DNA of 64,000 nt from positions 1 to 64,000 of the forward strand of contig JAIZVZ010000006.1 in assembly GCA_021768485.1 (NCBI GenBank). Direction: 5' to 3'. Numbering within the stretch: position 1 is the first letter of the stretch; each line of letters begins with the position of its first letter. This stretch comes from Oxalobacteraceae bacterium. GTDB lineage: Bacteria > Pseudomonadota > Gammaproteobacteria > Burkholderiales > Burkholderiaceae_D. This document shows positions 1 through 64,000 of the stretch, piece by piece. Position numbers and translations under genes: made by a program. Under the pieces are notes generated by a model. The model worked only from the letters and a program-made list of their open reading frames with translations. It had not been told where the DNA came from and did no database searches.

Positions 1-724
1 CATGGCGATGCGCCTGGCGCGCCAGGCGCATCGCCATGCCGGGCGAGTTGATCGTGGCGCGCGCCGGCGGCTTGCCCTCCCAGCGGCGGCCGTCGCCGGT
101 GTGCAGCAAAATCCATGGCAAGGTGTCGCCGTTGCGCGCCAAAATGGGCAAGGTATCGTGCTGCATCAGGTCGGCGGGGGTGTCCGGTATGCCGCGCCGC
201 GCCAGGTAAGCCGGCGTCGCATACAGGCTGATCGGGAAATCGGCCAGTTTGCGCGCCGCCAGCGAGGCGTCGTCCGGCAACTCGCCCATGCGGATGACGA
301 CGTCGAAATTTTCGCCGATCAGGTCGACCCGGCGCGGCGTCAGATCGAGCTCCATCGCCACCGCCGGAAAACTGAGCGCAAAGCGGGCCAGCATCGGGCT
401 GAGGACATCGGTGGCCAGATCGTGCGGCATCGAGATGCGCAGACGCCCGGTCGGCTGCAACTGCCGATCTTGCGCCAGCGATTGCGCCGCCTCGACTTCG
501 GCCGCGACCTGGTTGGCGTATTCGAGCATCGACAGGCCGAAATCGGTCACGGTCAGCTTGCGCGTGGTGCGCAGCAGCAGGCGCTCGCCGAGCATCGCTT
601 CGAGCGCGGCGATGCGGCGCGAGACGGTCGATTTCGGCAGTCCGAGCCGCTCGGCGGCGCGCGTAAAACTGTGGGCATCGACGACGCGGGCAAACAGCAA
701 AAGGTCGTTAGGGTCGAGATTCAT
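1..724 (-). CDS. LysR-family transcriptional regulator (3' end outside window)
   Basis: The reverse strand reads in one open frame from the ATG at 724 to the window edge, beginning MNLDPNDLLLFARVVDAHSF. The first ~60 residues are a LysR-type winged helix-turn-helix (SFTRAAERLGLPKSTVSRRI), followed by the substrate-binding fold (RLRISMPHD, DVVIRMGELPDD). About 241 residues are visible against a usual ~300, so only the C-terminus is cut off by the window. It is divergent from the azoreductase gene across a 119 bp spacer, the normal arrangement for a LysR regulator and its target. Control of the azoreductase gene is inference from position. The inducer cannot be deduced. Confidence 0.9.
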   Translation of the reverse strand, partial: MNLDPNDLLLFARVVDAHSFTRAAERLGLPKSTVSRRIAALEAMLGERLLLRTTRKLTVTDFGLSMLEYANQVAAEVEAAQSLAQDRQLQPTGRLRISMPHDLATDVLSPMLARFALSFPAVAMELDLTPRRVDLIGENFDVVIRMGELPDDASLAARKLADFPISLYATPAYLARRGIPDTPADLMQHDTLPILARNGDTLPWILLHTGDGRRWEGKPPARATINSPGMAMRLARQAHRH

Positions 725-729
725 CGCTT

Positions 730-751
730 ATTGTCTCATGCAGGGAACAAT
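730..751. promoter_or_regulatory. Inverted repeat in lysR-azoR spacer, candidate LysR operator
   Basis: ATTGT at 730-734 and ACAAT at 747-751 form a perfect 5 bp inverted repeat with a 12 bp spacer, close to the T-N11-A form of LysR-type sites. It starts 6 bp upstream of the regulator's start codon, as expected of an autoregulatory site. A TATACT -10-like hexamer for azoR lies at 793-798 without a convincing -35. Assignment as operator is inference. Confidence 0.35.
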
Positions 752-843
752 GTTATCCATTTTAATGCCTTCCGGGTCGGCTTGCTCATCCCTATACTGG
801 GGACCAGAAAACTCCACCCATTTTTCATTCAAGGATAGCCACG

Positions 844-1446
844 ATGAATATCTTGCAAATCAATTCCAGCGCCCGTACCGCAGGTTCCCACTCGACCAGC
901 CTGGCCAATGCCGTCGTCGCCCGCCTGCAAAAGGCCAATCCGGCCGCCACCGTGGTACTGCGCGACCTGGCGCAAAAGCCGCATCCGCTGCTCGACGCCA
1001 GCGCCCTGCAAGCCTTGTTTACGGCGCCTGCCGAACGCGCGCCCGAACAAGCCGAGCGCGTGGCCGCTGACGATGCTTCGATTGCCGAAATCATGGCGGC
1101 CGATGTCGTGGTTCTTGGTGTGCCGATGTATAACTTCGGTATTTCGGCCCAGCTGAAAAACTGGATCGATTCGATCGCCCGTGCCGGCGTGACGTTCAAG
1201 TACACCGCCACCGGCCCTGAAGGCATGCTGAAAAATAAAAAAGTCTATGTCGCGCTGGCCCGTGGCGGCCTGTATCGCGGTACCGCCAACGACAGCCAGG
1301 TGCCTTACCTGAAGAGCCTGCTCGGCTTCCTGGGCATGACCGACGTCGAGTTTATCTATGCCGAAGGCCTGGCCATGGGTCCTGATGCCGAAAAGTCGGC
1401 GCTGGCCGATGCCCACGGCCAGATCGACGAGCTGCTGCCGGCCTAA
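844..1446 (+). CDS. azoR: FMN-dependent NADH-azoreductase
   Basis: This 200-residue flavodoxin-like protein matches the AzoR family in length and start ([20 protein letters not shown], the FMN phosphate-binding loop). Later family blocks are [21 protein letters not shown] and the ARGG loop near residue 140. The family reduces azo compounds and quinones with NADH through bound FMN in the cytoplasm. AAGGA about 8 bases before the ATG supports the start. It is divergently paired with the LysR gene, which probably controls it. The substrate in vivo is unknown; a quinone-detoxifying role is as likely as azo reduction. Confidence 0.92.
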
Positions 1447-1565
1447 ACCGGCGCCGACGTCGGGCCGGCCGTCGCCTGCGGCCGGCGGCGTTGGCTGCAC
1501 CGGCCGGCACGCGATGGCAGTGATTTTGCTATTATCGATATTTACCTTGTGATCGCGTCGCCGTC

Positions 1566-2477
1566 ATGCCGAAATTGACACTGTTACTGCACCAATATGG
1601 TGTACTGCTGGTTTTTGCCAACGTCTTGCTCGAACAAATGGGCTTGCCGATCCCGGCGTTTCCGCTGCTGATCGTCGCTGGCGCGCTGGCCGTCACGGCC
1701 GAACTGTCCTGGCCGGCCTGTCTGCTGGTAAGCCTGCTGGCCTGCCTGATCGCCGACCTCGGCTGGTATGGCGCCGGCCTGCGTCATGGCAAGCGCATTC
1801 TCGGCTTCCTGTGCCGCATCTCGCTTTCGCCCGATACCTGCGTCAGCCAGACCGAAGACAAATTCCGGCGCTGGGGCGTCAAATCGCTGGTAGTCAGCAA
1901 ATTCGTGCCCGGCTTTAACACCGTGGCCGCGCCGCTGGCCGGTTCGATGGGCGCTCCGCGTTCGCAATTCCTGCTGTTTTCGCTGCTTGGCTCGCTGTTC
2001 TGGGCCGGCAGCGCCCTGACTATCGGCGCCGTTTTTCACAGCAGTATCGATGCCGTGCTCGATATGCTGTCGACCATGGGCAGTACCGCCTTGATCGTGG
2101 TGCTGTCGCTGCTGGCCTTATTCATTCTGTTCAAATACGTCGAACGCCAGCGCCTGTACCGCAAACTGCGGATGGCGCGCATCACGGTGCCGCAACTGCG
2201 CGAAATGATGGAGATGGGATGCGAGCCGGTGGTGGTCGATGCCCGCAGCCTGGTCGCCAACGACCTCGAGGCGGCCATTCCGGGCGCGCTCGTGTACCGC
2301 GATCCCGAGCAAGCCGTGCGCTTGAAGGACGTGCCGCGCGATCGCGACATCATCATTTATTGCAATTGCCCCAACGAGGCGACGGCGGCGCTGATTGCGC
2401 GCCAGTTGCTGGCCGAAGGCTTTGCGCGCGTGCGGCCACTCGTCGGCGGCCTCGACGCCTGGAACCAGTCGGTATAG
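1566..2477 (+). CDS. DedA-family membrane protein with C-terminal rhodanese domain
   Basis: The 303-residue product has two parts. Residues ~1-190 are a DedA/SNARE-associated membrane domain (LLEQMGLPIPAFPLL; FVPGFNTVAAPLAGSM, the conserved re-entrant loop) with several hydrophobic segments. Residues ~200-300 are a cytoplasmic rhodanese-like domain (VVVDARS; active-loop region IIIYCNCPNEATA; GGLDAW). DedA proteins act in membrane homeostasis and are proposed lipid scramblases; rhodaneses transfer sulfur or serve as sensor folds. Cys residues sit in the rhodanese active loop, so activity is possible. DedA-rhodanese fusions are known in proteobacteria. It ends convergently with the AI-2E transporter gene at a shared palindrome. 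Confidence 0.85.
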   Translation: MPKLTLLLHQYGVLLVFANVLLEQMGLPIPAFPLLIVAGALAVTAELSWPACLLVSLLACLIADLGWYGAGLRHGKRILGFLCRISLSPDTCVSQTEDKFRRWGVKSLVVSKFVPGFNTVAAPLAGSMGAPRSQFLLFSLLGSLFWAGSALTIGAVFHSSIDAVLDMLSTMGSTALIVVLSLLALFILFKYVERQRLYRKLRMARITVPQLREMMEMGCEPVVVDARSLVANDLEAAIPGALVYRDPEQAVRLKDVPRDRDIIIYCNCPNEATAALIARQLLAEGFARVRPLVGGLDAWNQSV

Positions 2478-2496
2478 GCGGCCCGGGCGCCGCCTA
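2475..2496. terminator. Palindrome joining two convergent stop codons
   Basis: TAGGCGGC and GCCGCCTA form an 8 bp perfect stem around the 6-base loop CCGGGC. The outer TAG/CTA are the stop codons of the two convergent genes, so the whole spacer is the hairpin. There is no U-tract, so it may limit read-through or exonuclease decay rather than act as a classical intrinsic terminator. Confidence 0.4.
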
Positions 2497-3609
2497 ATCG
2501 TACAAGTCGATGCTGGCGGCTTTCACGCGCAGCGCGCGCGCATGGCGATGGCGGGCCCGCAGGCGGGCATTGGTCATCAGCTGGCCCAGTGTTTTGCCGA
2601 CCACCATCACCACCCCCATCAAGGGCAGCACCAGCATCAGGCCGACGACGCCGGCCAGGGCGCCGCCGATAAAAATCATCAATACCGTCAGCATCGGATG
2701 CATGCGCAGACTGCGCCCGAGCGTGGCCGGCATGAAAATGAAATCGTCGAGCAGGCGCACGACGATAAAGATGCCGATGGCGCCGACCGCCAGCAATGGC
2801 TGGGTTGGCGCATCGGTCGAGGCCACCAGCACCACCAGCAGGCAGCCGAGCATCGGACCGACTACCGGCACCCAGGCCAGCAGCGCCGCGATGGCGCCGA
2901 GCAGCAAGGGCGAGGAGACGCCTATCATCCACAGGCCGCCGCCGAGCAGCACCGTATCGACCACTGTCAGCTGCAGCAAGCCCTGAAAATAACGGCGCGC
3001 AGTCTGTTCGACTTCATCGAGCAGAAACAGGGTGCGCTCGAAAAAGGCGTTCGGCACGGCGCGCGCCAGAAAACGTTTGAAGCGGCGGCCGTCGCGCAAA
3101 AAGAAATAGCTCAAAAACGGCGCCAGCAGCAGCGAAGGCAGCGATGAACCGACCGTCAGCGCCAGTTCGCCGAGGTGTTTTTGGGCGAAATTTTCGGTGT
3201 AGGCGGCAAATTGGGTATTGACCATGTCGCTCAGCTTGACCTGTTCCAGCAGGGCCGATTTTTTTTCCAGCAGCCTTGCCATATGCGAGGCGAAATGCAG
3301 GCCGCCATCGATGTAATGGGCCAGTAGCGGTTGCCAGGCGTCGACGCGGGACGCTGTCCATGAAAACAACACGACCAGAATGCTGAGCAGCAGCGCGAAA
3401 AAAACGCCGCCGACCAGCATGGCGGCCGCATCGCGGCTCATGCCGGCCAGGATCAGCCGGTGCATCGGCGGCAGCAGCAGAAAATAGAAGACCATGCCGA
3501 ACAGCGTCGGCACCAGCAGCCACAATACGTACTGGAATGCATACAGCAAGAGACAGGTCGCGCTGATGATGGCGAGCCAGACGATCGGGCCGGAATGCTG
3601 GTCTTTCAT
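2494..3609 (-). CDS. AI-2E family (PerM-type) transporter
   Basis: The 371-residue polytopic protein shows the AI-2E/PerM pattern: paired N-terminal helices (IVWLAIISATCLLLYAFQYV), a central amphipathic segment, then LLLAPFLSYFFLRDGRRF and the terminal helix cluster with PVVGPMLGCLLVVLVA and GPLAGVVG-like turns. Members export diverse small molecules or act as ion antiporters; few carry autoinducer-2, so the substrate is not assigned. The start overlaps the stop of the cyclic-nucleotide-binding gene by ATGA (3606-3609), so the two are translationally coupled and probably work together. Confidence 0.85.
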   Translation of the reverse strand: MKDQHSGPIVWLAIISATCLLLYAFQYVLWLLVPTLFGMVFYFLLLPPMHRLILAGMSRDAAAMLVGGVFFALLLSILVVLFSWTASRVDAWQPLLAHYIDGGLHFASHMARLLEKKSALLEQVKLSDMVNTQFAAYTENFAQKHLGELALTVGSSLPSLLLAPFLSYFFLRDGRRFKRFLARAVPNAFFERTLFLLDEVEQTARRYFQGLLQLTVVDTVLLGGGLWMIGVSSPLLLGAIAALLAWVPVVGPMLGCLLVVLVASTDAPTQPLLAVGAIGIFIVVRLLDDFIFMPATLGRSLRMHPMLTVLMIFIGGALAGVVGLMLVLPLMGVVMVVGKTLGQLMTNARLRARHRHARALRVKAASIDLYD

Positions 3610-4088
3610 AACGCTTCGACTTGCAGTTTGCCGTCGATCGCCTTGCGCAGGCGGGCGCCGAGCAGGCGCGCCAGTTGCAGCGACAATTTATAACCGATCA
3701 CGGCATCGGTATCGAGTAGCGTGAGGAAATCGGCGCGGAAAAAGACGGCGATCTCGCAATTTTCGAGCGCGCGCGCCTGCGCACTGCGCGGCGAATTATC
3801 GAGCAGGCCGAGGTCGCCGAAAATGGTGCCCGGCGTGAGCGTCGCCAGCATCGTGACCGGCGGCCGGCCCGGCTGGCTGATCAGGACTTCGCCGGACAGG
3901 ATCAGATAGAGCGCGTGGCCCTCTTCGCCTTCGTCGAAAATGACTTCGTTGCGTAAAAAACGTCGGTTATACAGCAGGCTGTCGACGATTTTCAATTCGC
4001 GCGCCGACAAGGTGGCAAACAGCGGCAACTGTTTCAGGCGTTGCAGACGCGGCGCCAGGCTGCGCGGTTTAAATAGATTCGAGAGCAA
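3606..4088 (-). CDS. Free-standing cyclic nucleotide-binding domain protein
   Basis: The 160-residue protein is a single cNMP-binding beta-roll (LPLFATLSARELKIVDSLLY; GHALYLILSGEVLIS; phosphate-binding cassette FGDLGLLDNSPRSAQARA). The cassette keeps the Arg-Ser pair that contacts the cyclic phosphate in CAP-type proteins, with Asp where Glu is usual. It ends after the C-helix and has no DNA-binding helix-turn-helix, so it is not a CRP/FNR regulator. It heads a two-gene unit and overlaps the transporter gene by four bases. That suggests it senses a nucleotide and gates or regulates that transporter, which is inference. Confidence 0.82.
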   Translation of the reverse strand: MLSNLFKPRSLAPRLQRLKQLPLFATLSARELKIVDSLLYNRRFLRNEVIFDEGEEGHALYLILSGEVLISQPGRPPVTMLATLTPGTIFGDLGLLDNSPRSAQARALENCEIAVFFRADFLTLLDTDAVIGYKLSLQLARLLGARLRKAIDGKLQVEAL

Positions 4089-4570
4089 AATACTTTCCTT
4101 GCGATGAAGAACCTCAGCGCCAGGCCGCAGGCGATATACCGCTGTCCTGCAGGGACGGCCTCCAAGGGAATGACACTATTTCTGGCGGACAAAAAATCGG
4201 CTGTCGCAAGAGCGCAGGCCGATTAAGGTCGTCCAGTAAGCCATGCAATATTGCATGAGCACCTTATATTCACTATTCCTATTTTGACAGATTTTTCTCG
4301 TCCTTATAATTTCAAATTGGTATCATTGTTTTTGTAAATTAATTTGATACACATCAACCACGCATTGTTAAAATATATTTCCATTAAATAGTTTTTTATG
4401 GGTAATATATACAAATAGAGTTCCTGTTTTCCAAACACAAAATGCTGACATTTTGAAGAGAACCTGCATGCAAAAGAGTCAATCATATCAATCGCTTGCG
4501 ACTTGCCTCGCGGTAATTCATACGCATGCGTCTGTGATAGCCGATTGCCTGTGCGGCGCTGCTGCCGCCG
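4089..4570. other. Intergenic region, AT-rich centre
   Basis: This spacer separates divergent transcription units and must hold promoters for both. Its middle (about 4250-4480) is far richer in A and T than its neighbours. I see no gene here: the one short minus-strand open frame (4304-4486) has no ribosome-binding site and low-complexity AT-driven composition. No terminator or repeat was recognised. Confidence 0.5.
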
Positions 4571-6787
4571 ATGGGGCGTGTTGCAGACGACGAGATGGAT
4601 ACGGGACCTAAGCGCCTCTCCATCCGCTCCCAGTTATTCTTGCTGGTATTGGCGGTGATCTTGCCGGCCTACGCGATGCTGGCCTGGGATGCGACGACCA
4701 GTGCCCGTACGGCACGCGAGAATGCCAATGAACATGTTGGACTGTTGGCAAAAAATACGAGTGAACGACTAACAACGTTGTTGTCGGACAATGAAGTATT
4801 GATGCAAAAGATTGCGGCACGGCCATTGACGCGCCGTCTCGATGCCGCCCATTGCGATTCGGTGATTGGAGACTATATTGCCTTACATCCAGAATTCAGC
4901 AGTCTGTCGCTGCGCGATCTGGACGGACATGCGCTGTGCTCGGCCGAAAGCAGTCCCTTGCATTACAGCCAGATACGGCAATTCCCGTGGTTTGAAGAGG
5001 GATTGCGGACGCCTGGCATGTATGTCAGCAACGCTTTTCTCGATCCGCATTCACAGCGCTGGATGACGGCGCTGACCTATCCGGTGCAGGGTCAGGATGG
5101 CAAGCTCGGCGGCATGCTGGTGCTGCCTTTTGATTTGTTGAAATTACAACAACGTATTTTCCGCGGTCATTCGGCGGCGACCCGGGTCGCGATTGCCGAT
5201 CGCAACAATGTGCTGTTGATGCGTTCGCTCGATGCCGAGAGGCTGATCGGACAGCCGGCCTCGAGCAATATCTTGCATGCCAGCACGAGCAAGCTTGCCT
5301 ATGGTTTTTTTGCCGCCAAAGACCGTTCCGGCGTGCCCAGCCTGTTCGCCTACGATACGGTGGCCGGTGCCGGCTGGCGGGTGTTGGTCAATCTGCATGA
5401 AGACGATGTCTTTGTCGGCCACCGGACCCAGGTGGCGCGCAGCCTGTCGCTGGCGGTGGCCATGCTGGCGCTGACGCTGCTGCTGGCGTGGCGGATTTCG
5501 GCGGCCATCATCAGGCCGACCCGCGCCCTGGCCGATACGGCCGCCCGGGTGGCCGACGGCGACCCCAGTGCCCGCGCCTTGGAAGACGGGCCGCGTGAAG
5601 TCGCTTTCGTTGCGCGCCAGTTCAATACCATGCTCGAGGTGCGCGAATACAATGCCATGGCTTTGCAGGTGGCCAATGCCCGCTATGTGGCGATGATCAA
5701 TGCCAGCCAGCTCGTCATGTATGAATGGGATCCGAACACCGATGCCATGATATACAGCGGACAGATCGAACGCATACTCGGTTACACGAGCGACGAAATG
5801 ACTGGCGGCATGACGCGCTGGATGGAATTGATTCATCCAGCCGATGTCGCCGCGTTCAGGCAGGCAGTCGCCGCGGTCAGCCGCAGCGCGCCGACATTTT
5901 CGCAAACCTATCGCCTGTTTCGCAAGGATGGCGCCTGCCGCACCGTGCAGGAGGGCGGCGAATTCATTTTCGACCATGGCGGGCAGGTCACGCGCATGGT
6001 CGGCTTCGTGCTCGACATCACCGAAAGCAAGATGGCCGAGGCCGAGATCCGCAAGCTCAATGCGACGCTCGAACAGCGCGTCGCCGAACGCACGGCACAG
6101 CTGAAAAACAGCAACCGCGAATTGCAGTCGTTTAGCTATGCGGTGTCGCATGATTTGCGGGCACCGCTGCGCGGCATCGATGGCTGGAGCCTGGCGCTGC
6201 TGGAAGACTGCGCGCCGCAGCTCGACGAACTCGGCCGCGAATACCTGGGGCGGGTGCGGACCGAAACGCAGCGCATGGGACGCCTGATCGACGACTTGCT
6301 GCTGCTGTCGCGCACCTCGCAGTCGGAAATGCATGCTGCTGAAGTCGATATCTCCAAGCTGGCCGCCAGCATCATGTCGCAACTGCAGGCGCGCGACCCG
6401 GAACGGCGCGTCGCGCTGGTGCTGGCGCCGGGCCTGTCGGCCATCGGCGACGCCGGCTTGCTGAGCATTGCGCTGACCAATTTGTTTGAAAATGCCTGGA
6501 AATTCACCGCCAAAGTCGATGACGCCCGGATTGAATTCGGGCAGCGCCAGCTTGACGGCGTGCCGACCTTTTTTGTGCAGGACAACGGCGCCGGCTTCGA
6601 TATGCAGTATGCGGAAAAGCTGTTTGCGCCGTTTCAGCGGATGCACAAGGCCTCCGAGTTTCCCGGCACCGGCATCGGCCTGGCCACAGTGCAGCGGATC
6701 GTCGCCCGCCACAGCGGCCGCATCTGGGCGCAGGCAGTGGTCGGTGTCGGCAGTACCTTTTTCTTCACGCTGGAGTGCACGTTATGA
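4571..6787 (+). CDS. Membrane-bound PAS sensor histidine kinase
   Basis: The 738-residue protein has an N-terminal membrane helix (~20-40), a periplasmic dCache-like sensor (~45-290), a second helix (SLAVAMLALTLLLAW), a HAMP linker, a PAS domain (~380-500), a coiled coil, HisKA with VSHDLRAPLRG (phospho-acceptor His527), and a HATPase domain with N box (LTNLFENAWKF), G1 (DNGAGFD) and G2 (GTGIGLATVQRIV). The kinase part resembles bacteriophytochrome-type (Cph1) kinases, which usually pair with Rcp1-type regulators, as here. All catalytic boxes look intact. A second ATG at 4595 is an alternative start. The ligand is unknown. It is first of three overlapping genes. Confidence 0.9.
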   Translation: MGRVADDEMDTGPKRLSIRSQLFLLVLAVILPAYAMLAWDATTSARTARENANEHVGLLAKNTSERLTTLLSDNEVLMQKIAARPLTRRLDAAHCDSVIGDYIALHPEFSSLSLRDLDGHALCSAESSPLHYSQIRQFPWFEEGLRTPGMYVSNAFLDPHSQRWMTALTYPVQGQDGKLGGMLVLPFDLLKLQQRIFRGHSAATRVAIADRNNVLLMRSLDAERLIGQPASSNILHASTSKLAYGFFAAKDRSGVPSLFAYDTVAGAGWRVLVNLHEDDVFVGHRTQVARSLSLAVAMLALTLLLAWRISAAIIRPTRALADTAARVADGDPSARALEDGPREVAFVARQFNTMLEVREYNAMALQVANARYVAMINASQLVMYEWDPNTDAMIYSGQIERILGYTSDEMTGGMTRWMELIHPADVAAFRQAVAAVSRSAPTFSQTYRLFRKDGACRTVQEGGEFIFDHGGQVTRMVGFVLDITESKMAEAEIRKLNATLEQRVAERTAQLKNSNRELQSFSYAVSHDLRAPLRGIDGWSLALLEDCAPQLDELGREYLGRVRTETQRMGRLIDDLLLLSRTSQSEMHAAEVDISKLAASIMSQLQARDPERRVALVLAPGLSAIGDAGLLSIALTNLFENAWKFTAKVDDARIEFGQRQLDGVPTFFVQDNGAGFDMQYAEKLFAPFQRMHKASEFPGTGIGLATVQRIVARHSGRIWAQAVVGVGSTFFFTLECTL

Positions 6788-7233
6788 TGTACAAGACCAT
6801 CCTGTTAATCGAGGACAATGCCAGCGACATCGCCTTGACCCGTCGCGCACTGAGCCGCTGCCGTATCAGCAATCCGCTGGTGGTGGTCGAAGACGGTCAG
6901 GAGGCGCTCGACTACTTTTTCGGCACGGGCGCGTTCGCCGGGCGCGATACCAGCGTGCTGCCGGCACTGATCCTGCTCGACCTGAATTTGCCGCGCATCG
7001 ATGGCCTGACCGTGCTGCGCCGCCTGCGGGCCGACGAGCGCACGCGGCGCGCACCGGTGGTGATCCTGACCTCGTCGACCGAAGAGCACGACCTGCGCGC
7101 CGGTTACGATTACGGCGTCAACAGCTATATCCGCAAGCCGGTCGATTTTGAACAGTTCACGCGCGCCATCGAGCAACTTGGCCTGTACTGGCTGGTACTC
7201 AATGAAGCACCGCCGAAAATGCACATGTCATGA
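6784..7233 (+). CDS. Single-domain response regulator, Rcp1-like
   Basis: The 149-residue protein is one receiver domain with the acidic pair ED (10-11), phospho-acceptor Asp66 in LILLDLNLP, the Thr/Ser switch (VILTSST) and Lys in IRKPVDF. The insertion before the phosphorylation site (DYFFGTGAFAGRDTS) is typical of the Rcp1 subfamily served by phytochrome-like kinases. The ATG overlaps the kinase stop as ATGA, so they are translationally coupled, and the kinase is the obvious phosphodonor. There is no output domain; it may relay phosphate or bind a partner, possibly the next protein in the operon. Confidence 0.92.
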   Translation: MMYKTILLIEDNASDIALTRRALSRCRISNPLVVVEDGQEALDYFFGTGAFAGRDTSVLPALILLDLNLPRIDGLTVLRRLRADERTRRAPVVILTSSTEEHDLRAGYDYGVNSYIRKPVDFEQFTRAIEQLGLYWLVLNEAPPKMHMS

Positions 7234-9734
7234 CGCAAGCGCTGCGCGTACTGCAGATAGAGGATTCCGAAAGCGATGCGGCGATGGTGATCCGCGCGCT
7301 GGAAAAATCCGGCTATACAGTCCATGTGCAGCGGGTCGAATGCGCCGAGGAGATGTATGCCGCGCTGGCCGCGGAAACCTTCGATGTCGCCATTTCCGAC
7401 TACCATCTGCCGCAATTCGATGCGCCGGCGGCGCTGCAGATTCTGCAGCAACTTGAACTGGACCTGCCCTTCATCATCGTCTCGGGCACGATCGGCGAAG
7501 ACATCGCCGTGACCATGATGCGCTCCGGGGCGCAGGATTACCTGATGAAGAACGGCCTGGCGCGCCTGGGCCCGGCGGTGGCGCGCGAAATCACCGAGGC
7601 GCGTCATCGGCGCGAGCGGCGCCTGGCCGACCAGATGGTGCTGGCCAGCGAAGAACGGCTGCGGCTGGCGCTGACCGTCACACATCAGGGCATGTTCGAT
7701 CTGAACGTGCAGACCGGCGAGGCGACCGTCAACCATGCATACGCCGATATGCTCGGCTTCGACCATGCCCAGTTTTCGGAATCGATCGACGCCCTGTTCA
7801 AGCGCATGCATGTCGACGACCGGGTTCGCGCATTGACCACGTACCGCGATTATGTGGCCGGCAAAATATCGGAATACCGGGTCGAATTCCGTCTGCGCAC
7901 CAGCAGCGGCACATGGGTATGGATCATGTGCGTCGGCGCCCTGGTGGCGCGCGACCTCAACGGCAAGCCGCTGCGCATGGTCGGCACCCACCTCAACATC
8001 ACCGAACGCAAGCAGGCCGACGAATCGCTGCAATTGGCGGCCATGGTCTACGAGCATAGCAGCGAAGCGATGATGATTTGCGATGCCGACAACAACATCA
8101 TCGCCATCAATGCCGCGTTCACACAGGTGACCGGCTACCGCGCCGACGAGGTGCTGGGACGCAATCCGCGCCTGCTGACTTCGGGCCGCCACGACGAAAG
8201 CTTCCACGAAGAGTTCTGGAATATTTTGAAGGCGACCGGTCAGTGGCAGGGCGAGATCTGGAACAAGCGCAAGGACGGCACCTTGTATGCCGAATCGCTG
8301 ATCGTCAACACCATCCGCCATCCGGACGGCTCGGTGCACCGCTATGTGGCGCAATTTTCCGATATCACCGAGAAAAAGGAGTCGGAAACGCTGATCTGGC
8401 AACAGGCCAATTTTGATGCCTTGACCAATCTGCCGAACCGGCGCATGTTCCGCGACCGCCTGCAGCAAGACATCAAGAAGAGCAAGCGCGAGCACCTGCC
8501 GCTGGCGATACTGTTTATCGACCTCGATCATTTCAAGGAAGTCAACGACACGCTGGGACATGACAAGGGCGACATCCTGCTGATCGAGGCGGCGCGCCGG
8601 ATTCGGGCCTGCGTGCGCGATTGCGATACCGTGGCCCGCATGGGCGGCGACGAATTTACGGTCACATTGTCCGAGCTCGACGATCCCGGCCGCATCGAAT
8701 ATATCGCCCAGCACATCATCAGCACGCTGTCGTCGCCGTTCCAGCTCGGGCATGAGCAGGTCTTCGTCTCGGCCAGCATAGGCATCACGCTGTACCCGAA
8801 CGACGCCAGCGATATCGACGAGCTGTTCAAGCACGCCGACCAGGCGCTGTACGTGGCCAAGGGCGCCGGCCGCAACCGTTTCAGTTATTTCACGCCAGCC
8901 CTGCAAATTGCGGCGCAGGCCCGCATGCGCCTGAGTAACGACTTGCGCGGGGCCTTGGCCGACCAGCAGTTCCGCCTGTATTTCCAGCCCATCGTGCACA
9001 TGGCCACGCGCCAGATCCACAAGGCCGAGGCCTTGATCCGCTGGCAGCATCCGCAGCGCGGCCTGGTCAATCCGAACGAGTTCATTTCGCTGGCCGAGGC
9101 AATCGGCCTGATCGTGCCGATCGGCGACTGGGTATTTCGCGAAGCGGCGCGTTTCGTCAAGAAATGGCGCACCGAGCATGACGACAATTTTCAGGTCAGC
9201 GTCAACCAGTCGCCGCTCGAATTCCAGCGCAAGGACCCCTCGCTGATGCAGCGCCTGGCCTATCTGCAGGAGTTGTCGCTGCCGGGCACGGCGATGGTGG
9301 TGGAAATCACCGAGGGCTTGCTGCTCGATGCCAGCACGGAAGTCTATGCCAAGCTGATGCATCTGCGCGACGCCGGCATCCAGGTCGCGCTCGACGATTT
9401 CGGCACCGGCTATTCGTCGCTGTCCTACCTGAAAAAATTCGATATCGATTATCTGAAGATCGACCAGTCCTTTGTGCGCAATCTGGCGCCGGGCTCGTCC
9501 GACATGGCGCTGTCGGAAGCCATTATCGTCATGGCGCACAAGCTTGGCCTGAAGGTGATCGCCGAAGGCGTCGAGACGCAGGAACAGTTCAGCCTGCTGC
9601 AGGCTGCCGGTTGCGACTATGGCCAGGGCTATCTGTTTTCGCATCCGCTGCCAGCGGCCGAATTTGAGACATTGCTGCGCCAGTCAAACGCACCGAGCCG
9701 GGTGCTGCGGCCTACGGCTGTGATGCCCGATTGA
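7230..9734 (+). CDS. Receiver-PAS-PAS-GGDEF-EAL cyclic-di-GMP signalling protein
   Basis: The 834-residue protein has an N-terminal receiver (Asp57 in AISDYHLP), two PAS/PAC units (~145-270 and ~275-395), a GGDEF domain (GGDEF at 472-476 with an RxxD inhibitory site, RDCD, five residues upstream) and an EAL domain (EAL at 600-602; EITEG; DDFGTGYSSL; KIDQSFV). Both catalytic sets look intact, so it could make and degrade cyclic-di-GMP. It overlaps the previous gene by ATGA and probably takes its signal from the upstream kinase. Its last 23 bases overlap the 3' end of tadD on the other strand. Confidence 0.93.
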   Translation: MTQALRVLQIEDSESDAAMVIRALEKSGYTVHVQRVECAEEMYAALAAETFDVAISDYHLPQFDAPAALQILQQLELDLPFIIVSGTIGEDIAVTMMRSGAQDYLMKNGLARLGPAVAREITEARHRRERRLADQMVLASEERLRLALTVTHQGMFDLNVQTGEATVNHAYADMLGFDHAQFSESIDALFKRMHVDDRVRALTTYRDYVAGKISEYRVEFRLRTSSGTWVWIMCVGALVARDLNGKPLRMVGTHLNITERKQADESLQLAAMVYEHSSEAMMICDADNNIIAINAAFTQVTGYRADEVLGRNPRLLTSGRHDESFHEEFWNILKATGQWQGEIWNKRKDGTLYAESLIVNTIRHPDGSVHRYVAQFSDITEKKESETLIWQQANFDALTNLPNRRMFRDRLQQDIKKSKREHLPLAILFIDLDHFKEVNDTLGHDKGDILLIEAARRIRACVRDCDTVARMGGDEFTVTLSELDDPGRIEYIAQHIISTLSSPFQLGHEQVFVSASIGITLYPNDASDIDELFKHADQALYVAKGAGRNRFSYFTPALQIAAQARMRLSNDLRGALADQQFRLYFQPIVHMATRQIHKAEALIRWQHPQRGLVNPNEFISLAEAIGLIVPIGDWVFREAARFVKKWRTEHDDNFQVSVNQSPLEFQRKDPSLMQRLAYLQELSLPGTAMVVEITEGLLLDASTEVYAKLMHLRDAGIQVALDDFGTGYSSLSYLKKFDIDYLKIDQSFVRNLAPGSSDMALSEAIIVMAHKLGLKVIAEGVETQEQFSLLQAAGCDYGQGYLFSHPLPAAEFETLLRQSNAPSRVLRPTAVMPD

Positions 9735-10245
9735 GTGCCTGCCCGAGGTTGCGCAGCATGCCGAGGTCGTCCGGGGTCAAGGCGACGGCTTTTTCCAATG
9801 TCGTCACGGCCGGACCGTACTGGCTGTCGAGCAGGTAGGCGTAGCCGAGATTGTTGAGCAGATAGGCTTGACTGGCGTCTTTTTCGCCGGCGCGCGCGAC
9901 CAGTTCGCGCAGCATGCCGATGGCCAGCGCATGATGGCCATGCAGCGCATAGACGACGGCGATGCCGTTGCTGGCATCGGCATGATGAGGGTCGATCTGC
10001 AGCGCATGTTTGTAGGCTTTGACGGCTTCGGCATCGCGGCGTGCCGCCTGCAGACTGCGGCCCATCGCATAGTATGCGGCGGCGCTGGTGTCGAGCGGCG
10101 GCGCCGCTTGATAGGCGGGCAAAGCCTGGCAGGGCGGGCAGGACGGACAGGACAAGGCTGTCATGCAGCCGGTCAGCGCGCTGGCGACCAGGATTGCCGC
10201 CGGCAGCGCCGTCAACAGCGCTGCCGGCGGGCGTGTCCCCGTCAT
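9712..10245 (-). CDS. tadD: TPR lipoprotein of the Tad pilus locus, TadD-like
   Basis: From the chosen ATG the 177-residue protein begins MTGTRPPAALLTALPAAILV and has a lipobox-like ALTGC, so it is probably an outer-membrane-directed lipoprotein. Tetratricopeptide repeats fill residues ~55-175 (AYYAMGRSLQAARRDAEAVK; NNLGYAYLLDSQYGPAVTTL). TadD-type proteins act as pilotins or assembly factors for the Tad secretin. The start overlaps the tadC stop by one base (TAATG), which favours this ATG over the upstream open frame. It is the last gene of the operon and its end overlaps the converging GGDEF-EAL gene. Confidence 0.82.
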   Translation of the reverse strand: MTGTRPPAALLTALPAAILVASALTGCMTALSCPSCPPCQALPAYQAAPPLDTSAAAYYAMGRSLQAARRDAEAVKAYKHALQIDPHHADASNGIAVVYALHGHHALAIGMLRELVARAGEKDASQAYLLNNLGYAYLLDSQYGPAVTTLEKAVALTPDDLGMLRNLGQALNRASQP

Positions 10246-11177
10246 TACTGAGAGCCGGCCAGTGCCGGCAGCAAGACCCGGTAAATCTGGATGAAGGCCG
10301 GCCCGAGCAAGACCAGCATCAGCGTCGGGAAAATGCAAAAAGTCAGCGGAAACAGCAGTTTCAGCGAAATCTTGGCCGCTGCCTCTTCCGCCCGCTGGCG
10401 CCGCTTGACGCGCAGGTTTTCGGCGTGCACGCGCAGCGAGCCGCCCATGCTGGTGCCGAAGCGGTCGGCCTGAATCAGCATCGCCACCAGGGTATCGATA
10501 TCGTCGACGCTGCTGCGCAGCGCCAGATTGCGCAACGCTTTCTCACGGCCGAATCCGGCCCGCATTTCGATCAGGACCAGTTGCAGCTCTTGCGCCAGCA
10601 CTTCGCTTTTGATATGAATCTCGCCGGCCACGCGCATCAACGCGGCGTCCAGGCTCAGGCCGGCCTCGACGCACACGGTCAGCAAATCCAGCGCGTCGGG
10701 AAAGTTCTCGAGGATTTCGCGCTGGCGTCGCTCGATCACGCGCTGCAACAGCATGTTCGGAAAATAATAGCCGATGCTGGCGCAGATGAGAAAGATCAGC
10801 AGCAGCTCATTCTTGCCGATCAGTTCCATATGGGCGTTGAGGGCGGCGGCGGCCAGCAGCGGGCACAGCAGCGCCAGCGCGGTCTTGGAGGCGAAAAAAA
10901 GCGGCACTGCCGAGGGCCCGCGCCAGCCGGCATTCATGAAGCGGCTGCGCAGCGGCGACTTTTCCCAGCCCTCTTCCGGCGCCGACAATTTCATCAGCGG
11001 CTTGGCCACTTTAGCCACCTTCTCGACCCAGCCGGCGGCGGGCGGCGCCTCGGGCTGCGCCATGCCGGCCAGGCGCCTGCGCACCGGGTCCCCCCAGAAA
11101 AGGGCAATGGCCATCCAGCCGAGGCCGACGACAACGGCGAAAACGATCAGCAGAAATAGCAGGTGCGGCATGCTCAT
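10245..11177 (-). CDS. tadC: Tad pilus inner-membrane platform protein TadC (T2SS-F family)
   Basis: The 310-residue protein has an N-terminal hydrophobic anchor (LLFLLIVFAVVVGLGWMAI) and the T2SF domain (FPDALDLLTVCVEAGLSLDAAL; GTSMGGSLRVHAENLRVKR), ending in a hydrophobic hairpin. TadB and TadC form the inner-membrane platform on which the TadA ATPase works. The start is the ATG preceded by AGGGGAA; upstream in-frame residues look like spacer. It follows tadB by 37 bp and overlaps tadD by one base. Confidence 0.9.
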   Translation of the reverse strand: MSMPHLLFLLIVFAVVVGLGWMAIALFWGDPVRRRLAGMAQPEAPPAAGWVEKVAKVAKPLMKLSAPEEGWEKSPLRSRFMNAGWRGPSAVPLFFASKTALALLCPLLAAAALNAHMELIGKNELLLIFLICASIGYYFPNMLLQRVIERRQREILENFPDALDLLTVCVEAGLSLDAALMRVAGEIHIKSEVLAQELQLVLIEMRAGFGREKALRNLALRSSVDDIDTLVAMLIQADRFGTSMGGSLRVHAENLRVKRRQRAEEAAAKISLKLLFPLTFCIFPTLMLVLLGPAFIQIYRVLLPALAGSQ

Positions 11178-11214
11178 GGCGCAGTTCCCCTTTAATATGC
11201 AGCGGTGGCCGCCT

Positions 11215-12186
11215 TCAGACCCGGATGCGGATGATGCGGCGCATCCACAGCGCACCGAGCGCACTCATGATGACGCAACCCCAGATCAGCTTGAGGCCGG
11301 CCGGGTCGGTCCACAAGACCTTCAGATAGGCGGGGTTGGCCATGGCGATCATCAGGCCGACGGCAAATGGCAGCAGGCCGAGAATCCAGGCCGACATCGT
11401 GCCCTCGGCCGACAGCACGCGGATGTCGCCGAGCAGATTGAGGCGGGCACGGATCACGCGGCTGATATTGTCGAGCACTTCGGTCAGATTGCCGCCCGAC
11501 TCCTTCTGGATCAGCACGGCAATCACCAGATAGCGGAAATCGCCGAGCGGGATGCGCACCGCCAGGCTTTGCAAGGCGTCGGCCAGCGCCACGCCGAAAT
11601 TGACTTCATCGAAGACGATGCGGAATTCACCGGCGATCGGCTCCGGCATCTCTTCGCCGGCCATCTGCAGCGCGCTTGAAAAGGCATGGCCGGCGCGCAG
11701 CGAGCGGCTGATCAGGTCGGCGGCCTCGGGCAGTTGGGCCTCGATTTTCTTCAGCCGCCGCAGACGCGCGCGGCGCACCCACAGATAGGGCAGCAAGGCG
11801 CACAGCAGTCCGGGGATCAGCGTCGATTGCAGATGGAAATGCCAGCCGAGGACGAGGCCGGCGCCGGCGGCGGCCAGCGTCATGCCGATGAACTGCGCCA
11901 CGGTCCACTTCAGGCCGGCCTGGATCAGGAATGTGTCGAGGCGGGCGACGTACGGCGTGCGCGCCAGCAGCCGCGCCAGCAAGGGCGAACCGCTCAGCGC
12001 GCGCTGCTTGAGAATCGAGAGCGGCTCGCGTGTCCGATGGCGGTCGCTGCTCATCATCTGCAGGCGGCGGGCAATGCGCCTGGCCTGGCCGCCGCGCGTC
12101 GACGACCACCACAGATAGACGCCTTCGATCAGCAGGATAATGGCGGCAAACAGCGAAACGGCGAAGCTGTAAAAGAGGATGTCCAT
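11215..12186 (-). CDS. tadB: Tad pilus inner-membrane platform protein TadB (T2SS-F family)
   Basis: The 323-residue product starts with a membrane helix ([20 protein letters not shown]), has further helices near residues 95-130, then a T2SF domain ([38 protein letters not shown]) and a C-terminal helix pair. It partners TadC in the platform of the Flp pilus machine. The ATG is 7 bp after the cpaF stop, so translation is probably coupled. The longer open frame upstream overlaps cpaF and is not used. Confidence 0.9.
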
Positions 12187-12193
12187 CGCGGCC

Positions 12194-13531
12194 TCACTCG
12201 AAAATCCGGCTGGGGTCGAACAGCGCGTCCGGCACCGGTACGCCGAAAGTGCGCAGGCGGTCGGTAAAGGCCGGCCGCACGCCGCTGGCGAAGAAATGGC
12301 CGAGTACCTTGCCGTTGGCATCGACCCCGGTCTGCCTGAAGGAAAACACCTCATTCATGGTGATCGAATCGCCCTCCATGCCGGTGATTTCCTGCAGGCT
12401 GACCAGCTTTCGGGCGCCATCGGTCAGGCGCGACACTTGCAGCACGACGGTTATGGCCGAGACGATTTGCTGGCGCGTGGCGCGCGCGGTAAGCGTCACG
12501 CCGGCCATGCCGACCATGTTTTCCAGGCGCGCCAGGGCGTCGCGCGGGGTGTTGGCGTGGATTGTGGCCAGCGAGCCCTCATGGCCGGTATTCATCGCCT
12601 GCAGCATGTCGAGCGCTTCCGGGCCGCGTACTTCGCCGAGGATGATGCGGTCGGGGCGCATGCGCAAGGCGTTGCGCACCAGCGCGCGCTGCGTGACTTC
12701 GCCTTTGCCCTCGATGTTCGGCGGCCTGGTTTCCAGGCGCACCACGTGCGGCTGGCGCAGCTGCAGTTCGGCCGCGTCTTCGATGGTGACGATGCGTTCG
12801 TTGGCGGGAATGAAACCGGAGATGACATTGAGCAGCGTGGTCTTGCCGCTGCCGGTGCCGCCCGAGATGAGCATATTGATTTTTGCGTGGCCGAGCGCGC
12901 TCAGCAGCTGCACCATGGGCGGCGTCAGGCTCTTGCGTTCGAGCAGGTTGTCGATAGTCAGCGGCTGCACCGCAAAGCGCCGGATTGACAGCAGCGGACC
13001 GTCCACCGCCAGCGGCGGAATGATGGCGTTGACGCGCGAGCCGTCGGGCAGCCGGGCATCGACCATCGGACTCGATTCGTCGACCCGGCGCCCCACGCGG
13101 GAAACGATTTTGTCGATGATCTTCATCAGGTGGCCATTGTCGTGAAAGGTGACATCGGTCAGTTCCAGCATGCCGTTCCGTTCGACATAGACCTTGCTGG
13201 CGGTATTGACCAGGATGTCCGAGATCGAGGCGTCGCCGAGCAGCGGTTCGAGCGGGCCGAAACCGAGCATTTCGTATTGTATGTCGAGGAGCAGGCTGTG
13301 GCGCTCGCTTTGATTCAAGATGATGTTTTCTTCATGGATGATGCGCTCGACCAGAATCGCCAGCTCTTGCTTGATCTGTTCCGGGCTCAGGCGCTGCAAT
13401 CGCTCGAGATCGATACGCTCGAGAATGGTGATGTGCATGTCCTTCTTCAAGTTCCGATAGCTGTTGTCGGCGATCTTGCCGGCGGCCGGCAGCGCAGCGG
13501 GAGAATTGGCCAGGCGTTCGCGCATCGTCAT
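12194..13531 (-). CDS. cpaF: Tad pilus assembly ATPase CpaF/TadA
   Basis: The 445-residue secretion ATPase belongs to the TadA/VirB11-like (T2SE) family. An N-terminal helical domain (~1-130) precedes the RecA-like core with Walker [12 protein letters not shown], Asp box ([12 protein letters not shown]), Walker B region [14 protein letters not shown] and His box ([14 protein letters not shown]). It powers pilin polymerisation in the cytoplasm against TadB/TadC. AAGGAAA about 10 bases before the ATG supports the start. It lies directly between cpaE and tadB. Confidence 0.95.
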
Positions 13532-13546
13532 GTCAGGTTTCCTTTT

Positions 13547-14716
13547 CTAGCTGAAGATTTTTCCGAACAGGCGCGACAGGATCCGGCCGTCGTCGCCGGC
13601 CGGCCGTTCGACGATCTGCTCGACCAGCAATACCAGGCTCTTGGCGGCGGCACTGTTTTGCGATTGCTGCAGGAGCGGCACACCCTGGTTGACCGAGTCG
13701 GTGACGGCCACGTAGTCGTTGGGAATGGTGTGCACGACATCGGCGCCGAGCGTGCTTTCGAGGTCGACCAGATGCAATTTGCCGCCTTTTTCGTAGCGGT
13801 TGACGATCAGCCGGATATTGTCGCGCCGGTAGCCGAGCGAGCGGAAGATGTCGAGCAGGCGCCGGCCGTCGCGGATGTCGGGCAACGCCAGCTGCAGCAC
13901 CGGATAGATCAGGTCGGCGTTGTCGAGCGCGCGGATCGAGATGGCGTCGATCTGGCGGCCGATGTCGAGGACGATGAAGTCGTAGCTGTGGCGCGCCAGG
14001 CGCAAGATGGTGTCGATATGTTCGGGCTTGACATGGCTGGCGCTGGCGGCGTCTTCGCTGGCAGCCAGAATGCCGAAATTGGGCGCCACCGACAGCAGGC
14101 TCGCTTCCAGAAACGGGGCGTCGATGCGGGCGATCTGGATGCAGATATCGGCCAGCGTCATCACCGGCTTTTTATCCGAGACATACAGCGCGGCATCGCC
14201 GAACTGCTGGTTGAGGTCGATCAGCAATACCTTTTTCTGGCCGACGGTCGCCAGCGCATAGCCGAGGTTGGCGGCCAAAAAAGTTGCGCCGCTGCCGCCC
14301 TTGCAGGATATGACGGCCAGCACCTTGCCGTCGCGCGAACTGGCGGGGCCGTTGATTTGCGCGATGCGGGCCAGCGCGTCGTCGAACGCCGCCGCCACCA
14401 GCGGCAGCGCCAGTACCTCGCGGACCCCGGCGCGCATTGCCCGCAACAGCATGTCTTGCGATTGATTGGCGGTCAGCAGCATGAAGGAGGCTTGCGGATA
14501 CTGGGCCGTCAGCCGTTCGAGCATTTCGGCTTCGCCGGCGCCGACGTCGCAGGCGTCGAGGATGACCAGCTGCGGCGTATCGTTGACCAGTCTTTCGGTG
14601 GCGTCCTGCAGGCCGTCGCGCATGGCCACCAGCGTCAGCGGCGGCGCATGAGACGCGCAGAGTGCGGCAAGCTGTCGGTGCAGGGCGCTGTCATTGGAGA
14701 TGATTAATACTTTCAT
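13547..14716 (-). CDS. cpaE: Tad pilus localisation ATPase CpaE/TadZ
   Basis: The 389-residue protein has an atypical receiver-like N-domain (~1-120, with VILDACD where a receiver would be phosphorylated) and a MinD/ParA-like ATPase domain (~135-380). The deviant Walker A reads CKGGSGATF, with Ala replacing the usual final Lys, which is common in CpaE/TadZ proteins. These proteins place the pilus machine at the cell pole. The ATG at 14716 has GAGG at a good distance; the TTG at 14722 does not. Confidence 0.88.
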   Translation of the reverse strand: MKVLIISNDSALHRQLAALCASHAPPLTLVAMRDGLQDATERLVNDTPQLVILDACDVGAGEAEMLERLTAQYPQASFMLLTANQSQDMLLRAMRAGVREVLALPLVAAAFDDALARIAQINGPASSRDGKVLAVISCKGGSGATFLAANLGYALATVGQKKVLLIDLNQQFGDAALYVSDKKPVMTLADICIQIARIDAPFLEASLLSVAPNFGILAASEDAASASHVKPEHIDTILRLARHSYDFIVLDIGRQIDAISIRALDNADLIYPVLQLALPDIRDGRRLLDIFRSLGYRRDNIRLIVNRYEKGGKLHLVDLESTLGADVVHTIPNDYVAVTDSVNQGVPLLQQSQNSAAAKSLVLLVEQIVERPAGDDGRILSRLFGKIFS

Positions 14717-14776
14717 GCTCAATCCTCGATGTGGTGTGGAATCCGGAGTGCCGTCTGCGCTGTCGGCGGTGGCCTT

Positions 14777-15367
14777 CTAGCACAGGCCGCATGGCGATCT
14801 CACGCCAAGGCTTTCGGCCGGCGATAATGCGGTCGCCAGCGGCATCGACAGGCCTGAAAAAATCGGCGACAGCAGGCTGACCATCGGCGTATACGGTACA
14901 GCCTGACAGGGATTGCTGCCCGGCTGGCAAACCTGCACGCGCACGAAGCGGATGCAACTGGCGGCGTTCGGCGTTGCCGCGCAGGTGGCGATATTGGACA
15001 GCGGCGTGAGCGCGCTCGTATCGACTGTCGCCAGCACGTTGGCGCTGCTCAGCGACAGGTAGTCGATGCGCACATACGTTTCGTCGATGCCACCGCCGAG
15101 CGGCAGATGGCTGTCGCTGCCGCTGGCAAACAGCGCACTCTTGCGCACCGCCGTCATGGTGGCGGCATTGCTGAAGTCGCTGACGCTGGCGCTGCGCGCT
15201 GCATGGCGCGTCACCTCCTGCAAGGTATTAAATAAAAACAGCGCGCGGCAAAACTCGAGCAGCGCAAATAGCAGCAGGAAGAACAGCGGCGCCACCAGCG
15301 CCAGTTCGATCGCGGCGAGGCCGCGCTGGCTGCCTGCTCGGGGCCGGGTTTGTCTGTGCGGGCGCAT
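14777..15367 (-). CDS. TadE-like pseudopilin (second copy)
   Basis: The 196-residue protein has a basic N-terminus, then the TadE signature RGLAAIELALVAPLFFLLLF with Glu at the +5-like position and one membrane helix, then QEVTRHAARSAS, a pattern shared by TadE family members. The rest is an extracytoplasmic domain with four Cys residues. TadE/TadF pseudopilins are minor components processed by TadV and needed for Flp pili. Its ATG is two bases after the stop of the upstream TadE gene, so the two are coupled. It could equally be called TadF. Confidence 0.82.
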   Translation of the reverse strand: MRPHRQTRPRAGSQRGLAAIELALVAPLFFLLLFALLEFCRALFLFNTLQEVTRHAARSASVSDFSNAATMTAVRKSALFASGSDSHLPLGGGIDETYVRIDYLSLSSANVLATVDTSALTPLSNIATCAATPNAASCIRFVRVQVCQPGSNPCQAVPYTPMVSLLSPIFSGLSMPLATALSPAESLGVRSPCGLC

Positions 15368-15369
15368 TG

Positions 15370-15849
15370 TCAGGGGCCGGTGTAGGGCATTATCGCTTTG
15401 GATGTCAACGAGACGGCATCATAGAAATTACCTTCGCTATCCAAATCGAACAGAGTGAGCCATGAATCGACAATATTGATGTTTGTGCTGATAGTTGTTC
15501 CGGTCAAGGTGCCGCTGCATACCGCACTTGGAAGGCAGGCTACGGCGGTGCTGACAAGGCTCACGTTCGCGTCCGCTGCCGCATCGACCACCATGCTCTT
15601 GGCGAAAGCCCGCGCCGCCGTCGCCTTGGTCGCATTGCTCAATTCGGTGGCCGGCACGCGCGACAGATAGCGCGCCGCATTGCGCGTGGCCTGGGCCACG
15701 ACGTTGTAATGCCAAAAGACGCGGCCGAACTGGATCAGGCCGGCGGTCATGACCATCATCAGCATGATGACGGCCGCCATCTCGATCAGGACGCTGCCGC
15801 CCTGCCTGGCCGGCTGACTTTGGCGAATGATGGAGGTCATTGTCTTCAT
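15370..15849 (-). CDS. tadE: TadE-like pseudopilin
   Basis: The 159-residue protein has GGSVLIEMAAVIMLMMVMTAGL as its single N-terminal helix (Glu in the pseudopilin position), followed by WHYNVVAQATRNAARYLSR, the conserved post-helix segment of TadE proteins. The remaining domain is probably periplasmic. A second ATG (codon 4) is possible. It lies between the TadG-like and second TadE-like genes in one run of minus-strand genes. Confidence 0.82.
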   Translation of the reverse strand: MKTMTSIIRQSQPARQGGSVLIEMAAVIMLMMVMTAGLIQFGRVFWHYNVVAQATRNAARYLSRVPATELSNATKATAARAFAKSMVVDAAADANVSLVSTAVACLPSAVCSGTLTGTTISTNINIVDSWLTLFDLDSEGNFYDAVSLTSKAIMPYTGP

Positions 15850-15864
15850 GGAAGCGGCTCGGCC

Positions 15865-16455
15865 TTATTGGTATAGCAGCACGATGCCGGGAGTGGCAAC
15901 GTGGCCGGCCACGGCCCAGGCCGAGGTCGTCATGTCGCTCAGGCTCGGTGACAGCAGGCGCATGAAGATGGTGTCGATCTTGCCGTACGAAGTACCGTCG
16001 GCGGCCGTCAGTGCCGCCGCATCGACCCGCAGAAAGGTCAGGCCGGCCGGCGCCGCACTGGCTTGGGCCAGGCTTTTCCAGCTTGCGGCGGCGGTGTCTG
16101 GCTGGCTGCTGAAACCGAGCGCCGCATTATTGAAGGTGACGGCCTTGTGGTAGTTGACGGTCAGCGAGGCCGCGCGCGTGGCGGCCGCCGTTGCCGCTGC
16201 GGTGACGCCGGCCGCAGTGCCGTCGAGCGCTTTGGCGCCGGCCAGGGCCGCCGCGTCGACAATGGTTTGCAACTCGGTGCGGCGGTTGTAGGCATGGGCG
16301 AGGTCGAGTGCCATGCCCATGAAGCCGAACAGCATCAGTATCATGAAGGCAAACATGAGGCCGACGGCACCATGCTGGCGCCCCTGCGGCAGGGTTCTTG
16401 GCCGGCTTCTCGGTCGCCGTTCGAGCCGGCACAGCGGCAAGTGGTGGGCGCGCAT
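15865..16455 (-). CDS. tadG: TadG-like pilus assembly protein, short form
   Basis: Residues ~28-55 match the Flp pilus-assembly TadE/G-like N-terminus (GAVGLMFAFMILMLFGFMGM), followed by ALDLAHAYNRRTELQTIVDAAALAGAKAL, the TadG hallmark. At 196 residues it is much shorter than classical TadG, which carries a von Willebrand A domain; that domain is absent. It is probably anchored in the inner membrane with its C-terminal region in the periplasm. The start overlaps the small lipoprotein gene's stop by one base (TAATG). Confidence 0.82.
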   Translation of the reverse strand: MRAHHLPLCRLERRPRSRPRTLPQGRQHGAVGLMFAFMILMLFGFMGMALDLAHAYNRRTELQTIVDAAALAGAKALDGTAAGVTAAATAAATRAASLTVNYHKAVTFNNAALGFSSQPDTAAASWKSLAQASAAPAGLTFLRVDAAALTAADGTSYGKIDTIFMRLLSPSLSDMTTSAWAVAGHVATPGIVLLYQ

Positions 16456-16745
16456 TATTTCACTCCGACCGTGGTCGACAGGCCGCTGCTTTGCGGCTGC
16501 GGATCGCGGAACGATTTGTGGTAGCGCTCGAGGGCCTCGGTGGCGGCGCGGCCATCGACGCCATCGGGCGCCTTGGCATTATTGCCGGCCTCGGGATCGC
16601 GGATCTGCTGGGACAGCGTGAGCCGCACGCTGTCGCCGAACTGGGCATCCCAGCGCGGCGTGCTCGACATGCAGGCGGCGATCGGCAAGGCCAGCGAGGC
16701 GGCCAGCATGGGGCGCACGGCCCGCACGAAACGATTGATATCCAT
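16455..16745 (-). CDS. Small lipoprotein in the Tad operon
   Basis: The 96-residue product starts MDINRFVRAVRPMLAASLAL and has a lipobox-like PIAAC, giving a mature peptide of ~70 residues (LTLSQQIRDPEAGNNAKAPD; GRAATEALERYHKSF). The inner ATG is chosen because GGAG sits 8-9 bases before it, whereas the upstream ATG overlaps the secretin stop. Its place just after the secretin gene is that of CpaD in Caulobacter, but it is less than half CpaD's size and I see no CpaD motif. A role as secretin-associated lipoprotein is inference. Confidence 0.7.
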   Translation of the reverse strand: MDINRFVRAVRPMLAASLALPIAACMSSTPRWDAQFGDSVRLTLSQQIRDPEAGNNAKAPDGVDGRAATEALERYHKSFRDPQPQSSGLSTTVGVK

Positions 16746-16759
16746 GGTGTGCTCTCCGC

Positions 16760-18397
16760 TCATTTCATTTCGAAGCCGCCCGCCGCCGCTGGCGGCGCGC
16801 TGGCGGTGGCATTGCCGCCCGCCGGCTGGACCGCTGCCGCCTTGCCCTCGAGGCGGCCGTTCAGCATGACGTCGGCCCGGTTCGGATCGGGCACCTTGTC
16901 GGTCGGCAGGCTGATATTGCCCGGTTGCGGACGGACCAAGCGCGGCGTGACGACAAACAGCAATTCGGTTTTGTCCTGCTGGAACTGGGTACTGCGAAAC
17001 AGCGCGCCGAGAATCGGGATTTCGCCGAGCAGCGGCAAGCCGGTGATGCTGGAATTGATATTGTTCTTGATCAGGCCGCCGATGGCGAAGCTCTGGCCGT
17101 CGAACAATTGCACCGTGGTCGCGGCGCGCCGCGTCGTAATCAGCGGCAGGATGGCGACGTTGCTGGTGCCGGAAGACGAGACGCTCACGCCTTCGCGCGA
17201 CAGTTCCGATACCTCGGGCGCGACCCGCAAGTTGATGCGGCCACCGGCCAGCACGGTCGGCGTGAATTTCAGGCCGACGCCGAATTCCTTTTCTTCGAGC
17301 GTGATGCGGGTGGTGCCGCTGGTGGTGTCCTGGCTGACCGGAATGAGCACTTTGCCGCCGGCTAAAAAACTGCCTTCCTGGCCGCTGATCGCCATCACCG
17401 TCGGTTCGGCCAGGATTTTAACGAGGCCGTCATCTTTTTGCGCTTCCAGCGTCAGCTGGTTGCCGTTCGATTTGCTGAGCGTGAAGATGCCGTTGGCGTT
17501 GCCGGTCAGGAAATTCGTCACCAGGGTGCTGGTCCAGCTGCCGCCCGTGCCGCGCAAGGTCAGGCCGAGCTCGAGTTTGTCGAGCAGCGACTTCGACACT
17601 TCGGCAATTTTCACTTCCAACATCACTTGCTGCGGCGCGCTGACGCTGAGCAGGTTGACGATGCGGGCGACGCCGCCGGCGGCATTGGCTGCACTGAGCG
17701 CGGCGGGCGGCTCGACCTGGGCGGCGTTGCCGGGCAGGCCGCTGTAGACCGCGCCCAGCGGCCGGCGCACGAAGGCGCCGGCCAAAGCCATGGCGCGGCC
17801 GGCCGCCTCGGCGTCGCTGACCACGCCGCTGAGCACCAGCGTGTCGGCCGCCGCATGCACCACGATTTGCCGTTCGTCCGGCATCAGTTGCGCGAGCGTG
17901 GTTTGCAGGCCGGCCGGATCGATGCCGACAAAGATATCGAAGATGCGGCAGGTCCCGCTTTTGCCCTGCACAATCATATTGGTGCTGCCGACTTCGAGGC
18001 CGAGCACATACAGCGACTGCGGCGACAGCAGCATGGCCTGGACGACGGCCGGGTTGCCGGTCGAGCGGTTGACGACTGCTTCGGGCAGCTGCAGCAAGGT
18101 CGATTTGCCGGCTGCCAGCGCGATGCGCTCGGGGGCGCTGGCGGCGCCGCTGCATTTAGGACCGGACGCTGTGCGGCCTGCTTCGGCGCGGATGGCGGCC
18201 GGCCGTTTGACCGTCTCGCGCCGGCTGTCGTCGCGTGTGGCGGGAGCGGTCTGCGCCATGACGGCGCCGCCGGCGAGCAGTAATAGCAGCAGCATCCAGG
18301 CGCGCTGGGCCGGCCCGAGGCCCCGGGCCACCGAGTCGCCGCGGCGTCGGAGCGGAGGCGGTGCCAGGCTGGCGAGCGTTTTTTTCGTCGATTTCAT
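16760..18397 (-). CDS. cpaC: Tad pilus outer-membrane secretin CpaC/RcpA
   Basis: The 545-residue protein has a hydrophobic export segment near residues 30-48 (AWMLLLLLLAGGAVMAQ), a pilus-formation N-domain (~95-175; LPEAVVNRSTGNPAVVQAML), a BON-like region and a C-terminal secretin domain (VMLEVKIAEVSKSLLDKLEL; EFGVGLKFTPTV; GLPLLGEIPILGALFRS). It forms the outer-membrane channel for the Flp pilus. cpaB lies upstream and the small lipoprotein gene downstream. Length and domain order agree with the family. Confidence 0.93.
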   Translation of the reverse strand: MKSTKKTLASLAPPPLRRRGDSVARGLGPAQRAWMLLLLLLAGGAVMAQTAPATRDDSRRETVKRPAAIRAEAGRTASGPKCSGAASAPERIALAAGKSTLLQLPEAVVNRSTGNPAVVQAMLLSPQSLYVLGLEVGSTNMIVQGKSGTCRIFDIFVGIDPAGLQTTLAQLMPDERQIVVHAAADTLVLSGVVSDAEAAGRAMALAGAFVRRPLGAVYSGLPGNAAQVEPPAALSAANAAGGVARIVNLLSVSAPQQVMLEVKIAEVSKSLLDKLELGLTLRGTGGSWTSTLVTNFLTGNANGIFTLSKSNGNQLTLEAQKDDGLVKILAEPTVMAISGQEGSFLAGGKVLIPVSQDTTSGTTRITLEEKEFGVGLKFTPTVLAGGRINLRVAPEVSELSREGVSVSSSGTSNVAILPLITTRRAATTVQLFDGQSFAIGGLIKNNINSSITGLPLLGEIPILGALFRSTQFQQDKTELLFVVTPRLVRPQPGNISLPTDKVPDPNRADVMLNGRLEGKAAAVQPAGGNATASAPPAAAGGFEMK

Positions 18398-18423
18398 GGT
18401 CTGTCCGTTTCCTCAATTCCGCA

Positions 18424-19254
18424 TTAAAAACATTCCTGCGATCCGCCCAGGCCGTTGATGACGCCGATACAGGTTTTTTGCGGGCCAGGGGGCAGGGCTG
18501 CCGCCATGCGGCGCACCGTGGCGGCCTTTGGCGGCGCTGCCGGTTTTTCATTGAGCATGCTGAGCTTGGTCGCCCCTTCCGTAATGGCCGGTTGCGGGTC
18601 GACCTGATTGCGTAATGCCAGCGACAGGCTGCCGACGCTGCGCGCGAGATCGAGATTTTCGGCTTGCTCGGGAGTGACTTCGAGCGTGACGGCGTTGACC
18701 ACGCGCGGTTTGGTATCGTCGCGTCCAACCTCCTGGGCCACGGCCAGCACCAGAATCCGCTCGAGCACGATTTTTGATATGTCCGCGCCTTTGTCGGCGG
18801 CGCTGGCGGGGCCGTCTTTTTTCGTATTGACGATGATGTCGACGTAATTGCCGGGCAGCGCAAAGCCTGCCACCCCGATCACGTCGTTGACGCGTACCGT
18901 GATGGCGCGCTTGCCTTCGCTGATCACGGCCGACAGCCCGCCCAAGGTGCCGATCGGTGCCAGCTTGGCTTGCGTATATGGTTCGCCTTTCAGAATGCTG
19001 CTGCGCAGCACCCGGCCGTCGAGTTTTTGCGGATCGGTGAAAGCGCCTTGCGGAATGCTTTCGACCGGCCAGTCGACCAGCTTGACGGCGTCCGGCGTGA
19101 GGCGGTGGCCGAGGCTGACGTCGGTGCCCGCGACTGCAATGCGGCCGGCGCCGCTGGCCGACTGGTCGATCAGCCAGCGCGAAGCGAGGATTACGGCGCT
19201 GACGCCCAGCAGCACGGCGAGCGCCATCATGGTTAGTGCGCGCGGGTTTTTCAT
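18424..19254 (-). CDS. cpaB: Flp pilus assembly protein CpaB/RcpC
   Basis: The 276-residue protein has an N-terminal signal anchor (ALTMMALAVLLGVSAVILAS), an SAF domain (~45-110; DVSLGHRLTPDAVKLVDWP) and the RcpC region (AITVRVNDVIGVAGFALPGN, VDIIVNTKK). CpaB proteins act in the periplasm with the secretin. Its ATG overlaps the stop of the AAA ATPase gene by four bases (ATGA), so the two are translationally coupled. Confidence 0.9.
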   Translation of the reverse strand: MKNPRALTMMALAVLLGVSAVILASRWLIDQSASGAGRIAVAGTDVSLGHRLTPDAVKLVDWPVESIPQGAFTDPQKLDGRVLRSSILKGEPYTQAKLAPIGTLGGLSAVISEGKRAITVRVNDVIGVAGFALPGNYVDIIVNTKKDGPASAADKGADISKIVLERILVLAVAQEVGRDDTKPRVVNAVTLEVTPEQAENLDLARSVGSLSLALRNQVDPQPAITEGATKLSMLNEKPAAPPKAATVRRMAAALPPGPQKTCIGVINGLGGSQECF

Positions 19255-20708
19255 AGCACGCTTTCACGTCTGACGGCGCGCAGCGGGTCGGCGTCGCCAT
19301 CGATGGTCAATGCCATCAGATCGGCATCGCCGCCGCCGGCGAAATAGCTATGCCATGCGCGCTCGAGCGCGGCGGCCGTCATCGCCGGACTCTGGTGCAG
19401 GAAGCGGGCCTGATCGGCGATCAGGGTCAGCAGATCTCGCGGATAGACCGCCAGGCGCGGCCGCCCGCTGCTGCGGTGCAGGTAGCCGACCAGATGGCGG
19501 AAGGCCGTTTCATCGAAGGCGATGCCGAGCGCCGCGCATTGGTCGCGGGTGAGCGTGCGGTACTGGCTTTCGCTGAGCGCGCCGAGTTCGATTTTGTAGA
19601 CCATGCGCCGCATGAAGGTGGCATCGGCCACTTGCGCCGGCTTGCTGCTGGCGGCAAATACCAGCGTTACATCGAATGGCGCGGAAAACTGATAACCGGT
19701 GTGCAGGCTCAGCTGGTCGCAGCCGCGGTCGAGCGGCGCCAGCCAGCGATTGAGCAAGTCGCGCACCGGCGTCTGCTGGCTGCCGAGATCGTCGATGATG
19801 AACAGGCCGTTGTTGGCCTTGCATTGCGGCGGCGCCTGATAATAGCCGAGGCTGGCATCGTGTTGCAGGTTCAGCATGGCCAGCGTCAGTTCGCCGCCGC
19901 CATGCACGACCGGCCGCTGGCACAGCAACCAGCGCTGGTCGCCGCCGCCGCTGTCGCGCAGGTAAGAGGTGTCGGAGGCGGCCGGCGCCGCGCTGGCCGC
20001 CTGCCCGGCCGGCAGCGGCCGGTGCAATAAGGGATCGTAGAGCACGATGATGGCATGGTCGACCAGCACTGCATACGGCAACAGGATAGGGCCGCGCATC
20101 AGGCTGGCCAGCTTGAGCGCCAGCGTCGACTTGCCGCTGCCGGGCGGCCCCGACAGAAATAGCGAACGGCCGCAATTGATGGCGCTGCCGAGCTGGTCGC
20201 GCAGCGTGCTGCTCACGACTAGGCCGGCCAGCGCGCCATCGAGCTCGGCCTCGGTGATGCGATTGAAGCGCACCGATTGCCGCGCCACCATTTCGCGGTA
20301 AGCGTCGAGCGTGACCGGCGCCGGTCCGGTGTAGCGGTTGTGCAGCAGGAAGGCGGCGGCACGCTGGCGGCCGGCCTCGGTCAGCTGGTATTCGATTTCG
20401 AAATAGCGCTCGCCGCGCCGCAGCACCTGCAGCAGCCGTTCATAGACCATAAAGTCGAGCAATTCGATGACCACCGGTGCCGGCAACTTGAGCTTTTGCG
20501 TCAGCATCTCGAGGCTGCTGTTGCCGGCTTCATACATCGTCTTGGCGATCAGTTCGACCAGTACTTGTTGCGGCAGGCGCGTGTCGGCAACCGTGCGCGG
20601 ACTTGGCGGCCATGCCGGCGACGGCTTGCCTGCCGGGATGTGCGGGCCCTCATGGAACTCGGCGGCACGCGCTGCGGTATCGATTAGCTGGTTTGCGATG
20701 GGCGTCAT
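19251..20708 (-). CDS. AAA-type ATPase embedded in the Tad operon
   Basis: The 485-residue protein starts MTPIANQLIDTAARAAEF, supported by AGGAG five bases before the ATG; the longer upstream frame is spacer. Residues ~55-170 look like a helical/winged-helix region. The ATPase core has Walker A SGPPGSGKSTLAL, Walker B GLFIIDDLG, a sensor-like strand (VTLVFAASSKP) and a helical lid (RPRLAVYPRDLLTLIADQ). No signal peptide or membrane helix is seen. It is not one of the named Tad components (TadA and TadZ are present separately), yet it lies between tadV and cpaB and overlaps cpaB. A role as remodelling or regulatory ATPase of the pilus machine is inference. Confidence 0.78.
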   Translation of the reverse strand: MTPIANQLIDTAARAAEFHEGPHIPAGKPSPAWPPSPRTVADTRLPQQVLVELIAKTMYEAGNSSLEMLTQKLKLPAPVVIELLDFMVYERLLQVLRRGERYFEIEYQLTEAGRQRAAAFLLHNRYTGPAPVTLDAYREMVARQSVRFNRITEAELDGALAGLVVSSTLRDQLGSAINCGRSLFLSGPPGSGKSTLALKLASLMRGPILLPYAVLVDHAIIVLYDPLLHRPLPAGQAASAAPAASDTSYLRDSGGGDQRWLLCQRPVVHGGGELTLAMLNLQHDASLGYYQAPPQCKANNGLFIIDDLGSQQTPVRDLLNRWLAPLDRGCDQLSLHTGYQFSAPFDVTLVFAASSKPAQVADATFMRRMVYKIELGALSESQYRTLTRDQCAALGIAFDETAFRHLVGYLHRSSGRPRLAVYPRDLLTLIADQARFLHQSPAMTAAALERAWHSYFAGGGDADLMALTIDGDADPLRAVRRESVL

Positions 20709-20854
20709 GGCATCTCCTGAAAGATACTGCGCTGCATGCGGCGCGGCGGCACACATGTGCGAAAGTTCAGTGTATCTAGCAGGAAAATTGCGTTCTTGAT
20801 TAACAGCAATCACAAATGCAATTGCGAAATTTTGTTTGATGTCGCAGTCCGCAT

Positions 20855-21409
20855 CTACGTCTGCAGAAAGATGCCGAGCATGGTGCCGATCGCAATCGCG
20901 GTTGCATAAGGCAGATTGCCAACGCTGGCATACGGCAGCGTGTGCGGGAAATTTTTCAGGTCGCGATTGTGATTTGTGATTTGCATCAACAAAGCGCGGA
21001 TATTGCACCATGCAATGAACATTTTGCCGTTAATCAGGATAATAATCAGTGCAAGGCAGCCACCGACCAAAAAGGTATTGAGGGCGATATGAAAAGCCAG
21101 TGCCGGGCCGACGAAGGCGCCGACGGCCGCCATCAGTTTGACGTCGCCGGCGGCCATGCCGCGCAAGATATAAAACGGCAGGAATGACAGCAGTCCGGTC
21201 AGCGCGCCGAGCGACCACAGTTGCAAGGCATGTGGCCATGGCGTGGCCAGCAGATGGATAGGCAAGGCCGTGACGATGGCGGCCACGACCAGATTGTTGG
21301 AGATGGTGCGCGATTGTAAATCGCTGATCGCGGCGCAGCAGGCCACCACAATTGCAAGCAGTTCGGCGGCGCTGAAAACCGGTAGCAGATTGAATAAGGG
21401 CGGCAGCAT
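20855..21409 (-). CDS. tadV: Prepilin peptidase TadV/CpaA (A24 family)
   Basis: The 184-residue, largely hydrophobic protein carries the two catalytic aspartate sites of type IV prepilin peptidases: AAISDLQSRTISN and the GxGD-like GMAAGDVKLMAAVG. The short form without the N-methyltransferase zinc domain is typical of CpaA/TadV, which cleaves Flp pilin and pseudopilins at the cytoplasmic membrane. The chosen ATG (MLPPLFNLL) begins just before the first helix; upstream in-frame sequence is not protein-like. It follows the pilin gene. Confidence 0.88.
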   Translation of the reverse strand: MLPPLFNLLPVFSAAELLAIVVACCAAISDLQSRTISNNLVVAAIVTALPIHLLATPWPHALQLWSLGALTGLLSFLPFYILRGMAAGDVKLMAAVGAFVGPALAFHIALNTFLVGGCLALIIILINGKMFIAWCNIRALLMQITNHNRDLKNFPHTLPYASVGNLPYATAIAIGTMLGIFLQT

Positions 21410-21615
21410 GGTCGCAGTGCTTTCCGATGGTGAGGTAATGGCAACGCCGGGTCGACGAACCCGGGGAGGGCAATTGCGCGATAGTTCCGGGGTGGGCCCG
21501 GAAGTATCGCGGACCGTTTCGCTCGCAGGCCGGTGCGCCTGGGCAAGCAAAACGCTCGGTAAAACGCTTAGCTGATTATTTCGCTAATCGTTTCGCCAAT
21601 CGCCTTGCCCGGCGA

Positions 21616-21792
21616 TCAGCTTGTCAGTGCGTTTTTGATCGACGTAAAGGTGCCGTCGAGGGCGGTGGTGACCGTCTTGATGGTGCCGACCAGGGCAACG
21701 GCGATGAGGGCGGCGATCAAACCATATTCGATCGCCGTCACGCCTTGTTCGTCTTGCATGAAACGTTGCGTTCCTGAAAAAATGGATGTCAT
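21616..21792 (-). CDS. flp: Flp/Fap-type major pilin
   Basis: The 58-residue preprotein starts MTSIFSGTQRFMQDEQG and has the Flp cleavage motif, with processing expected between Gly17 and Val18 to give VTAIEY, which holds the conserved Glu-Tyr pair at mature positions 5 and 6. The hydrophobic helix (GLIAALIAVALVG) follows, then a short C-terminal tail. AAGGAG lies six bases before the ATG. It is the first gene of the operon and the probable pilus subunit, cleaved by TadV. Confidence 0.95.
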   Translation of the reverse strand: MTSIFSGTQRFMQDEQGVTAIEYGLIAALIAVALVGTIKTVTTALDGTFTSIKNALTS

Positions 21793-22483
21793 GATGGACT
21801 CCTTCGCAGTGTGATTGACAGATGATTTAGCGCTTGATGCAAGCTCTGATGCAGATCGTCGGCAGCAAGCTGCGCTGGGCTGGCAAGGCGTCCGTGAGGG
21901 CTCGCGGCTGCTCGCCATGCCGCCTTCCGGTATTAGTCATTTGCATCATTAGCTTTACTATAGAGTGTGGAATTTCGCGCCGATTGATGATTCGCAATTG
22001 ATTGCGAGTAACAGCTTTATTTAATGTATTTTTTCTGTCTGTTTCAACATTTCTTGATGGAAATTGAAGCGCGTTAAGCGTTTTTAGTTCACAGCAGAAA
22101 TTAATAATGGCGTAGAGAAATTTTATTGTTGAATTTTGCACACAAATGGTACAAAAGTACTCAGATGTAGTGACAAGCTGTGTATCAACATGCAATTATT
22201 TTATTCGCGGCAGATGGCCTGATGTAACATTGTTCACGCATTTTTTGCGCAGTTGATATACCGCAATAGTTCGGCGCTTGGACAGACAGTTCTTGTCCGC
22301 ACTCATATATATTTCCTAGTGGGAATTTAGTCTTTGTTGATGCCGTCCTGTCTGGCATCGGTGTCGCCGTTTTGTGCGACCTGAAGACCGCGCTAGTCGA
22401 GCGACATGTTTTCTTTTGAATACTTCCCGACGCGACCGTGTAGTGGGCGTCGATAATATTGCTATCGCGCCTGCCATGCTGTC
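21793..22483. other. Intergenic region upstream of the pilus operon and a diguanylate cyclase gene
   Basis: This 691 bp divergent spacer is more AT-rich than its surroundings and should hold the pilus operon promoter. It contains a perfect 6 bp inverted repeat with a 4 bp loop (TCGCAA 21992-21997, TTGCGA 22002-22007), a possible regulator site. I looked for a -24/-12 (sigma-54) promoter near the pilin gene and did not see a convincing one. The minus-strand open frame at 21827-22195 lacks a ribosome-binding site and protein-like composition. Confidence 0.5.
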
Positions 22484-23557
22484 ATGCGCGTCAATCTGGA
22501 CAAAAACTGGACGATGGACCCCCTACTTCGACACATGGTGGACATGACTGGCCACCGCGATCATGCAATGCTCGATTTATCAGTGTTGTCGGCGGTTCAG
22601 GAATTGGCCCATGCCGCGCAGACCCGGGTGTTGACGATCGTGCCCGTACGCGACCAGATATTTATCCGGCCGCGGGCCATCATGACGGTTGAAAAGCCGG
22701 CGCGGCTCGAGGACGGCCTCGACAGCAATCAGCCTGGCGAAGCGATCGCGCAATTTCCCGAGCTCAAAGCCTGCCTCGACAGTCACGAAGAATGCGCCAT
22801 CCACCTCGGCCAGGACCGGACGCTGACGCTGTGGCTGCCGATCTGGCTCAAGGAAAAAGCCCACACCTGCCTGGAAATCGTCAATCCCACGCCATATAAC
22901 GAGCAGACGCAGCAAGTCATTGCCGGCATTGTCGGTGTCTATCGCAATTATCAAAATCTGCTCGATTACAGCGAGCGCGATTCGCTGACCGGTTTATTGA
23001 ATCGCAAGACCTTCGATGACCGCCTGGCCAAGATGTTGTCGGCCAGCACTTCGGGCGACGATGTCGCCTTGCCGGAAACGCAAGAGCGACGCTGCGCCGA
23101 TGAGGTGCAAAAGCAATGGCTGGCGGTGATCGACGTCGATCACTTCAAAAAGGTCAACGACCGCTTCGGCCATCTGTATGGCGACGAAGTGCTGATCCTG
23201 ATCGCCAATTTGATGCAGTCGTCGTTTCGCTCGCAAGACCGGATATTCCGTTTCGGCGGCGAGGAATTCGTCGTGCTGCTGCGCTCGAGCACGCTCGATC
23301 AGGCCCGCAAGATCATCGAGCGCTTTCGCCTCAATGTCGAAAATTATCCTTTCCCGCAGGTCGAGCGCATCACCGTCAGCGTCGGCTTTGTCGACATCAG
23401 CGCGTTCGAATCGCCGGTCGTCATTCTGGGCCACGCCGACCAGGCCCTGTATTACGCCAAAAGCCATGGCCGCAACATGACATGCCACTACGCCGAGCTG
23501 CTCGACGACGGCAATTTGCAGACCACGGAAACGAACGCGACCGTCGAATTCTTCTAG
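22484..23557 (+). CDS. Diguanylate cyclase (GGDEF domain)
   Basis: The 357-residue protein has a soluble N-terminal region of ~165 residues (possibly GAF-like, not assigned) and a GGDEF domain with the active GGEEF signature at 258-262, a metal-binding Asp in VIDVDHFKKVND, and an RxxD inhibitory site (RSQD) five residues before the signature. It should synthesise cyclic-di-GMP with product inhibition. An ATG ten codons downstream (MDPLLRHM) is a possible alternative start. It lies between the pilus promoter region and icmF; a link to pilus control is speculation. Confidence 0.88.
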   Translation: MRVNLDKNWTMDPLLRHMVDMTGHRDHAMLDLSVLSAVQELAHAAQTRVLTIVPVRDQIFIRPRAIMTVEKPARLEDGLDSNQPGEAIAQFPELKACLDSHEECAIHLGQDRTLTLWLPIWLKEKAHTCLEIVNPTPYNEQTQQVIAGIVGVYRNYQNLLDYSERDSLTGLLNRKTFDDRLAKMLSASTSGDDVALPETQERRCADEVQKQWLAVIDVDHFKKVNDRFGHLYGDEVLILIANLMQSSFRSQDRIFRFGGEEFVVLLRSSTLDQARKIIERFRLNVENYPFPQVERITVSVGFVDISAFESPVVILGHADQALYYAKSHGRNMTCHYAELLDDGNLQTTETNATVEFF

Positions 23558-23644
23558 GCTGTCGGCGCCGCTCCTGCCTGCTTGACGTTCGCCTTTGTGC
23601 GAGCTACCGTGTTATCCCGCATCGAGAATCTGCAAAGGATTGCC

Positions 23645-26600
23645 ATGCCCGACACCGCCCAGGATCGCGTCAAGACCGTCAACAAGATTCGCTTCGTGAC
23701 CGCTGCCTCGCTGTTCGACGGCCACGATGCCTCGATCAACATCATGCGCCGCATCCTGCAGGCGTGCGGCGTCGAAGTCATCCACCTCGGACATAACCGC
23801 TCGGCCGACGAGATCGTCAGCTGCGCGCTGCAGGAGGACGTGCAGGGCATCGCGATATCGAGTTACCAGGGCGGCCACCTCGAGTACTTCAAGTACATCA
23901 TCGACCTGCTGCGCGAGCGCGGCGGCGCCCATATCAAGGTGTTCGGCGGCGGCGGCGGCGTCATCGTTGCCGATGAGATCGAGCAACTGCAGGCCTATGG
24001 CGTGGCCCGCATCTTCAGCCCGCAAGATGGGCAGCGCATGGGACTGGTGGGCATGATCGAATCGATGGTCCTGGCTTGCGACATCGATCTGGCGAGCCAC
24101 GCGCCGGCCACGCTGGCGCCGCTGATGAGCGGTCCGATGCCTGCGCGCCAGCGGCCGCTGGCGCAAATGATCACCGCGCTCGAAAACGGCGCCGCCGCCC
24201 CGGCCCTGCAGCGCGAGCTGGCGAGCCGCGCGGCCGGCTTGCGGGTGCCGACGCTGGGCATTACCGGCACCGGCGGCGCCGGCAAATCGTCGCTGACCGA
24301 CGAACTGGTGCGGCGCCTGCGGCTCGATTATGGCGATACGCTCGAAATCGCCGTCATTTCGATCGACCCGTCGCGCCGCAAATCGGGCGGCGCCTTGCTC
24401 GGCGACCGCATCCGCATGAATGCGATCGGCCCCTGGGGCGGGGCTGCCGACTCGCCGGTTTTCATGCGCTCGCTGGCCACGCGCGAAGCCGGCTCGGAAA
24501 TATCGAAGGCGCTGCCACAGGCGATTGCGGCCTGCAAGGTGGCCGGCTTCGATCTGATCATCATCGAAACCTCCGGCATCGGCCAGGGCGATGCCGCCAT
24601 CGTCACCGAGGTCGACTGCAGCATGTATGTGATGACGCCGGAATTTGGCGCCGCTTCGCAACTGGAAAAAATCGACATGCTCGATTTTGCCGATTTTGTC
24701 GCGATCAACAAGTCCGACCGCAAAGGGGCGCTCGACGCCTGGCGCGACGTCGCCAAGCAATACCAGCGCAACCATCAGCTGTGGCAGCTGGCGCTGGCGC
24801 ACATGCCGGTGTACGGCACGCAGGCCTCGCATTTTAACGATGACGGCGTCACGGCGCTGTATTTCGGCTTGCGGCCGGCGCTGCAGGCGCGCGGCCTGAA
24901 GGCCGGCCCCGGAAAACTGGCGCCGGCCGCGTCCGCCGCCGGCGCCGGCCGGCAAGCCATCGTACCGCCCGCGCGCAGCCGTTATCTGGCTGAGATCGCC
25001 GACACCGTGCGCGGTTATCACCGGCAGGTGGCGCGGCAATCGGCGCTGGCGCGCGAACGCCAGCAATTGCAGGAAGCGCAGCGCATGCTGCTGGCATCGA
25101 GCGGCGATGCTGCGGTAGCCGATGCTGTGGCAGCCATCGCTACGGCAGCCGATGCTGATGCGCCCGCGGCTAGCGTGGCCTCCGCCGCGCGCGCCCTCGA
25201 GAGCCTGGCGGCGGCACGCGAACGCCAGCTCGATGCCGCCTGCCTGGCGCTGCTGGCCGGCTGGCCGGCACTGCAGGCGGCCTATGGCGGCGAGCAGCAG
25301 GTGCTCGAGGTGCGCGGGCGGACGATCAGGACCACGCTGTTTCACACCACGCTGTCGGGTTCCCGCGTGCCCAAGGTGGCATTGCCGCGCTACCGCGATC
25401 ACGGCGAGATACTGCGCTACCTGATGCTGGAAAATGTCCCGGGCGCTTTTCCCTATACCGCCGGCGTATTTTCCTTCAAGCGCGAAAATGAGGATCCGAC
25501 CCGCATGTTCGCCGGCGAGGGCGATGCCTTTCGCACCAACCGCCGCTTCAAGCTGGTCTCGGCCGGGATGGCGGCCAAGCGCCTGTCGACCGCCTTCGAC
25601 TCGGTCACGCTGTACGGCGCCGATCCGGCTTTACGGCCCGATATCTACGGCAAGATCGGCAATGCGGGCGTCTCGATCGCGACCCTGGACGACATGCAGG
25701 CGCTCTACGACGGCTTTGATCTGTGCGATCCGGCCACTTCGGTATCGATGACCATCAACGGTCCGGCGCCGGCCATTCTGGCGATGTTCATGAATACCGC
25801 CATCGACCAGCGTCTGCAGCAGTGGCGGCATGAGCACGGGCGCGAGCCGGGCGAGCAGGAGGCGCAGGCGATTCGCAAATGGGTGCTCGAAAACGTGCGC
25901 GGCACGGTGCAGGCCGATATCCTCAAGGAAGACCAGGGACAGAACACCTGCATTTTTTCGACCGAATTTTCGCTGCGGGTGATGGGCGACATCCAGCAGT
26001 ATTTCATCGACCATGCGGTACGCAATTTTTATTCGGTCTCGATCTCCGGCTACCATATCGCCGAGGCCGGCGCCAATCCGATTTCGCAGCTGGCATTCAC
26101 GCTGGCGAACGGCTTTACCTTTGTCGAGGCATATCTGGCGCGCGGCATGCGGATCGACGATTTCGCGGCCAATCTGTCGTTCTTTTTCAGCAATGGCATG
26201 GATCCCGAATACACGGTACTCGGGCGCGTTGCGCGGCGCCTGTGGGCGGTGGCGCTGCGCGAGCGCTACGGTGCGGCCGAACGCAGCCAGAAACTGAAAT
26301 ACCATATCCAGACTTCAGGACGCTCTCTGCATGCGCAGGAAGTCGATTTCAACGATATCCGCACCACCCTGCAAGCGCTGATCGCCATTTACGACAACTG
26401 CAATTCGTTGCATACGAATGCATTTGACGAGGCGATCACGACGCCGACCGACGATTCGGTGCGGCGGGCGCTGGCGATCCAGCTGATCATCAACCGCGAA
26501 TGGGGCCTGGCGAAAAATGAAAACCCGAATCAGGGCGCCTTCATCATCGACGAATTGACCGATCTGGTGGAAGAGGCGGTGCTGCAGGAATTCGAACGCC

Positions 26601-26998
26601 TGGCCGAGCGCGGCGGCGTGCTCGGCGCGATGGAGACCGGCTACCAGCGCGGCAAGATCCAGGAAGAGTCGATGTTGTACGAGCAGCGCAAGCACGACGG
26701 TTCGCTGCCCATTGTCGGCGTCAACATGTTCCGCCAGCCGCCGCAGGCCGAGGTGGCGCAGGATATTGCGCTGGCGCGTTCCAGCGATGCCGAAAAGCAA
26801 TCGCAATTGCGGCGCCTGGCCGATTTCCAGGCGCGCCATGCGCAACAGGCGCCGGCCGCGCTGGCGGCCTTGCAACAGGCGGCCATTGCCAACGATAATG
26901 TGTTCGCCCAGCTGATGGCTGCCGTGCGCGTCTGTTCCCTGGGGCAGATCACGAACGCGCTGTTCGAGGTGGGCGGACAGTACCGGCGCAATATGTAG
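23645..26998 (+). CDS. icmF: Fused isobutyryl-CoA mutase IcmF
   Basis: The 1117-residue protein has the IcmF order: N-terminal B12-binding domain (ASLFDGHDASINIMRRIL; FGGGGGVIV), MeaI-like G-protein chaperone domain (Walker A TGTGGAGKSS at ~205-217), linker, then a large acyl-CoA mutase TIM-barrel domain. In the substrate pocket, Phe609 (YTAGVF) and Gln766 (DQGQNTCIF) appear to occupy the positions where methylmalonyl-CoA mutase has Tyr and Arg, favouring isobutyryl- or pivalyl-CoA over methylmalonyl-CoA. This alignment was done by eye. It needs adenosylcobalamin and GTP. AAAGGA before the ATG sets the start; a TTG further upstream has no such support. Confidence 0.93.
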   Translation: MPDTAQDRVKTVNKIRFVTAASLFDGHDASINIMRRILQACGVEVIHLGHNRSADEIVSCALQEDVQGIAISSYQGGHLEYFKYIIDLLRERGGAHIKVFGGGGGVIVADEIEQLQAYGVARIFSPQDGQRMGLVGMIESMVLACDIDLASHAPATLAPLMSGPMPARQRPLAQMITALENGAAAPALQRELASRAAGLRVPTLGITGTGGAGKSSLTDELVRRLRLDYGDTLEIAVISIDPSRRKSGGALLGDRIRMNAIGPWGGAADSPVFMRSLATREAGSEISKALPQAIAACKVAGFDLIIIETSGIGQGDAAIVTEVDCSMYVMTPEFGAASQLEKIDMLDFADFVAINKSDRKGALDAWRDVAKQYQRNHQLWQLALAHMPVYGTQASHFNDDGVTALYFGLRPALQARGLKAGPGKLAPAASAAGAGRQAIVPPARSRYLAEIADTVRGYHRQVARQSALARERQQLQEAQRMLLASSGDAAVADAVAAIATAADADAPAASVASAARALESLAAARERQLDAACLALLAGWPALQAAYGGEQQVLEVRGRTIRTTLFHTTLSGSRVPKVALPRYRDHGEILRYLMLENVPGAFPYTAGVFSFKRENEDPTRMFAGEGDAFRTNRRFKLVSAGMAAKRLSTAFDSVTLYGADPALRPDIYGKIGNAGVSIATLDDMQALYDGFDLCDPATSVSMTINGPAPAILAMFMNTAIDQRLQQWRHEHGREPGEQEAQAIRKWVLENVRGTVQADILKEDQGQNTCIFSTEFSLRVMGDIQQYFIDHAVRNFYSVSISGYHIAEAGANPISQLAFTLANGFTFVEAYLARGMRIDDFAANLSFFFSNGMDPEYTVLGRVARRLWAVALRERYGAAERSQKLKYHIQTSGRSLHAQEVDFNDIRTTLQALIAIYDNCNSLHTNAFDEAITTPTDDSVRRALAIQLIINREWGLAKNENPNQGAFIIDELTDLVEEAVLQEFERLAERGGVLGAMETGYQRGKIQEESMLYEQRKHDGSLPIVGVNMFRQPPQAEVAQDIALARSSDAEKQSQLRRLADFQARHAQQAPAALAALQQAAIANDNVFAQLMAAVRVCSLGQITNALFEVGGQYRRNM

Positions 26999-27049
26999 CC
27001 GCGGCGCGCAGCGATGCGCGCCCTTGCCAATATTTTATTCGGAGCATTC

Positions 27050-27517
27050 ATGACAGAGTGGCAGTGGACTTCATTTCAGGCGATGGGGGTGGAGGCGTTA
27101 TATGCGATGCTGGCCTTGCGCAGTGCCGTATTCGTGGTTGAGCAGCAGTGTATTTATCAGGATATCGACGGCCTGGACCGGCAGGCGCTGCATCTGCTCG
27201 GCTGGCAAACGAGCGCCGGCGTACCGCAGCTGGTCGCTTGCGTGCGTCTGCTGGCGCCGGGCGTGCGTTATCGCGAGCCGTCGCTGGGGCGCGTCGTCTG
27301 CGCCTCCGAGGTGCGCGGCCACGGTGTCGGCCGGGAATTGATGCGGCAGGCGCTGGCGCATGCGCGCCGCTTCTATCCGCGGCAAGCGATCCGCATTTCG
27401 GCGCAATGCTATCTGGAACGGTTTTATGCCGAACTCGGCTTTCTGGCGGTCGGCGAGGCCTATGATGAAGACGGCATCCCGCACCGCGAGATGCTGTTGC
27501 CGCCAGCCGCCGAGTGA
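27050..27517 (+). CDS. ElaA-like GNAT acetyltransferase
   Basis: The 155-residue protein matches ElaA-type GNAT proteins in length and blocks: LYAMLALRSAVFVVEQQCIY, YQDIDGLDRQALHLLGW, and the acetyl-CoA pyrophosphate loop GRVVCASEVRGHGVGRELM, followed by a helix and YAELGFLAVGEAYDEDGIPH. The substrate of ElaA is not established. GGAG lies before the ATG. It follows icmF by 51 bp on the same strand and may be co-transcribed, but a functional link is not evident. Confidence 0.88.
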   Translation: MTEWQWTSFQAMGVEALYAMLALRSAVFVVEQQCIYQDIDGLDRQALHLLGWQTSAGVPQLVACVRLLAPGVRYREPSLGRVVCASEVRGHGVGRELMRQALAHARRFYPRQAIRISAQCYLERFYAELGFLAVGEAYDEDGIPHREMLLPPAAE

Positions 27518-27677
27518 GCCGCCGGCGCCCGCTGGCGATGTCAAGCGGGCATTTGCCCGGGTGTACAAAGACGCAACATTTCCATTGAGCCAACATATTC
27601 AGTTTCAACGATAATGGGGGCAGGCGCCGTGGCAAGCCTGCTGCGGTTGGGCGCAAACTGAATGGGAATGCACGACT

Positions 27678-29147
27678 ATGGATTATAAGAATACGATGCG
27701 GCGGACGGCGTTGTGGACCGCGCTGCTGGCGGGCAGCGCCGCCTTGAGCTGTGCCGCCGCGCAGGCAGAGGCGCCGGCAGCGGCGCCGAGCGTGGCCGTC
27801 GAGGCGGCCACGCTGGCGAAAATCCGCGAGGCGGCGCTGCAAAGCGACTGGGCCTATCAGCGCCTGGCCGACCTGACCGATCTGATCGGTCCGCGCCTGT
27901 CGGGCTCGCCCGGCGCGGCGGCCGCCGTCAAGCAGGTTGCGGACGCCATGCAGAAAGCTGGCGCCGAGGTTTCGCTGCAAGCGGTCAAGGTGCCGCACTG
28001 GGTGCGCGGCCAGGAAACGGCGCAGCTGGTCGACTATCCGGGACGTCCTGCCGGCCTGAGCCAGCGCGTGGTCCTGACCGCCCTCGGCGGCTCCGGCGCG
28101 ACGCCGGCCGCCGGCCTGACCGCGCCGGTGCTGGTGGTCCACAGCATGGAGGAATTGGCGGCCCGCGCAGCCGAGGTCAAGGGCCGCATCGTGCTGTTCG
28201 ACGTCGCCTATGACCAAAACCTGGCCGATGCCGGCATGTCCGGCGCCGCCTATGGCCAGGCTGGCCTGTACCGCTTTGCCGGACCGCTGGCGGCGGCCAG
28301 ATTGGGGGCGGTGGCGGCGCTCGTGCGCTCGGTCGGCGGCGCCGATTTCCGCATCCCGCATACCGGCGCGACGCATTTTTCCGACGGCCTGCAAATACCG
28401 GCGGCGGCCGTGACGGCCGAGGATGCCATGCTGATGACGCGCCTCGATGCGCGCGGGCCGATCAAGCTGCATCTGACATTGACGCCGCAGACGCTGCCCG
28501 ACGCCGACAGTTTTAATGTCATCGCCGAAATTCGCGGCAGTGAAAAACCCGACGAGATCGTGATCGTTTCGGGCCATCTCGATTCCTGGGATCTGGCCAC
28601 CGGCGCGATCGACGACGGCGCCGGTCTGGTCGGCGCGCTGGGGGCGCTGGAAACCATCAAGCGCCTGCATCTGCAGCCGAAACGCACGATTCGCGTCATC
28701 GCCTGGATGAATGAAGAAAATGGCTCGCGCGGCGGCCAGACCTATACCGCCAACAACCGGGCGCTACTGGGGCGGCACTTTGCCGCGATCGAAAGCGATT
28801 CCGGCGCCGGCCGTCCGCTGGGCCTGCTGACCAGCATCGGAGCCGATGCGGTCGGCCTGTTCAAGCCGCTGCAGGCTGCCTTGCTGCCGCTGGGGGCGGC
28901 GGCGCTGACGCGCCGCGATGTGCTCGGCACCGGCGACTTGTCCGACATCGAGCGCGGCGGCGTGCCGATTTTCGAGCCGTTGCTCGATAACCGCACCTAT
29001 TTCAATTATCACCATACGCCGGCCGATACGCTCGACAAGGTGGTGCCCGACAATGTGCGCCGGCAGGTGGCGCTGATGGGCATGCTCAGCTGGTATCTGG
29101 CCAATATGCCCGAGCCGATCGGCCGCGCAGCCTCGCAAAAGCCGTAA
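27678..29147 (+). CDS. Exported M28-family metallopeptidase
   Basis: The 489-residue protein has a signal peptide (TALWTALLAGSAALSCAAAQAEA), an N-domain with a PA-like insertion (~110-260), and a M28 peptidase domain holding a co-catalytic zinc set: GHLDSWDLATGAIDDGAG, WMNEENGSRGG and YFNYHHTPADTLDK. It is probably a periplasmic or secreted aminopeptidase or carboxypeptidase Q-like enzyme. It stands alone and is followed by a strong bidirectional terminator. Confidence 0.9.
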   Translation: MDYKNTMRRTALWTALLAGSAALSCAAAQAEAPAAAPSVAVEAATLAKIREAALQSDWAYQRLADLTDLIGPRLSGSPGAAAAVKQVADAMQKAGAEVSLQAVKVPHWVRGQETAQLVDYPGRPAGLSQRVVLTALGGSGATPAAGLTAPVLVVHSMEELAARAAEVKGRIVLFDVAYDQNLADAGMSGAAYGQAGLYRFAGPLAAARLGAVAALVRSVGGADFRIPHTGATHFSDGLQIPAAAVTAEDAMLMTRLDARGPIKLHLTLTPQTLPDADSFNVIAEIRGSEKPDEIVIVSGHLDSWDLATGAIDDGAGLVGALGALETIKRLHLQPKRTIRVIAWMNEENGSRGGQTYTANNRALLGRHFAAIESDSGAGRPLGLLTSIGADAVGLFKPLQAALLPLGAAALTRRDVLGTGDLSDIERGGVPIFEPLLDNRTYFNYHHTPADTLDKVVPDNVRRQVALMGMLSWYLANMPEPIGRAASQKP

Positions 29148-29239
29148 GCGACGCCGGGCATTGTCACCAGCCTGCAGGCCTGGTGCCGCCGGGCGCCAGG
29201 CGGCAATGACAGCGCCATTGGGCGGGCGACGATTGAAAT

Positions 29240-29276
29240 AAAAAGGGCCTGTATCGCGCGATACCGGCCCTTTTTT
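29240..29276. terminator. Bidirectional intrinsic terminator
   Basis: A run of A (29240-29244) leads into GGGCC, then a 14 bp perfect palindrome (GTATCGC/GCGATAC), then GGCCC and a run of six T. One T/C mismatch interrupts the stem. With A before and T after, it can terminate both the M28 peptidase transcript and the convergent kup transcript. Confidence 0.9.
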
Positions 29277-29314
29277 CACGCTTGTCCGGTGTGCCGCCGG
29301 CGTTTTGCCCGGTT

Positions 29315-31204
29315 TTAGATTTCCACCTGCGTGCCCAGTTCGATCACGCGATTGGTCGGAATCTGATAGAAGTCGGCGGCGCCGCGGGCATTGCGCGACA
29401 TGGTCACGAACAGGTGCTCGCGCCAGCCGGCCATGCCGCCGCCGGGGGTTGAAATGACGGTCTGGCGGGCAATGAAGAACGAGGTCTCCATCATGTCGAA
29501 CGGCAGATCGTGCTGGGCGCACAAGTCGAGCACGCGCGGAATATTGGCTTCGTCCTTGAACCCGTAATAGACATTGAGCTGATAGCAGTGATGACCGAGG
29601 TCCTGGATCTGCACCTGTTCGGCCGGCGGCATCCACGGTTGTTCGGCGTAATGCACGGTCAGAAAGACCACGCGCTCATGCAAGACCTTGTTGTGCGACA
29701 GATTGTGCAGCAAGGCGTGCGGCACGCCGTCGCTTTCGCCGCGCAGGAAGACGGCCGTGCCGTAGACGCGCATGGGCGGGGCGACAAACAGCGATTGCAG
29801 GAAGTCTTCCAGCGGAATCGCATGTCTTTGCATGTGGTCGAATACCAGCTCGCGCCCGCGTTTCCAGGTCAGCATCACGGTAAACAGGATGATGCCCAGC
29901 AGGAGAGGGAACCAGCCGCCGTGCATCAGCTTGAGCGTGTTCGAGGAAAACAGCGCGAGGTCGATCGCCAGGAAGAAAAGGGTGGCGCCCCAGCACAGCG
30001 CGGCATTGTAGTGCCAGCGATAGCGCACCACGAAAAACGTCAGCAAGGTGGTCACCATCATCGTCGCGGTCACCGCGATGCCATAGGCCGCCGCCAGATT
30101 GTCGGATGAACCGAAGCCGACCACCGCCAGCAGGACCGCAATCAGCTGCACCCAGTTAATGGCGGGGATATAGATCTGGCCGATTTGCTGTTCCGAGGTG
30201 TGCTCGATTTTCATGCGCGGCAAAAAGCCCAGCGAGATGGCTTCCTTGACGATCGAAAAGGTGCCGGAAATCGTCGCCTGCGAGGCGATGACGGTGGCGA
30301 TCGTCGACAGCACGACCAGCGGATAGATGCTCCAGGCGCCGAGCTGCATGAAGAACGGATTCGAGACGGCGTTCGGATTGGCCAGCAGCAGCCCGCCCTG
30401 ACCGAGATAATTGAGGGCCAGCGAAGGAAACACGATCAGGAACCAGGCCGCGCGGATCGGCCGCTTGCCGAAATGGCCCATGTCGGCATACAGCGCTTCG
30501 GCGCCGGTGAACGCGAGCACCACGGCGCCCAGTGCGACAAAGCCGATAACGGGCTGGCTGACGAAAAAGACGATCGCATGCCAGGGATTGAGCGCGGCCA
30601 GAATGTGCGGCGCGCGCACGATATTGACCAGGCCCATGACGGCCAGCGTGGCGAACCAGACCAGCATGACCGGTCCGAACCAGCGGCCGATGCCGGCCGT
30701 GCCGTGCGACTGCACGGTATACAGGCCGATCAGGATCACCACGGTCAAGGGCACGATATAGGGCTGCAAATGCGGGGTGGCGACGCCGATGCCTTCGACC
30801 GCACTCAGTACCGAGACGGCCGGGGTGATGATGCCGTCGCCGAAAAACAGCGCCGTGCCAAAAATCCCCATCAGCATCAAGGGATAATGCCAGCGCGAGC
30901 TTTTCGAGATCGAACTGAGCGCCAGCGACATCAGGGCCATGATGCCGCCTTCGCCGCGGTTGTCGGCACGCAATACCAAGGTGACGTATTTGATGGAAAC
31001 GATGACGGTCAAGCCCCAGACGATCAGCGAAACAATACCGAACAGATTGACGGGATTTAATGCGATGCCGTGCTCTTTGTCAAAAACCGTCTTGAGCGTG
31101 TACAGCGGGCTGGTGCCGATATCGCCGTAGACGATGCCGATGGCGGCGATGGTCAGTGCCGCCAGGCCGCTTTTTTTAAGTTGCGATGTCAAGTTCAGAC
31201 TCAC
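29315..31204 (-). CDS. kup: Kup-family low-affinity potassium uptake protein
   Basis: The family hallmark IGIVYGDIGTSPLYTLK occurs near residue 25, followed by about 12 membrane helices (ALFFGDGIITPAVSVLSAVEG; FTGAEALYADMGHFG) and a cytoplasmic C-terminal domain of ~170 residues. Kup proteins import K+ with protons. A GTG start at 31204 (VSLNLTSQLKKSG) gives 629 residues, the usual family length, although no clear ribosome-binding site precedes it; the longer frame upstream is spacer. Confidence 0.92.
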   Translation of the reverse strand: MSLNLTSQLKKSGLAALTIAAIGIVYGDIGTSPLYTLKTVFDKEHGIALNPVNLFGIVSLIVWGLTVIVSIKYVTLVLRADNRGEGGIMALMSLALSSISKSSRWHYPLMLMGIFGTALFFGDGIITPAVSVLSAVEGIGVATPHLQPYIVPLTVVILIGLYTVQSHGTAGIGRWFGPVMLVWFATLAVMGLVNIVRAPHILAALNPWHAIVFFVSQPVIGFVALGAVVLAFTGAEALYADMGHFGKRPIRAAWFLIVFPSLALNYLGQGGLLLANPNAVSNPFFMQLGAWSIYPLVVLSTIATVIASQATISGTFSIVKEAISLGFLPRMKIEHTSEQQIGQIYIPAINWVQLIAVLLAVVGFGSSDNLAAAYGIAVTATMMVTTLLTFFVVRYRWHYNAALCWGATLFFLAIDLALFSSNTLKLMHGGWFPLLLGIILFTVMLTWKRGRELVFDHMQRHAIPLEDFLQSLFVAPPMRVYGTAVFLRGESDGVPHALLHNLSHNKVLHERVVFLTVHYAEQPWMPPAEQVQIQDLGHHCYQLNVYYGFKDEANIPRVLDLCAQHDLPFDMMETSFFIARQTVISTPGGGMAGWREHLFVTMSRNARGAADFYQIPTNRVIELGTQVEI

Positions 31205-31581
31205 ATGTTGTTTTGGAGTAATACATGATCGGACCGGGATTGTCACAACCCAAGTATAGTGCCCGTCTTGACAGGATAGCCATCGAGCCGGCAAAGAGCG
31301 GTATTGTAGCGCGTCTGGCTGCCGCAAAGCGAATGAGCGTTGCGCGCACCACGCACGGCTGGCGCGTCAATCGGCTTTCGCGTGCGCTTGAGGCCAAACT
31401 CAGGCCAAACTCAGGCCAAACTCAGGCCGCTTCCGCCATGCGCTCGGCCACCTGCACCAATCACGCAATTTGGCGCGATTATTCCATATGCGTGATAATG
31501 ACGCTAGGCAAGGATACATGCTACGCGCTAACGCCGGTCTGTTCACGGTCTGGCTCTTCACTCACTTTTCCCTTTATTGTT
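31205..31581. other. Divergent kup-rarD intergenic region
   Basis: This 377 bp spacer must hold promoters for both flanking genes. Apart from the 11 bp tandem repeat listed separately I see no gene, terminator or clear operator. Open frames through it are extensions of rarD without protein-like content. Confidence 0.45.
31391..31428. repeat. 11 bp tandem repeat, 3.5 copies
   Basis: Three exact copies of AGGCCAAACTC at 31391, 31402 and 31413 are followed by a partial AGGCC. They lie 150 bp upstream of rarD in noncoding sequence. No function is evident; slippage could vary the copy number. Confidence 0.9.
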
Positions 31582-32493
31582 ATGTCCATCGGTATTTTGT
31601 ATGCCTCGCTCGCTTTTTTGTGCTGGGGTTTTTTCCCTTTGTATTTCAAGCTCTTGCAAGAGGTGCCCGCGGTCGAAATCCTGACCCACCGCATGGTGTG
31701 GTCGCTGATTTTTCTGGGCCTGGTGCTGACGGTGCGCCGCCAGTGGGCCTGGCTGGGTCAGGTGTTGCGCCAGCCGCGCATGCTGGCCGGTTTCAGCGCC
31801 AGCGCCTTGTTGCTTTCATCCAACTGGTTTGTCTATATCTGGGCCGTCAATAATGAAAGAATGGTCGATGCCAGCCTTGGTTACTTCATCAATCCTTTGG
31901 TCAACGTCATGCTCGGCTATCTGGTGTTAAAGGAAAGAATGCGCGCCGGTCAATGGCTGGCGATCGCCCTGGCCGCCGCCGGCGTCGCCTGGCTCGGCTG
32001 GCACGCCGGCCAGGTGCCGTGGATTGCCCTGTTTCTGGCCGCTTCGTTCGGCACCTATGGCTTGCTGCGCAAGACCGCGCGCCTCGGCGCGCTCGAAGGC
32101 TTGTCGTTCGAAACGCTGCTGCTGTTTCCGGTGGCGTTTGTCTACTTTATCTGGCTTGCTTTTCAGCAACAAAACAGTTTTTTCACTGCCGCGCCGGCCA
32201 CCCAGTGGCTATTGGCGGCGGCCGGGCCGATTACCGCCATTCCCCTGCTGCTGTTTGCGGCCGGTGCGCGCCGGATTCCGCTGTCGGTATTGGGTATTTT
32301 GCAATATATCGGCCCGACCATTCAGCTCTTGCTGGGGGTCTTGATGTTCGGCGAACCGTTCGGCGGCGAGCGCATGATCGGTTTTGCCCTGATCTGGGCG
32401 GCGCTGGCCATGTATTCGGCCGAAGGGCTTGTGCGGGCGCGCTTGCTGGCGGCCGAGGCGCGGCGTTCTGGCGGCGCTGCATGCCAGGAATAA
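31582..32493 (+). CDS. rarD: RarD-type EamA transporter
   Basis: The 303-residue protein has ten hydrophobic segments and begins MSIGILYASLAFLCWGFFPL, followed by EILTHRMVWSLIFL and NWFVYIWAVNNERMVDASLGYFINP, which are diagnostic of RarD. The family is annotated from a chloramphenicol-sensitivity phenotype in Pseudomonas and belongs to the drug/metabolite transporter superfamily. Its substrate is unknown. The start is the ATG just before the first helix. Confidence 0.9.
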   Translation: MSIGILYASLAFLCWGFFPLYFKLLQEVPAVEILTHRMVWSLIFLGLVLTVRRQWAWLGQVLRQPRMLAGFSASALLLSSNWFVYIWAVNNERMVDASLGYFINPLVNVMLGYLVLKERMRAGQWLAIALAAAGVAWLGWHAGQVPWIALFLAASFGTYGLLRKTARLGALEGLSFETLLLFPVAFVYFIWLAFQQQNSFFTAAPATQWLLAAAGPITAIPLLLFAAGARRIPLSVLGILQYIGPTIQLLLGVLMFGEPFGGERMIGFALIWAALAMYSAEGLVRARLLAAEARRSGGAACQE

Positions 32494-32603
32494 ACACGAT
32501 CTGACAGGCCGCGCCTGCCGCCGTGGGACGGCGCGCCGGCACTGGCTGCGCGGGCCGTTCTGGCGTATCCTAGCAGGCTTTCGTCCCCTACTATAAAGAG
32601 ACA

Positions 32604-34271
<1,668 letters not shown>

Positions 34272-34284
34272 ATGGATTGGCTGG

Positions 34285-34304
34285 GGCGGCCGCTATCGGC
34301 CGCC
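34285..34304. terminator. GC hairpin between convergent ettA and ansB
   Basis: GGCGGCCG and CGGCCGCC form a perfect 8 bp stem with the 4-base loop CTAT in the 46 bp convergent spacer. No U-tract follows on either strand, so it may stabilise 3' ends rather than terminate on its own. Confidence 0.4.
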
Positions 34305-34317
34305 TCCGCCAGAGCCG

Positions 34318-35394
34318 TCAATAGGTGTAAAACATTCTCTGAATTTCTTTGGTATCGGCCGTCCTGGTCAGCGCCAGCATCAGCAAGATGCGCGCCTTTT
34401 GCGCATTGAGCGTATCGGCCACCACGAAGTCGAGCTGGTCGTCGTCGGCTTCGCCGTTGCGGGCCACGATGCCCTGGCCGACGCGGCTGGCGCGCACGAT
34501 CAGAATGCCCTTTTTGCGCGCCTCGGTCAGTGCCGTCTTGAGCGGTGTCGCCAGGCTGCCGTCGCCGGTGCCGGCGTGGATGATGCCCTTGGCGCCGGCA
34601 TTTACAAAGGCGTCGAGCGCGATCCGGTTCATGTTGGCGTAGCCGTAGACGATGTCGACCTGCGGCAGCACGCTCAGGTTGGCGATGTCGAATTCGGTGT
34701 CGCGCGTGTGCTTGCGGGTCGAGCTGCGGTAAAAATAGGCGCGATTGCCCTGGATGTAGCCGAGCAGGCCGAGCTCGCTCGACTTGAAGGTGTCGAGCGT
34801 GGCGGTATTGGTCTTGCTGACGTCGCGCGCGGCGTTGATCTGGTCGTTCAGCACCACCAGCACCCCTTTGCCGTTGGCCTCGGGCGTTGCCGCCAACAGC
34901 ACCGCGTTATACAGATTGATCGGGCCGTCGGCCGAGATGGCCGTCGATGGCCGCATGGCGCCGACCAGCACCACCGGCTTGCTGCTCTTGACGACCAGAT
35001 CGAGAAAGTAAGCGGTCTCTTCCAGCGTATCGGTGCCGTGGGTAATGACGATGCCATCGACATCGGCGCGCTTGAGCAAGACGTTGACGCGCTTGGCCAG
35101 CTCCAGCCAGGCCGCGTTATTCATGTTTTCGCTGGCGATCTGCATCACTTGTTCGCCGCTGACCTGGGCCACCTTCTTGAGTTCGGGGACGGCGTCGATC
35201 AGGCGCTGCACGCCGACCGTGGCCGCGGTGTAGCCGACGGTGGTGGTGCTGTCAGCGCCCGAGCCGGCAATGGTGCCGCCGGTCGCCAGGATGACGATGT
35301 GCGGCTGCTTGGCGGCCGTGTCGGCATGCGCGAATGCGCTGCACAGCAACAGGCCCAGCACGATGAAAAGGGAAGACGGTTTATGCAGTCGCAT
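34318..35394 (-). CDS. ansB: Periplasmic type II L-asparaginase
   Basis: The 358-residue protein has a signal peptide (SLFIVLGLLLCSAFAHA) and both asparaginase threonine motifs: ILATGGTIAGSG (nucleophile Thr41) and VITHGTDTLEETAYFLDL. The catalytic Lys is in KPVVLVGAMRP. It hydrolyses asparagine to aspartate and ammonia in the periplasm. The ATG at 35394 has AGGA upstream; the longer frame adds residues before the signal peptide and is less likely. It converges with ettA. Confidence 0.93.
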   Translation of the reverse strand: MRLHKPSSLFIVLGLLLCSAFAHADTAAKQPHIVILATGGTIAGSGADSTTTVGYTAATVGVQRLIDAVPELKKVAQVSGEQVMQIASENMNNAAWLELAKRVNVLLKRADVDGIVITHGTDTLEETAYFLDLVVKSSKPVVLVGAMRPSTAISADGPINLYNAVLLAATPEANGKGVLVVLNDQINAARDVSKTNTATLDTFKSSELGLLGYIQGNRAYFYRSSTRKHTRDTEFDIANLSVLPQVDIVYGYANMNRIALDAFVNAGAKGIIHAGTGDGSLATPLKTALTEARKKGILIVRASRVGQGIVARNGEADDDQLDFVVADTLNAQKARILLMLALTRTADTKEIQRMFYTY

Positions 35395-35602
35395 GGCAAT
35401 CCTGTCGGTGGCGAGGTGGAGGAAAAATGGCAAAATGCCATTCTAAGCCATCCGCGCCACAAACAAAAACAACGCCGCGATCCAGGGAGACCGTCCTCTT
35501 GAATTCAAGCGGACGACTGGTTCGCAGCGTTGTCAGCCAACTGCGTTGGCTACACGAGCTTGCCGGACGAGTTTGCCGGGCGAGTGGGCCAGATACGCTT
35601 GT

Positions 35603-36190
35603 TTAGAAGCTGTACTTGGCGCCGACCGTCACCGCTGCTGCGCGGGTATTATCGGCGGCCATCTTGCCGAAGTTTTCATACTCGAGTGTCAGCGCGACTT
35701 TTTTGGTCAGCGCATATTCGGCACCGACGCCGAAATACAGACCGGTGGTTTTGGTCTTGCCGCTCAGGCTGGCGGCGGCGCCGCTGCCGTCGATGGTGTA
35801 GCGGTTTTCGCTGGCGCCGAGTTTGCCGTAGACCGAGATGTCATTGGTCACTGGCAGGGTCGCTTTGGCGGCGGCGTACAAGGCGCGCGATTTGGTTTCG
35901 ACGGCACCGGCGGTACCGTTTTGGGTATAGGCGTAATCGGCATTGCCGAGCCAGGCGTAGCCGCCTTCAACCGACCATGTCTTGTTGATATCGTAGCCGA
36001 TGGTCAGTTTCGGCTGCGCGGAGTAGCCTTTGCCGTCGACGGCGGTCGATGCCGCGCCCGGCGCCAGATAGGTCAGGTCGTAATGGGTGGTTGGTACCGC
36101 AACGCCGACATAGACGCCTTCGGCGTGTGCACCAACAGACATGGCAGCAGCAGCGCTGCTGAGCAGGGTGATCAGGACGATTTTTTTCAT
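35603..36190 (-). CDS. OmpA-like outer-membrane beta-barrel protein
   Basis: The 195-residue preprotein has a signal peptide (MKKIVLITLLSSAAAAMSVGAHA), about eight amphipathic strands (KLTIGYDINKTWSVEGGYAW; GLYFGVGAEYALTKKVALTLEYE) and ends in aromatic Phe (VGAKYSF), the recognition signal for barrel assembly. It lacks the OmpA peptidoglycan-binding domain, so it is a stand-alone barrel of the OmpA-N/OmpX size. A pore or adhesion role cannot be decided. It is monocistronic. An inverted repeat (GATCGC 36245-36250, GCGATC 36257-36262) sits upstream as a possible control site. Confidence 0.85.
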   Translation of the reverse strand: MKKIVLITLLSSAAAAMSVGAHAEGVYVGVAVPTTHYDLTYLAPGAASTAVDGKGYSAQPKLTIGYDINKTWSVEGGYAWLGNADYAYTQNGTAGAVETKSRALYAAAKATLPVTNDISVYGKLGASENRYTIDGSGAAASLSGKTKTTGLYFGVGAEYALTKKVALTLEYENFGKMAADNTRAAAVTVGAKYSF

Positions 36191-36435
36191 TTTGGTTCTC
36201 TCTTCTATAAATGGGACAACATCTCCCTCTACACGGTACGATCGGATCGCCTTAATGCGATCTGACTTAACACAGTGATCACGATATCAGCGCGTTCAAT
36301 TAAGTGCAGTGGGAAAACCGTAAATGGTGTTGCCAAATGTAAGTCGCAATTTCTTACAAAATAATGGCGATGCGTGCCGATGCCCGCCAGATAAGCCTCG
36401 GCGGCCATCGGGTGCGGGCAATTAATGGGAAAAAA

Positions 36436-37050
36436 TTAAGCCGGAAAAATCAGGCGAAAGGTCAGATTGACGCGCGCCGTGCAGCTGCGGCGCGTTCTGG
36501 CGATACCATGCCGCCAGTTTTTTTGCGTGTCGCCGCTCATCAGCAGCAGGCTGCCGTCGCCGAGCGCGATCTTGATGGGCGCTGCCGCTCCGCGTACTTT
36601 ATGCTTGAGTGTAAACATGCGCGGATGGCCGAAGCTGAGCGAGGCGATGGCCGGTTGCGGGCCGAGTTCGCGTTCGTCGTCGCTGTGCATGCCCATGCAG
36701 TCGTGCTGATCGCGGTAGTAGTTGAGCAGCACGCTGTTGAAGCTGCAGCCGGTGGCCGCTTCGACCTCGTTTTTCAATTGCAGCAGCAGCGGCGTCCATG
36801 CGAGTGGTGCCAGGCGCAGGCCGGAATAGCGGTATACGGCATCGGCATCGCCATACCAGGCCGACAGCCGCGGCTGCGGGTGCGATTTGCCAAACAAGAC
36901 GATGCGATCGTTGCGCCACGCGGTCTGCGCCAGCAGTTGCGCCAGGATGTGTTCGCGCGGCTGTGCGAGCGGCAGGCAGGCGCAGTAGGCCAGCTGGCCA
37001 TCGGGAATGGCCAGCGGCGACAGCGACGGCAGGTGCGCTGGATCAGGCAT
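36436..37050 (-). CDS. alkB: AlkB-family 2-oxoglutarate/Fe(II)-dependent dioxygenase
   Basis: The 204-residue protein has the iron-binding set HSDDE (His and Asp) and a distal His in NWRHGIART, plus the oxoglutarate-binding Arg region RVNLTFR at the C-terminus. NSVLLNYYRDQHDCMGMHSD is a strong AlkB-family block. It resembles the AlkB2/3-like subgroup and should repair alkylated bases by oxidative demethylation. No ada-type gene is adjacent. Confidence 0.9.
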   Translation of the reverse strand: MPDPAHLPSLSPLAIPDGQLAYCACLPLAQPREHILAQLLAQTAWRNDRIVLFGKSHPQPRLSAWYGDADAVYRYSGLRLAPLAWTPLLLQLKNEVEAATGCSFNSVLLNYYRDQHDCMGMHSDDERELGPQPAIASLSFGHPRMFTLKHKVRGAAAPIKIALGDGSLLLMSGDTQKNWRHGIARTRRSCTARVNLTFRLIFPA

Positions 37051-37108
37051 GGCAGAAGAGGTAGCCGCCCGCCCGCTGGCAGAGCGGAATTAAGGCTTTG
37101 GTGAAGGC

Positions 37109-37471
37109 CTAGGCGTAAGCTTCGGCCAGTTCCATGACGCGTGGCACGATGGCCACACCGACCGTTGCGAACAAGGCGGTCAGCTGACTCAGGTTGGCTT
37201 CGCGTTCGGCGTCTTTCCAGCCGTGGAACAGGTCGGTGCCGTCCTTTTGGTAATGCAGATCGACGACCTTGCCGCGGTCCTTGTGCGTATAGGGCGAAAT
37301 TTTGGTGTTTTTGAAGCCCATGCCCTCGAGCGCCGCCAGCAGTTCGGTTGGCGTCTGATCAGGATGGATCGCCAAAAATACGCCGAAGGTCTTGCCCGGC
37401 GGTTTGGCGGCGATATCTACCTCGTAAATACCGGGCGCCTTCATGGTCATGGTCGATTTCAGAAAAAGCAT
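37109..37471 (-). CDS. Conserved-looking hypothetical protein, 120 residues
   Basis: No family is recognised. The protein is soluble and mixed alpha/beta, begins MLFLKSTMTMKAPGIYEVDI, and has a proline-rich turn (AAKPPGKTFGVFL) and a charged centre (YTHKDRGKVVDLHYQKDG). There is no signal peptide or membrane helix. AGGGA before the ATG supports this start over the longer frame. It lies 58 bp downstream of alkB on the same strand order but before it in transcription, so the two may be co-transcribed. Confidence 0.72.
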   Translation of the reverse strand: MLFLKSTMTMKAPGIYEVDIAAKPPGKTFGVFLAIHPDQTPTELLAALEGMGFKNTKISPYTHKDRGKVVDLHYQKDGTDLFHGWKDAEREANLSQLTALFATVGVAIVPRVMELAEAYA

Positions 37472-37794
37472 GTCATTCCCTTCTTGCCAGAGTCGCTGGT
37501 CGTGTTTTTTCGATGCGCCATCAACTGGCTTGCGAAAGGTGCAAACAGGTATGGGCAATTGTTATAAATGTAACGGGGATGCCAGTCACATTTGCTATGA
37601 TAAACCAGATTTTACAAAACCCCTGTAAAAAAAGATGATTTGAAGCACTTTTACATGCCCGTGTTCCTTCTGGTTAACGCCCGGCGGCTTGCTGTCGTTG
37701 TTATCGTTGTCGCCGCCATTGTTATTGTTGCAAGCATGAAATGTGCCGCGCCTTTATACTATCGCTTGCTTGTACTTTGAATCCGGTGTCATCA
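37472..37794. promoter_or_regulatory. Divergent spacer with three alternating TTTTACA/TGTAAAA elements
   Basis: Within this 323 bp AT-rich spacer, TTTTACA (37610-37616), TGTAAAA (37624-37630) and TTTTACA (37649-37655) form overlapping inverted repeats with spacers of 7 and 18 bp. They could be regulator half-sites for the divergent hypothetical and MFS genes. A degenerate run of GTT/ATT-rich triplets follows at about 37692-37733. No regulator is identified. Confidence 0.4.
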
Positions 37795-38940
37795 ATGAAT
37801 ACTGCTTTATCCGTGGCGCGGCCTGCGCGCTGGCGCGCGGCGGCGCCGGTGTTGTTTTTGCTGCTGGGCGTGGTGTATGCGAGCTGGGCTTCGCGCATCC
37901 CGGCAATCCGCGACTTGTTGCATTTGCGCGCAGCGCAATTCGGTCTGGTTTTGTTGTCAGGCGGCATAGGCGCCGTCATATCGTTTCCGCTGGCGGCCTG
38001 GCTGGTGCTGCGTTTCGGCGGCCGGCGCGCCGCCGCGTATGCCGGTGTGCTGTTGCTGCTGGCGCTGCCGTGCGCGGCGCTGGCCCCTTCGCTGGCGGCC
38101 CTGGCGCTGGCGGTCGGGGCGATGGGCATGTTTACCAGCTGTTATGACGTCGCCATCAATGTCCAGGCGGCGGAAGAGGAAAAAAACGGTGGCCTGTCGC
38201 GCATGTCGACCCTGCATGCCTGGTTTTGCGTCGGCTCGTTTTCCGGCGCCCTGCTCGGCAGCGCCATGGCGGCGCTCGGCTGGAGCCCGCTGCTTCATTT
38301 TGTCATGACGGCGTTGTTGCTGGCGGTGCTGCTGCGCTGGAGTTTCCTGGCGCTGCCGGCCGCTGCGCCGGCGCCGCAGGGGGCCGGCAGCCGGCGTTTC
38401 GCACTGCCGCGCGGTGACTTGCTGGCACTTGGCATGATCGCGTTTTGCGGCGCCATCAGCGAAGGCTCGATCGCCACCTGGAGCGGCATCTATATGAAAG
38501 ACCGCTTGCTGGCGTCGGATGGCGTGGCGCCGCTTGGCTATGCCGCCTTCAGCGCGATGATGCTGGTCTCGCGCCTGCTCGGCGACCGCCTGAAGCGCCA
38601 TCACGGCGCGCGGCGCATGCTCGTTGCCAGTTCGCTGACTGCGGCCTGCGGCCTGGCGATTGCGGTCCTGGCGCCGGTGGCGGTGCTTGCCGTGGCCGGC
38701 TTTGCGCTGGCCGGACTCGGGGTCGCCCTGGTTTTTCCGTTCATCTTCAGCGCCGCCGGCCGTCACGGGGCGGCCGCGCTGACGGCGGTGGCGACCATGG
38801 GATATGGCGGCAACCTGATCGGTCCTCCGATCGTCGGCTTTATCGCCGACGGCATCGGCATGCAGGCTGCGCTCGGTTTTGTCGGCGCCCTCAGCGTTGC
38901 CGTGGCGCTGGCCGCCAGCCGGGCAAAATGGCTGGTCTGA
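37795..38940 (+). CDS. MFS transporter, YbjJ-like
   Basis: The 381-residue protein has 12 predicted hydrophobic segments and the major-facilitator pattern, starting after a short basic N-terminus with LFLLLGVVYASWASRIPAIR, a block typical of the YbjJ/FucP-like group. The segment GMFTSCYDVAINVQA and the second-half LLGDRLKRHHGARRML (A-motif-like) fit. The substrate is not known. The ATG at 37795 precedes the first helix closely; the upstream frame is spacer. Confidence 0.82.
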   Translation: MNTALSVARPARWRAAAPVLFLLLGVVYASWASRIPAIRDLLHLRAAQFGLVLLSGGIGAVISFPLAAWLVLRFGGRRAAAYAGVLLLLALPCAALAPSLAALALAVGAMGMFTSCYDVAINVQAAEEEKNGGLSRMSTLHAWFCVGSFSGALLGSAMAALGWSPLLHFVMTALLLAVLLRWSFLALPAAAPAPQGAGSRRFALPRGDLLALGMIAFCGAISEGSIATWSGIYMKDRLLASDGVAPLGYAAFSAMMLVSRLLGDRLKRHHGARRMLVASSLTAACGLAIAVLAPVAVLAVAGFALAGLGVALVFPFIFSAAGRHGAAALTAVATMGYGGNLIGPPIVGFIADGIGMQAALGFVGALSVAVALAASRAKWLV

Positions 38941-38955
38941 ACGGCGCGCCGGAGG

Positions 38956-39351
38956 TCAGCCTGACAGGCCCGAACGTAATGCCAGGCTGATGATGCTGGC
39001 GAGCAGCAAATACAGCGTGGCGAGGCTGGCGATCATGAAGCCGGCGCTGCGTTTTTTGGGCGCCTGGTAATATCCGAGCGCATAAATGATGCGGCCGACC
39101 ACCCATAGCGCGCCACCGGCGGCGGCCCAGCGGTCGCTCCAGGAATAAGCGCAGATCCACAGCAGCGGCAAAAACAGGGCCATCTGCTCGACCGTATTGG
39201 CCTGCACCCGCAGCACGCTCTGAAATGCCGGCGGGCCGTCGCACGACGGCGCCTGCACCGCATAAGTGGCGCGGGCGCGGCCGACATTGATGAAGATCCA
39301 GCAATACATCAATAGCGCGGCAAGCGTGATCCAGGCGGTGAACAAGAGCAT
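38956..39351 (-). CDS. MAPEG-family membrane protein
   Basis: The 131-residue protein has four hydrophobic segments and the MAPEG block FQSVLRVQANTVEQMALFLP, followed by GGALWVVGRIIYALGYYQAP. Eukaryotic members are glutathione- and eicosanoid-metabolising enzymes; bacterial members are poorly defined. AAAGGA lies before the chosen ATG (MLLFTAWITL), and the long upstream frame is rejected for lack of protein character. Confidence 0.88.
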   Translation of the reverse strand: MLLFTAWITLAALLMYCWIFINVGRARATYAVQAPSCDGPPAFQSVLRVQANTVEQMALFLPLLWICAYSWSDRWAAAGGALWVVGRIIYALGYYQAPKKRSAGFMIASLATLYLLLASIISLALRSGLSG

Positions 39352-39451
39352 GGCAATTCCTTTATCGGTGAGGCGGTGCGCGGGCGCGGCACCGCTGACT
39401 GCGCAACATTGGCGCAAATACGGTAGAAGCGCAATATGAAGCGTGAAAATA

Positions 39452-40282
39452 TTACAGCGCCGCCTTGCGTCGGGCCAGCGCGGCGGTCGGGGCGACAAAG
39501 GCCTGATACAGCGCGCCGGCCTCGCTGTCCCAGGCCGACAGCGCCGCCTGCTGCCGGGCGACGGTCTTGAAGTCGCCGCGCGCAATCGGCCCGCTCAGGG
39601 CGGCCGCCGGTCCCAGGCGCAAAATATTATCGAGCGTTTCGCGCATCAGGGGCGCGGCCAGTTCCGCCGCCAGCGCCGGTTCGATGCCGGCCGCTGCATA
39701 GGTGCGCAGCGCGACGTCGGCCAGGCTCGAGAGGTAATTGGAGGCAAATACCGAGGCCGCGTGGTATAGCGTCTTGCTCGACGCATCGATTGTCAATGCG
39801 CGTCCGCCGATCGCCAGCACCGCCGGCTGCAGTACTGCCAGCGCGCGCGCATCGCCTTCCAGGCTGCAAAAGGTGGCGTCGAAATCGGACGCGACCCGGG
39901 CCGGATCGGCAAAGCTGCGCACCGGGTGAAGGCTGGCGCAGGCGGCGCCGGCGGCAGCGGCGGCGGCCAGGGCCTGCGATGAAAGAGCGCCGCTGCAATG
40001 GAATACAACGGTGGCCGCATCGAGCAGGCCGTGTTGCGCCAGTTTCCCGGCGCAGTGTTCGATCTGGTCATCCGACACCGCCAGCAGATAGATGTCGGCA
40101 CGCCGCATGGCATGCATGTCGGCCACCGCGCGGCCGCTGCCGATGAAGGCCAGGGCCGCCTCGGCGCTGGCTTGCGAACGGTTCAGCACATCCTGCACCG
40201 TCAGGCCGGCCTGCAGCGAAAACAGGCGTCCGAACACGCGTCCGACATGCCCTGCGCCGATGATGTTGAGAGTCTGTTGCAC
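39452..40282 (-). CDS. Rossmann-fold protein with DUF2520 domain
   Basis: The 276-residue protein starts with a dinucleotide-binding fold (TLNIIGAGHVGRVFGRLF; YLLAVSDDQIEHC) and continues into a helical DUF2520 domain (LYHAASVFASNYLSSLADVA; GPIARGD). It resembles pyrroline-5-carboxylate and ketopantoate reductases in layout, but no reaction is established for the family. A GTG at 40282 with GGAA upstream gives a compact start just before the nucleotide-binding strand. It ends 100 bp before the MAPEG gene's start. Confidence 0.85.
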   Translation of the reverse strand: MQQTLNIIGAGHVGRVFGRLFSLQAGLTVQDVLNRSQASAEAALAFIGSGRAVADMHAMRRADIYLLAVSDDQIEHCAGKLAQHGLLDAATVVFHCSGALSSQALAAAAAAGAACASLHPVRSFADPARVASDFDATFCSLEGDARALAVLQPAVLAIGGRALTIDASSKTLYHAASVFASNYLSSLADVALRTYAAAGIEPALAAELAAPLMRETLDNILRLGPAAALSGPIARGDFKTVARQQAALSAWDSEAGALYQAFVAPTAALARRKAAL

Positions 40283-40319
40283 GGCATCGTTCCGATTCAA
40301 TTGATGGCTGCGGCCGCTT

Positions 40320-41063
40320 TCAGTTGCGCGCGTGCGACAGCTGGAAACCGTCGATGCCGTCAACGGCGGCCAGGTCGCGCGCCAGGGCCGACAATGGCAC
40401 CCCGCTGTCCTTGCTCAGTTTGATCGCCACGAAACGCCATTCGGCCATGCCGGTGTCGTGATTGATCGACAGCGAGCCGTCGGCGATTTCGTAGCCGCGC
40501 TGCAGCCCCGCGCTGCGCAGCTTGGCTTCGTCGGGAATGACGTCGGGTTTGAAGCGCAAGGTGACCGCGATCGCGTGGCGCGATGGCAGCCGGCGTTCGA
40601 GTTTGGGAATCCAGATCATCGAAATGGCAGAGCAAAAGGCCAGCAGTATCGCCGCCATGTAAAAGCCGATGCCGAACATGATGCCGATTACCGAGGAGGC
40701 CCATAGCGAGGCGGCGGTGGTCAGGCCGCTGATGTTGAAGCCTTCGTGCATGATGACGCCGGCGCCCAGAAAGCCGATGCCGGTCACGATGCCCTGGATG
40801 ATGCGGGTCGGGTCGCTGCCGACGACGGCGCCCAGATGGCCGCCGAACCAGTGCTGCGGATAGGCTCCGATAATGGTCAGGGCCGCCGACGCCATGCAAA
40901 CGATGCCGTAAATGCGCATGCCGGCGGCGCGCCCGTGGTAAGACCGTTCGTAGCCGACCGTCAGACCCAGAAGCAAGGCGCCGAACAGATTGAGCATGAT
41001 GATCGCATTGCTGGCCAAAATGGGATCGGACCAGTAGAGCGCGAGCGAATCAATCCAGGACAT
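40320..41063 (-). CDS. MgtC/SapB-family inner-membrane protein
   Basis: The 247-residue protein has the MgtC hydrophobic domain (~20-150: LFGALLLGLTVGYERSYHGRAAGMR; GIGFLGAGVIMHEG; LTTAASLWASSVIGIMFG) and a soluble C-terminal ACT-like domain. MgtC proteins affect magnesium and low-pH adaptation and can inhibit the F-ATPase in pathogens; the cellular function here is not known. No magnesium-responsive leader was recognised upstream. Confidence 0.87.
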   Translation of the reverse strand: MSWIDSLALYWSDPILASNAIIMLNLFGALLLGLTVGYERSYHGRAAGMRIYGIVCMASAALTIIGAYPQHWFGGHLGAVVGSDPTRIIQGIVTGIGFLGAGVIMHEGFNISGLTTAASLWASSVIGIMFGIGFYMAAILLAFCSAISMIWIPKLERRLPSRHAIAVTLRFKPDVIPDEAKLRSAGLQRGYEIADGSLSINHDTGMAEWRFVAIKLSKDSGVPLSALARDLAAVDGIDGFQLSHARN

Positions 41064-41107
41064 ACGTATCAGCCTCTCTTTTTCATATTGAACTGTGCGT
41101 CAGCGGG

Positions 41108-41368
41108 TCAGTCATCGCGCGGGCGCAATTGCTTTTCGAAGGCGACATCGAGCTTGCTGACGCGCCTGGGCGTTTGCGGGCCGAAGGCGTTGACGAATTT
41201 GACGAACTCGTCCATGTCCATCCACTCCGACAGGCGTGCCGGCGGCGCGCTGCCGGCATTTTCGATCAACGCGAACTGGCCGCTGGCGGCCAGTACCATC
41301 GCGTAGCGCGGATTGCCGCTGCGCGTTTTCAGCCGTTCGATGGCCGACGAGGCTCGCGTGGTGCGCAT
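41108..41368 (-). CDS. Small hypothetical protein coupled to aminopeptidase P
   Basis: The 86-residue product begins MRTTRASSAIERLKTRSGNP and is basic, with no recognised domain. Its ATG is two bases after the aminopeptidase stop, so expression probably depends on translation of that gene. The open frame extends further upstream through the peptidase gene in another frame, and that part is shadow. Real coding status is likely from spacing and composition but unproven. Confidence 0.6.
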   Translation of the reverse strand: MRTTRASSAIERLKTRSGNPRYAMVLAASGQFALIENAGSAPPARLSEWMDMDEFVKFVNAFGPQTPRRVSKLDVAFEKQLRPRDD

Positions 41369-41370
41369 CG

Positions 41371-43191
41371 TCAGATGGCCCGGGTGCGCAGTTCCAGCCA
41401 GGCCAGGGCCGCACCGTCGACATGCGGCGACAGGCGGGCCCGCACCGTCTCGTGGTAGCCGTTGAGCCAGTCGATTTCGTCGCTGCGCAACAGGCTTCGC
41501 TCGATGCAGCGGGTATCGATCGGGCACAGCGTCAAGGTCTCGAAATGCAGGAACTGGCCGAATTCGGTCTGCCCGGCCGGCACGTTCAAGACCAGGTTTT
41601 CGATCCGCACGCCCCATTTTCCGGGACGGTAAATGCCGGGCTCGACCGACGTCACCATGCCTTCTTCCATCGCCGTGTGCGGCTCCGGCATGGCGCTCGG
41701 GGAAATCGTCTGCGGGCCTTCGTGGACATTCATGAAGTAGCCGACGCCGTGCCCGGTGCCGTGGCCGTAATCGATGCCGGCGGCCCAGATCGGGGCGCGC
41801 GCAATGGCGTCGAGCATCGGCGAGCGGGTGCCGCGCGGGAAGTGCGCCGAGGACAGCGCGATCATGGCTTTCAAGACCAGCGTGAAGTCGCGCTGCTGGG
41901 CGGCGCTGACCTGGCCGACCGCCGTGACGCGGGTGATGTCGGTGGTGCCGCCCAGATACTGGCCGCCGGAATCGATCAGCAACAGGCCGTCGCCGGCAAT
42001 GCTGGCGTGCGATTGCGGCGTGGCCTGGTAATGCGGCATGGCGCCATTGGCGTTAAAGCCGGCGATGGTGCCGAAGCTCGGGCAGACGTAGCCGGGGCGG
42101 CGCGCGCGGGCGGCCGTCAGCCGGGTGTCCACGGTCAGTTCGGTAATTGCTTCGCCGGCCGCCATGGCCGCTTCGAACCAGGCAAAAAATTCGCACAGTG
42201 CGGCGCCGTCCTGTTCCATCGTGGCGCGGATATGGCCCGCTTCCTGGACATTTTTACGCGACTTGGCAAAAGTGGTCGGGTTGATCGCTTCCACCACGCG
42301 CACCGTTGCCGGCACCGCCTGGCGCAGGCCGAAGGTGACGCGGCGCGGGTCGATCAGCAGCGCACTCGAGGCCGGCAGCGCCGCCAGCGCCGCCGCTGCG
42401 CTCGCATACGGCGCCAGCACGACGCCGTCTTGCGCCAGTATCGCGGCCAGGGCGTCCGTCACCTTGTTGTCCGCCACAAACAGCGTGGCGCGATCCTTGC
42501 CGATCAGGGCATGGGCGACGAAAGCCGGATTGTAATTGACATCGGCACCGCGCAGGTTGAACAGGTAGGCGATGTCGTCGAGCGTCGAGATGAAATGCTG
42601 GTCGACATCGAGTTCGGCCATGGCCTTGCGCAGCGTCTGCAGTTTGGCGGCCCGCGTAGTCACCGCATACGGTGCGGCGTGTTCGAAAACGGGCGGCGTC
42701 GGCAAGCTCGGCCGGTCTGTCCAGACTTCGTCGAGCAGATCGCAGTCGGTGCGCAACAGGACGCCGCGCGCGCTCAGCGCCTGCTGCAGCTGGCGGGCCG
42801 TGGCCAGCCCCAGCACCGCACCGTCGATGGCGACCGTCTGCCCCGGTGCGATATTGTCGGCCAGCCAGTCGATATGGTCGAGACTGGCGCCCGAGGCGAT
42901 TTTCATCAGGGCGATGCCGCTGCCGGCCAGTTCGGCTTCTGCTTGCGACCAGTAGCGGCCGTCGGCCCACAGGCCGGCGGTCTTGTCGGTCACGATCAGG
43001 GTGCCGACCGAACCGGTAAAGCCGGACAGCCAGCGCCGTCCTTGCCAGCGCGGCGGCAGATATTCGGATAAATGCGGATCGGCCGACGGCACGATGCAGG
43101 CGGCGATGTGCTGGTTTTGCATTGCCTGGCGCAATTGCTGGAGGCGATGGATGACTTCGCCGGCGACGGGGTTGGTACTGGTGTGGTTCAT
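41371..43191 (-). CDS. pepP: Xaa-Pro aminopeptidase (aminopeptidase P, M24B)
   Basis: The ~606-residue protein belongs to the long form: two creatinase-like N-domains (~1-310) and a C-terminal M24 pita-bread domain. Metal-binding residues are visible in LLIDSGGQYLGGTTDITR (two Asp), HGTGHGVGYFMNVHEGP (His) and SVEPGIYRPGKWGVRIENL (two Glu). It removes N-terminal residues before proline in the cytoplasm. Start codons at 43191, 43200 and 43230 are all possible, as none has a strong ribosome-binding site. Confidence 0.9.
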   Translation of the reverse strand: MNHTSTNPVAGEVIHRLQQLRQAMQNQHIAACIVPSADPHLSEYLPPRWQGRRWLSGFTGSVGTLIVTDKTAGLWADGRYWSQAEAELAGSGIALMKIASGASLDHIDWLADNIAPGQTVAIDGAVLGLATARQLQQALSARGVLLRTDCDLLDEVWTDRPSLPTPPVFEHAAPYAVTTRAAKLQTLRKAMAELDVDQHFISTLDDIAYLFNLRGADVNYNPAFVAHALIGKDRATLFVADNKVTDALAAILAQDGVVLAPYASAAAALAALPASSALLIDPRRVTFGLRQAVPATVRVVEAINPTTFAKSRKNVQEAGHIRATMEQDGAALCEFFAWFEAAMAAGEAITELTVDTRLTAARARRPGYVCPSFGTIAGFNANGAMPHYQATPQSHASIAGDGLLLIDSGGQYLGGTTDITRVTAVGQVSAAQQRDFTLVLKAMIALSSAHFPRGTRSPMLDAIARAPIWAAGIDYGHGTGHGVGYFMNVHEGPQTISPSAMPEPHTAMEEGMVTSVEPGIYRPGKWGVRIENLVLNVPAGQTEFGQFLHFETLTLCPIDTRCIERSLLRSDEIDWLNGYHETVRARLSPHVDGAALAWLELRTRAI

Positions 43192-43436
43192 GGATGGCAT
43201 TGTTGGAGAATGACGACGATGCGACATCATACCTTGATGTGGCCTGCTTGGGCAGCGGGCGCCGGCGATGGCTGCCGATTGCCGGCGCGCTGCGCCTGAT
43301 GCCGCCAGAGTCAGAGCCGTATTGATAAAACAGTATCATCGCGTGAAAAAATCGCGGGAAAAATTCGCGCGAATGCTAGAACCGGCGTCGATTCTGACTG
43401 ATAATGTCGTTTTTTTTAGCTAAAGCACCGTCAACT

Positions 43437-44069
43437 ATGCATGCATTTCATGTCACCCGCGCCCGCGCGCTCCTCCAAAATGCCGAACTGGTCAGCGACG
43501 AGGCGGCGGTTCAGGCCGCAGTCACGCGCGTGGCCGATAACTTGAATCAGCGCTTCGATCGGCCCGACTGCACCGAATTTCCATTGGTTCTCGGCGTCAT
43601 GGGCGGCGCCGTCGTGTTCATTGGCCAGCTATTGACGCAGCTGCGTTTCGCCCTCGAATTCGATTACATCCACGTCACGCGCTACGGCGACGACGACCAG
43701 GGCGGTAAAGTGATCTGGAAGGTCATTCCGCGCGCCAACGTTGCCGGCCGCGTCGTCATCGTGCTCGACGACATACTCGACGAGGGCGAGACGCTGGCCG
43801 AAGTCAAACAGCGCTTGCTCGACATGGGCGCGGCCGAGGTGGTGGTGGCGGTCTTTGCCGACAAGGCCATCGGCAAGGCCAAACCGATCACCGCCGATAT
43901 CGTCGGCCTGTCGCTGCCCAACAAATTCGTGGTCGGCTTCGGCATGGATGTCTACGGTTACTGGCGCAATCTGCCGGCGATCTGGGCGCTGCGTCCGGAA
44001 GACTTGAAGTCGGCCGGCAGCGCCAGTGCGGAAGCGGTGACGGTGGCCGTCGCGGCCGCTTCGCGCTAA
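43437..44069 (+). CDS. hpt: Hypoxanthine-guanine phosphoribosyltransferase
   Basis: The 210-residue protein has the PRPP-binding loop VVIVLDDILDEGETLAEVK and the type I phosphoribosyltransferase fold (FPLVLGVMGGAVVFIGQLL; FDYIHVTRYGDD; KFVVGFGMDVYGYWRNLP). It salvages hypoxanthine and guanine to nucleotides. The ATG at 43437 is preferred because the extra upstream residues (from 43404) are not family-like. The gene's TAA stop is the first three bases of a 7 bp tandem repeat array. Confidence 0.88.
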   Translation: MHAFHVTRARALLQNAELVSDEAAVQAAVTRVADNLNQRFDRPDCTEFPLVLGVMGGAVVFIGQLLTQLRFALEFDYIHVTRYGDDDQGGKVIWKVIPRANVAGRVVIVLDDILDEGETLAEVKQRLLDMGAAEVVVAVFADKAIGKAKPITADIVGLSLPNKFVVGFGMDVYGYWRNLPAIWALRPEDLKSAGSASAEAVTVAVAAASR

Positions 44070-44136
44070 GCACTAAGTACTTAGCACTTAGCACTTAGCA
44101 CTTAGCACTTAGCACTAAGCACTAAGCACTAAGCAC
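44067..44136. repeat. Ten-unit heptamer array between convergent genes
   Basis: Ten 7 bp units run without gaps: TAAGCAC, TAAGTAC, five TTAGCAC, then three TAAGCAC. The first unit contains the hpt stop codon, and a 12 bp palindrome (CTAAGTACTTAG) arises at the junction of units 1-3. A 16 bp GC palindrome (GGCGCCGGCCGGCGCC) follows within 44137-44165. It fills most of the 108 bp convergent spacer. Function unknown; copy number could vary by slippage. Confidence 0.95.
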
Positions 44137-44177
44137 GGGCCGGGCGCCGGCCGGCGCCGGGCTTATTATCGCGCTTA

Positions 44178-45143
44178 TTACGACGATGCTGTGCACAGGC
44201 GGGCACGTGCGCCATCGTATTCTTGCCGCAGGCGCGCCACCATCTGCGCCACCGTCGGGATGTCGTCCATCTGGCCGACGCCCTGACCGGCACCCCAGAT
44301 GTCGCGCCACGCTTTGGCCTGGCTGCCGGAGCCGAAATTCATCGCGCTCTTGTCGGCCTGCGGCAAATTGTCGGGGTCGAGTCCGGCCAGCTCGATTGAT
44401 TTCTTCAGATAATTGCCGTGTACGCCAGTAAATAAATTCGTATACACCACATCGGCGGCCGATGATTCGACGATTGCCGCGCGATAAGCGTCGCTGACGT
44501 TCGATTCTTGCGTGGCCAGCCAGCGCGAGCCGACATAGGCAAAATCGGCCCCCATTGCTTGCGCCGCCAGGATTGCGCCGCCATTGGCGATCGCGCCGGC
44601 CAGTGCCAGCGGTCCGTTGAAAAAACGCCGCACTTCTCCCACCAGCGCAAAAGGCGACAGGCTGCCGGCATGGCCGCCGGCGCCGGTCGCGACCAGAATC
44701 AAGCCGTCGACGCCCGCTTCCAGCGCTTTTTCGGCGTGACGGATCGAGATTACATCGTGCAGCACGATGCCGCCGTAGGCGTGGATGGCGTCGAGCATCG
44801 GCTTGGGCGGTGCCCGCAGCGAGGAAATAATGATCGGCACTCGGTGCCTGACGCAGACGGCGACGTCGGCTTCGAGGCGGTCGTTCGATTGGTGGACGAT
44901 CTGGTTGACCGCGACCGGGCCGACGGTGGCGCCGGGATTGGCGGCCCGGTAGCCATCGAGCTCGAGCGCCAGCTCGGAGAGCCAGAGATCGAGGCGGTCC
45001 GCCGGGCGGGCATTGAGGGCCGGGAAAGAGCCGACGATGCCGGCCTTGCATTGCGCCGCCACCAGTTGCGGGCCGCTGGCGATGAATAGCGGCGAGGCGA
45101 TGACGGGGAGCGACAGGTTTTGTAAGGCGACGGGCAATGCCAT
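44178..45143 (-). CDS. Nitronate monooxygenase (2-nitropropane dioxygenase family)
   Basis: The 321-residue TIM-barrel flavoprotein has VIASPLFIASGPQLVAAQCK, the FMN-binding region LILVATGAGGHAGS and LAGAIANGGAILAAQAMGAD with VGSRW, typical of nitronate monooxygenases. It oxidises alkyl nitronates such as propionate-3-nitronate. GGAGG before the ATG gives a firm start. It converges with hpt across the heptamer array. Confidence 0.9.
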   Translation of the reverse strand: MALPVALQNLSLPVIASPLFIASGPQLVAAQCKAGIVGSFPALNARPADRLDLWLSELALELDGYRAANPGATVGPVAVNQIVHQSNDRLEADVAVCVRHRVPIIISSLRAPPKPMLDAIHAYGGIVLHDVISIRHAEKALEAGVDGLILVATGAGGHAGSLSPFALVGEVRRFFNGPLALAGAIANGGAILAAQAMGADFAYVGSRWLATQESNVSDAYRAAIVESSAADVVYTNLFTGVHGNYLKKSIELAGLDPDNLPQADKSAMNFGSGSQAKAWRDIWGAGQGVGQMDDIPTVAQMVARLRQEYDGARARLCTASS

Positions 45144-45318
45144 GAAAGCCTCCGGGGGAAATGGGGTGACTTATTATAATGAAAAAAAACGAACGACCGT
45201 GCAATTATTTTCATTGCAAAAAGTCAATATATTTGTGCCATCAAGTGCAAACTATGTAAAAATGAATAACAATTAAGAGTCAAAACTGCGAGATGAATTT
45301 TGTATAAATGGAAATTTT

Positions 45319-47883
45319 ATGGCGATGGAAAATGATTTGACCGTGGTGGCGACGGCAGCTCCAGTCTCGGGATCTGCGCCATTAAGTGATGGGCCCAATC
45401 ATGCTGTTTTAACATCGCTTCAAGACACAATTGTGGCGCTGCAAACGATGCTCGACGCCAGCGATGCCTGCATCTATACCAAAGATGCGGCTGGCCGCTA
45501 TACCTATGTCAACCGCGCCATGCGCGCACTGCTCGGTGGCAAGCCCGACCTCGACCTCATGGCCGACGCCACCGGCTTTCCGGCGCCGGCCGTGGCGGCC
45601 CGCTTGCGCCATGACGAGCGCCGTGCGCTCGAGGATGGTTTGGTGCTCGAACATGAAGCATGCGATCTGGCGCTGGGCGGCGCGGCGGCCGACGACAGGA
45701 TTTATCGGGCAGTCACGCAACCGCTGCGCGACCGCCACGACCAGATCAGCGGTGTCGGCGCGATCATCACCGACATTACCGCTTACCGCCACGCCGACGC
45801 GGCGCTGGCCGACAATGCCGTCATGACCCGTGCGCTGCTTGACGCCATCGCCGATCAGGTTGCGGTACTCGACGCAGGCGGCGCCATTACGGCCGTGAAT
45901 GCCGCCTGGCGTCATTTCCGCCGCGATCATGACGGCGATACCGTGCTGCCGGCTGTGCCGCTCGAGGTCGGCGCCAATTATCTCGAATTATTTCACTGCA
46001 TTTCCGGCGTGGCCGCACCGCGCTCGATCGTCATGTGCGAAGGCATACAAAGCGTGCTGCAAGGCGTGCTGCCTCTGTATCAGGTCGAATATGCGCGCCA
46101 GTTCGCCGGCGAGCAGCGCTGGTTTTGCATGACCGTCTCTCCGATCGACGGCGGCCGCTCGGGCGCCATCGTCATCCATGCCAATATCACCGAACGCAAG
46201 CAGGCCGACGCCGATCGCCGTATTGCCGCGACCGCATTCCAGTCGCAGGAAGGCATCATCATTACCGATGCCGAGCGCGTGATTTTGCAGGTCAACCAGG
46301 CATTTACCACGATTACCGGCTATAGCAGCGAGGATGTGGTCGGCAAGCGGCCCAATCTGCTCAAGTCCGGGCGCCACGACGCCGCCTTTTATGCGGCGAT
46401 GGAAGACAGTATTGTCAATATGGGAAGCTGGGTCGGCGAAGTCTGGAACCGGCGCAAAAACGGCGAAATCTATCCGCAGCACCTGAGCGTGACGGCCGTG
46501 CGCGATCAGGATGGCGCGGTGGTCAATTATGTGGCGGCCCTGTCCGACATTACGGTGAGCAAGGCGGCCACCGACGAGATCGCCAGCCTGGCGTTTTACG
46601 ATCCGCTGACGCGCTTGCCGAACCGGCGCTTGCTGCTCGATCGCCTCAAGCATGCGGTGGCCGGACTGGCGCGCGATGGCAGGGTCGGCGCGGTGATGTT
46701 CATCGACCTTGATAATTTCAAGATCCTCAACGACACGCTAGGTCATCACATCGGCGATCTGTTATTGCAGCAGGCCGCACAGCGTTTGCTGCACTGCATC
46801 CGCGAAGGCGATACCGTGGCCCGTCTGGGCGGCGATGAGTTCGTGGTACTGCTCGAGAGTTTGGGCAGCAATGTGGCCGAAGCGGTGGCGCAGACGGAAG
46901 CGATTGCCCATAAAATCCTGGCCACCTTGCATAACTCGTACATGCTCAATCAGCATCACTGCTTCAGTTCCGCCAGTATCGGCGTGACCCTGTTCCACGA
47001 TGTCGAGCAGACGCCCAATGATTTGCTCAAGCAGGCCGACCTGGCCATGTATCAGGCCAAGACGCATGGCCGTAATGCCCTGCGTTTCTTCGACCAGAAA
47101 ATGCAAGACAATGTCAACGCCCGCGCCGGTCTTGAGGAAGCCTTGCGTATCGCGCTCAATGAAGAGCAATTCCAGCTGTATTACCAGATTCAGGTGGACA
47201 ACGACGGCTGCCCGATCGGGGCCGAAGCCCTGATCCGCTGGCGCAAGCCGGGCGCGGCCCTGATGACACCCGATAAATTCATTCACGTGGCCGAAGAGTC
47301 GGGACTGATTTTGCTGATCGGGCAATGGGTGCTCGATGCCGCGTGCGCCCAGTTGCGGCTCTGGCAGGGCGATCCGCGTACGCGCAACCTCGTTTTGGCG
47401 GTCAATGTCAGTGCCAAGCAATTGCGCCAAACCGACTTTGTGGCCCAGGTCCGGGCCACCGTGCAGCGCCACGCGATCGAGCCTTCGCGCCTGAAGCTGG
47501 AACTGACGGAAAGCATTTTGCTCGACCATGTCGAAGACACGATCGCAATGATGAACGAGCTGAAAAACATCGGCGTCAAATTTTCGCTCGACGACTTCGG
47601 TACCGGTTATTCATCGCTGCAATACCTGAAGCGCCTGCCGCTGGCGCAACTGAAGATCGATCAATCGTTTGTGCGCGATTTGGCAACCGACAACAGCGAC
47701 CGCGCCATCGTCCATACCATTATCGCGATGGCCAGGACGCTCAACCTCGATGTCATTGCCGAAGGTGTCGAAACGGCGCTGCAGCGGCAGATCTTGTGCG
47801 AGAAAGGCTGCCTCCATTATCAGGGCTATTTATATAGCCGGCCGGTGCCGCTGGCCACCTTCGAGAACTTGCTGTCCGATTGA
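45319..47883 (+). CDS. PAS-PAS-PAS-GGDEF-EAL cyclic-di-GMP signalling protein
   Basis: The 854-residue cytoplasmic protein has three PAS-like regions (~30-150, ~170-290, ~300-420), a GGDEF domain (GGDEF at 504-508 with an RxxD site, REGD, upstream) and an EAL domain (EAL at 636-638; ELTES; DDFGTGYSSLQYL; KIDQSFV; AEGVET). Both active sites look intact, so net activity cannot be read from sequence. No membrane helix is seen. It is preceded by an AT-rich divergent promoter region and stands alone. A second ATG two codons in (MENDL) is possible. Confidence 0.92.
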   Translation: MAMENDLTVVATAAPVSGSAPLSDGPNHAVLTSLQDTIVALQTMLDASDACIYTKDAAGRYTYVNRAMRALLGGKPDLDLMADATGFPAPAVAARLRHDERRALEDGLVLEHEACDLALGGAAADDRIYRAVTQPLRDRHDQISGVGAIITDITAYRHADAALADNAVMTRALLDAIADQVAVLDAGGAITAVNAAWRHFRRDHDGDTVLPAVPLEVGANYLELFHCISGVAAPRSIVMCEGIQSVLQGVLPLYQVEYARQFAGEQRWFCMTVSPIDGGRSGAIVIHANITERKQADADRRIAATAFQSQEGIIITDAERVILQVNQAFTTITGYSSEDVVGKRPNLLKSGRHDAAFYAAMEDSIVNMGSWVGEVWNRRKNGEIYPQHLSVTAVRDQDGAVVNYVAALSDITVSKAATDEIASLAFYDPLTRLPNRRLLLDRLKHAVAGLARDGRVGAVMFIDLDNFKILNDTLGHHIGDLLLQQAAQRLLHCIREGDTVARLGGDEFVVLLESLGSNVAEAVAQTEAIAHKILATLHNSYMLNQHHCFSSASIGVTLFHDVEQTPNDLLKQADLAMYQAKTHGRNALRFFDQKMQDNVNARAGLEEALRIALNEEQFQLYYQIQVDNDGCPIGAEALIRWRKPGAALMTPDKFIHVAEESGLILLIGQWVLDAACAQLRLWQGDPRTRNLVLAVNVSAKQLRQTDFVAQVRATVQRHAIEPSRLKLELTESILLDHVEDTIAMMNELKNIGVKFSLDDFGTGYSSLQYLKRLPLAQLKIDQSFVRDLATDNSDRAIVHTIIAMARTLNLDVIAEGVETALQRQILCEKGCLHYQGYLYSRPVPLATFENLLSD

Positions 47884-47963
47884 TGGCGTCGGGCCGTCTG
47901 CGCGCAGCCAGAGTGGCGGCGCGCAACGGCGCCGCCTCCCCGGCAAGCATGGCTGCACGCCGC

Positions 47964-49940
47964 CTAGCCGGCTGGCGGCCGCGCGCCCCCGCCGAACGAA
48001 CCGAGGCTAGACATGAAGGCGCTGCGCACGATTTCCTCGAGTTGCGCCTGTGTGATTTGCCCGGCCGGAACTGCGCCCTGGATATGGGTGTCGGCGTCGG
48101 CAAAGCCCGACATCGGGCCGCTGCTGACCCTGGGCAGGCCGGCGCCGGCTTGTTGCGGCGGCAGGCCGACCGGTGCCGCCGCCTGGGCCACGATCTGGAA
48201 CAGGCGGTCGACGCGCTGGGCGCTGCGGATGGCCGGCTTGCCGGCAAATTCGGGATGGTGGGCCAGCACCATCGCCAGCAGGCCGGTGATGGCCGGCGCC
48301 GCCATCGAGGTCCCGTCCCAGGCCGCATAGCCGCCGCCGGGCACGCTGCTGATGATGGCGACGCCGGGCGCGCAAAAGCTGACCTGGGCGCCCGTACACG
48401 AAAATTTGGCGGGAAACAGGCCGCCGCTGCCGACCACGCCCGGTGACAATGTCTGCGCATGGTAGGTGTTGTCCGGGTATTCGCCTTGCTCGCCGATGGC
48501 CGTGATGCAAAATACGCCGGGTATATTGGCCGGAAATTGAATCGGTCCGCTCGAGTTGCCCGCGGCGACGACCACCGCCACGCCGGCCTGGCGCGCCGTC
48601 TCGACGACTTGCTGGATTGCTTCCGACGTCTGGTCGCCGCCGAGGCTGCAATTGACGACATCGATTTGATTGTCGATGCAGTAATGCAGCGCTGCCGCCA
48701 GATTGTTAAAGGCGCCGCCCGGAAATAATTTGAGCGAATGCACCTCGGCCTGCGGCACGAAGCCGCGGATATGGCCGTTACTGCCGTTGCCGGCGATGAC
48801 GCCGGCGCAGTGCGTGCCATGCGACATGGTATCGGTGCTCCAGCTTTGCTGGTTCGGCAAGTGCTCGTCATCGAGATTGGTATAGTCGCGTCCGATGCGC
48901 ACATGGCTCAGTGCCGGATGGGTATTGTCGCAGCCGCTATCGATGATGGCGACCTTGACGCCATGACCGGTGGCTTGCCCTATGCTGACCTTGTCGAGCC
49001 CCATCAGGCGCTGTCCCCAGCCGCAAAAGCCGCCCGCGCCATCGACCGGGTCGACGAAGCGTGCCGGCGCAAAATCGGACAGCTTTTTCAGGATCACGCT
49101 ATTGACGCCATCTTGCTGCAGGGCCGGCCGCGATGCAAAAAATTCCCAGCAGTTGGCAAACGGCTTGACGTAGATGGCAATGATATCGTTGATATAGCCG
49201 CTGTTGACCGTGATGCTGGCATTGCCGCCCTCGTCGGTGATGCCGATCGCTTCGCCGCCGGCATTGGTATAGAGGCAGATATGGGTTTGGCGCAGCGGAC
49301 TGCCGCCCGTATCCTCGACATGAAATTGCAGCGTGGTGCTGTTCATCATCACGTTCAGCGGACGCACGCCGATGCTGCCGAGTCCGGCCGGCCGCTGCAC
49401 GCCCAAATGCGCCAACAGATAGTCGCGTTCGATGATCAGGCCCGGATGCGCCAGCCCGGCCAGGAATTGATTGTCTTCGGCCTTGGTGCGCACCACCAGA
49501 ATGTCGCTGCTCACACCCATGCCGGCGCTGAGCACCGACACCGCGCTTGGCTGGATGCGCCGGACCACTTTGACGTTGGGCATCGACTGCAGTGCTTCCT
49601 GGATGCGCCCCATGTCGGGGCCGCTCTGGGCGCCGAACGGGCCGGCGGCCAGCGTCGACAAGCCGGCGCTGCGGCGCGGCGTGATCATGTATTGAACCTC
49701 GCGTTCGCCGAGGCCGTGATCGCTGTCGGCCCTGGCTGTGCTGGCCCTGGCGGCCGCCCCCGGGCGGGGGCTGGCGGCGGTCGCGCTGCCCGCCGAGTTG
49801 GCGGCCGAGTTGGTTTGACTGTTGCTGCCGGCGGCGGCGCTGTCGGCAGTCGGCCTGCCGGCCGCATCTTCGCCAGCTGCCGGGCCGGGAGCGGCGCTTT
49901 TGCGTCCTCCCTTGCTTTGATCTTTATCGATGTCGGACAT
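47964..49940 (-). CDS. Subtilisin-like (S8) serine peptidase without signal peptide
   Basis: The 658-residue protein begins MSDIDKDQSKGGRKSAAPGP. Residues ~1-78 are low-complexity Ala/Ser/Gly-rich and hydrophilic, with no signal peptide. Residues ~80-175 resemble an I9-type propeptide (VQYMITPRR; NVKVVRRI; SDILVVRTK). Residues ~190-285 look like a small beta-sandwich. The catalytic domain (~315-600) has Asp334 (IIDSGCD), His374 (SHGTHCAG) and Ser545 (GTSMAAP), with oxyanion Asn in VVAAGNSSGP. A C-terminal tail (~600-658) is Gly/Ala-rich. AAGG eight bases before the ATG supports the start. Third gene of a minus-strand unit with the I9-like and repeat proteins; location in the cell is unknown. 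Confidence 0.88.
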   Translation of the reverse strand: MSDIDKDQSKGGRKSAAPGPAAGEDAAGRPTADSAAAGSNSQTNSAANSAGSATAASPRPGAAARASTARADSDHGLGEREVQYMITPRRSAGLSTLAAGPFGAQSGPDMGRIQEALQSMPNVKVVRRIQPSAVSVLSAGMGVSSDILVVRTKAEDNQFLAGLAHPGLIIERDYLLAHLGVQRPAGLGSIGVRPLNVMMNSTTLQFHVEDTGGSPLRQTHICLYTNAGGEAIGITDEGGNASITVNSGYINDIIAIYVKPFANCWEFFASRPALQQDGVNSVILKKLSDFAPARFVDPVDGAGGFCGWGQRLMGLDKVSIGQATGHGVKVAIIDSGCDNTHPALSHVRIGRDYTNLDDEHLPNQQSWSTDTMSHGTHCAGVIAGNGSNGHIRGFVPQAEVHSLKLFPGGAFNNLAAALHYCIDNQIDVVNCSLGGDQTSEAIQQVVETARQAGVAVVVAAGNSSGPIQFPANIPGVFCITAIGEQGEYPDNTYHAQTLSPGVVGSGGLFPAKFSCTGAQVSFCAPGVAIISSVPGGGYAAWDGTSMAAPAITGLLAMVLAHHPEFAGKPAIRSAQRVDRLFQIVAQAAAPVGLPPQQAGAGLPRVSSGPMSGFADADTHIQGAVPAGQITQAQLEEIVRSAFMSSLGSFGGGARPPAG

Positions 49941-50014
49941 GACGGTACCTTTCAAATATGACAAGCGATTGCGCCGCGGCCGGCGCGCAAGCCGGCCGCG
50001 GCGGCCAGGCCGGC

Positions 50015-50257
50015 TTACAGTTGTTGCAGTCCTGCGTTGGGATCGACCATATAGCGGCTGCTCAATATCGACTGCACGCGTCCGACCTGATCGGATGGCA
50101 GTTCGATGACCACCGCCTGCGCGCCCGGATCGTTGTATTTCCAGCTGACGCCATCGATGCCTTGCAAGGCGTGCATGACGTCAGCTTGAACCTTGCCCAA
50201 ATCCTGACGGGCGGCGAGATCGCGCGAGGTGACGATGAACTCGAGAGGCTTGCTCAT
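50015..50257 (-). CDS. Free-standing I9 propeptide-like protein, probable S8 peptidase inhibitor or chaperone
   Basis: The 80-residue protein begins MSKPLEFIVTSRDLAARQDL and fits the beta-alpha-beta-beta-alpha-beta order of subtilisin propeptides: strand EFIVTSR, helix GKVQADVMHALQGI, strand VSWKYND, strand AVVIELPS, helix QVGRVQSIL, and final strand YMVDPNA where I9 domains have a YVEPD-like end. AGGAG lies eight bases before the ATG. The S8 peptidase gene starts 74 bp downstream on the same strand, and the peptidase has its own similar N-domain. Inhibitor, intermolecular chaperone or immunity-type roles are inference from fold and position; the fold call is by eye. Confidence 0.72.
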   Translation of the reverse strand: MSKPLEFIVTSRDLAARQDLGKVQADVMHALQGIDGVSWKYNDPGAQAVVIELPSDQVGRVQSILSSRYMVDPNAGLQQL

Positions 50258-50289
50258 GTTGAAGATCTCCTGATAGTGGCCTGCAATGG

Positions 50290-50326
50290 AAAAAAAGGAG
50301 GCGGCGGACCGGCGCCCGCCGCCTCC
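50290..50326 (-). terminator. Strong intrinsic terminator inside the protease gene unit
   Basis: Read on the minus strand, GGAGGCGGCGG and CCGCCGCCTCC form an 11 bp perfect GC stem with an 8-base loop, followed at once by seven T. It lies between the repeat-protein gene and the I9-like gene, in the right orientation to end the repeat-protein transcript. It could make the downstream two genes depend on read-through or a separate promoter. Confidence 0.9.
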
Positions 50327-50364
50327 CGGGCGCGGCTGCGTGAAGGTGTCTGATCGCCTCTTTG

Positions 50365-51729
50365 CTAATGAACAGTCACTTGCGAGCCTTGCTGACTACC
50401 GAGCGTCTGGTTCAGTATGGTGCCGACGATGGCCGGCAGTTGCGGCGCCAGGATGTTGGCCAGGTTTTGCGCCAGGCCGCGCAGATCGATGGCTTGCGGC
50501 GCGAATGCGCCCTGCTGCTGATTGCCCTGTTGTCCACTCCATTGCTGTGCGCCTTGCTGTATTCCTTGTTGCGCACCTTGCTGCGCACCTTGTTGCCCCC
50601 CCACTTGCGGCGTGTTCTCGAATATCGACAGGCCGGCGCCGCCGAACGGGGTATTGACGCCGAAATTGAACAGGCCTTGCGGGGCGACGCCGGCGCTGCC
50701 CTGGCGGGCGATTTGCTGCAGCTGCGGATCCGCCGACAGCAGTTGCGTCAGCAGGCCCGGCAGCGCCTGGGCGGCGCGCTGCGCCACCGATCTGAAGATG
50801 TGGCCGATATCGAAGCCCTGCGGCGCCAGCGCGCCGGCCTGCTGGTTTTGCTGAGCTTGCTGACCCGGCCATTGCTGGGCTATCTGCTGGCCGCCCAGTT
50901 GCGGCGTATTGCCGAACATCGACAGGCCGGCGCCGCCGAACGGGGTGTTGACGCCGAAATTGAACAAGCCTTGCGGATTGACGCCACCCTGCTGGGCCAG
51001 TTGCTGGACTTGCGGGTCGGCCGACAGCAACTGCGTCAACAGCCCCGGCAAGGCCTGGGCCGCGCGCTGCGCTACCGAGCGGAAGATGGAGCCCAGATCC
51101 AGGCCTTGTGCCGCGACGCCGGGTGTATTGCCCAGTGTCGACAGTCCGCCTTGCTGCGCGACTTGCTGCTGGATCTGCGGATTGGCCGACAGCAGGCCCA
51201 TCAGCAGGCCTGGCAGCGCTTGCGCGGCGCCCTGGGCAACCGTGTTGATGATGCTGCCGAAGTCGAAGCCTTGCGGTGCCACACCGCCTTGTTGCTGGGC
51301 CCAGTTTTGTTGGCCCGCGTATGCCTGTGTTCCCTGCGGCTGTGCGCCCAGCTGCGGCGTATTGCCGAACATTGACAGGCCGGCGCCGCCGAACGGCGTC
51401 TTGAGTCCGAAATTGAACAGGCTTTGCGGATTGACGCCGCCTTGCTGGGCGAGCTGTTGCTGAATCTGCGGATCGGACGACAGCAATCCCATCAGCAGCC
51501 CCGGCAAGGCCTGGGCCGCGCCCTGCGCGACGGTGCTGAGGATGCTGCCGAAATCAAACCCTTGCGGTGCGACACCTTGATGCGCGCCTTGATTGATGCC
51601 TTGATTGACGCCCTGGTTAAAATAGGCGCCGTTGGCCTGTCCCTGATACTGTGCCGGATATTGCGTTTGAGAGAAGGGATTGGCCTGTCCCTGATTTTGT
51701 CCTTGTCCTTGCGTTTGTGAGGCTAACAT
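50365..51729 (-). CDS. Glutamine-rich modular repeat protein
   Basis: No family is recognised. The 454-residue protein has no cysteine or signal peptide and opens with a Gln/Gly-rich tail (~1-52). A helical module (APQGFDFGSI, VAQGAAQALPGLL, DPQ) occurs at ~54-88, 151-185, 207-241 and 302-336, with a degenerate fifth at ~410-440. A second module (NPQSLFNFG, TPFGGAGLSMFGNTPQLG) follows at ~100-128, 251-279 and 350-378; after helical copy two only a stub (GLSTLGNTPG) remains. Gln-rich linkers separate them. AGGAG precedes the ATG. It heads the unit with the I9-like and S8 genes. Structural polymer, peptidase substrate or secreted matrix protein are all possible. Confidence 0.75.
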   Translation of the reverse strand: MLASQTQGQGQNQGQANPFSQTQYPAQYQGQANGAYFNQGVNQGINQGAHQGVAPQGFDFGSILSTVAQGAAQALPGLLMGLLSSDPQIQQQLAQQGGVNPQSLFNFGLKTPFGGAGLSMFGNTPQLGAQPQGTQAYAGQQNWAQQQGGVAPQGFDFGSIINTVAQGAAQALPGLLMGLLSANPQIQQQVAQQGGLSTLGNTPGVAAQGLDLGSIFRSVAQRAAQALPGLLTQLLSADPQVQQLAQQGGVNPQGLFNFGVNTPFGGAGLSMFGNTPQLGGQQIAQQWPGQQAQQNQQAGALAPQGFDIGHIFRSVAQRAAQALPGLLTQLLSADPQLQQIARQGSAGVAPQGLFNFGVNTPFGGAGLSIFENTPQVGGQQGAQQGAQQGIQQGAQQWSGQQGNQQQGAFAPQAIDLRGLAQNLANILAPQLPAIVGTILNQTLGSQQGSQVTVH

Positions 51730-51860
51730 GGGCGATCTCCTAAATTGGTTAGATAAAAATTTTCTTAAGTCTTGGATATCCTTTCAACGTACGACAAAAT
51801 ACGCATGCCTATGCATCGCACGACCTGAGACATAAAGACAGTACCGATGTGTGCAAGTCA

Positions 51861-51920
51861 CATGGGCCCTTACATAGGCCCTCAAATAGGCCCTCAAATA
51901 GACCCTCACATAGGCCATCC
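51861..51920. repeat. 12 bp minisatellite, five units
   Basis: Five degenerate 12 bp units start CATGGGCCCTTA, then CATAGGCCCTCA, AATAGGCCCTCA, AATAGACCCTCA and CATAGGCCATCC. They lie 130 bp upstream of the repeat-protein start, in what should be its promoter or leader. Short open frames across them on the minus strand are products of the repeat and not genes. Confidence 0.9.
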
Positions 51921-51969
51921 ATGCGCCACCGATCAGACGTCTCCGACGCAGTCGAGGCGATGCACGGCA

Positions 51970-52047
51970 GATGCGAACACAGGATGCAAACACATGATGC
52001 AAACACATGATGCAAACACATGATGCAAACACAGGATGCGAACACAT
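51970..52047. repeat. 13 bp minisatellite, six units
   Basis: Six 13 bp units run head to tail: GATGCGAACACAG, three GATGCAAACACAT, GATGCAAACACAG and GATGCGAACACAT. The outer units differ from the inner ones in a nearly symmetric way. It sits 50 bp from the 12 bp array and upstream of the repeat-protein operon. It may be a set of protein-binding sites or a simple slippage product. Confidence 0.95.
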
Positions 52048-52228
52048 GCACTGCGTGCGAAATGAAAAGCGGCGGAAAAAAAGCGGAAAACAGCAGAAAG
52101 ACTGCAAGCCCAACAAGGTCAAGTCAGCATTTTTGCGGGTGTGGCAACACGGCTCGCCTGCCTAGCTCCTCGCGTTCCCATCATCGATGGTCCTGTGGCA
52201 GGCGACCGCCGTCATCAGACGACGTCGG

Positions 52229-52324
52229 CTACCACGCGCTACCGGCTGTCTGATGCGAGCCATTCGCCACAAGGGACTGACCGTTGATGAATGCGCGACG
52301 CTGAATCGTTCCGCCAAATTTCAT
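52229..52324 (-). CDS. Possible small protein, 31 residues
   Basis: An ATG at 52324 preceded by a full AGGAGG four bases upstream opens a 31-codon frame (MKFGGTIQRRAFINGQSLVA, then NGSHQTAGSAW). It lies upstream of the two minisatellites and the repeat-protein operon, in the same orientation. It may be a leader peptide, a small protein or chance. No family is recognised. The rest of the spacer to 52635 shows no gene; the part upstream of this ORF (52345-52390) is AT-rich enough to hold a promoter. Confidence 0.35.
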   Translation of the reverse strand: MKFGGTIQRRAFINGQSLVANGSHQTAGSAW

Positions 52325-52635
52325 CTCGCCTCCTGTGACAGCCGCCCCGGTTTTAAGTTGCAGTTTTTAAAAGCAAAAATGCAAATCATTGATCGCAAGT
52401 CCGTCCGCGTAAGCAGCGTGCGACGTCATCTGCATTGACGATATTTTTATTCTGTTGTGCGGCGGGCAGCGTCGTCATCCAAATCGAAAAATGAGGTATG
52501 GCTTCCTGCGCCGCTTGCGTAGCGACGACCATGGGCATGGCTTGTGCAGCGCAATAAATGCACTGCGCAGAATTGTGCTTGCTGCGATATGCCGGGCCGA
52601 ATGTGGGCCGGCGGCGCAGGCCAGGGCCGGCTGGC

Positions 52636-52860
52636 TTAGCGGCGCTCGGCGGCCGCGGCGCGCGCTTGCAGCGCAAGCCAGATGCGGCGCTTGTGCTCTT
52701 CGCTGGCGCCGCGCCATTGCGCGATTTCATCAAGCGTGCGCCAGCAGCCAGTGCAATAAGTGCCGCCGGCATCGATGCGGCAGAGCTTGATGCACGGCGA
52801 TGGCAGCGCTGCGGTGGCCGTGTGCGGATCGAAATTACGCAGTGCGGCGGCGTCAGACAT
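52636..52860 (-). CDS. DUF1289 protein
   Basis: The 74-residue protein carries the DUF1289 pattern SPCIKLCRIDAGGTYCTGCWRT followed by LDEIAQW, with four cysteines suggesting metal binding. Function of the family is unknown. Its ATG lies within the last codons of mvaB, overlapping by 8 bp, so it is translationally coupled to the leucine-degradation genes. It is the last gene of that unit. Confidence 0.88.
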   Translation of the reverse strand: MSDAAALRNFDPHTATAALPSPCIKLCRIDAGGTYCTGCWRTLDEIAQWRGASEEHKRRIWLALQARAAAAERR

Positions 52861-53809
52861 GGCCGCTTTCGGCCAGCCACCTGGCGGCCATGGCATTGCC
52901 GGCGCGGCTGGCGCCGGGCCGGCCGAGGTGGGCACTGATGAATTGACCGGCTTCGACCACTTGCTTCAAGTCGATGCCGGTGGCGATGCCCAGTCCGTGC
53001 AACAGATACAGTACGTCTTCGGTGGCGACATTGCCGGTCGCGCCGCGCGCATAGGGACAGCCGCCCAGGCCTGCCACCGAGGAATGAAAGCTGGCGATGC
53101 CGATTTCGAGGCAGGCATAGATATTCGCCAGGGCCTGGCCGTAGGTATCGTGGAAGTGTCCGGCCAGGCGCGCCAGATCGAATTGCTGCGCCGCGCATAA
53201 CATGACCGCCTGTGCCTTGCGCGGCGTGGCCACGCCGATGGTGTCGGCGATATCGATCTCGTCGCAGCCGAGGTCGCGCAGGCGGCCGACTACCTCGGCC
53301 ACCGCCGTCAGTGCAACCTCGCCCTGATACGGACAGCCGAACGCGCAGCTGACGCTGCCGCGCAGGCGTAGCTGGTGTTGCCTGGCGGCCGCGGCTACGG
53401 CCGCGAAGCGCGCAATCGACTCGGCAATCGAACAGTTGATGTTTTTTCTTGAAAACGCCTCCGAGGCCGAAGTGAAGATCACGACTTCATCGGCGCCGGC
53501 CGCGAGCGCCGCCTCGAAGCCCTGCAGGTTCGGCGTCAGGGCCGAATAGCGCGTGCCGGGACGGCGCGCGATGGCCGCCATGACTTCGCCGGAACTGGCC
53601 ATCTGCGGCACCCATTTGGGCGACACGAAAGAAGCCGCTTCGATATCGGCAAAGCCGGCCGCGCTCAGGCGGTCGATCAGCGCCACCTTGACCGCCGGCG
53701 GAATGATTTCGGCTTCGTTTTGCAAGCCGTCGCGCGGACCGACTTCGACGATCTTGACGAAGCCGGGCAAGGCGGGGTTCGGCGCGGCGCTCGGCATCTT
53801 GGCTGGCAT
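52853..53809 (-). CDS. mvaB: Hydroxymethylglutaryl-CoA lyase
   Basis: The 318-residue TIM-barrel lyase has EVGPRDGLQNE (catalytic Arg and metal Asp), GHFHDTYGQALAN (metal His pair) and the HMG-CoA lyase signature SVAGLGGCPYARGATGN with its active-site Cys. It cleaves HMG-CoA to acetoacetate and acetyl-CoA, the last step of leucine degradation, and corresponds to liuE in Pseudomonas. It begins 1 bp after the ghrA stop and overlaps the DUF1289 gene. Confidence 0.95.
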   Translation of the reverse strand: MPAKMPSAAPNPALPGFVKIVEVGPRDGLQNEAEIIPPAVKVALIDRLSAAGFADIEAASFVSPKWVPQMASSGEVMAAIARRPGTRYSALTPNLQGFEAALAAGADEVVIFTSASEAFSRKNINCSIAESIARFAAVAAAARQHQLRLRGSVSCAFGCPYQGEVALTAVAEVVGRLRDLGCDEIDIADTIGVATPRKAQAVMLCAAQQFDLARLAGHFHDTYGQALANIYACLEIGIASFHSSVAGLGGCPYARGATGNVATEDVLYLLHGLGIATGIDLKQVVEAGQFISAHLGRPGASRAGNAMAARWLAESGHV

Positions 53810-53810
53810 G

Positions 53811-54764
53811 TCAGTATCCTTTCGTATAATCGACTATCCCTGCAATGCTTTCGCCGCGCTCGATGGCGCCGATTTTGGCGACGATCTGGGCGATGCTTTC
53901 GTCGACCAGCGTTTGCGCAGCCATATGCGGCGTGATCGTGATGCGCGGCTCCTGCCAGAACGGATGCTGGGCCGGCAAGGGCTCGTTGCGAAAGACGTCG
54001 AGCGTGGCACCGGCAATCTGCCCCGATCTGATCAAGGCCAGCAAGTCCGGTTCGGCCACATGGCCGCCGCGCGCGACATTGATCAGATATGCGCCATGCG
54101 GCAAACGCGACAAATTCCGGCGATTTAAGATGTTGGCGGTCTCTGCCGTCAGCGGCAGCACGCAGACCAGCACCCGCGTGCCGCTTAAAAAGGCATCGAG
54201 TTCCGCCGTGCCGGCAAAGCATTCTATGCCGGCCACGTCTTTTTTGCTGCGGCTCCAGGCCCGCAGCGGAAAGCCGAATTGCCGGACCGCGGCGGCAACC
54301 TGCAGGCCGAGCACGCCGAGGCCGAGAATGCCGACCGTGAAATCGGATTTGCGATACGGCTCGAGAAAATGCCACTGCTGGCTGGCGGCCTGCAGCTGGT
54401 ATTCGTCGAAACGGCGGAAATAACGCAGCAGCGCATAGCTCACATACTCGGCCATTTGCACGCCCATGCCGGCGTCGTCGAGCCGCACCAGCGGCGCCGG
54501 CGGTGGCACACCGGCCTTGAACACGGCATCGACCCCGGCACCGAGATTGAAAATCGCTTTCACGCCGCGGCAGGCGGCCAGCACCGCCGCCGATGGCCGC
54601 CACAGCAGGGCGTAGTCTGCATGCTGCGCTGCCGGCTGTGCGTCAGGCGCTGGCGTTCCTTCGCCGTCGCGCCAGATATCGACGCGCGCCTCCGGCAGCA
54701 GTTTGGCCAGGGCGGCGATCCATGCCTCGGGTTCGTCATCGGGACTGTAAAACAAAATACGCAT
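53811..54764 (-). CDS. ghrA: Glyoxylate/hydroxypyruvate reductase A-like dehydrogenase
   Basis: The 317-residue D-2-hydroxyacid dehydrogenase has an NAD(P)-binding fold (VGILGLGVLGLQVAAAVRQFG), the catalytic Arg in LINVARGGHV, Glu in FRNEPLP and His in ITPHMAA. The start and length (MRILFYSPDDEPEAWIAAL) fit GhrA. It reduces glyoxylate or hydroxypyruvate. Its placement between liuD and mvaB is unexpected for leucine degradation; a related 2-oxoacid could be the real substrate. It probably belongs to the same transcript. Confidence 0.87.
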   Translation of the reverse strand: MRILFYSPDDEPEAWIAALAKLLPEARVDIWRDGEGTPAPDAQPAAQHADYALLWRPSAAVLAACRGVKAIFNLGAGVDAVFKAGVPPPAPLVRLDDAGMGVQMAEYVSYALLRYFRRFDEYQLQAASQQWHFLEPYRKSDFTVGILGLGVLGLQVAAAVRQFGFPLRAWSRSKKDVAGIECFAGTAELDAFLSGTRVLVCVLPLTAETANILNRRNLSRLPHGAYLINVARGGHVAEPDLLALIRSGQIAGATLDVFRNEPLPAQHPFWQEPRITITPHMAAQTLVDESIAQIVAKIGAIERGESIAGIVDYTKGY

Positions 54765-54826
54765 ACGGATCTCTGTCCTTTGGGAGAAATGAGCTTGTTG
54801 AAAGGTGGGCCCGGTGAAAAGTGGAC

Positions 54827-56905
54827 TCAGTGAAAAGTGAGCAGCGGTGCGCCGTCGGCCACCTGTTCGCCGACCGCATATAGGATTTCATCGACGGTGC
54901 CGGCGCCGGGCGCGCTAATCGTATGCTCCATCTTCATCGCTTCCATGATCAGCAAGGGCTGGCCCGACTTGACCTGCTGGCCGCTGGCGACCAGCACCGC
55001 AACTATCTTGCCGGGCATCGGCGCCGTCAGCCGGCCGTCGCCGGCCTCGGCCAGGCCGGCGTGCGCCATCGGATCGAGGTAGGTGAGCGCATGATGCGAA
55101 GCCGCGACGAAGATGTGGAGCACATCGCCGTCGCCGGCCACGCTGGCGCGCAGTATGGTCTCGGCCGAGCCGGGGCCGCGGGCCTCGGCCACTGCCAGCA
55201 CCAGGGCGGGGCCATCGCGTCCGAGCAGGCGCACGGTCGCGCTGCGGCCGTCGTGCGCGATACGCCAGCCATCGGCGAGGTATTGCACCTGCACCTCATG
55301 GCGCGCATGCTCGTCAAAAAACATCAGATTGCGCTGCCGGCGGCGACCGAGACACCAGCCGCTGGCATCGCTCCACGGCAGGTCGTTGCCGGCTTGGGCG
55401 CGATTGGTCCCGCTCTCGCCTGCCATTTGCGCCACGGTCGCCAGGACCAACGCCTGAAAAGGCGGCCGGCCCGGAGGCGGCAGCAATAGCGCCTGATGGC
55501 GTTCGATCAGGCCGGTATCGAGTTCGGCGGCGCAAAACGCCGGGCTGGCCACCAGGCGCTGCAGGAAGGCCAGATTGGTGGCCGGGCCGGCCACCTGCCA
55601 CTGCGCCAGCGCCTGCTGCATGCGGCTCAGCGCCTGCGGGCGGTCTTCGCCCCACACGATCAGCTTGGCCAGCAAGGGATCATAAAACGGCGTGATGAGG
55701 TCGCCTTCGCGCACGCCGGCATCGATGCGCACCGCCGCCGGTCGGCGATTTGCACCGTCGGCATCATCGCCACCATCGCCACCATCGCCACCATCGGCGC
55801 CGACCGCGAATGCGAGCGCGTCGGGCATGCGCAGATGGCGCAGCATGCCGGTCGAGGGCAGAAAACCGTGCTCGGGATTTTCGGCATAGATGCGCGCTTC
55901 GAGCGCATGACCGCGCAGCGTGAGCTGCTCTTGCGTCAGCGGCAGTGGCTGGCCGTCGGCGACGCGCAATTGCCATTCGACCAGGTCGAGGCCGGTAATC
56001 ATTTCCGTGACCGGATGCTCGACTTGCAAACGCGTATTCATTTCCATGAAATAGAACGTGCCGTCCGGGTCAACGATGAATTCGACCGTGCCGGCGCCGA
56101 CATAGCCGACCGCCTTGGCCGCCGCGATCGCCGCCCGGCCCATGGCGGCGCGCCGTTCGGGCTGCATGCCCGGAGCCGGGGCTTCTTCGAGCACTTTCTG
56201 ATGGCGGCGCTGTACCGAGCAATCGCGTTCGTAAAGGTGGATGCAATGGCCGTGCATGTCGGCGAATACCTGGATTTCGATATGGCGCGGGCGTATCAGG
56301 TATTTTTCGAGCAAGACCTGTTCGTCACCGAAGGCATTGAGGGCTTCGCGCCGGCACGACGCCAGCGCAGGCTTGAAGTCGCCCGGGCCCTCGACCACAC
56401 GCATGCCTTTGCCGCCGCCGCCGGCGCTGGCCTTGAGCAAGAGCGGGTAGCCGATGCGGTCACCTTCGCGCTGCAGAAAATCGGCATCCTGATTGGCGCC
56501 GTGATAGCCGGGCACCAGCGGCACGCCGGCCACCGCCATCAGGGTCTTGGCTGCCGATTTCGATCCCATCGAGCGCATGGCCGAGGGCGGCGGCCCGATG
56601 AAGACCAGGCCGGCATCTGCGCAGGCCTCGGCAAAGTCGCCGTTTTCCGATAAAAATCCATAGCCGGGATGGACCGCCTCGGCGCCGCTGGCCAGCGCGG
56701 CCTCGATGATGACACGATAATTGAGATAGCTGTCGCGGGCCGCCGCCGCACCGATCAGCACGCCGTCGTCGCACAGCGCGACATGACGCGCTGTGCGGTC
56801 GGCCTCGGAATACACGGCGACCGTGCGGATGCCCAGGCGGCGGGCGGTGGCGGCGACGCGGCAGGCGATCTCGCCGCGGTTGGCAATCAGGATTTTCTTG
56901 AACAT
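54827..56905 (-). CDS. liuD: Methylcrotonyl-CoA carboxylase alpha subunit (biotin carboxylase/BCCP)
   Basis: The 692-residue protein has a biotin carboxylase N-half (FKKILIANRGEIACRV; ASAGGGGKGMRVV; EMNTRLQVEHPVTEMITGLD) and a C-terminal biotinyl domain with EAMKMEHTISAP, where the second Met-Lys holds biotin. It carboxylates biotin with ATP and bicarbonate. Acyl specificity cannot be read from this subunit; methylcrotonyl-CoA is inferred from liuB, liuC and mvaB nearby. AAGAGG before the ATG sets the start. A Gly-Asp repeat from 9 bp tandem DNA repeats occupies residues ~370-382. Confidence 0.9.
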   Translation of the reverse strand: MFKKILIANRGEIACRVAATARRLGIRTVAVYSEADRTARHVALCDDGVLIGAAAARDSYLNYRVIIEAALASGAEAVHPGYGFLSENGDFAEACADAGLVFIGPPPSAMRSMGSKSAAKTLMAVAGVPLVPGYHGANQDADFLQREGDRIGYPLLLKASAGGGGKGMRVVEGPGDFKPALASCRREALNAFGDEQVLLEKYLIRPRHIEIQVFADMHGHCIHLYERDCSVQRRHQKVLEEAPAPGMQPERRAAMGRAAIAAAKAVGYVGAGTVEFIVDPDGTFYFMEMNTRLQVEHPVTEMITGLDLVEWQLRVADGQPLPLTQEQLTLRGHALEARIYAENPEHGFLPSTGMLRHLRMPDALAFAVGADGGDGGDGGDDADGANRRPAAVRIDAGVREGDLITPFYDPLLAKLIVWGEDRPQALSRMQQALAQWQVAGPATNLAFLQRLVASPAFCAAELDTGLIERHQALLLPPPGRPPFQALVLATVAQMAGESGTNRAQAGNDLPWSDASGWCLGRRRQRNLMFFDEHARHEVQVQYLADGWRIAHDGRSATVRLLGRDGPALVLAVAEARGPGSAETILRASVAGDGDVLHIFVAASHHALTYLDPMAHAGLAEAGDGRLTAPMPGKIVAVLVASGQQVKSGQPLLIMEAMKMEHTISAPGAGTVDEILYAVGEQVADGAPLLTFH
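55763..55798. repeat. 9 bp tandem repeat inside liuD
   Basis: Four units of nine bases (ATCATCGCC, ACCATCGCC twice, ACCATCGGC) read on the minus strand as repeated Gly-Asp-Gly. Because the unit is a multiple of three, copy-number changes would stay in frame and lengthen or shorten a surface loop of the biotin carboxylase. Confidence 0.9.
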
Positions 56906-57067
56906 GCGGGCCTCTTGTAGGGGCAATGCCAATTTGTCGATTGCGGCAGACGGCTGCCGCCTGACCTGTTGTCGACCGGATACGCCGGCCGGGCATGTCG
57001 GCCAAAGCGCCGACCGACTATTGCGGCAGCCCGCTGTGGGCCGCCGGTTTTGCAGGCGCGTGCTGCA

Positions 57068-57106
57068 GATGCATGTTACGGACGCGTGTTACAGATGCGT
57101 GTTACA
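57068..57106. repeat. 13 bp tandem repeat between bioB and liuD
   Basis: Three 13 bp units (GATGCATGTTACG, GACGCGTGTTACA, GATGCGTGTTACA) and a partial fourth (GATGCGG) lie just after the bioB stop in the 221 bp spacer before liuD. The unit length equals that of the array near 52 kb and both begin GATGC, but the rest differs. Confidence 0.88.
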
Positions 57107-57126
57107 GATGCGGCCGACAGCGGCAT

Positions 57127-58176
57127 TCAGCACTCGCAGCGTTCCTTCGGCGCCGATTCGAGCGTCGCCGCCCGCGTGCGCAGGCCCAGCTTGGCCAGTA
57201 GCGCGCGGTCGTCGTTGGCTTCAGGATTGCAGGTGGTAAGCAATTTGTCGCCGTAAAAAATCGAATTGGCGCCGGCCAGGAAGCACAGCGATTGCACCGC
57301 TTCGCCCATTTGGCGGCGGCCTGCCGACAAGCGCACGCGCGCCAGCGGCATGGTGATGCGGGCCACCGCAATGGTGCGCACGAATTCGAAGGGGTCGAGC
57401 GGATCGAGTCCGTGCAGCGGCGTGCCTTCGACCTGCACCAGATGGTTGACCGGCACCGATTCCGGATACGGGTTCAGATTGGCCAGCTGGGCGATCAGGC
57501 CGGCGCGCTGGCGGCGCGATTCGCCCATGCCGACGATGCCGCCGCAGCAGATCTTCAGGCCGGCATGGCGCACCTGGCCCAGGGTATCGAGCCGGTCTTG
57601 ATAATCGCGGGTCGAAATGATGTTGCTGTAGAACTCGGGCGCGGTGTCGAGATTATGGTTGTAATAGTCGAGTCCGGCTTCCTTCAGGCGCGCGGCCTGG
57701 CCGGCTTCGAGCATGCCCAGGGTGGCGCAGGTTTCCAGACCCAGCGCCTTGACTTCGCGGATCATTTCTTCGACCTTGGCCAGATCGCGCTCTTTCGGAC
57801 TGCGCCAGGCGGCACCCATGCAAAAACGCGTGGCGCCGTTGGCCTTGGCCTGGCGCGCGGCGTCGAGCACATTATCGATGTCGACGATTTTCTTGGCCTC
57901 GACGCCGGTATCGTAGCGCGCCGCTTGCGGGCAATAGGCGCAATCTTCTTCGCAACCACCGGTCTTGATCGACATTAGTGTGGCCAGTTCGACATCGCCA
58001 TCGGGGAAATTGGCGCGATGTACTTGCTGGGCCTGGAACATCAAGTCGTTAAAGGGCAGGTCGAACAGCGCCAGCACATCGTCGAGCGGCCAGGTAGCGG
58101 CCGTGATCGGCTGCACGGGCGGCAGAAAATTCAGCGATTCGTAGGAGACGGTTTTTTCAAGCGAGGATTCGGACAT
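57127..58176 (-). CDS. bioB: Biotin synthase
   Basis: The 349-residue radical SAM enzyme has the [4Fe-4S] motif [12 protein letters not shown], the [2Fe-2S] and substrate-site blocks ([37 protein letters not shown]) and [14 protein letters not shown] near the end. It inserts sulfur into dethiobiotin. The ATG at 58176 ([13 protein letters not shown]) is chosen over an upstream TTG; its ribosome-binding site is weak. It lies 28 bp after bioD and is the last of four biotin genes. Confidence 0.96.
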
Positions 58177-58204
58177 AAATTCTTTCAACAGCAAAATAAT
58201 AAAA

Positions 58205-58924
58205 TTAATCGGTCGTACGATGATCGCCAGCCGGCCAGCCGGGCAGCGAGTGCAAATTCAAACAGGCGGCGGCGCGCGCCGCGCTCGGCTCGCTGAGGCG
58301 CGGCACCTGACCCAGCAGCGGCGCCCGGATACGGGCGGCCAGAGCGGCGACATTCTGCTCCAGATGGGCCATGCCGGCGTCGACCGTATTGGCGACCCAG
58401 CCGGCCAGCGTCAGACCGCGCGCGGCGATGGCCTCAGCGGTCAGCAGGGCGTGGCTTTGGCAGCCGAGCCGCATGCCGACCACCAGCACCACCGGCAGCG
58501 CCAGCTGCTGCGCCATGTCGGCCGTGTCGAAACTGTCCGACAAGGGCACGCAAAAGCCGCCCACGCCTTCGACCACCACGGCTTCGGCCTGCGCCGCCAG
58601 CGCGCGATAGGCCGCCAGGATCGGAGCGGCTTCGATCTCTATCTGCTGGCGGCGTGCGGCGATCTGCGGCGCGCAAGGCTCTTGCAGCAGATAGGGATTG
58701 CGCAGTTGAGCCGGCACCGCGACATTGCTGGCCGCCCGCAGGCTGTCGACATCGTCATTGTGCCAGACTCCGGCCTCCAGGGTGGCGCCGGCGGCGACCG
58801 GCTTCATGCCGACGGCGCGGGCGCCGGTGTCGCACAGCGCGTGCAGGATGGCGCTGGAAATCAGCGTTTTGCCGATTTCGGTATCGGTGCCGGCGATGAA
58901 GCACGAAAAGAAGGGCTGCTTCAT
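58205..58924 (-). CDS. bioD: Dethiobiotin synthase
   Basis: The 239-residue protein has the P-loop [15 protein letters not shown], the substrate Lys region [11 protein letters not shown], and [13 protein letters not shown], all hallmarks of BioD. It forms the ureido ring of dethiobiotin with ATP and CO2. The ATG overlaps the bioF stop by ATGA, so the open frame continuing upstream through bioF is shadow. Confidence 0.95.
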
Positions 58925-60141
58925 GCCGTCACCGCCTCGGAATCTGCCTCGGCCTGCGCGGCGAGCGTATTGACGGCCTCGATCAGGCTCGCCACCTGCG
59001 CCGTGGTATGCGCGGCCGAGAGCGTGATGCGCAAGCGCGCCGTGCCGGCTGCCACCGTCGGCGGCCGGATGGCCGGCACCCAGAAGCCTTGCGCATGCAA
59101 TTGCACGCTGGCTTGGACGGCCGCCTGGTTGGCGCCGATCACCAGCGGTTGCACGGCCGTCATCGACGGCAGCAATTGCCAGTGCGGCAGGCGCAGGTCG
59201 GTCTTGATCTGGGCGACCAGTTGCTGCAGGTGCGCGCGCAATGCCATGCCTTCGGCACCGTTGATGATGTCTATGCTGGTCAGCAAGGCATGCGCCAGGG
59301 CTGGCGCGGCGGCCGTGGTATAGATGTAGGCCCGTCCGCGCTGCAGCAGCAGTTCGATGACGCTGGCGTGGGCGGCGACAAAGGCGCCGCCCACGCCGGC
59401 CGCCTTGCCCAGCGTGCCCATGTACACCAGGTGCGGCGAGCGCAGCGCGAAGTGCTCGAGGGCGCCGCAGCCGCTCGCGCCCAGCGTGCCGAAGCCGTGG
59501 GCGTCGTCGACTACCAGCCAGGCGCCGTGCTGCTCGCACAGCGCCAGCAGGGCCGGCAGCGGCGCCAGTTCGCCATCCATGCTGTAGACGCTGTCGGTGA
59601 CCACGATCTTGCTTTTTGCGCTGCTGGCGGCCAGCAGGCTGGCGAGGGCGGCAACGTCGTTGTGCGGATAAATCGTGATCCTGGCGCGCGACAGGCGGGC
59701 GCCGTCGATCAGCGAGGCGTGGTTCAGTTCTTCGGAAAACAGCTCGGTATCGTGGCCGGGATGGATCGTCGCCAGTGCGCCGAGCATGGCCTGGTTGGCC
59801 AGAAAGCCGGAACCGAAATACATGGCGCGCGGCTGTTCCAGGTGCGGCGCCAGCAGCGCGCCGAGCCGTTCCTCGAGCCGGGCATGGGCCCGGCTGTGGC
59901 CGCTGATCAGGTGCGAGGCGCCGCTGCCGGCGCCATACAGCGCCGCGCCTTCCTGCAGCGCCTGCACCACGGCCGGATGGGCTGCCAGACCGAGGTAATC
60001 GTTACTGCAAAACGCCAGCAGGTCGCGGCCATCGACCCGCATGCGCGGCGCGCACGGCGTGTCGGCGACGCGCAGGCGGCGCTGCAAGCCCTGTTGCTGC
60101 AACAATTGCAATTGTTGTTCGATGACGCGGATCGCTTCCAT
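58921..60141 (-). CDS. bioF: 8-Amino-7-oxononanoate synthase
   Basis: The 406-residue alpha-oxoamine synthase has FCSNDYLGLAAHPAVVQAL, the serine/histidine region SGHSRAHARLEERLG, LVVDDAHGFGTLGASG, and the PLP Lys in YMGTLGKAAGVGGAF. It condenses pimeloyl-ACP or -CoA with alanine. Its ATG shares one base with the bioA stop (TGATG), and its stop overlaps bioD, so bioA-bioF-bioD are translationally coupled. Confidence 0.95.
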   Translation of the reverse strand: MEAIRVIEQQLQLLQQQGLQRRLRVADTPCAPRMRVDGRDLLAFCSNDYLGLAAHPAVVQALQEGAALYGAGSGASHLISGHSRAHARLEERLGALLAPHLEQPRAMYFGSGFLANQAMLGALATIHPGHDTELFSEELNHASLIDGARLSRARITIYPHNDVAALASLLAASSAKSKIVVTDSVYSMDGELAPLPALLALCEQHGAWLVVDDAHGFGTLGASGCGALEHFALRSPHLVYMGTLGKAAGVGGAFVAAHASVIELLLQRGRAYIYTTAAAPALAHALLTSIDIINGAEGMALRAHLQQLVAQIKTDLRLPHWQLLPSMTAVQPLVIGANQAAVQASVQLHAQGFWVPAIRPPTVAAGTARLRITLSAAHTTAQVASLIEAVNTLAAQAEADSEAVTA

Positions 60142-61532
60142 CAGTGCCCCGCCATCGTCTGTTCGAACACGGCCAGCGTGCGCGCGGCCAGGGTGTCGAT
60201 CTCGTCGTCGGCCAGGATATAGGGCGGCATCAGGTAGACGCTGCGCCCGATCGGCCGCATCAGCATCTCCTGCCTGAGCCCTTCGGCGAAAAAGCGGCGC
60301 GAAAAGCTCGCTGCGGCCTGGGCATCGTCGATCACGGCATCGAAGGCCCAGATCATGCCGCGCTGGCGGAAGTGCCGCACCTTATCGTGCGCGGCCAGCG
60401 GTGCCAGCGCCGCCGTCATGCGGGCGGCGCGCTGGCGGTTGCGGTTGAGGACGTCGTCTTCCTCGAAAATGGCGAGCGTGGCCAGTGCCGCCCGGCAGGC
60501 CAGCGGATTGCCGGTATAGGAATGCGAATGCAAAAAGCCGCGCGTGACGTCGCTGCTGTAAAAGGCCTGATAGATTTCCTCTTTGCTCAGTACCAAGGAC
60601 AGCGGCAGGTAACCGCCGCTGATGCCTTTGGACAGGCACAGGAAATCGGGCCAGACCGCCGTGCCGTCCGCCATTTCGGCTTGCTGGCAGGCGAAAAAGG
60701 TGCCGGTGCGGCCGCAGCCGACGGCGATCTCATCGAATATCAGATGCACCTGGTACTGGTCGCACAGCGCGCGCACCAGCGCCAGATACAGCGGATCGTG
60801 CATCGCCATGCCGGTCGCGCACTGCACGAGCGGCTCGACGATGACGGCGGCAATTTGCGGCCCCCGTTCCTGCAGCAGACGCTCGAGGTCGCGCGCGGCC
60901 CGGCGCGCCACATCCTGCGCGCTCTCACCGGGTTCGGCGAGGCGGGCGTCGGGCGAGGCCACCACGTGCGCCGGCCTCAGCAACGGACCGTAGGCGTCCT
61001 TGAACAGGGCGACATCGGTGACGGCCAGGGCGCCGATGGTTTCGCCGTGGTAGCCGCCGCGCACGCAGACGAATTCCTGCTTGGCGCTATGGCCGCTGTT
61101 GCGCCAGGCGTGAAAACTCATCTTGAGCGCGATCTCGACTGCCGAGGCGCCGTCAGAGGCATAGAAGCAATGGCCTAACACGCCGCCGGTCAGGGCCTTG
61201 AGCTGCTCCGACAATTGCACCACCGGTTCGTGGGTAAAGCCGGCCAGCATCGCGTGCTCGAGCTTGTCGAGCTGGTCTTTGAGGGCGTTGTTGATGCGCG
61301 GATTGGCGTGGCCGAACAGATTGACCCACCAGGAACTGATGGCGTCGAGATAACGCCGGCCGTCGTGGTCGTACAGCCAGGCGCCGCGGCCGTGGCTGAC
61401 GGCGACCAGCGGCACGGTTTCGTGATGCTGCATTTGGGTGCACGGGTGCCAGACCGATGCCAGGCTGCGGGCGACCCAGTCGGCGGCGATGCCGTCGCCG
61501 CCGGCCGAGGCATTGTGTTGAGATGATGTCAA
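60141..61532 (-). CDS. bioA: Adenosylmethionine-8-amino-7-oxononanoate transaminase (TTG start)
   Basis: The 463-residue class III aminotransferase has SVWHPCTQMQHHETVPLV, LDAISSWWVNLFGHANPRIN, the phosphate site YASDGASAVEIALKM, IFDEIAVGCGRTG and the PLP Lys in CLSKGISGGYLPL, a full BioA set. It converts 8-amino-7-oxononanoate to diaminopelargonate with S-adenosylmethionine. The start is read as TTG at 61532 because GGAG lies about seven bases before it and no ATG occurs before the conserved N-terminus. It follows liuC by 44 bp. Confidence 0.93.
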   Translation of the reverse strand: MTSSQHNASAGGDGIAADWVARSLASVWHPCTQMQHHETVPLVAVSHGRGAWLYDHDGRRYLDAISSWWVNLFGHANPRINNALKDQLDKLEHAMLAGFTHEPVVQLSEQLKALTGGVLGHCFYASDGASAVEIALKMSFHAWRNSGHSAKQEFVCVRGGYHGETIGALAVTDVALFKDAYGPLLRPAHVVASPDARLAEPGESAQDVARRAARDLERLLQERGPQIAAVIVEPLVQCATGMAMHDPLYLALVRALCDQYQVHLIFDEIAVGCGRTGTFFACQQAEMADGTAVWPDFLCLSKGISGGYLPLSLVLSKEEIYQAFYSSDVTRGFLHSHSYTGNPLACRAALATLAIFEEDDVLNRNRQRAARMTAALAPLAAHDKVRHFRQRGMIWAFDAVIDDAQAAASFSRRFFAEGLRQEMLMRPIGRSVYLMPPYILADDEIDTLAARTLAVFEQTMAGH

Positions 61533-61576
61533 ACTTTACTCCAGTGATGAATCCGATTTGTGAACCGCGGTGCGGT

Positions 61577-62365
61577 CTAATTTGCGAGCCAAGCCGGCGC
61601 TCTTTTGTCCAGAAATGCCTGCACCCCTTCGCGTCCTTCGCTGGAAGCACGGATCTGCGCCAGGCGGGCGGCGGTATCGTCGAGCAGATAGTCGGTAATC
61701 GGTACGCCGGCCACTTCGCGCACCAGGACTTTGGCCTGGCGCACTGCCTGCGGACCGTTGGCCGCCAGTGCGCCGACGATCTGCTCGACCGTGGCATCGA
61801 GCGTGTCGGCGCTGGCCAGTTCGTGCACCAGTCCCAGGCGCTGCGCCTGGCGGCCGTCGAAACGCTCGGCGGTCAGAAAATACCGGCGCGCGGCCTGTTC
61901 GCCGATCGCCTTGAGCACATAGGGCGAGACGCCGGCCGGAATCAGGCCGAGCCGCACTTCGCTCAGGCAGAACTGGGCCGCTTCGACGGCAACCACGATG
62001 TCGCAGGCCGCCGCCAGTCCCATGCCGCCGCCGAAGCAGTGGCCGTGCACGCGCGCCACCACCGGCAGCGGACACAGATAGACGGCATGCAGCATTTCGG
62101 CCAGCACCAGGGCGTCTGCATGGTTTTCCGGTTCCGAAAATTGCGCTTTTTCTTTCATCCAGTTGAGGTCGCCGCCGGCGCAAAATGCCGGACCGTTGGC
62201 GGCCAGTACCACCGCGCGCAACGCTTCGCGTTGGCCGAGCTCGCCAAACACCTGCGTCAGCTCGGCCAGCATCTGTTCATTGAAGGCATTGCGCATCTCG
62301 GGGCGGTTCAGCGTCACGGTAGCGCGATGCCCCGATTGCGTCAGTGTCAGCGTCTTGTATTCCAT
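61577..62365 (-). CDS. liuC: Methylglutaconyl-CoA hydratase (enoyl-CoA hydratase family)
   Basis: The 262-residue crotonase-fold protein has the oxyanion loops FCAGGDLNWMKEK and GHCFGGGMGLAAACD, plus LSEVRLGLIPAGVSPYVL. Family members in this gene context hydrate 3-methylglutaconyl-CoA to HMG-CoA in leucine breakdown. GGAG before ATG 62365 sets the start. It lies 60 bp after liuB and 44 bp before bioA in the same orientation. Specificity is from context rather than from residues. Confidence 0.9.
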   Translation of the reverse strand: MEYKTLTLTQSGHRATVTLNRPEMRNAFNEQMLAELTQVFGELGQREALRAVVLAANGPAFCAGGDLNWMKEKAQFSEPENHADALVLAEMLHAVYLCPLPVVARVHGHCFGGGMGLAAACDIVVAVEAAQFCLSEVRLGLIPAGVSPYVLKAIGEQAARRYFLTAERFDGRQAQRLGLVHELASADTLDATVEQIVGALAANGPQAVRQAKVLVREVAGVPITDYLLDDTAARLAQIRASSEGREGVQAFLDKRAPAWLAN

Positions 62366-62425
62366 TGTTACTCCTTGCATTCCAGATTGTGGCCGCCGGC
62401 CGCGCTTGCAATTTGCGGCCGCCAT

Positions 62426-64000
62426 TCACATGCGAAACAGGCCAAACTCGGTGTCTTTGAGCGGCGCATTCAATGCCGCCCGCAAGCCAAGACCGAGCAC
62501 CATGCGCGTGTCTTGCGGATCGATCACGCCGTCATCCCACAGCCGCGCACTGGCGTAATACGGATGGCCCTGCTGTTCGTACTGCTGGCGGATCGGCTGC
62601 TTGAAGGCCTGTTCCTCGGCCTCGCTCCAGGCCTGGCCGCGTGCCTCGATGCCATCGCGGCGCACCGTCGCCAGGACGCTGGCGGCCTGTTCGCCGCCCA
62701 TCACCGAAATGCGCGCATTGGGCCACATCCATAAAAAACGCGGGGAAAATGCGCGCCCGCACATGCCGTAATTGCCGGCGCCAAAGCTGCCGCCGATGAT
62801 CACGGTCAGTTTCGGCACGGCGGCGGTGGCCACCGCCGTGACCATCTTGGCGCCGTTGCGGGCGATGCCTTCATTCTCGTATTTGCGGCCGACCATGAAA
62901 CCGGTGATGTTTTGCAAAAACACGAGCGGTATTTTACGCTGACAGCACAATTGTATAAAGTGCGTGCCTTTTAAGGCCGATTCCGAAAATAAAATGCCGT
63001 TGTTGGCGATGATGCCGACCGGCATACCGAACAGGCGCGCAAAGCCGCAAACCAGCGTGGTGCCGTAGCGGGCCTTGAATTCGTCGAAGTCGCTGGCGTC
63101 GACGAGGCGGGCGATGATTTCGCGCACATCGAAGGGCTTGCGGGTATCGGTCGGGATGATGCCGTATAACTCGGTGGCGGGATATTTCGGCTCGACTGCT
63201 TCCTGAGGCGCGGCCTGCGGCGGCGGGCGCCGGTTCAGGTTGCCGACGATGGTGCGCGCCAGCGACAAGGCATGCAAATCGTTTTGCGCGAGGTGGTCGG
63301 CCACGCCCGACAGGCGCGTGTGGACGTCGCCGCCGCCGAGCTCTTCAGCGCTGACCACTTCGCCGGTGGCGGCCTTGACCAGCGGCGGGCCGCCGAGGAA
63401 GATCGTGCCCTGGTCCTTGACGATGATCGATTCGTCGCTCATGGCCGGCACGTAGGCGCCGCCGGCCGTGCATGAGCCCATGACAACGGCGATTTGCGCG
63501 ATGCCCTTGGCCGACAGATTGGCCTGGTTGAAGAAGATGCGGCCGAAGTGCTCGCGGTCGGCGAATACCTCATCCTGGTTGGGCAGGTTGGCGCCGCCCG
63601 AGTCGACCAGATAAATGCAGGGCAGATGGTTTTGGTCGGCAATTTCCTGCGCGCGCAAATGCTTTTTTACCGTCAGCGGATAATAGGTGCCGCCCTTGAC
63701 GGTAGCGTCGTTGCAGACGATGACACACTGCTGGCCGGCCACGCGGCCGATGCCGGTGATGATGCCGGCCGCCGGCGCTTCGTCGGCGCCTTGCGCGTCG
63801 GGGTACATGCCGTAGGCGGCCAGCGGCGACAGTTCCAGAAACGGCGTGCCGGGATCGAGCAGCATGTGCACGCGCTCGCGCGGCAGCAGTTTGCCGCGCG
63901 CCACATGCCTGTCGCGCGCTTCCTGGCCGCCGCCGAGCGCAATCCTGTCGAGCTTGCTCTTGAGGTCGTCGACCAGCGCCTGCATGGCGCCGGCATTGGC
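62426..64000 (-). CDS. liuB: Methylcrotonyl-CoA carboxylase beta subunit (5' end outside window)
   Basis: The carboxyltransferase subunit is open to the window edge; about 524 of an expected ~535 residues are present. Diagnostic blocks are [36 protein letters not shown] and [20 protein letters not shown], which in this family point to MccB rather than propionyl-CoA carboxylase. With LiuD it carboxylates 3-methylcrotonyl-CoA. The reading frame continues past residue [10 protein letters not shown] with ANAGA, so the real start is beyond 64000. Confidence 0.93.

What the first reader, a model, noticed from the sequence alone, without database searches (positions are those of the whole stretch)
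47964..51729. Three-gene unit: modular repeat protein, free I9-like protein and leaderless subtilisin
A Gln-rich repeat protein of no recognised family, an 80-residue protein with subtilisin-propeptide layout and an S8 peptidase with an intact triad (Asp334, His374, Ser545) lie in order on one strand. None has a visible signal peptide, although subtilisins are normally exported. This may be an intracellular protease with a separate inhibitor and a dedicated substrate, a contact-dependent or secreted effector system, or a matrix-processing system. I know of no described system with this combination.
Basis: partly seen in the sequence, partly recalled or inferred. Interest (0 to 1): 0.82.

Follow-up and report, generated by a model that had tools for sequence, protein, structure and literature searches.

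The report
Subtilisin, spare propeptide and repeat protein
A bacterial gene trio pairs a protein-cutting enzyme with a separately made copy of its own safety cap and a repetitive protein that is its likely target; similar trios recur in other bacteria, and we found no published description of them.

Summary
The three genes exist as described and form a real, conserved unit. A full-length relative of the peptidase occurs in 67 of 293 other genomes sampled in the family. In 80 named loci, a separate small gene lies upstream in 71, is fused in frame to the peptidase in 3, is not found in 3, and 3 end at a contig edge. A repeat or Gln/Gly-rich gene precedes in 75 loci, 5 being contig edges. The small family is homologous to the peptidase's own N-terminal domain (hhalign probability 98.8, E 1e-16). 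The modelled peptidase superposes on unprocessed pro-subtilisin E over propeptide and catalytic domain (Z 41.2). So the enzyme has a classical cis propeptide, and the 80-residue protein is a second, free copy. A hairpin lies between repeat and small gene in most of 65 loci folded. Best reading: a leaderless zymogen subtilisin, its trans inhibitor and its abundant substrate. What the cut repeat protein does is unknown; membrane-active helices are the leading guess. Nine literature searches found no description. Links for the window's own small and repeat proteins are weaker than for the wider family.

The parts
50365..51729 (-). Gln/Gly-rich repeat protein, 454 aa, probable substrate or payload; ends ...QVTVH
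   Evidence: ORF; a repeat or Gln/Gly-rich gene at this place in 75 of 80 loci, the other 5 being contig edges (72 by rule; L174, L186, L187 by eye); T[LIVM]H end in 62 of the 72 rule-picked loci, 0 of 1946 other ORF ends; ortholog in G310
51469..51570 (-). repeat unit 1 (residues 54-87), APQGFDFGSILSTVAQGAAQALPGLLMGLLSSDP
51178..51279 (-). repeat unit 2 (residues 151-184), ends LLSANP
51013..51114 (-). repeat unit 3 (residues 206-239), ends LLSADP
50725..50826 (-). repeat unit 4 (residues 302-335), ends LLSADP
50296..50327 (-). intercistronic hairpin, 14 pairs (11 G-C) followed by T6: terminator- or attenuator-like
   Evidence: that scan finds 4 terminator-like sites in the region, no more than the 4.1 expected; this is the strongest stem; gap z -2.3 in the window; 44 of 65 loci z < -2 in this gap against 2 of 65 in the next gap; hairpin plus T-run in 11 of 64 loci, shuffles mean 0.03, maximum 1
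50015..50257 (-). free I9-like protein, 80 aa; by eye its tail VDPNAGLQQL lies where propeptide tails enter the active site
   Evidence: AF2 fold; profile hit 7.3 bits, E 4e-4 over residues 5-78; hhalign to small family E 2.5e-4, probability 43; 43% identical ortholog in G310
47964..49940 (-). leaderless S8 peptidase, 658 aa
   Evidence: PF00082 E 4.8e-39; model and PDB comparison
49407..49703 (-). cis I9-like propeptide domain (residues 80-178)
   Evidence: secondary structure; superposed together with the catalytic domain on 3whi_A and pro-Tk-subtilisin; N-domain family homologous to the small family
49083..49343 (-). Ig-like beta-sandwich (residues 200-286) between propeptide and catalytic domain
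   Evidence: strands; sub-threshold Big_1 and, in a relative, CarboxypepD_reg
48108..49034 (-). subtilisin catalytic domain (residues 303-611); Asp334 48939-48941, His374 48819-48821, Asn462, Ser545 48306-48308

Best explanation
A self-contained protease, inhibitor and substrate cassette. The peptidase is made without a leader as a zymogen; its own I9-like domain folds it and caps the active site, and is probably cut off by the enzyme itself (inferred). The separate 80-residue protein is a second I9-like domain that binds the same site in trans and keeps mature enzyme silent (inferred from homology and conserved tail). The repeat protein is the dedicated substrate: tandem 33-56-residue helical modules joined by Gln-rich linkers, most ending in a conserved junction ([ML]LPF/xADP in most relatives, LG[LIV]F/S[AT]DP in Azoarcus and Xanthobacteraceae, LL/S[AS][DN]P in the window) that looks like a subtilisin site. 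An intercistronic hairpin would make the repeat protein more abundant than inhibitor and enzyme. When the inhibitor is lost or outnumbered, the enzyme would free the modules, which may then insert into or disturb a membrane. Shown: co-occurrence, domain homology, modelled placing of the cis domain, conserved motifs, recurrent hairpin. Inferred: trans inhibition, cleavage, expression ratio, location, and the function of the modules.
For: Unit conserved in order across Oxalobacteraceae, Azoarcus and two Alphaproteobacteria, and with small and peptidase fused in an acidobacterial MAG. Small family homologous to the peptidase's N-domain, E 1e-16. N-domain plus catalytic domain match pro-subtilisin E (Z 41.2, rmsd 2.2, 339 residues) and pro-Tk-subtilisin (Z 38.0-39.4). 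In-frame fusion of small and peptidase in 3 of 80 loci. Small tails keep Leu at the inferred P4 in 70 of 71 and Phe at the inferred P1 in 61 of 71. At x-[AVSTI]-D-P sites of 67 repeat proteins, Phe precedes in 174 of 199 and Pro before that in 191 of 199. Catalytic residues kept in 67 of 67 non-Streptomyces rows. Hairpin in the repeat-small gap. Glycine-zipper pattern 3.73 per module against 1.0 shuffled, 162 modules of 60 proteins.
Against: No biochemical data. The window's own repeat protein is only weakly like the others by profile (5 of 500 and 20 of 500 shuffles score as high), and its G310 ortholog lacks the T[LIVM]H end and the hairpin (z -0.5). The Xanthobacteraceae repeats and both Streptomyces Q-rich proteins do not match the glycine-zipper profile (88, 430 and 66 of 500 shuffles as high). 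Inferred P1 of the small tail does not follow the repeat junctions strictly (4 Ser, 3 Leu among 71). The xADP motif could be a helix cap instead of a cut site. Three loci have repeat gene and peptidase without a small gene; so do the own paralog and G309b. In Streptomyces the catalytic Ser is Thr or Ala, so some relatives cannot cut. Foldseek does not single out I9 for the small protein.
Confidence: 0.55

Rival explanations
1. Assembly or storage system: the repeat protein is a self-assembling structural protein (glycine zippers, Gln-rich linkers), the peptidase is its maturation or quality-control enzyme and the small protein a chaperone-inhibitor. No toxicity is involved.
For: Q/G-rich low-complexity make-up, glycine-zipper enrichment, the same neighbours in about 35 loci, high substrate expression suggested by the hairpin, no immunity gene recognised.
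Against: Presence is patchy within genera (33 of 74 and 29 of 62 genomes), unlike a housekeeping structure; no export signal seen.
Confidence: 0.25
2. Exported bacteriocin-like or contact-dependent killing system of the glycine-zipper type, with the peptidase trimming the precursor.
For: Glycine-zipper modules; a hairpin between precursor and processing genes is a layout recalled from bacteriocin operons; Caulobacter CdzC/CdzD precedent (abstract).
Against: No type I secretion or immunity gene recognised among the 30 most widespread neighbour families listed within about 8 kb (ORFs under 90 aa not examined); no leader on the three proteins.
Confidence: 0.12
3. The peptidase works mainly as a binding or sensing protein and the repeat protein is a partner or scaffold, not a substrate.
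For: Streptomyces relatives keep a Q-rich upstream gene but lost the catalytic Ser and oxyanion Asn.
Against: Triad kept in all 67 non-Streptomyces rows.
Confidence: 0.08

Closest known systems
Plasmodium SUB1 and SUB1-ProM (PMC6993865, abstract and outline read)
   Same: Stand-alone propeptide-like protein encoded beside subtilisin-like genes; the subtilase also has its own propeptide
   Different: Eukaryotic, in the parasitophorous vacuole; the abstract mentions no substrate gene in the locus. Inhibition is shown there, not here
Podospora HET-Q1/HET-Q2 and fungal gasdermin-protease gene pairs (PMC12881547 and PMC10989679, passages)
   Same: S8 protease acting on a membrane-active partner, suggested cut after Phe238; in other fungi the two genes are often neighbours
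   Different: Substrate is a gasdermin; het-Q1 and het-Q2 are idiomorphs at one locus; no free propeptide-like inhibitor in the passages read
Paenibacillus dendritiformis DfsB/Slf (PMC11896636 passages; PMC4773401 abstract and outline)
   Same: Subtilisin cuts a precursor into a lethal fragment proposed to act like a cationic antimicrobial helix
   Different: Secreted; DinB-fold precursor; no three-gene unit in what I read
Caulobacter Cdz (PMC5380434 abstract and outline)
   Same: Glycine-zipper proteins
   Different: Type I secretion, immunity protein CdzI, no subtilisin in the abstract
Pro-subtilisin E and pro-Tk-subtilisin
   Same: I9 propeptide placed on the catalytic domain
   Different: Secreted, no inserted Ig-like domain, no second propeptide gene (all recalled)

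Membership tests
Peptidase family S8 (subtilase) | PF00082 above its cut-off and intact Asp-His-Ser triad | tested here: met
   134.8 bits against cut-off 21.8; D334, H374, S545 invariant in 42 sequences
Inhibitor I9 / subtilisin propeptide | Match to a curated sequence model of the family | tested here: not met
   Pfam gives no family for the window small protein, two small relatives or the G310 ortholog, and no I9 model on the peptidase; a profile of 40 small proteins finds no propeptide in the PDB
Inhibitor I9 / subtilisin propeptide | Propeptide-like domain placed on a subtilisin catalytic domain as in a zymogen | tested here: met
   Met in the model for the peptidase's own N-domain; the small family is homologous to that domain
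Inhibitor I9 / subtilisin propeptide | Fold of the window's 80-residue protein | tested here: inconclusive
   Beta-alpha-beta-beta-alpha-beta, a common superfold; Tk-subtilisin propeptides are among the hits (2z56_B, E 0.036) but nothing reaches E 1e-3
Inhibitor I9 / subtilisin propeptide | Tight inhibition of the cognate subtilase | not testable with these tools
   needs an enzyme assay
Bacillus-type intracellular subtilisin (ISP) | No signal peptide and only a short N-terminal extension in place of the I9 domain (recalled) | tested here: not met
   Leaderless, but a full I9-like domain is present
HET-Q1 / gasdermin systems | Gasdermin-family substrate | tested here: inconclusive
   No Pfam gasdermin match to the repeat proteins scanned; their fold was not predicted
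Cdz-type bacteriocin | Type I secretion and immunity genes in the cluster | tested here: inconclusive
   None recognised by eye among the 30 most widespread neighbour families listed within about 8 kb; no family models were run on them and ORFs under 90 aa were left out
Cyanobactin PatA/PatG maturation protease | TIGR03895 above cut-off | tested here: not met
   30.9 bits against 421
Anti-phage S8 peptidase IteS/IetS | NCBIfam NF042956 above cut-off | tested here: not met
   21.6 bits against 900; PADLOC, which shows no cut-offs, gives IetS at E 1.4e-7 and a generic subtilase model at 1.9e-31
QhpE maturation protease | NF049966 above cut-off | tested here: not met
   75 bits against 165

The most novel reading that the evidence does not exclude
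A bacterial polyprotein weapon or suicide device: one abundant precursor carries several membrane-active glycine-zipper or amphipathic helices, a cytoplasmic zymogen subtilisin cuts them free at repeated junctions, and a free-standing second propeptide sets the trigger. It would be a functional counterpart of protease-activated gasdermins with an unrelated payload, found in two bacterial phyla if the acidobacterial bins are right.
Probability: 0.25. Interest if true: 0.88.

Novelty: new variant of a known kind. Interest (0 to 1): 0.7.

Why it matters
A subtilase with a cis propeptide beside a separately encoded homologous copy, both next to a candidate substrate, is a ready-made system for studying how propeptides evolve into trans inhibitors; in-frame fusions and absences of the copy exist as natural variants. 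If the repeat modules are membrane-active, it adds a protease-triggered effector type to bacteria. All three proteins are small enough for direct biochemistry.

Tried and rejected
Small and repeat proteins as sequence queries: only the own genome matched among 294 family genomes, because both diverge fast; the peptidase query solved this. These searches score only a few candidates per genome, so absences are not firm. The G310 ortholog came from a genus search. Repeat query in plasmids: none.

Alignments A3, A4, A5, meant for modelling the natural fusion proteins, were dropped: the small proteins were laid on the peptidase's own N-domain or matched poorly.

PF23195 UBQLN1 scores above its cut-off on the window repeat protein (32.7 against 27). 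The G310 ortholog has no hit, so I take it as low-complexity resemblance; this was not tested by shuffling. Frog antimicrobial PF08023 on L186 (20.4 against 22) and the Gly-zipper hits are below cut-off and not used as proof.

Strict covariation of inhibitor tail and cut site: looked for, not found. Phage origin: one distant relative (27% identity) among viral contigs, not pursued. VIA and Foldseek lists for the small protein are dominated by unrelated ferredoxin-like domains. Whole-chain Foldseek of the peptidase lists mostly catalytic domains; it aligns pro-subtilisin E at rmsd 6.7 (chain A) and 12.7 (chain B), where VIA gives 2.2 for chain A.

Full report
What is there. On the minus strand lie, in order, a 454-residue repeat protein (50365-51729), an 80-residue protein (50015-50257) and an S8 peptidase (47964-49940, ATG start). 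Pfam recognises only the peptidase convincingly (a UBQLN1 match to the repeat protein is discussed under what was rejected). The triad Asp334, His374, Ser545 is intact. None of the three has an N-terminal hydrophobic stretch of signal-peptide strength.

It is a conserved unit. The family search covered 294 genomes, the own one included; 67 others have a relative aligned over about residues 80 to 612 of the query or more (rows counted by hand; two of the 67 hold an internal stop). In all, 78 of 294 match at E 1e-20, partial genes and other S8 enzymes included. Only a few candidates per genome were scored, so absences are soft. A scan of the species genome collection with the peptidase's N-terminal region found 146 relatives, of which the best 80 were kept. 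They are mostly Oxalobacteraceae (Massilia, Duganella, Rugamonas, Noviherbaspirillum, Herminiimonas, Lacisediminimonas), with Azoarcus, a Xanthobacteraceae MAG, a Rhodopseudomonas MAG and two Acidobacteriota MAGs. Many are the same contigs as, so the two sets are not independent. In the 80, a separate small gene lies upstream in 71, is fused in frame to the peptidase in 3, is not found in 3 (L157, L164, L174), and 3 end too close to a contig edge. A PQG-bearing Q/G-rich gene is upstream in 72 by rule, a few of them in broken or cut frames (L150, L152, L162, L166, L170); L174, L186 and L187 have a Gln/Gly-rich or repeat gene by eye; the other 5 are contig edges. The rule picked 73 ORFs near the peptidases and 4 elsewhere among 2323 ORFs of 100 aa or more. 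Six loci with other S8 peptidases (L100-L105) had no separate small gene and no repeat gene; 3 of the 6 carry a domain inside the peptidase that the small profile finds.

The small protein is a second propeptide. A profile of 36 small proteins and a profile of 19 peptidase N-domains match with probability 98.8 and E 1e-16. The AlphaFold model of the window peptidase (mean pLDDT 72.5, pTM 0.74) superposes on unprocessed pro-subtilisin E (3whi_A: Z 41.2, rmsd 2.2, 339 residues, model 80-611) and on pro-Tk-subtilisin entries at Z 38.0-39.4 over the same range. Foldseek's own alignments of pro-subtilisin E are looser (rmsd 6.7 and 12.7). The N-domain therefore sits like a classical cis I9 propeptide, with an Ig-like domain (about 200-286) between it and the catalytic domain. 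The free small protein is a homologous second copy. Aligned by eye to subtilisin propeptide tails (recalled), small tails carry Leu at P4 in 70 of 71 and Phe at P1 in 61 of 71; the rest at P1 are Ser 4, Leu 3 and one each of Gln, Met and Asn.

The window's small protein is a divergent case. Its predicted fold is right, but the fold is a common one. A first profile gave 0.9 bits. After I added three alphaproteobacterial and Azoarcus members, chosen partly because they resembled the window, it gave 7.3 bits and E 4e-4 over residues 5-78. Together with its G310 ortholog it matches the family at E 2.5e-4 but only 43 probability, over residues 47-78; it does not match the N-domain profile directly. 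Synteny carries much of the weight here.

The window belongs to its own subtype. Genome G310, of another genus of the family, holds the same three genes: peptidase 59% identical (61%), small protein 43% identical, and a repeat protein with the same kind of module. In the tree, window and G310 pair with 100/100 support; their join with the small-less paralogs (C176 of the own genome, G309b) is flagged as possible long-branch attraction. Two Streptomyces plasmids have a Q-rich gene upstream of a relative whose Ser is Thr or Ala and whose oxyanion Asn is Asp: apparent pseudo-enzymes. Their Q-rich proteins show no likeness to the modules.

The repeat protein. Modules of relatives are mostly 51-56 residues, rich in G-x3-G-x3-G (3.73 per module against 1.0 in shuffles, 162 modules of 60 proteins), and end in [ML]LPF-x-[AV]-D-P. 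Of 199 x-[AVSTI]-D-P sites in 67 proteins, 174 have Phe and 191 have Pro in the two places before. A profile of these modules finds one in the Rhodopseudomonas, Azoarcus and acidobacterial proteins (30.6, 27.0, 36.5 bits; 0 of 500 shuffles as high), but not in the Xanthobacteraceae protein, whose gene is cut by the contig start (88 of 500). The other modules of the two Alphaproteobacteria and Azoarcus are about 33-residue amphipathic helices, ending FS[AT]DP in Azoarcus and Xanthobacteraceae. Window modules are 34 residues and end LLS[AS][DN]P. By profile the window protein is only marginal: 5 of 500 shuffles reach its score with one model, 20 of 500 with the other. Its C-terminus TVH fits the T[LIVM]H end seen in 62 of the 72 rule-picked loci; of the other ten, five end in another xxH, L156 and L190 in neither, and L150, L152 and L162 have broken or cut frames. 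Other ORF ends show it in 0 of 1946. The G310 ortholog lacks it.

An RNA hairpin. In the window the strongest terminator-like hairpin lies between repeat gene and small gene, though the number of such sites in the region (4) is what shuffles give (4.1). In 65 loci (the 63 of 80 with a separate small gene and a repeat ORF ending in His, plus window and G310) the folding z-score of this gap averages -2.65, with 44 below -2; the gap between small gene and peptidase averages -0.27, with 2 below -2. The window has -2.3, G310 only -0.5. Stem sequences differ among the loci shown. A T-run follows in 11 of 64, against at most 1 in shuffled sets, so most would stabilise or attenuate rather than fully terminate. 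The likely effect is more repeat protein than inhibitor and enzyme; expression was not measured. The loci are related, so they are not independent trials; the second gap serves as control.

Distribution. In two large genera the peptidase is present in 33 of 74 and 29 of 62 genomes. Two neighbour families occur in 35 loci each and one in 33 (by recall of their sequences efp, earP and gltX); elsewhere neighbours differ. Among the 30 most widespread neighbour families I recognised no secretion or immunity gene; ORFs under 90 aa were not examined. The pattern suggests inheritance with frequent loss, neither a mobile defence island nor a universal core gene (inference).

Function. The most economical reading is a protease with a cis cap, a trans cap and a dedicated substrate. 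SUB1-ProM in malaria shows that a free propeptide-like protein can inhibit a subtilase (PMC6993865, abstract). HET-Q2 cutting HET-Q1, probably at Phe238, shows a subtilase activating a membrane-active partner (PMC12881547, PMC10989679, passages). The DfsB/Slf pair shows a subtilisin-released lethal fragment in bacteria (PMC11896636 passages; PMC4773401 abstract). None of these is shown to be homologous as a system. Cleavage, inhibition, location and payload action are untested here. Nine literature searches listed no paper that I recognised as describing this unit; I read listings for most, and subscription papers are mostly outside that library.

Noticed in passing
G000:C176:801-2444 (L002, L098): A second, 36% identical peptidase of the same family in the same genome, with a repeat-type gene upstream (cut by the contig start) and no small gene between.
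   Followed up: partly
L108 4111-6659 and L109 3946-6584 (Streptomyces plasmids): Q-rich gene plus apparent pseudo-peptidase: catalytic Ser replaced by Thr or Ala, oxyanion Asn by Asp.
   Followed up: partly
L116, L119, L156: Small protein fused in frame to the N-terminus of the peptidase, in two Noviherbaspirillum and one acidobacterial MAG.
   Followed up: partly
window 51858-51916 and 51970-52048: Two tandem arrays (12-mer x4.9, 13-mer x6.1) just upstream of the repeat gene; role unknown.
   Followed up: no
window 50365-51729: Pfam UBQLN1 scores above its cut-off on the repeat protein, absent from the G310 ortholog.
   Followed up: partly
window 45319-47883: Large protein with GGDEF and EAL signatures (by recall) on the plus strand, convergent with the unit.
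   Followed up: no
L156, L174: Acidobacteriota MAGs with peptidases whose N-region is 56-59% identical to an Oxalobacteraceae one: gene transfer or binning error not resolved.
   Followed up: no
L192 (viral contig, 27% identity): Single distant relative of the peptidase N-region on a predicted viral contig.
   Followed up: no
L110 2519-5948 (Cupriavidus plasmid): Two S8 peptidases with a hypothetical gene between them and an ATP-binding protein gene upstream.
   Followed up: no
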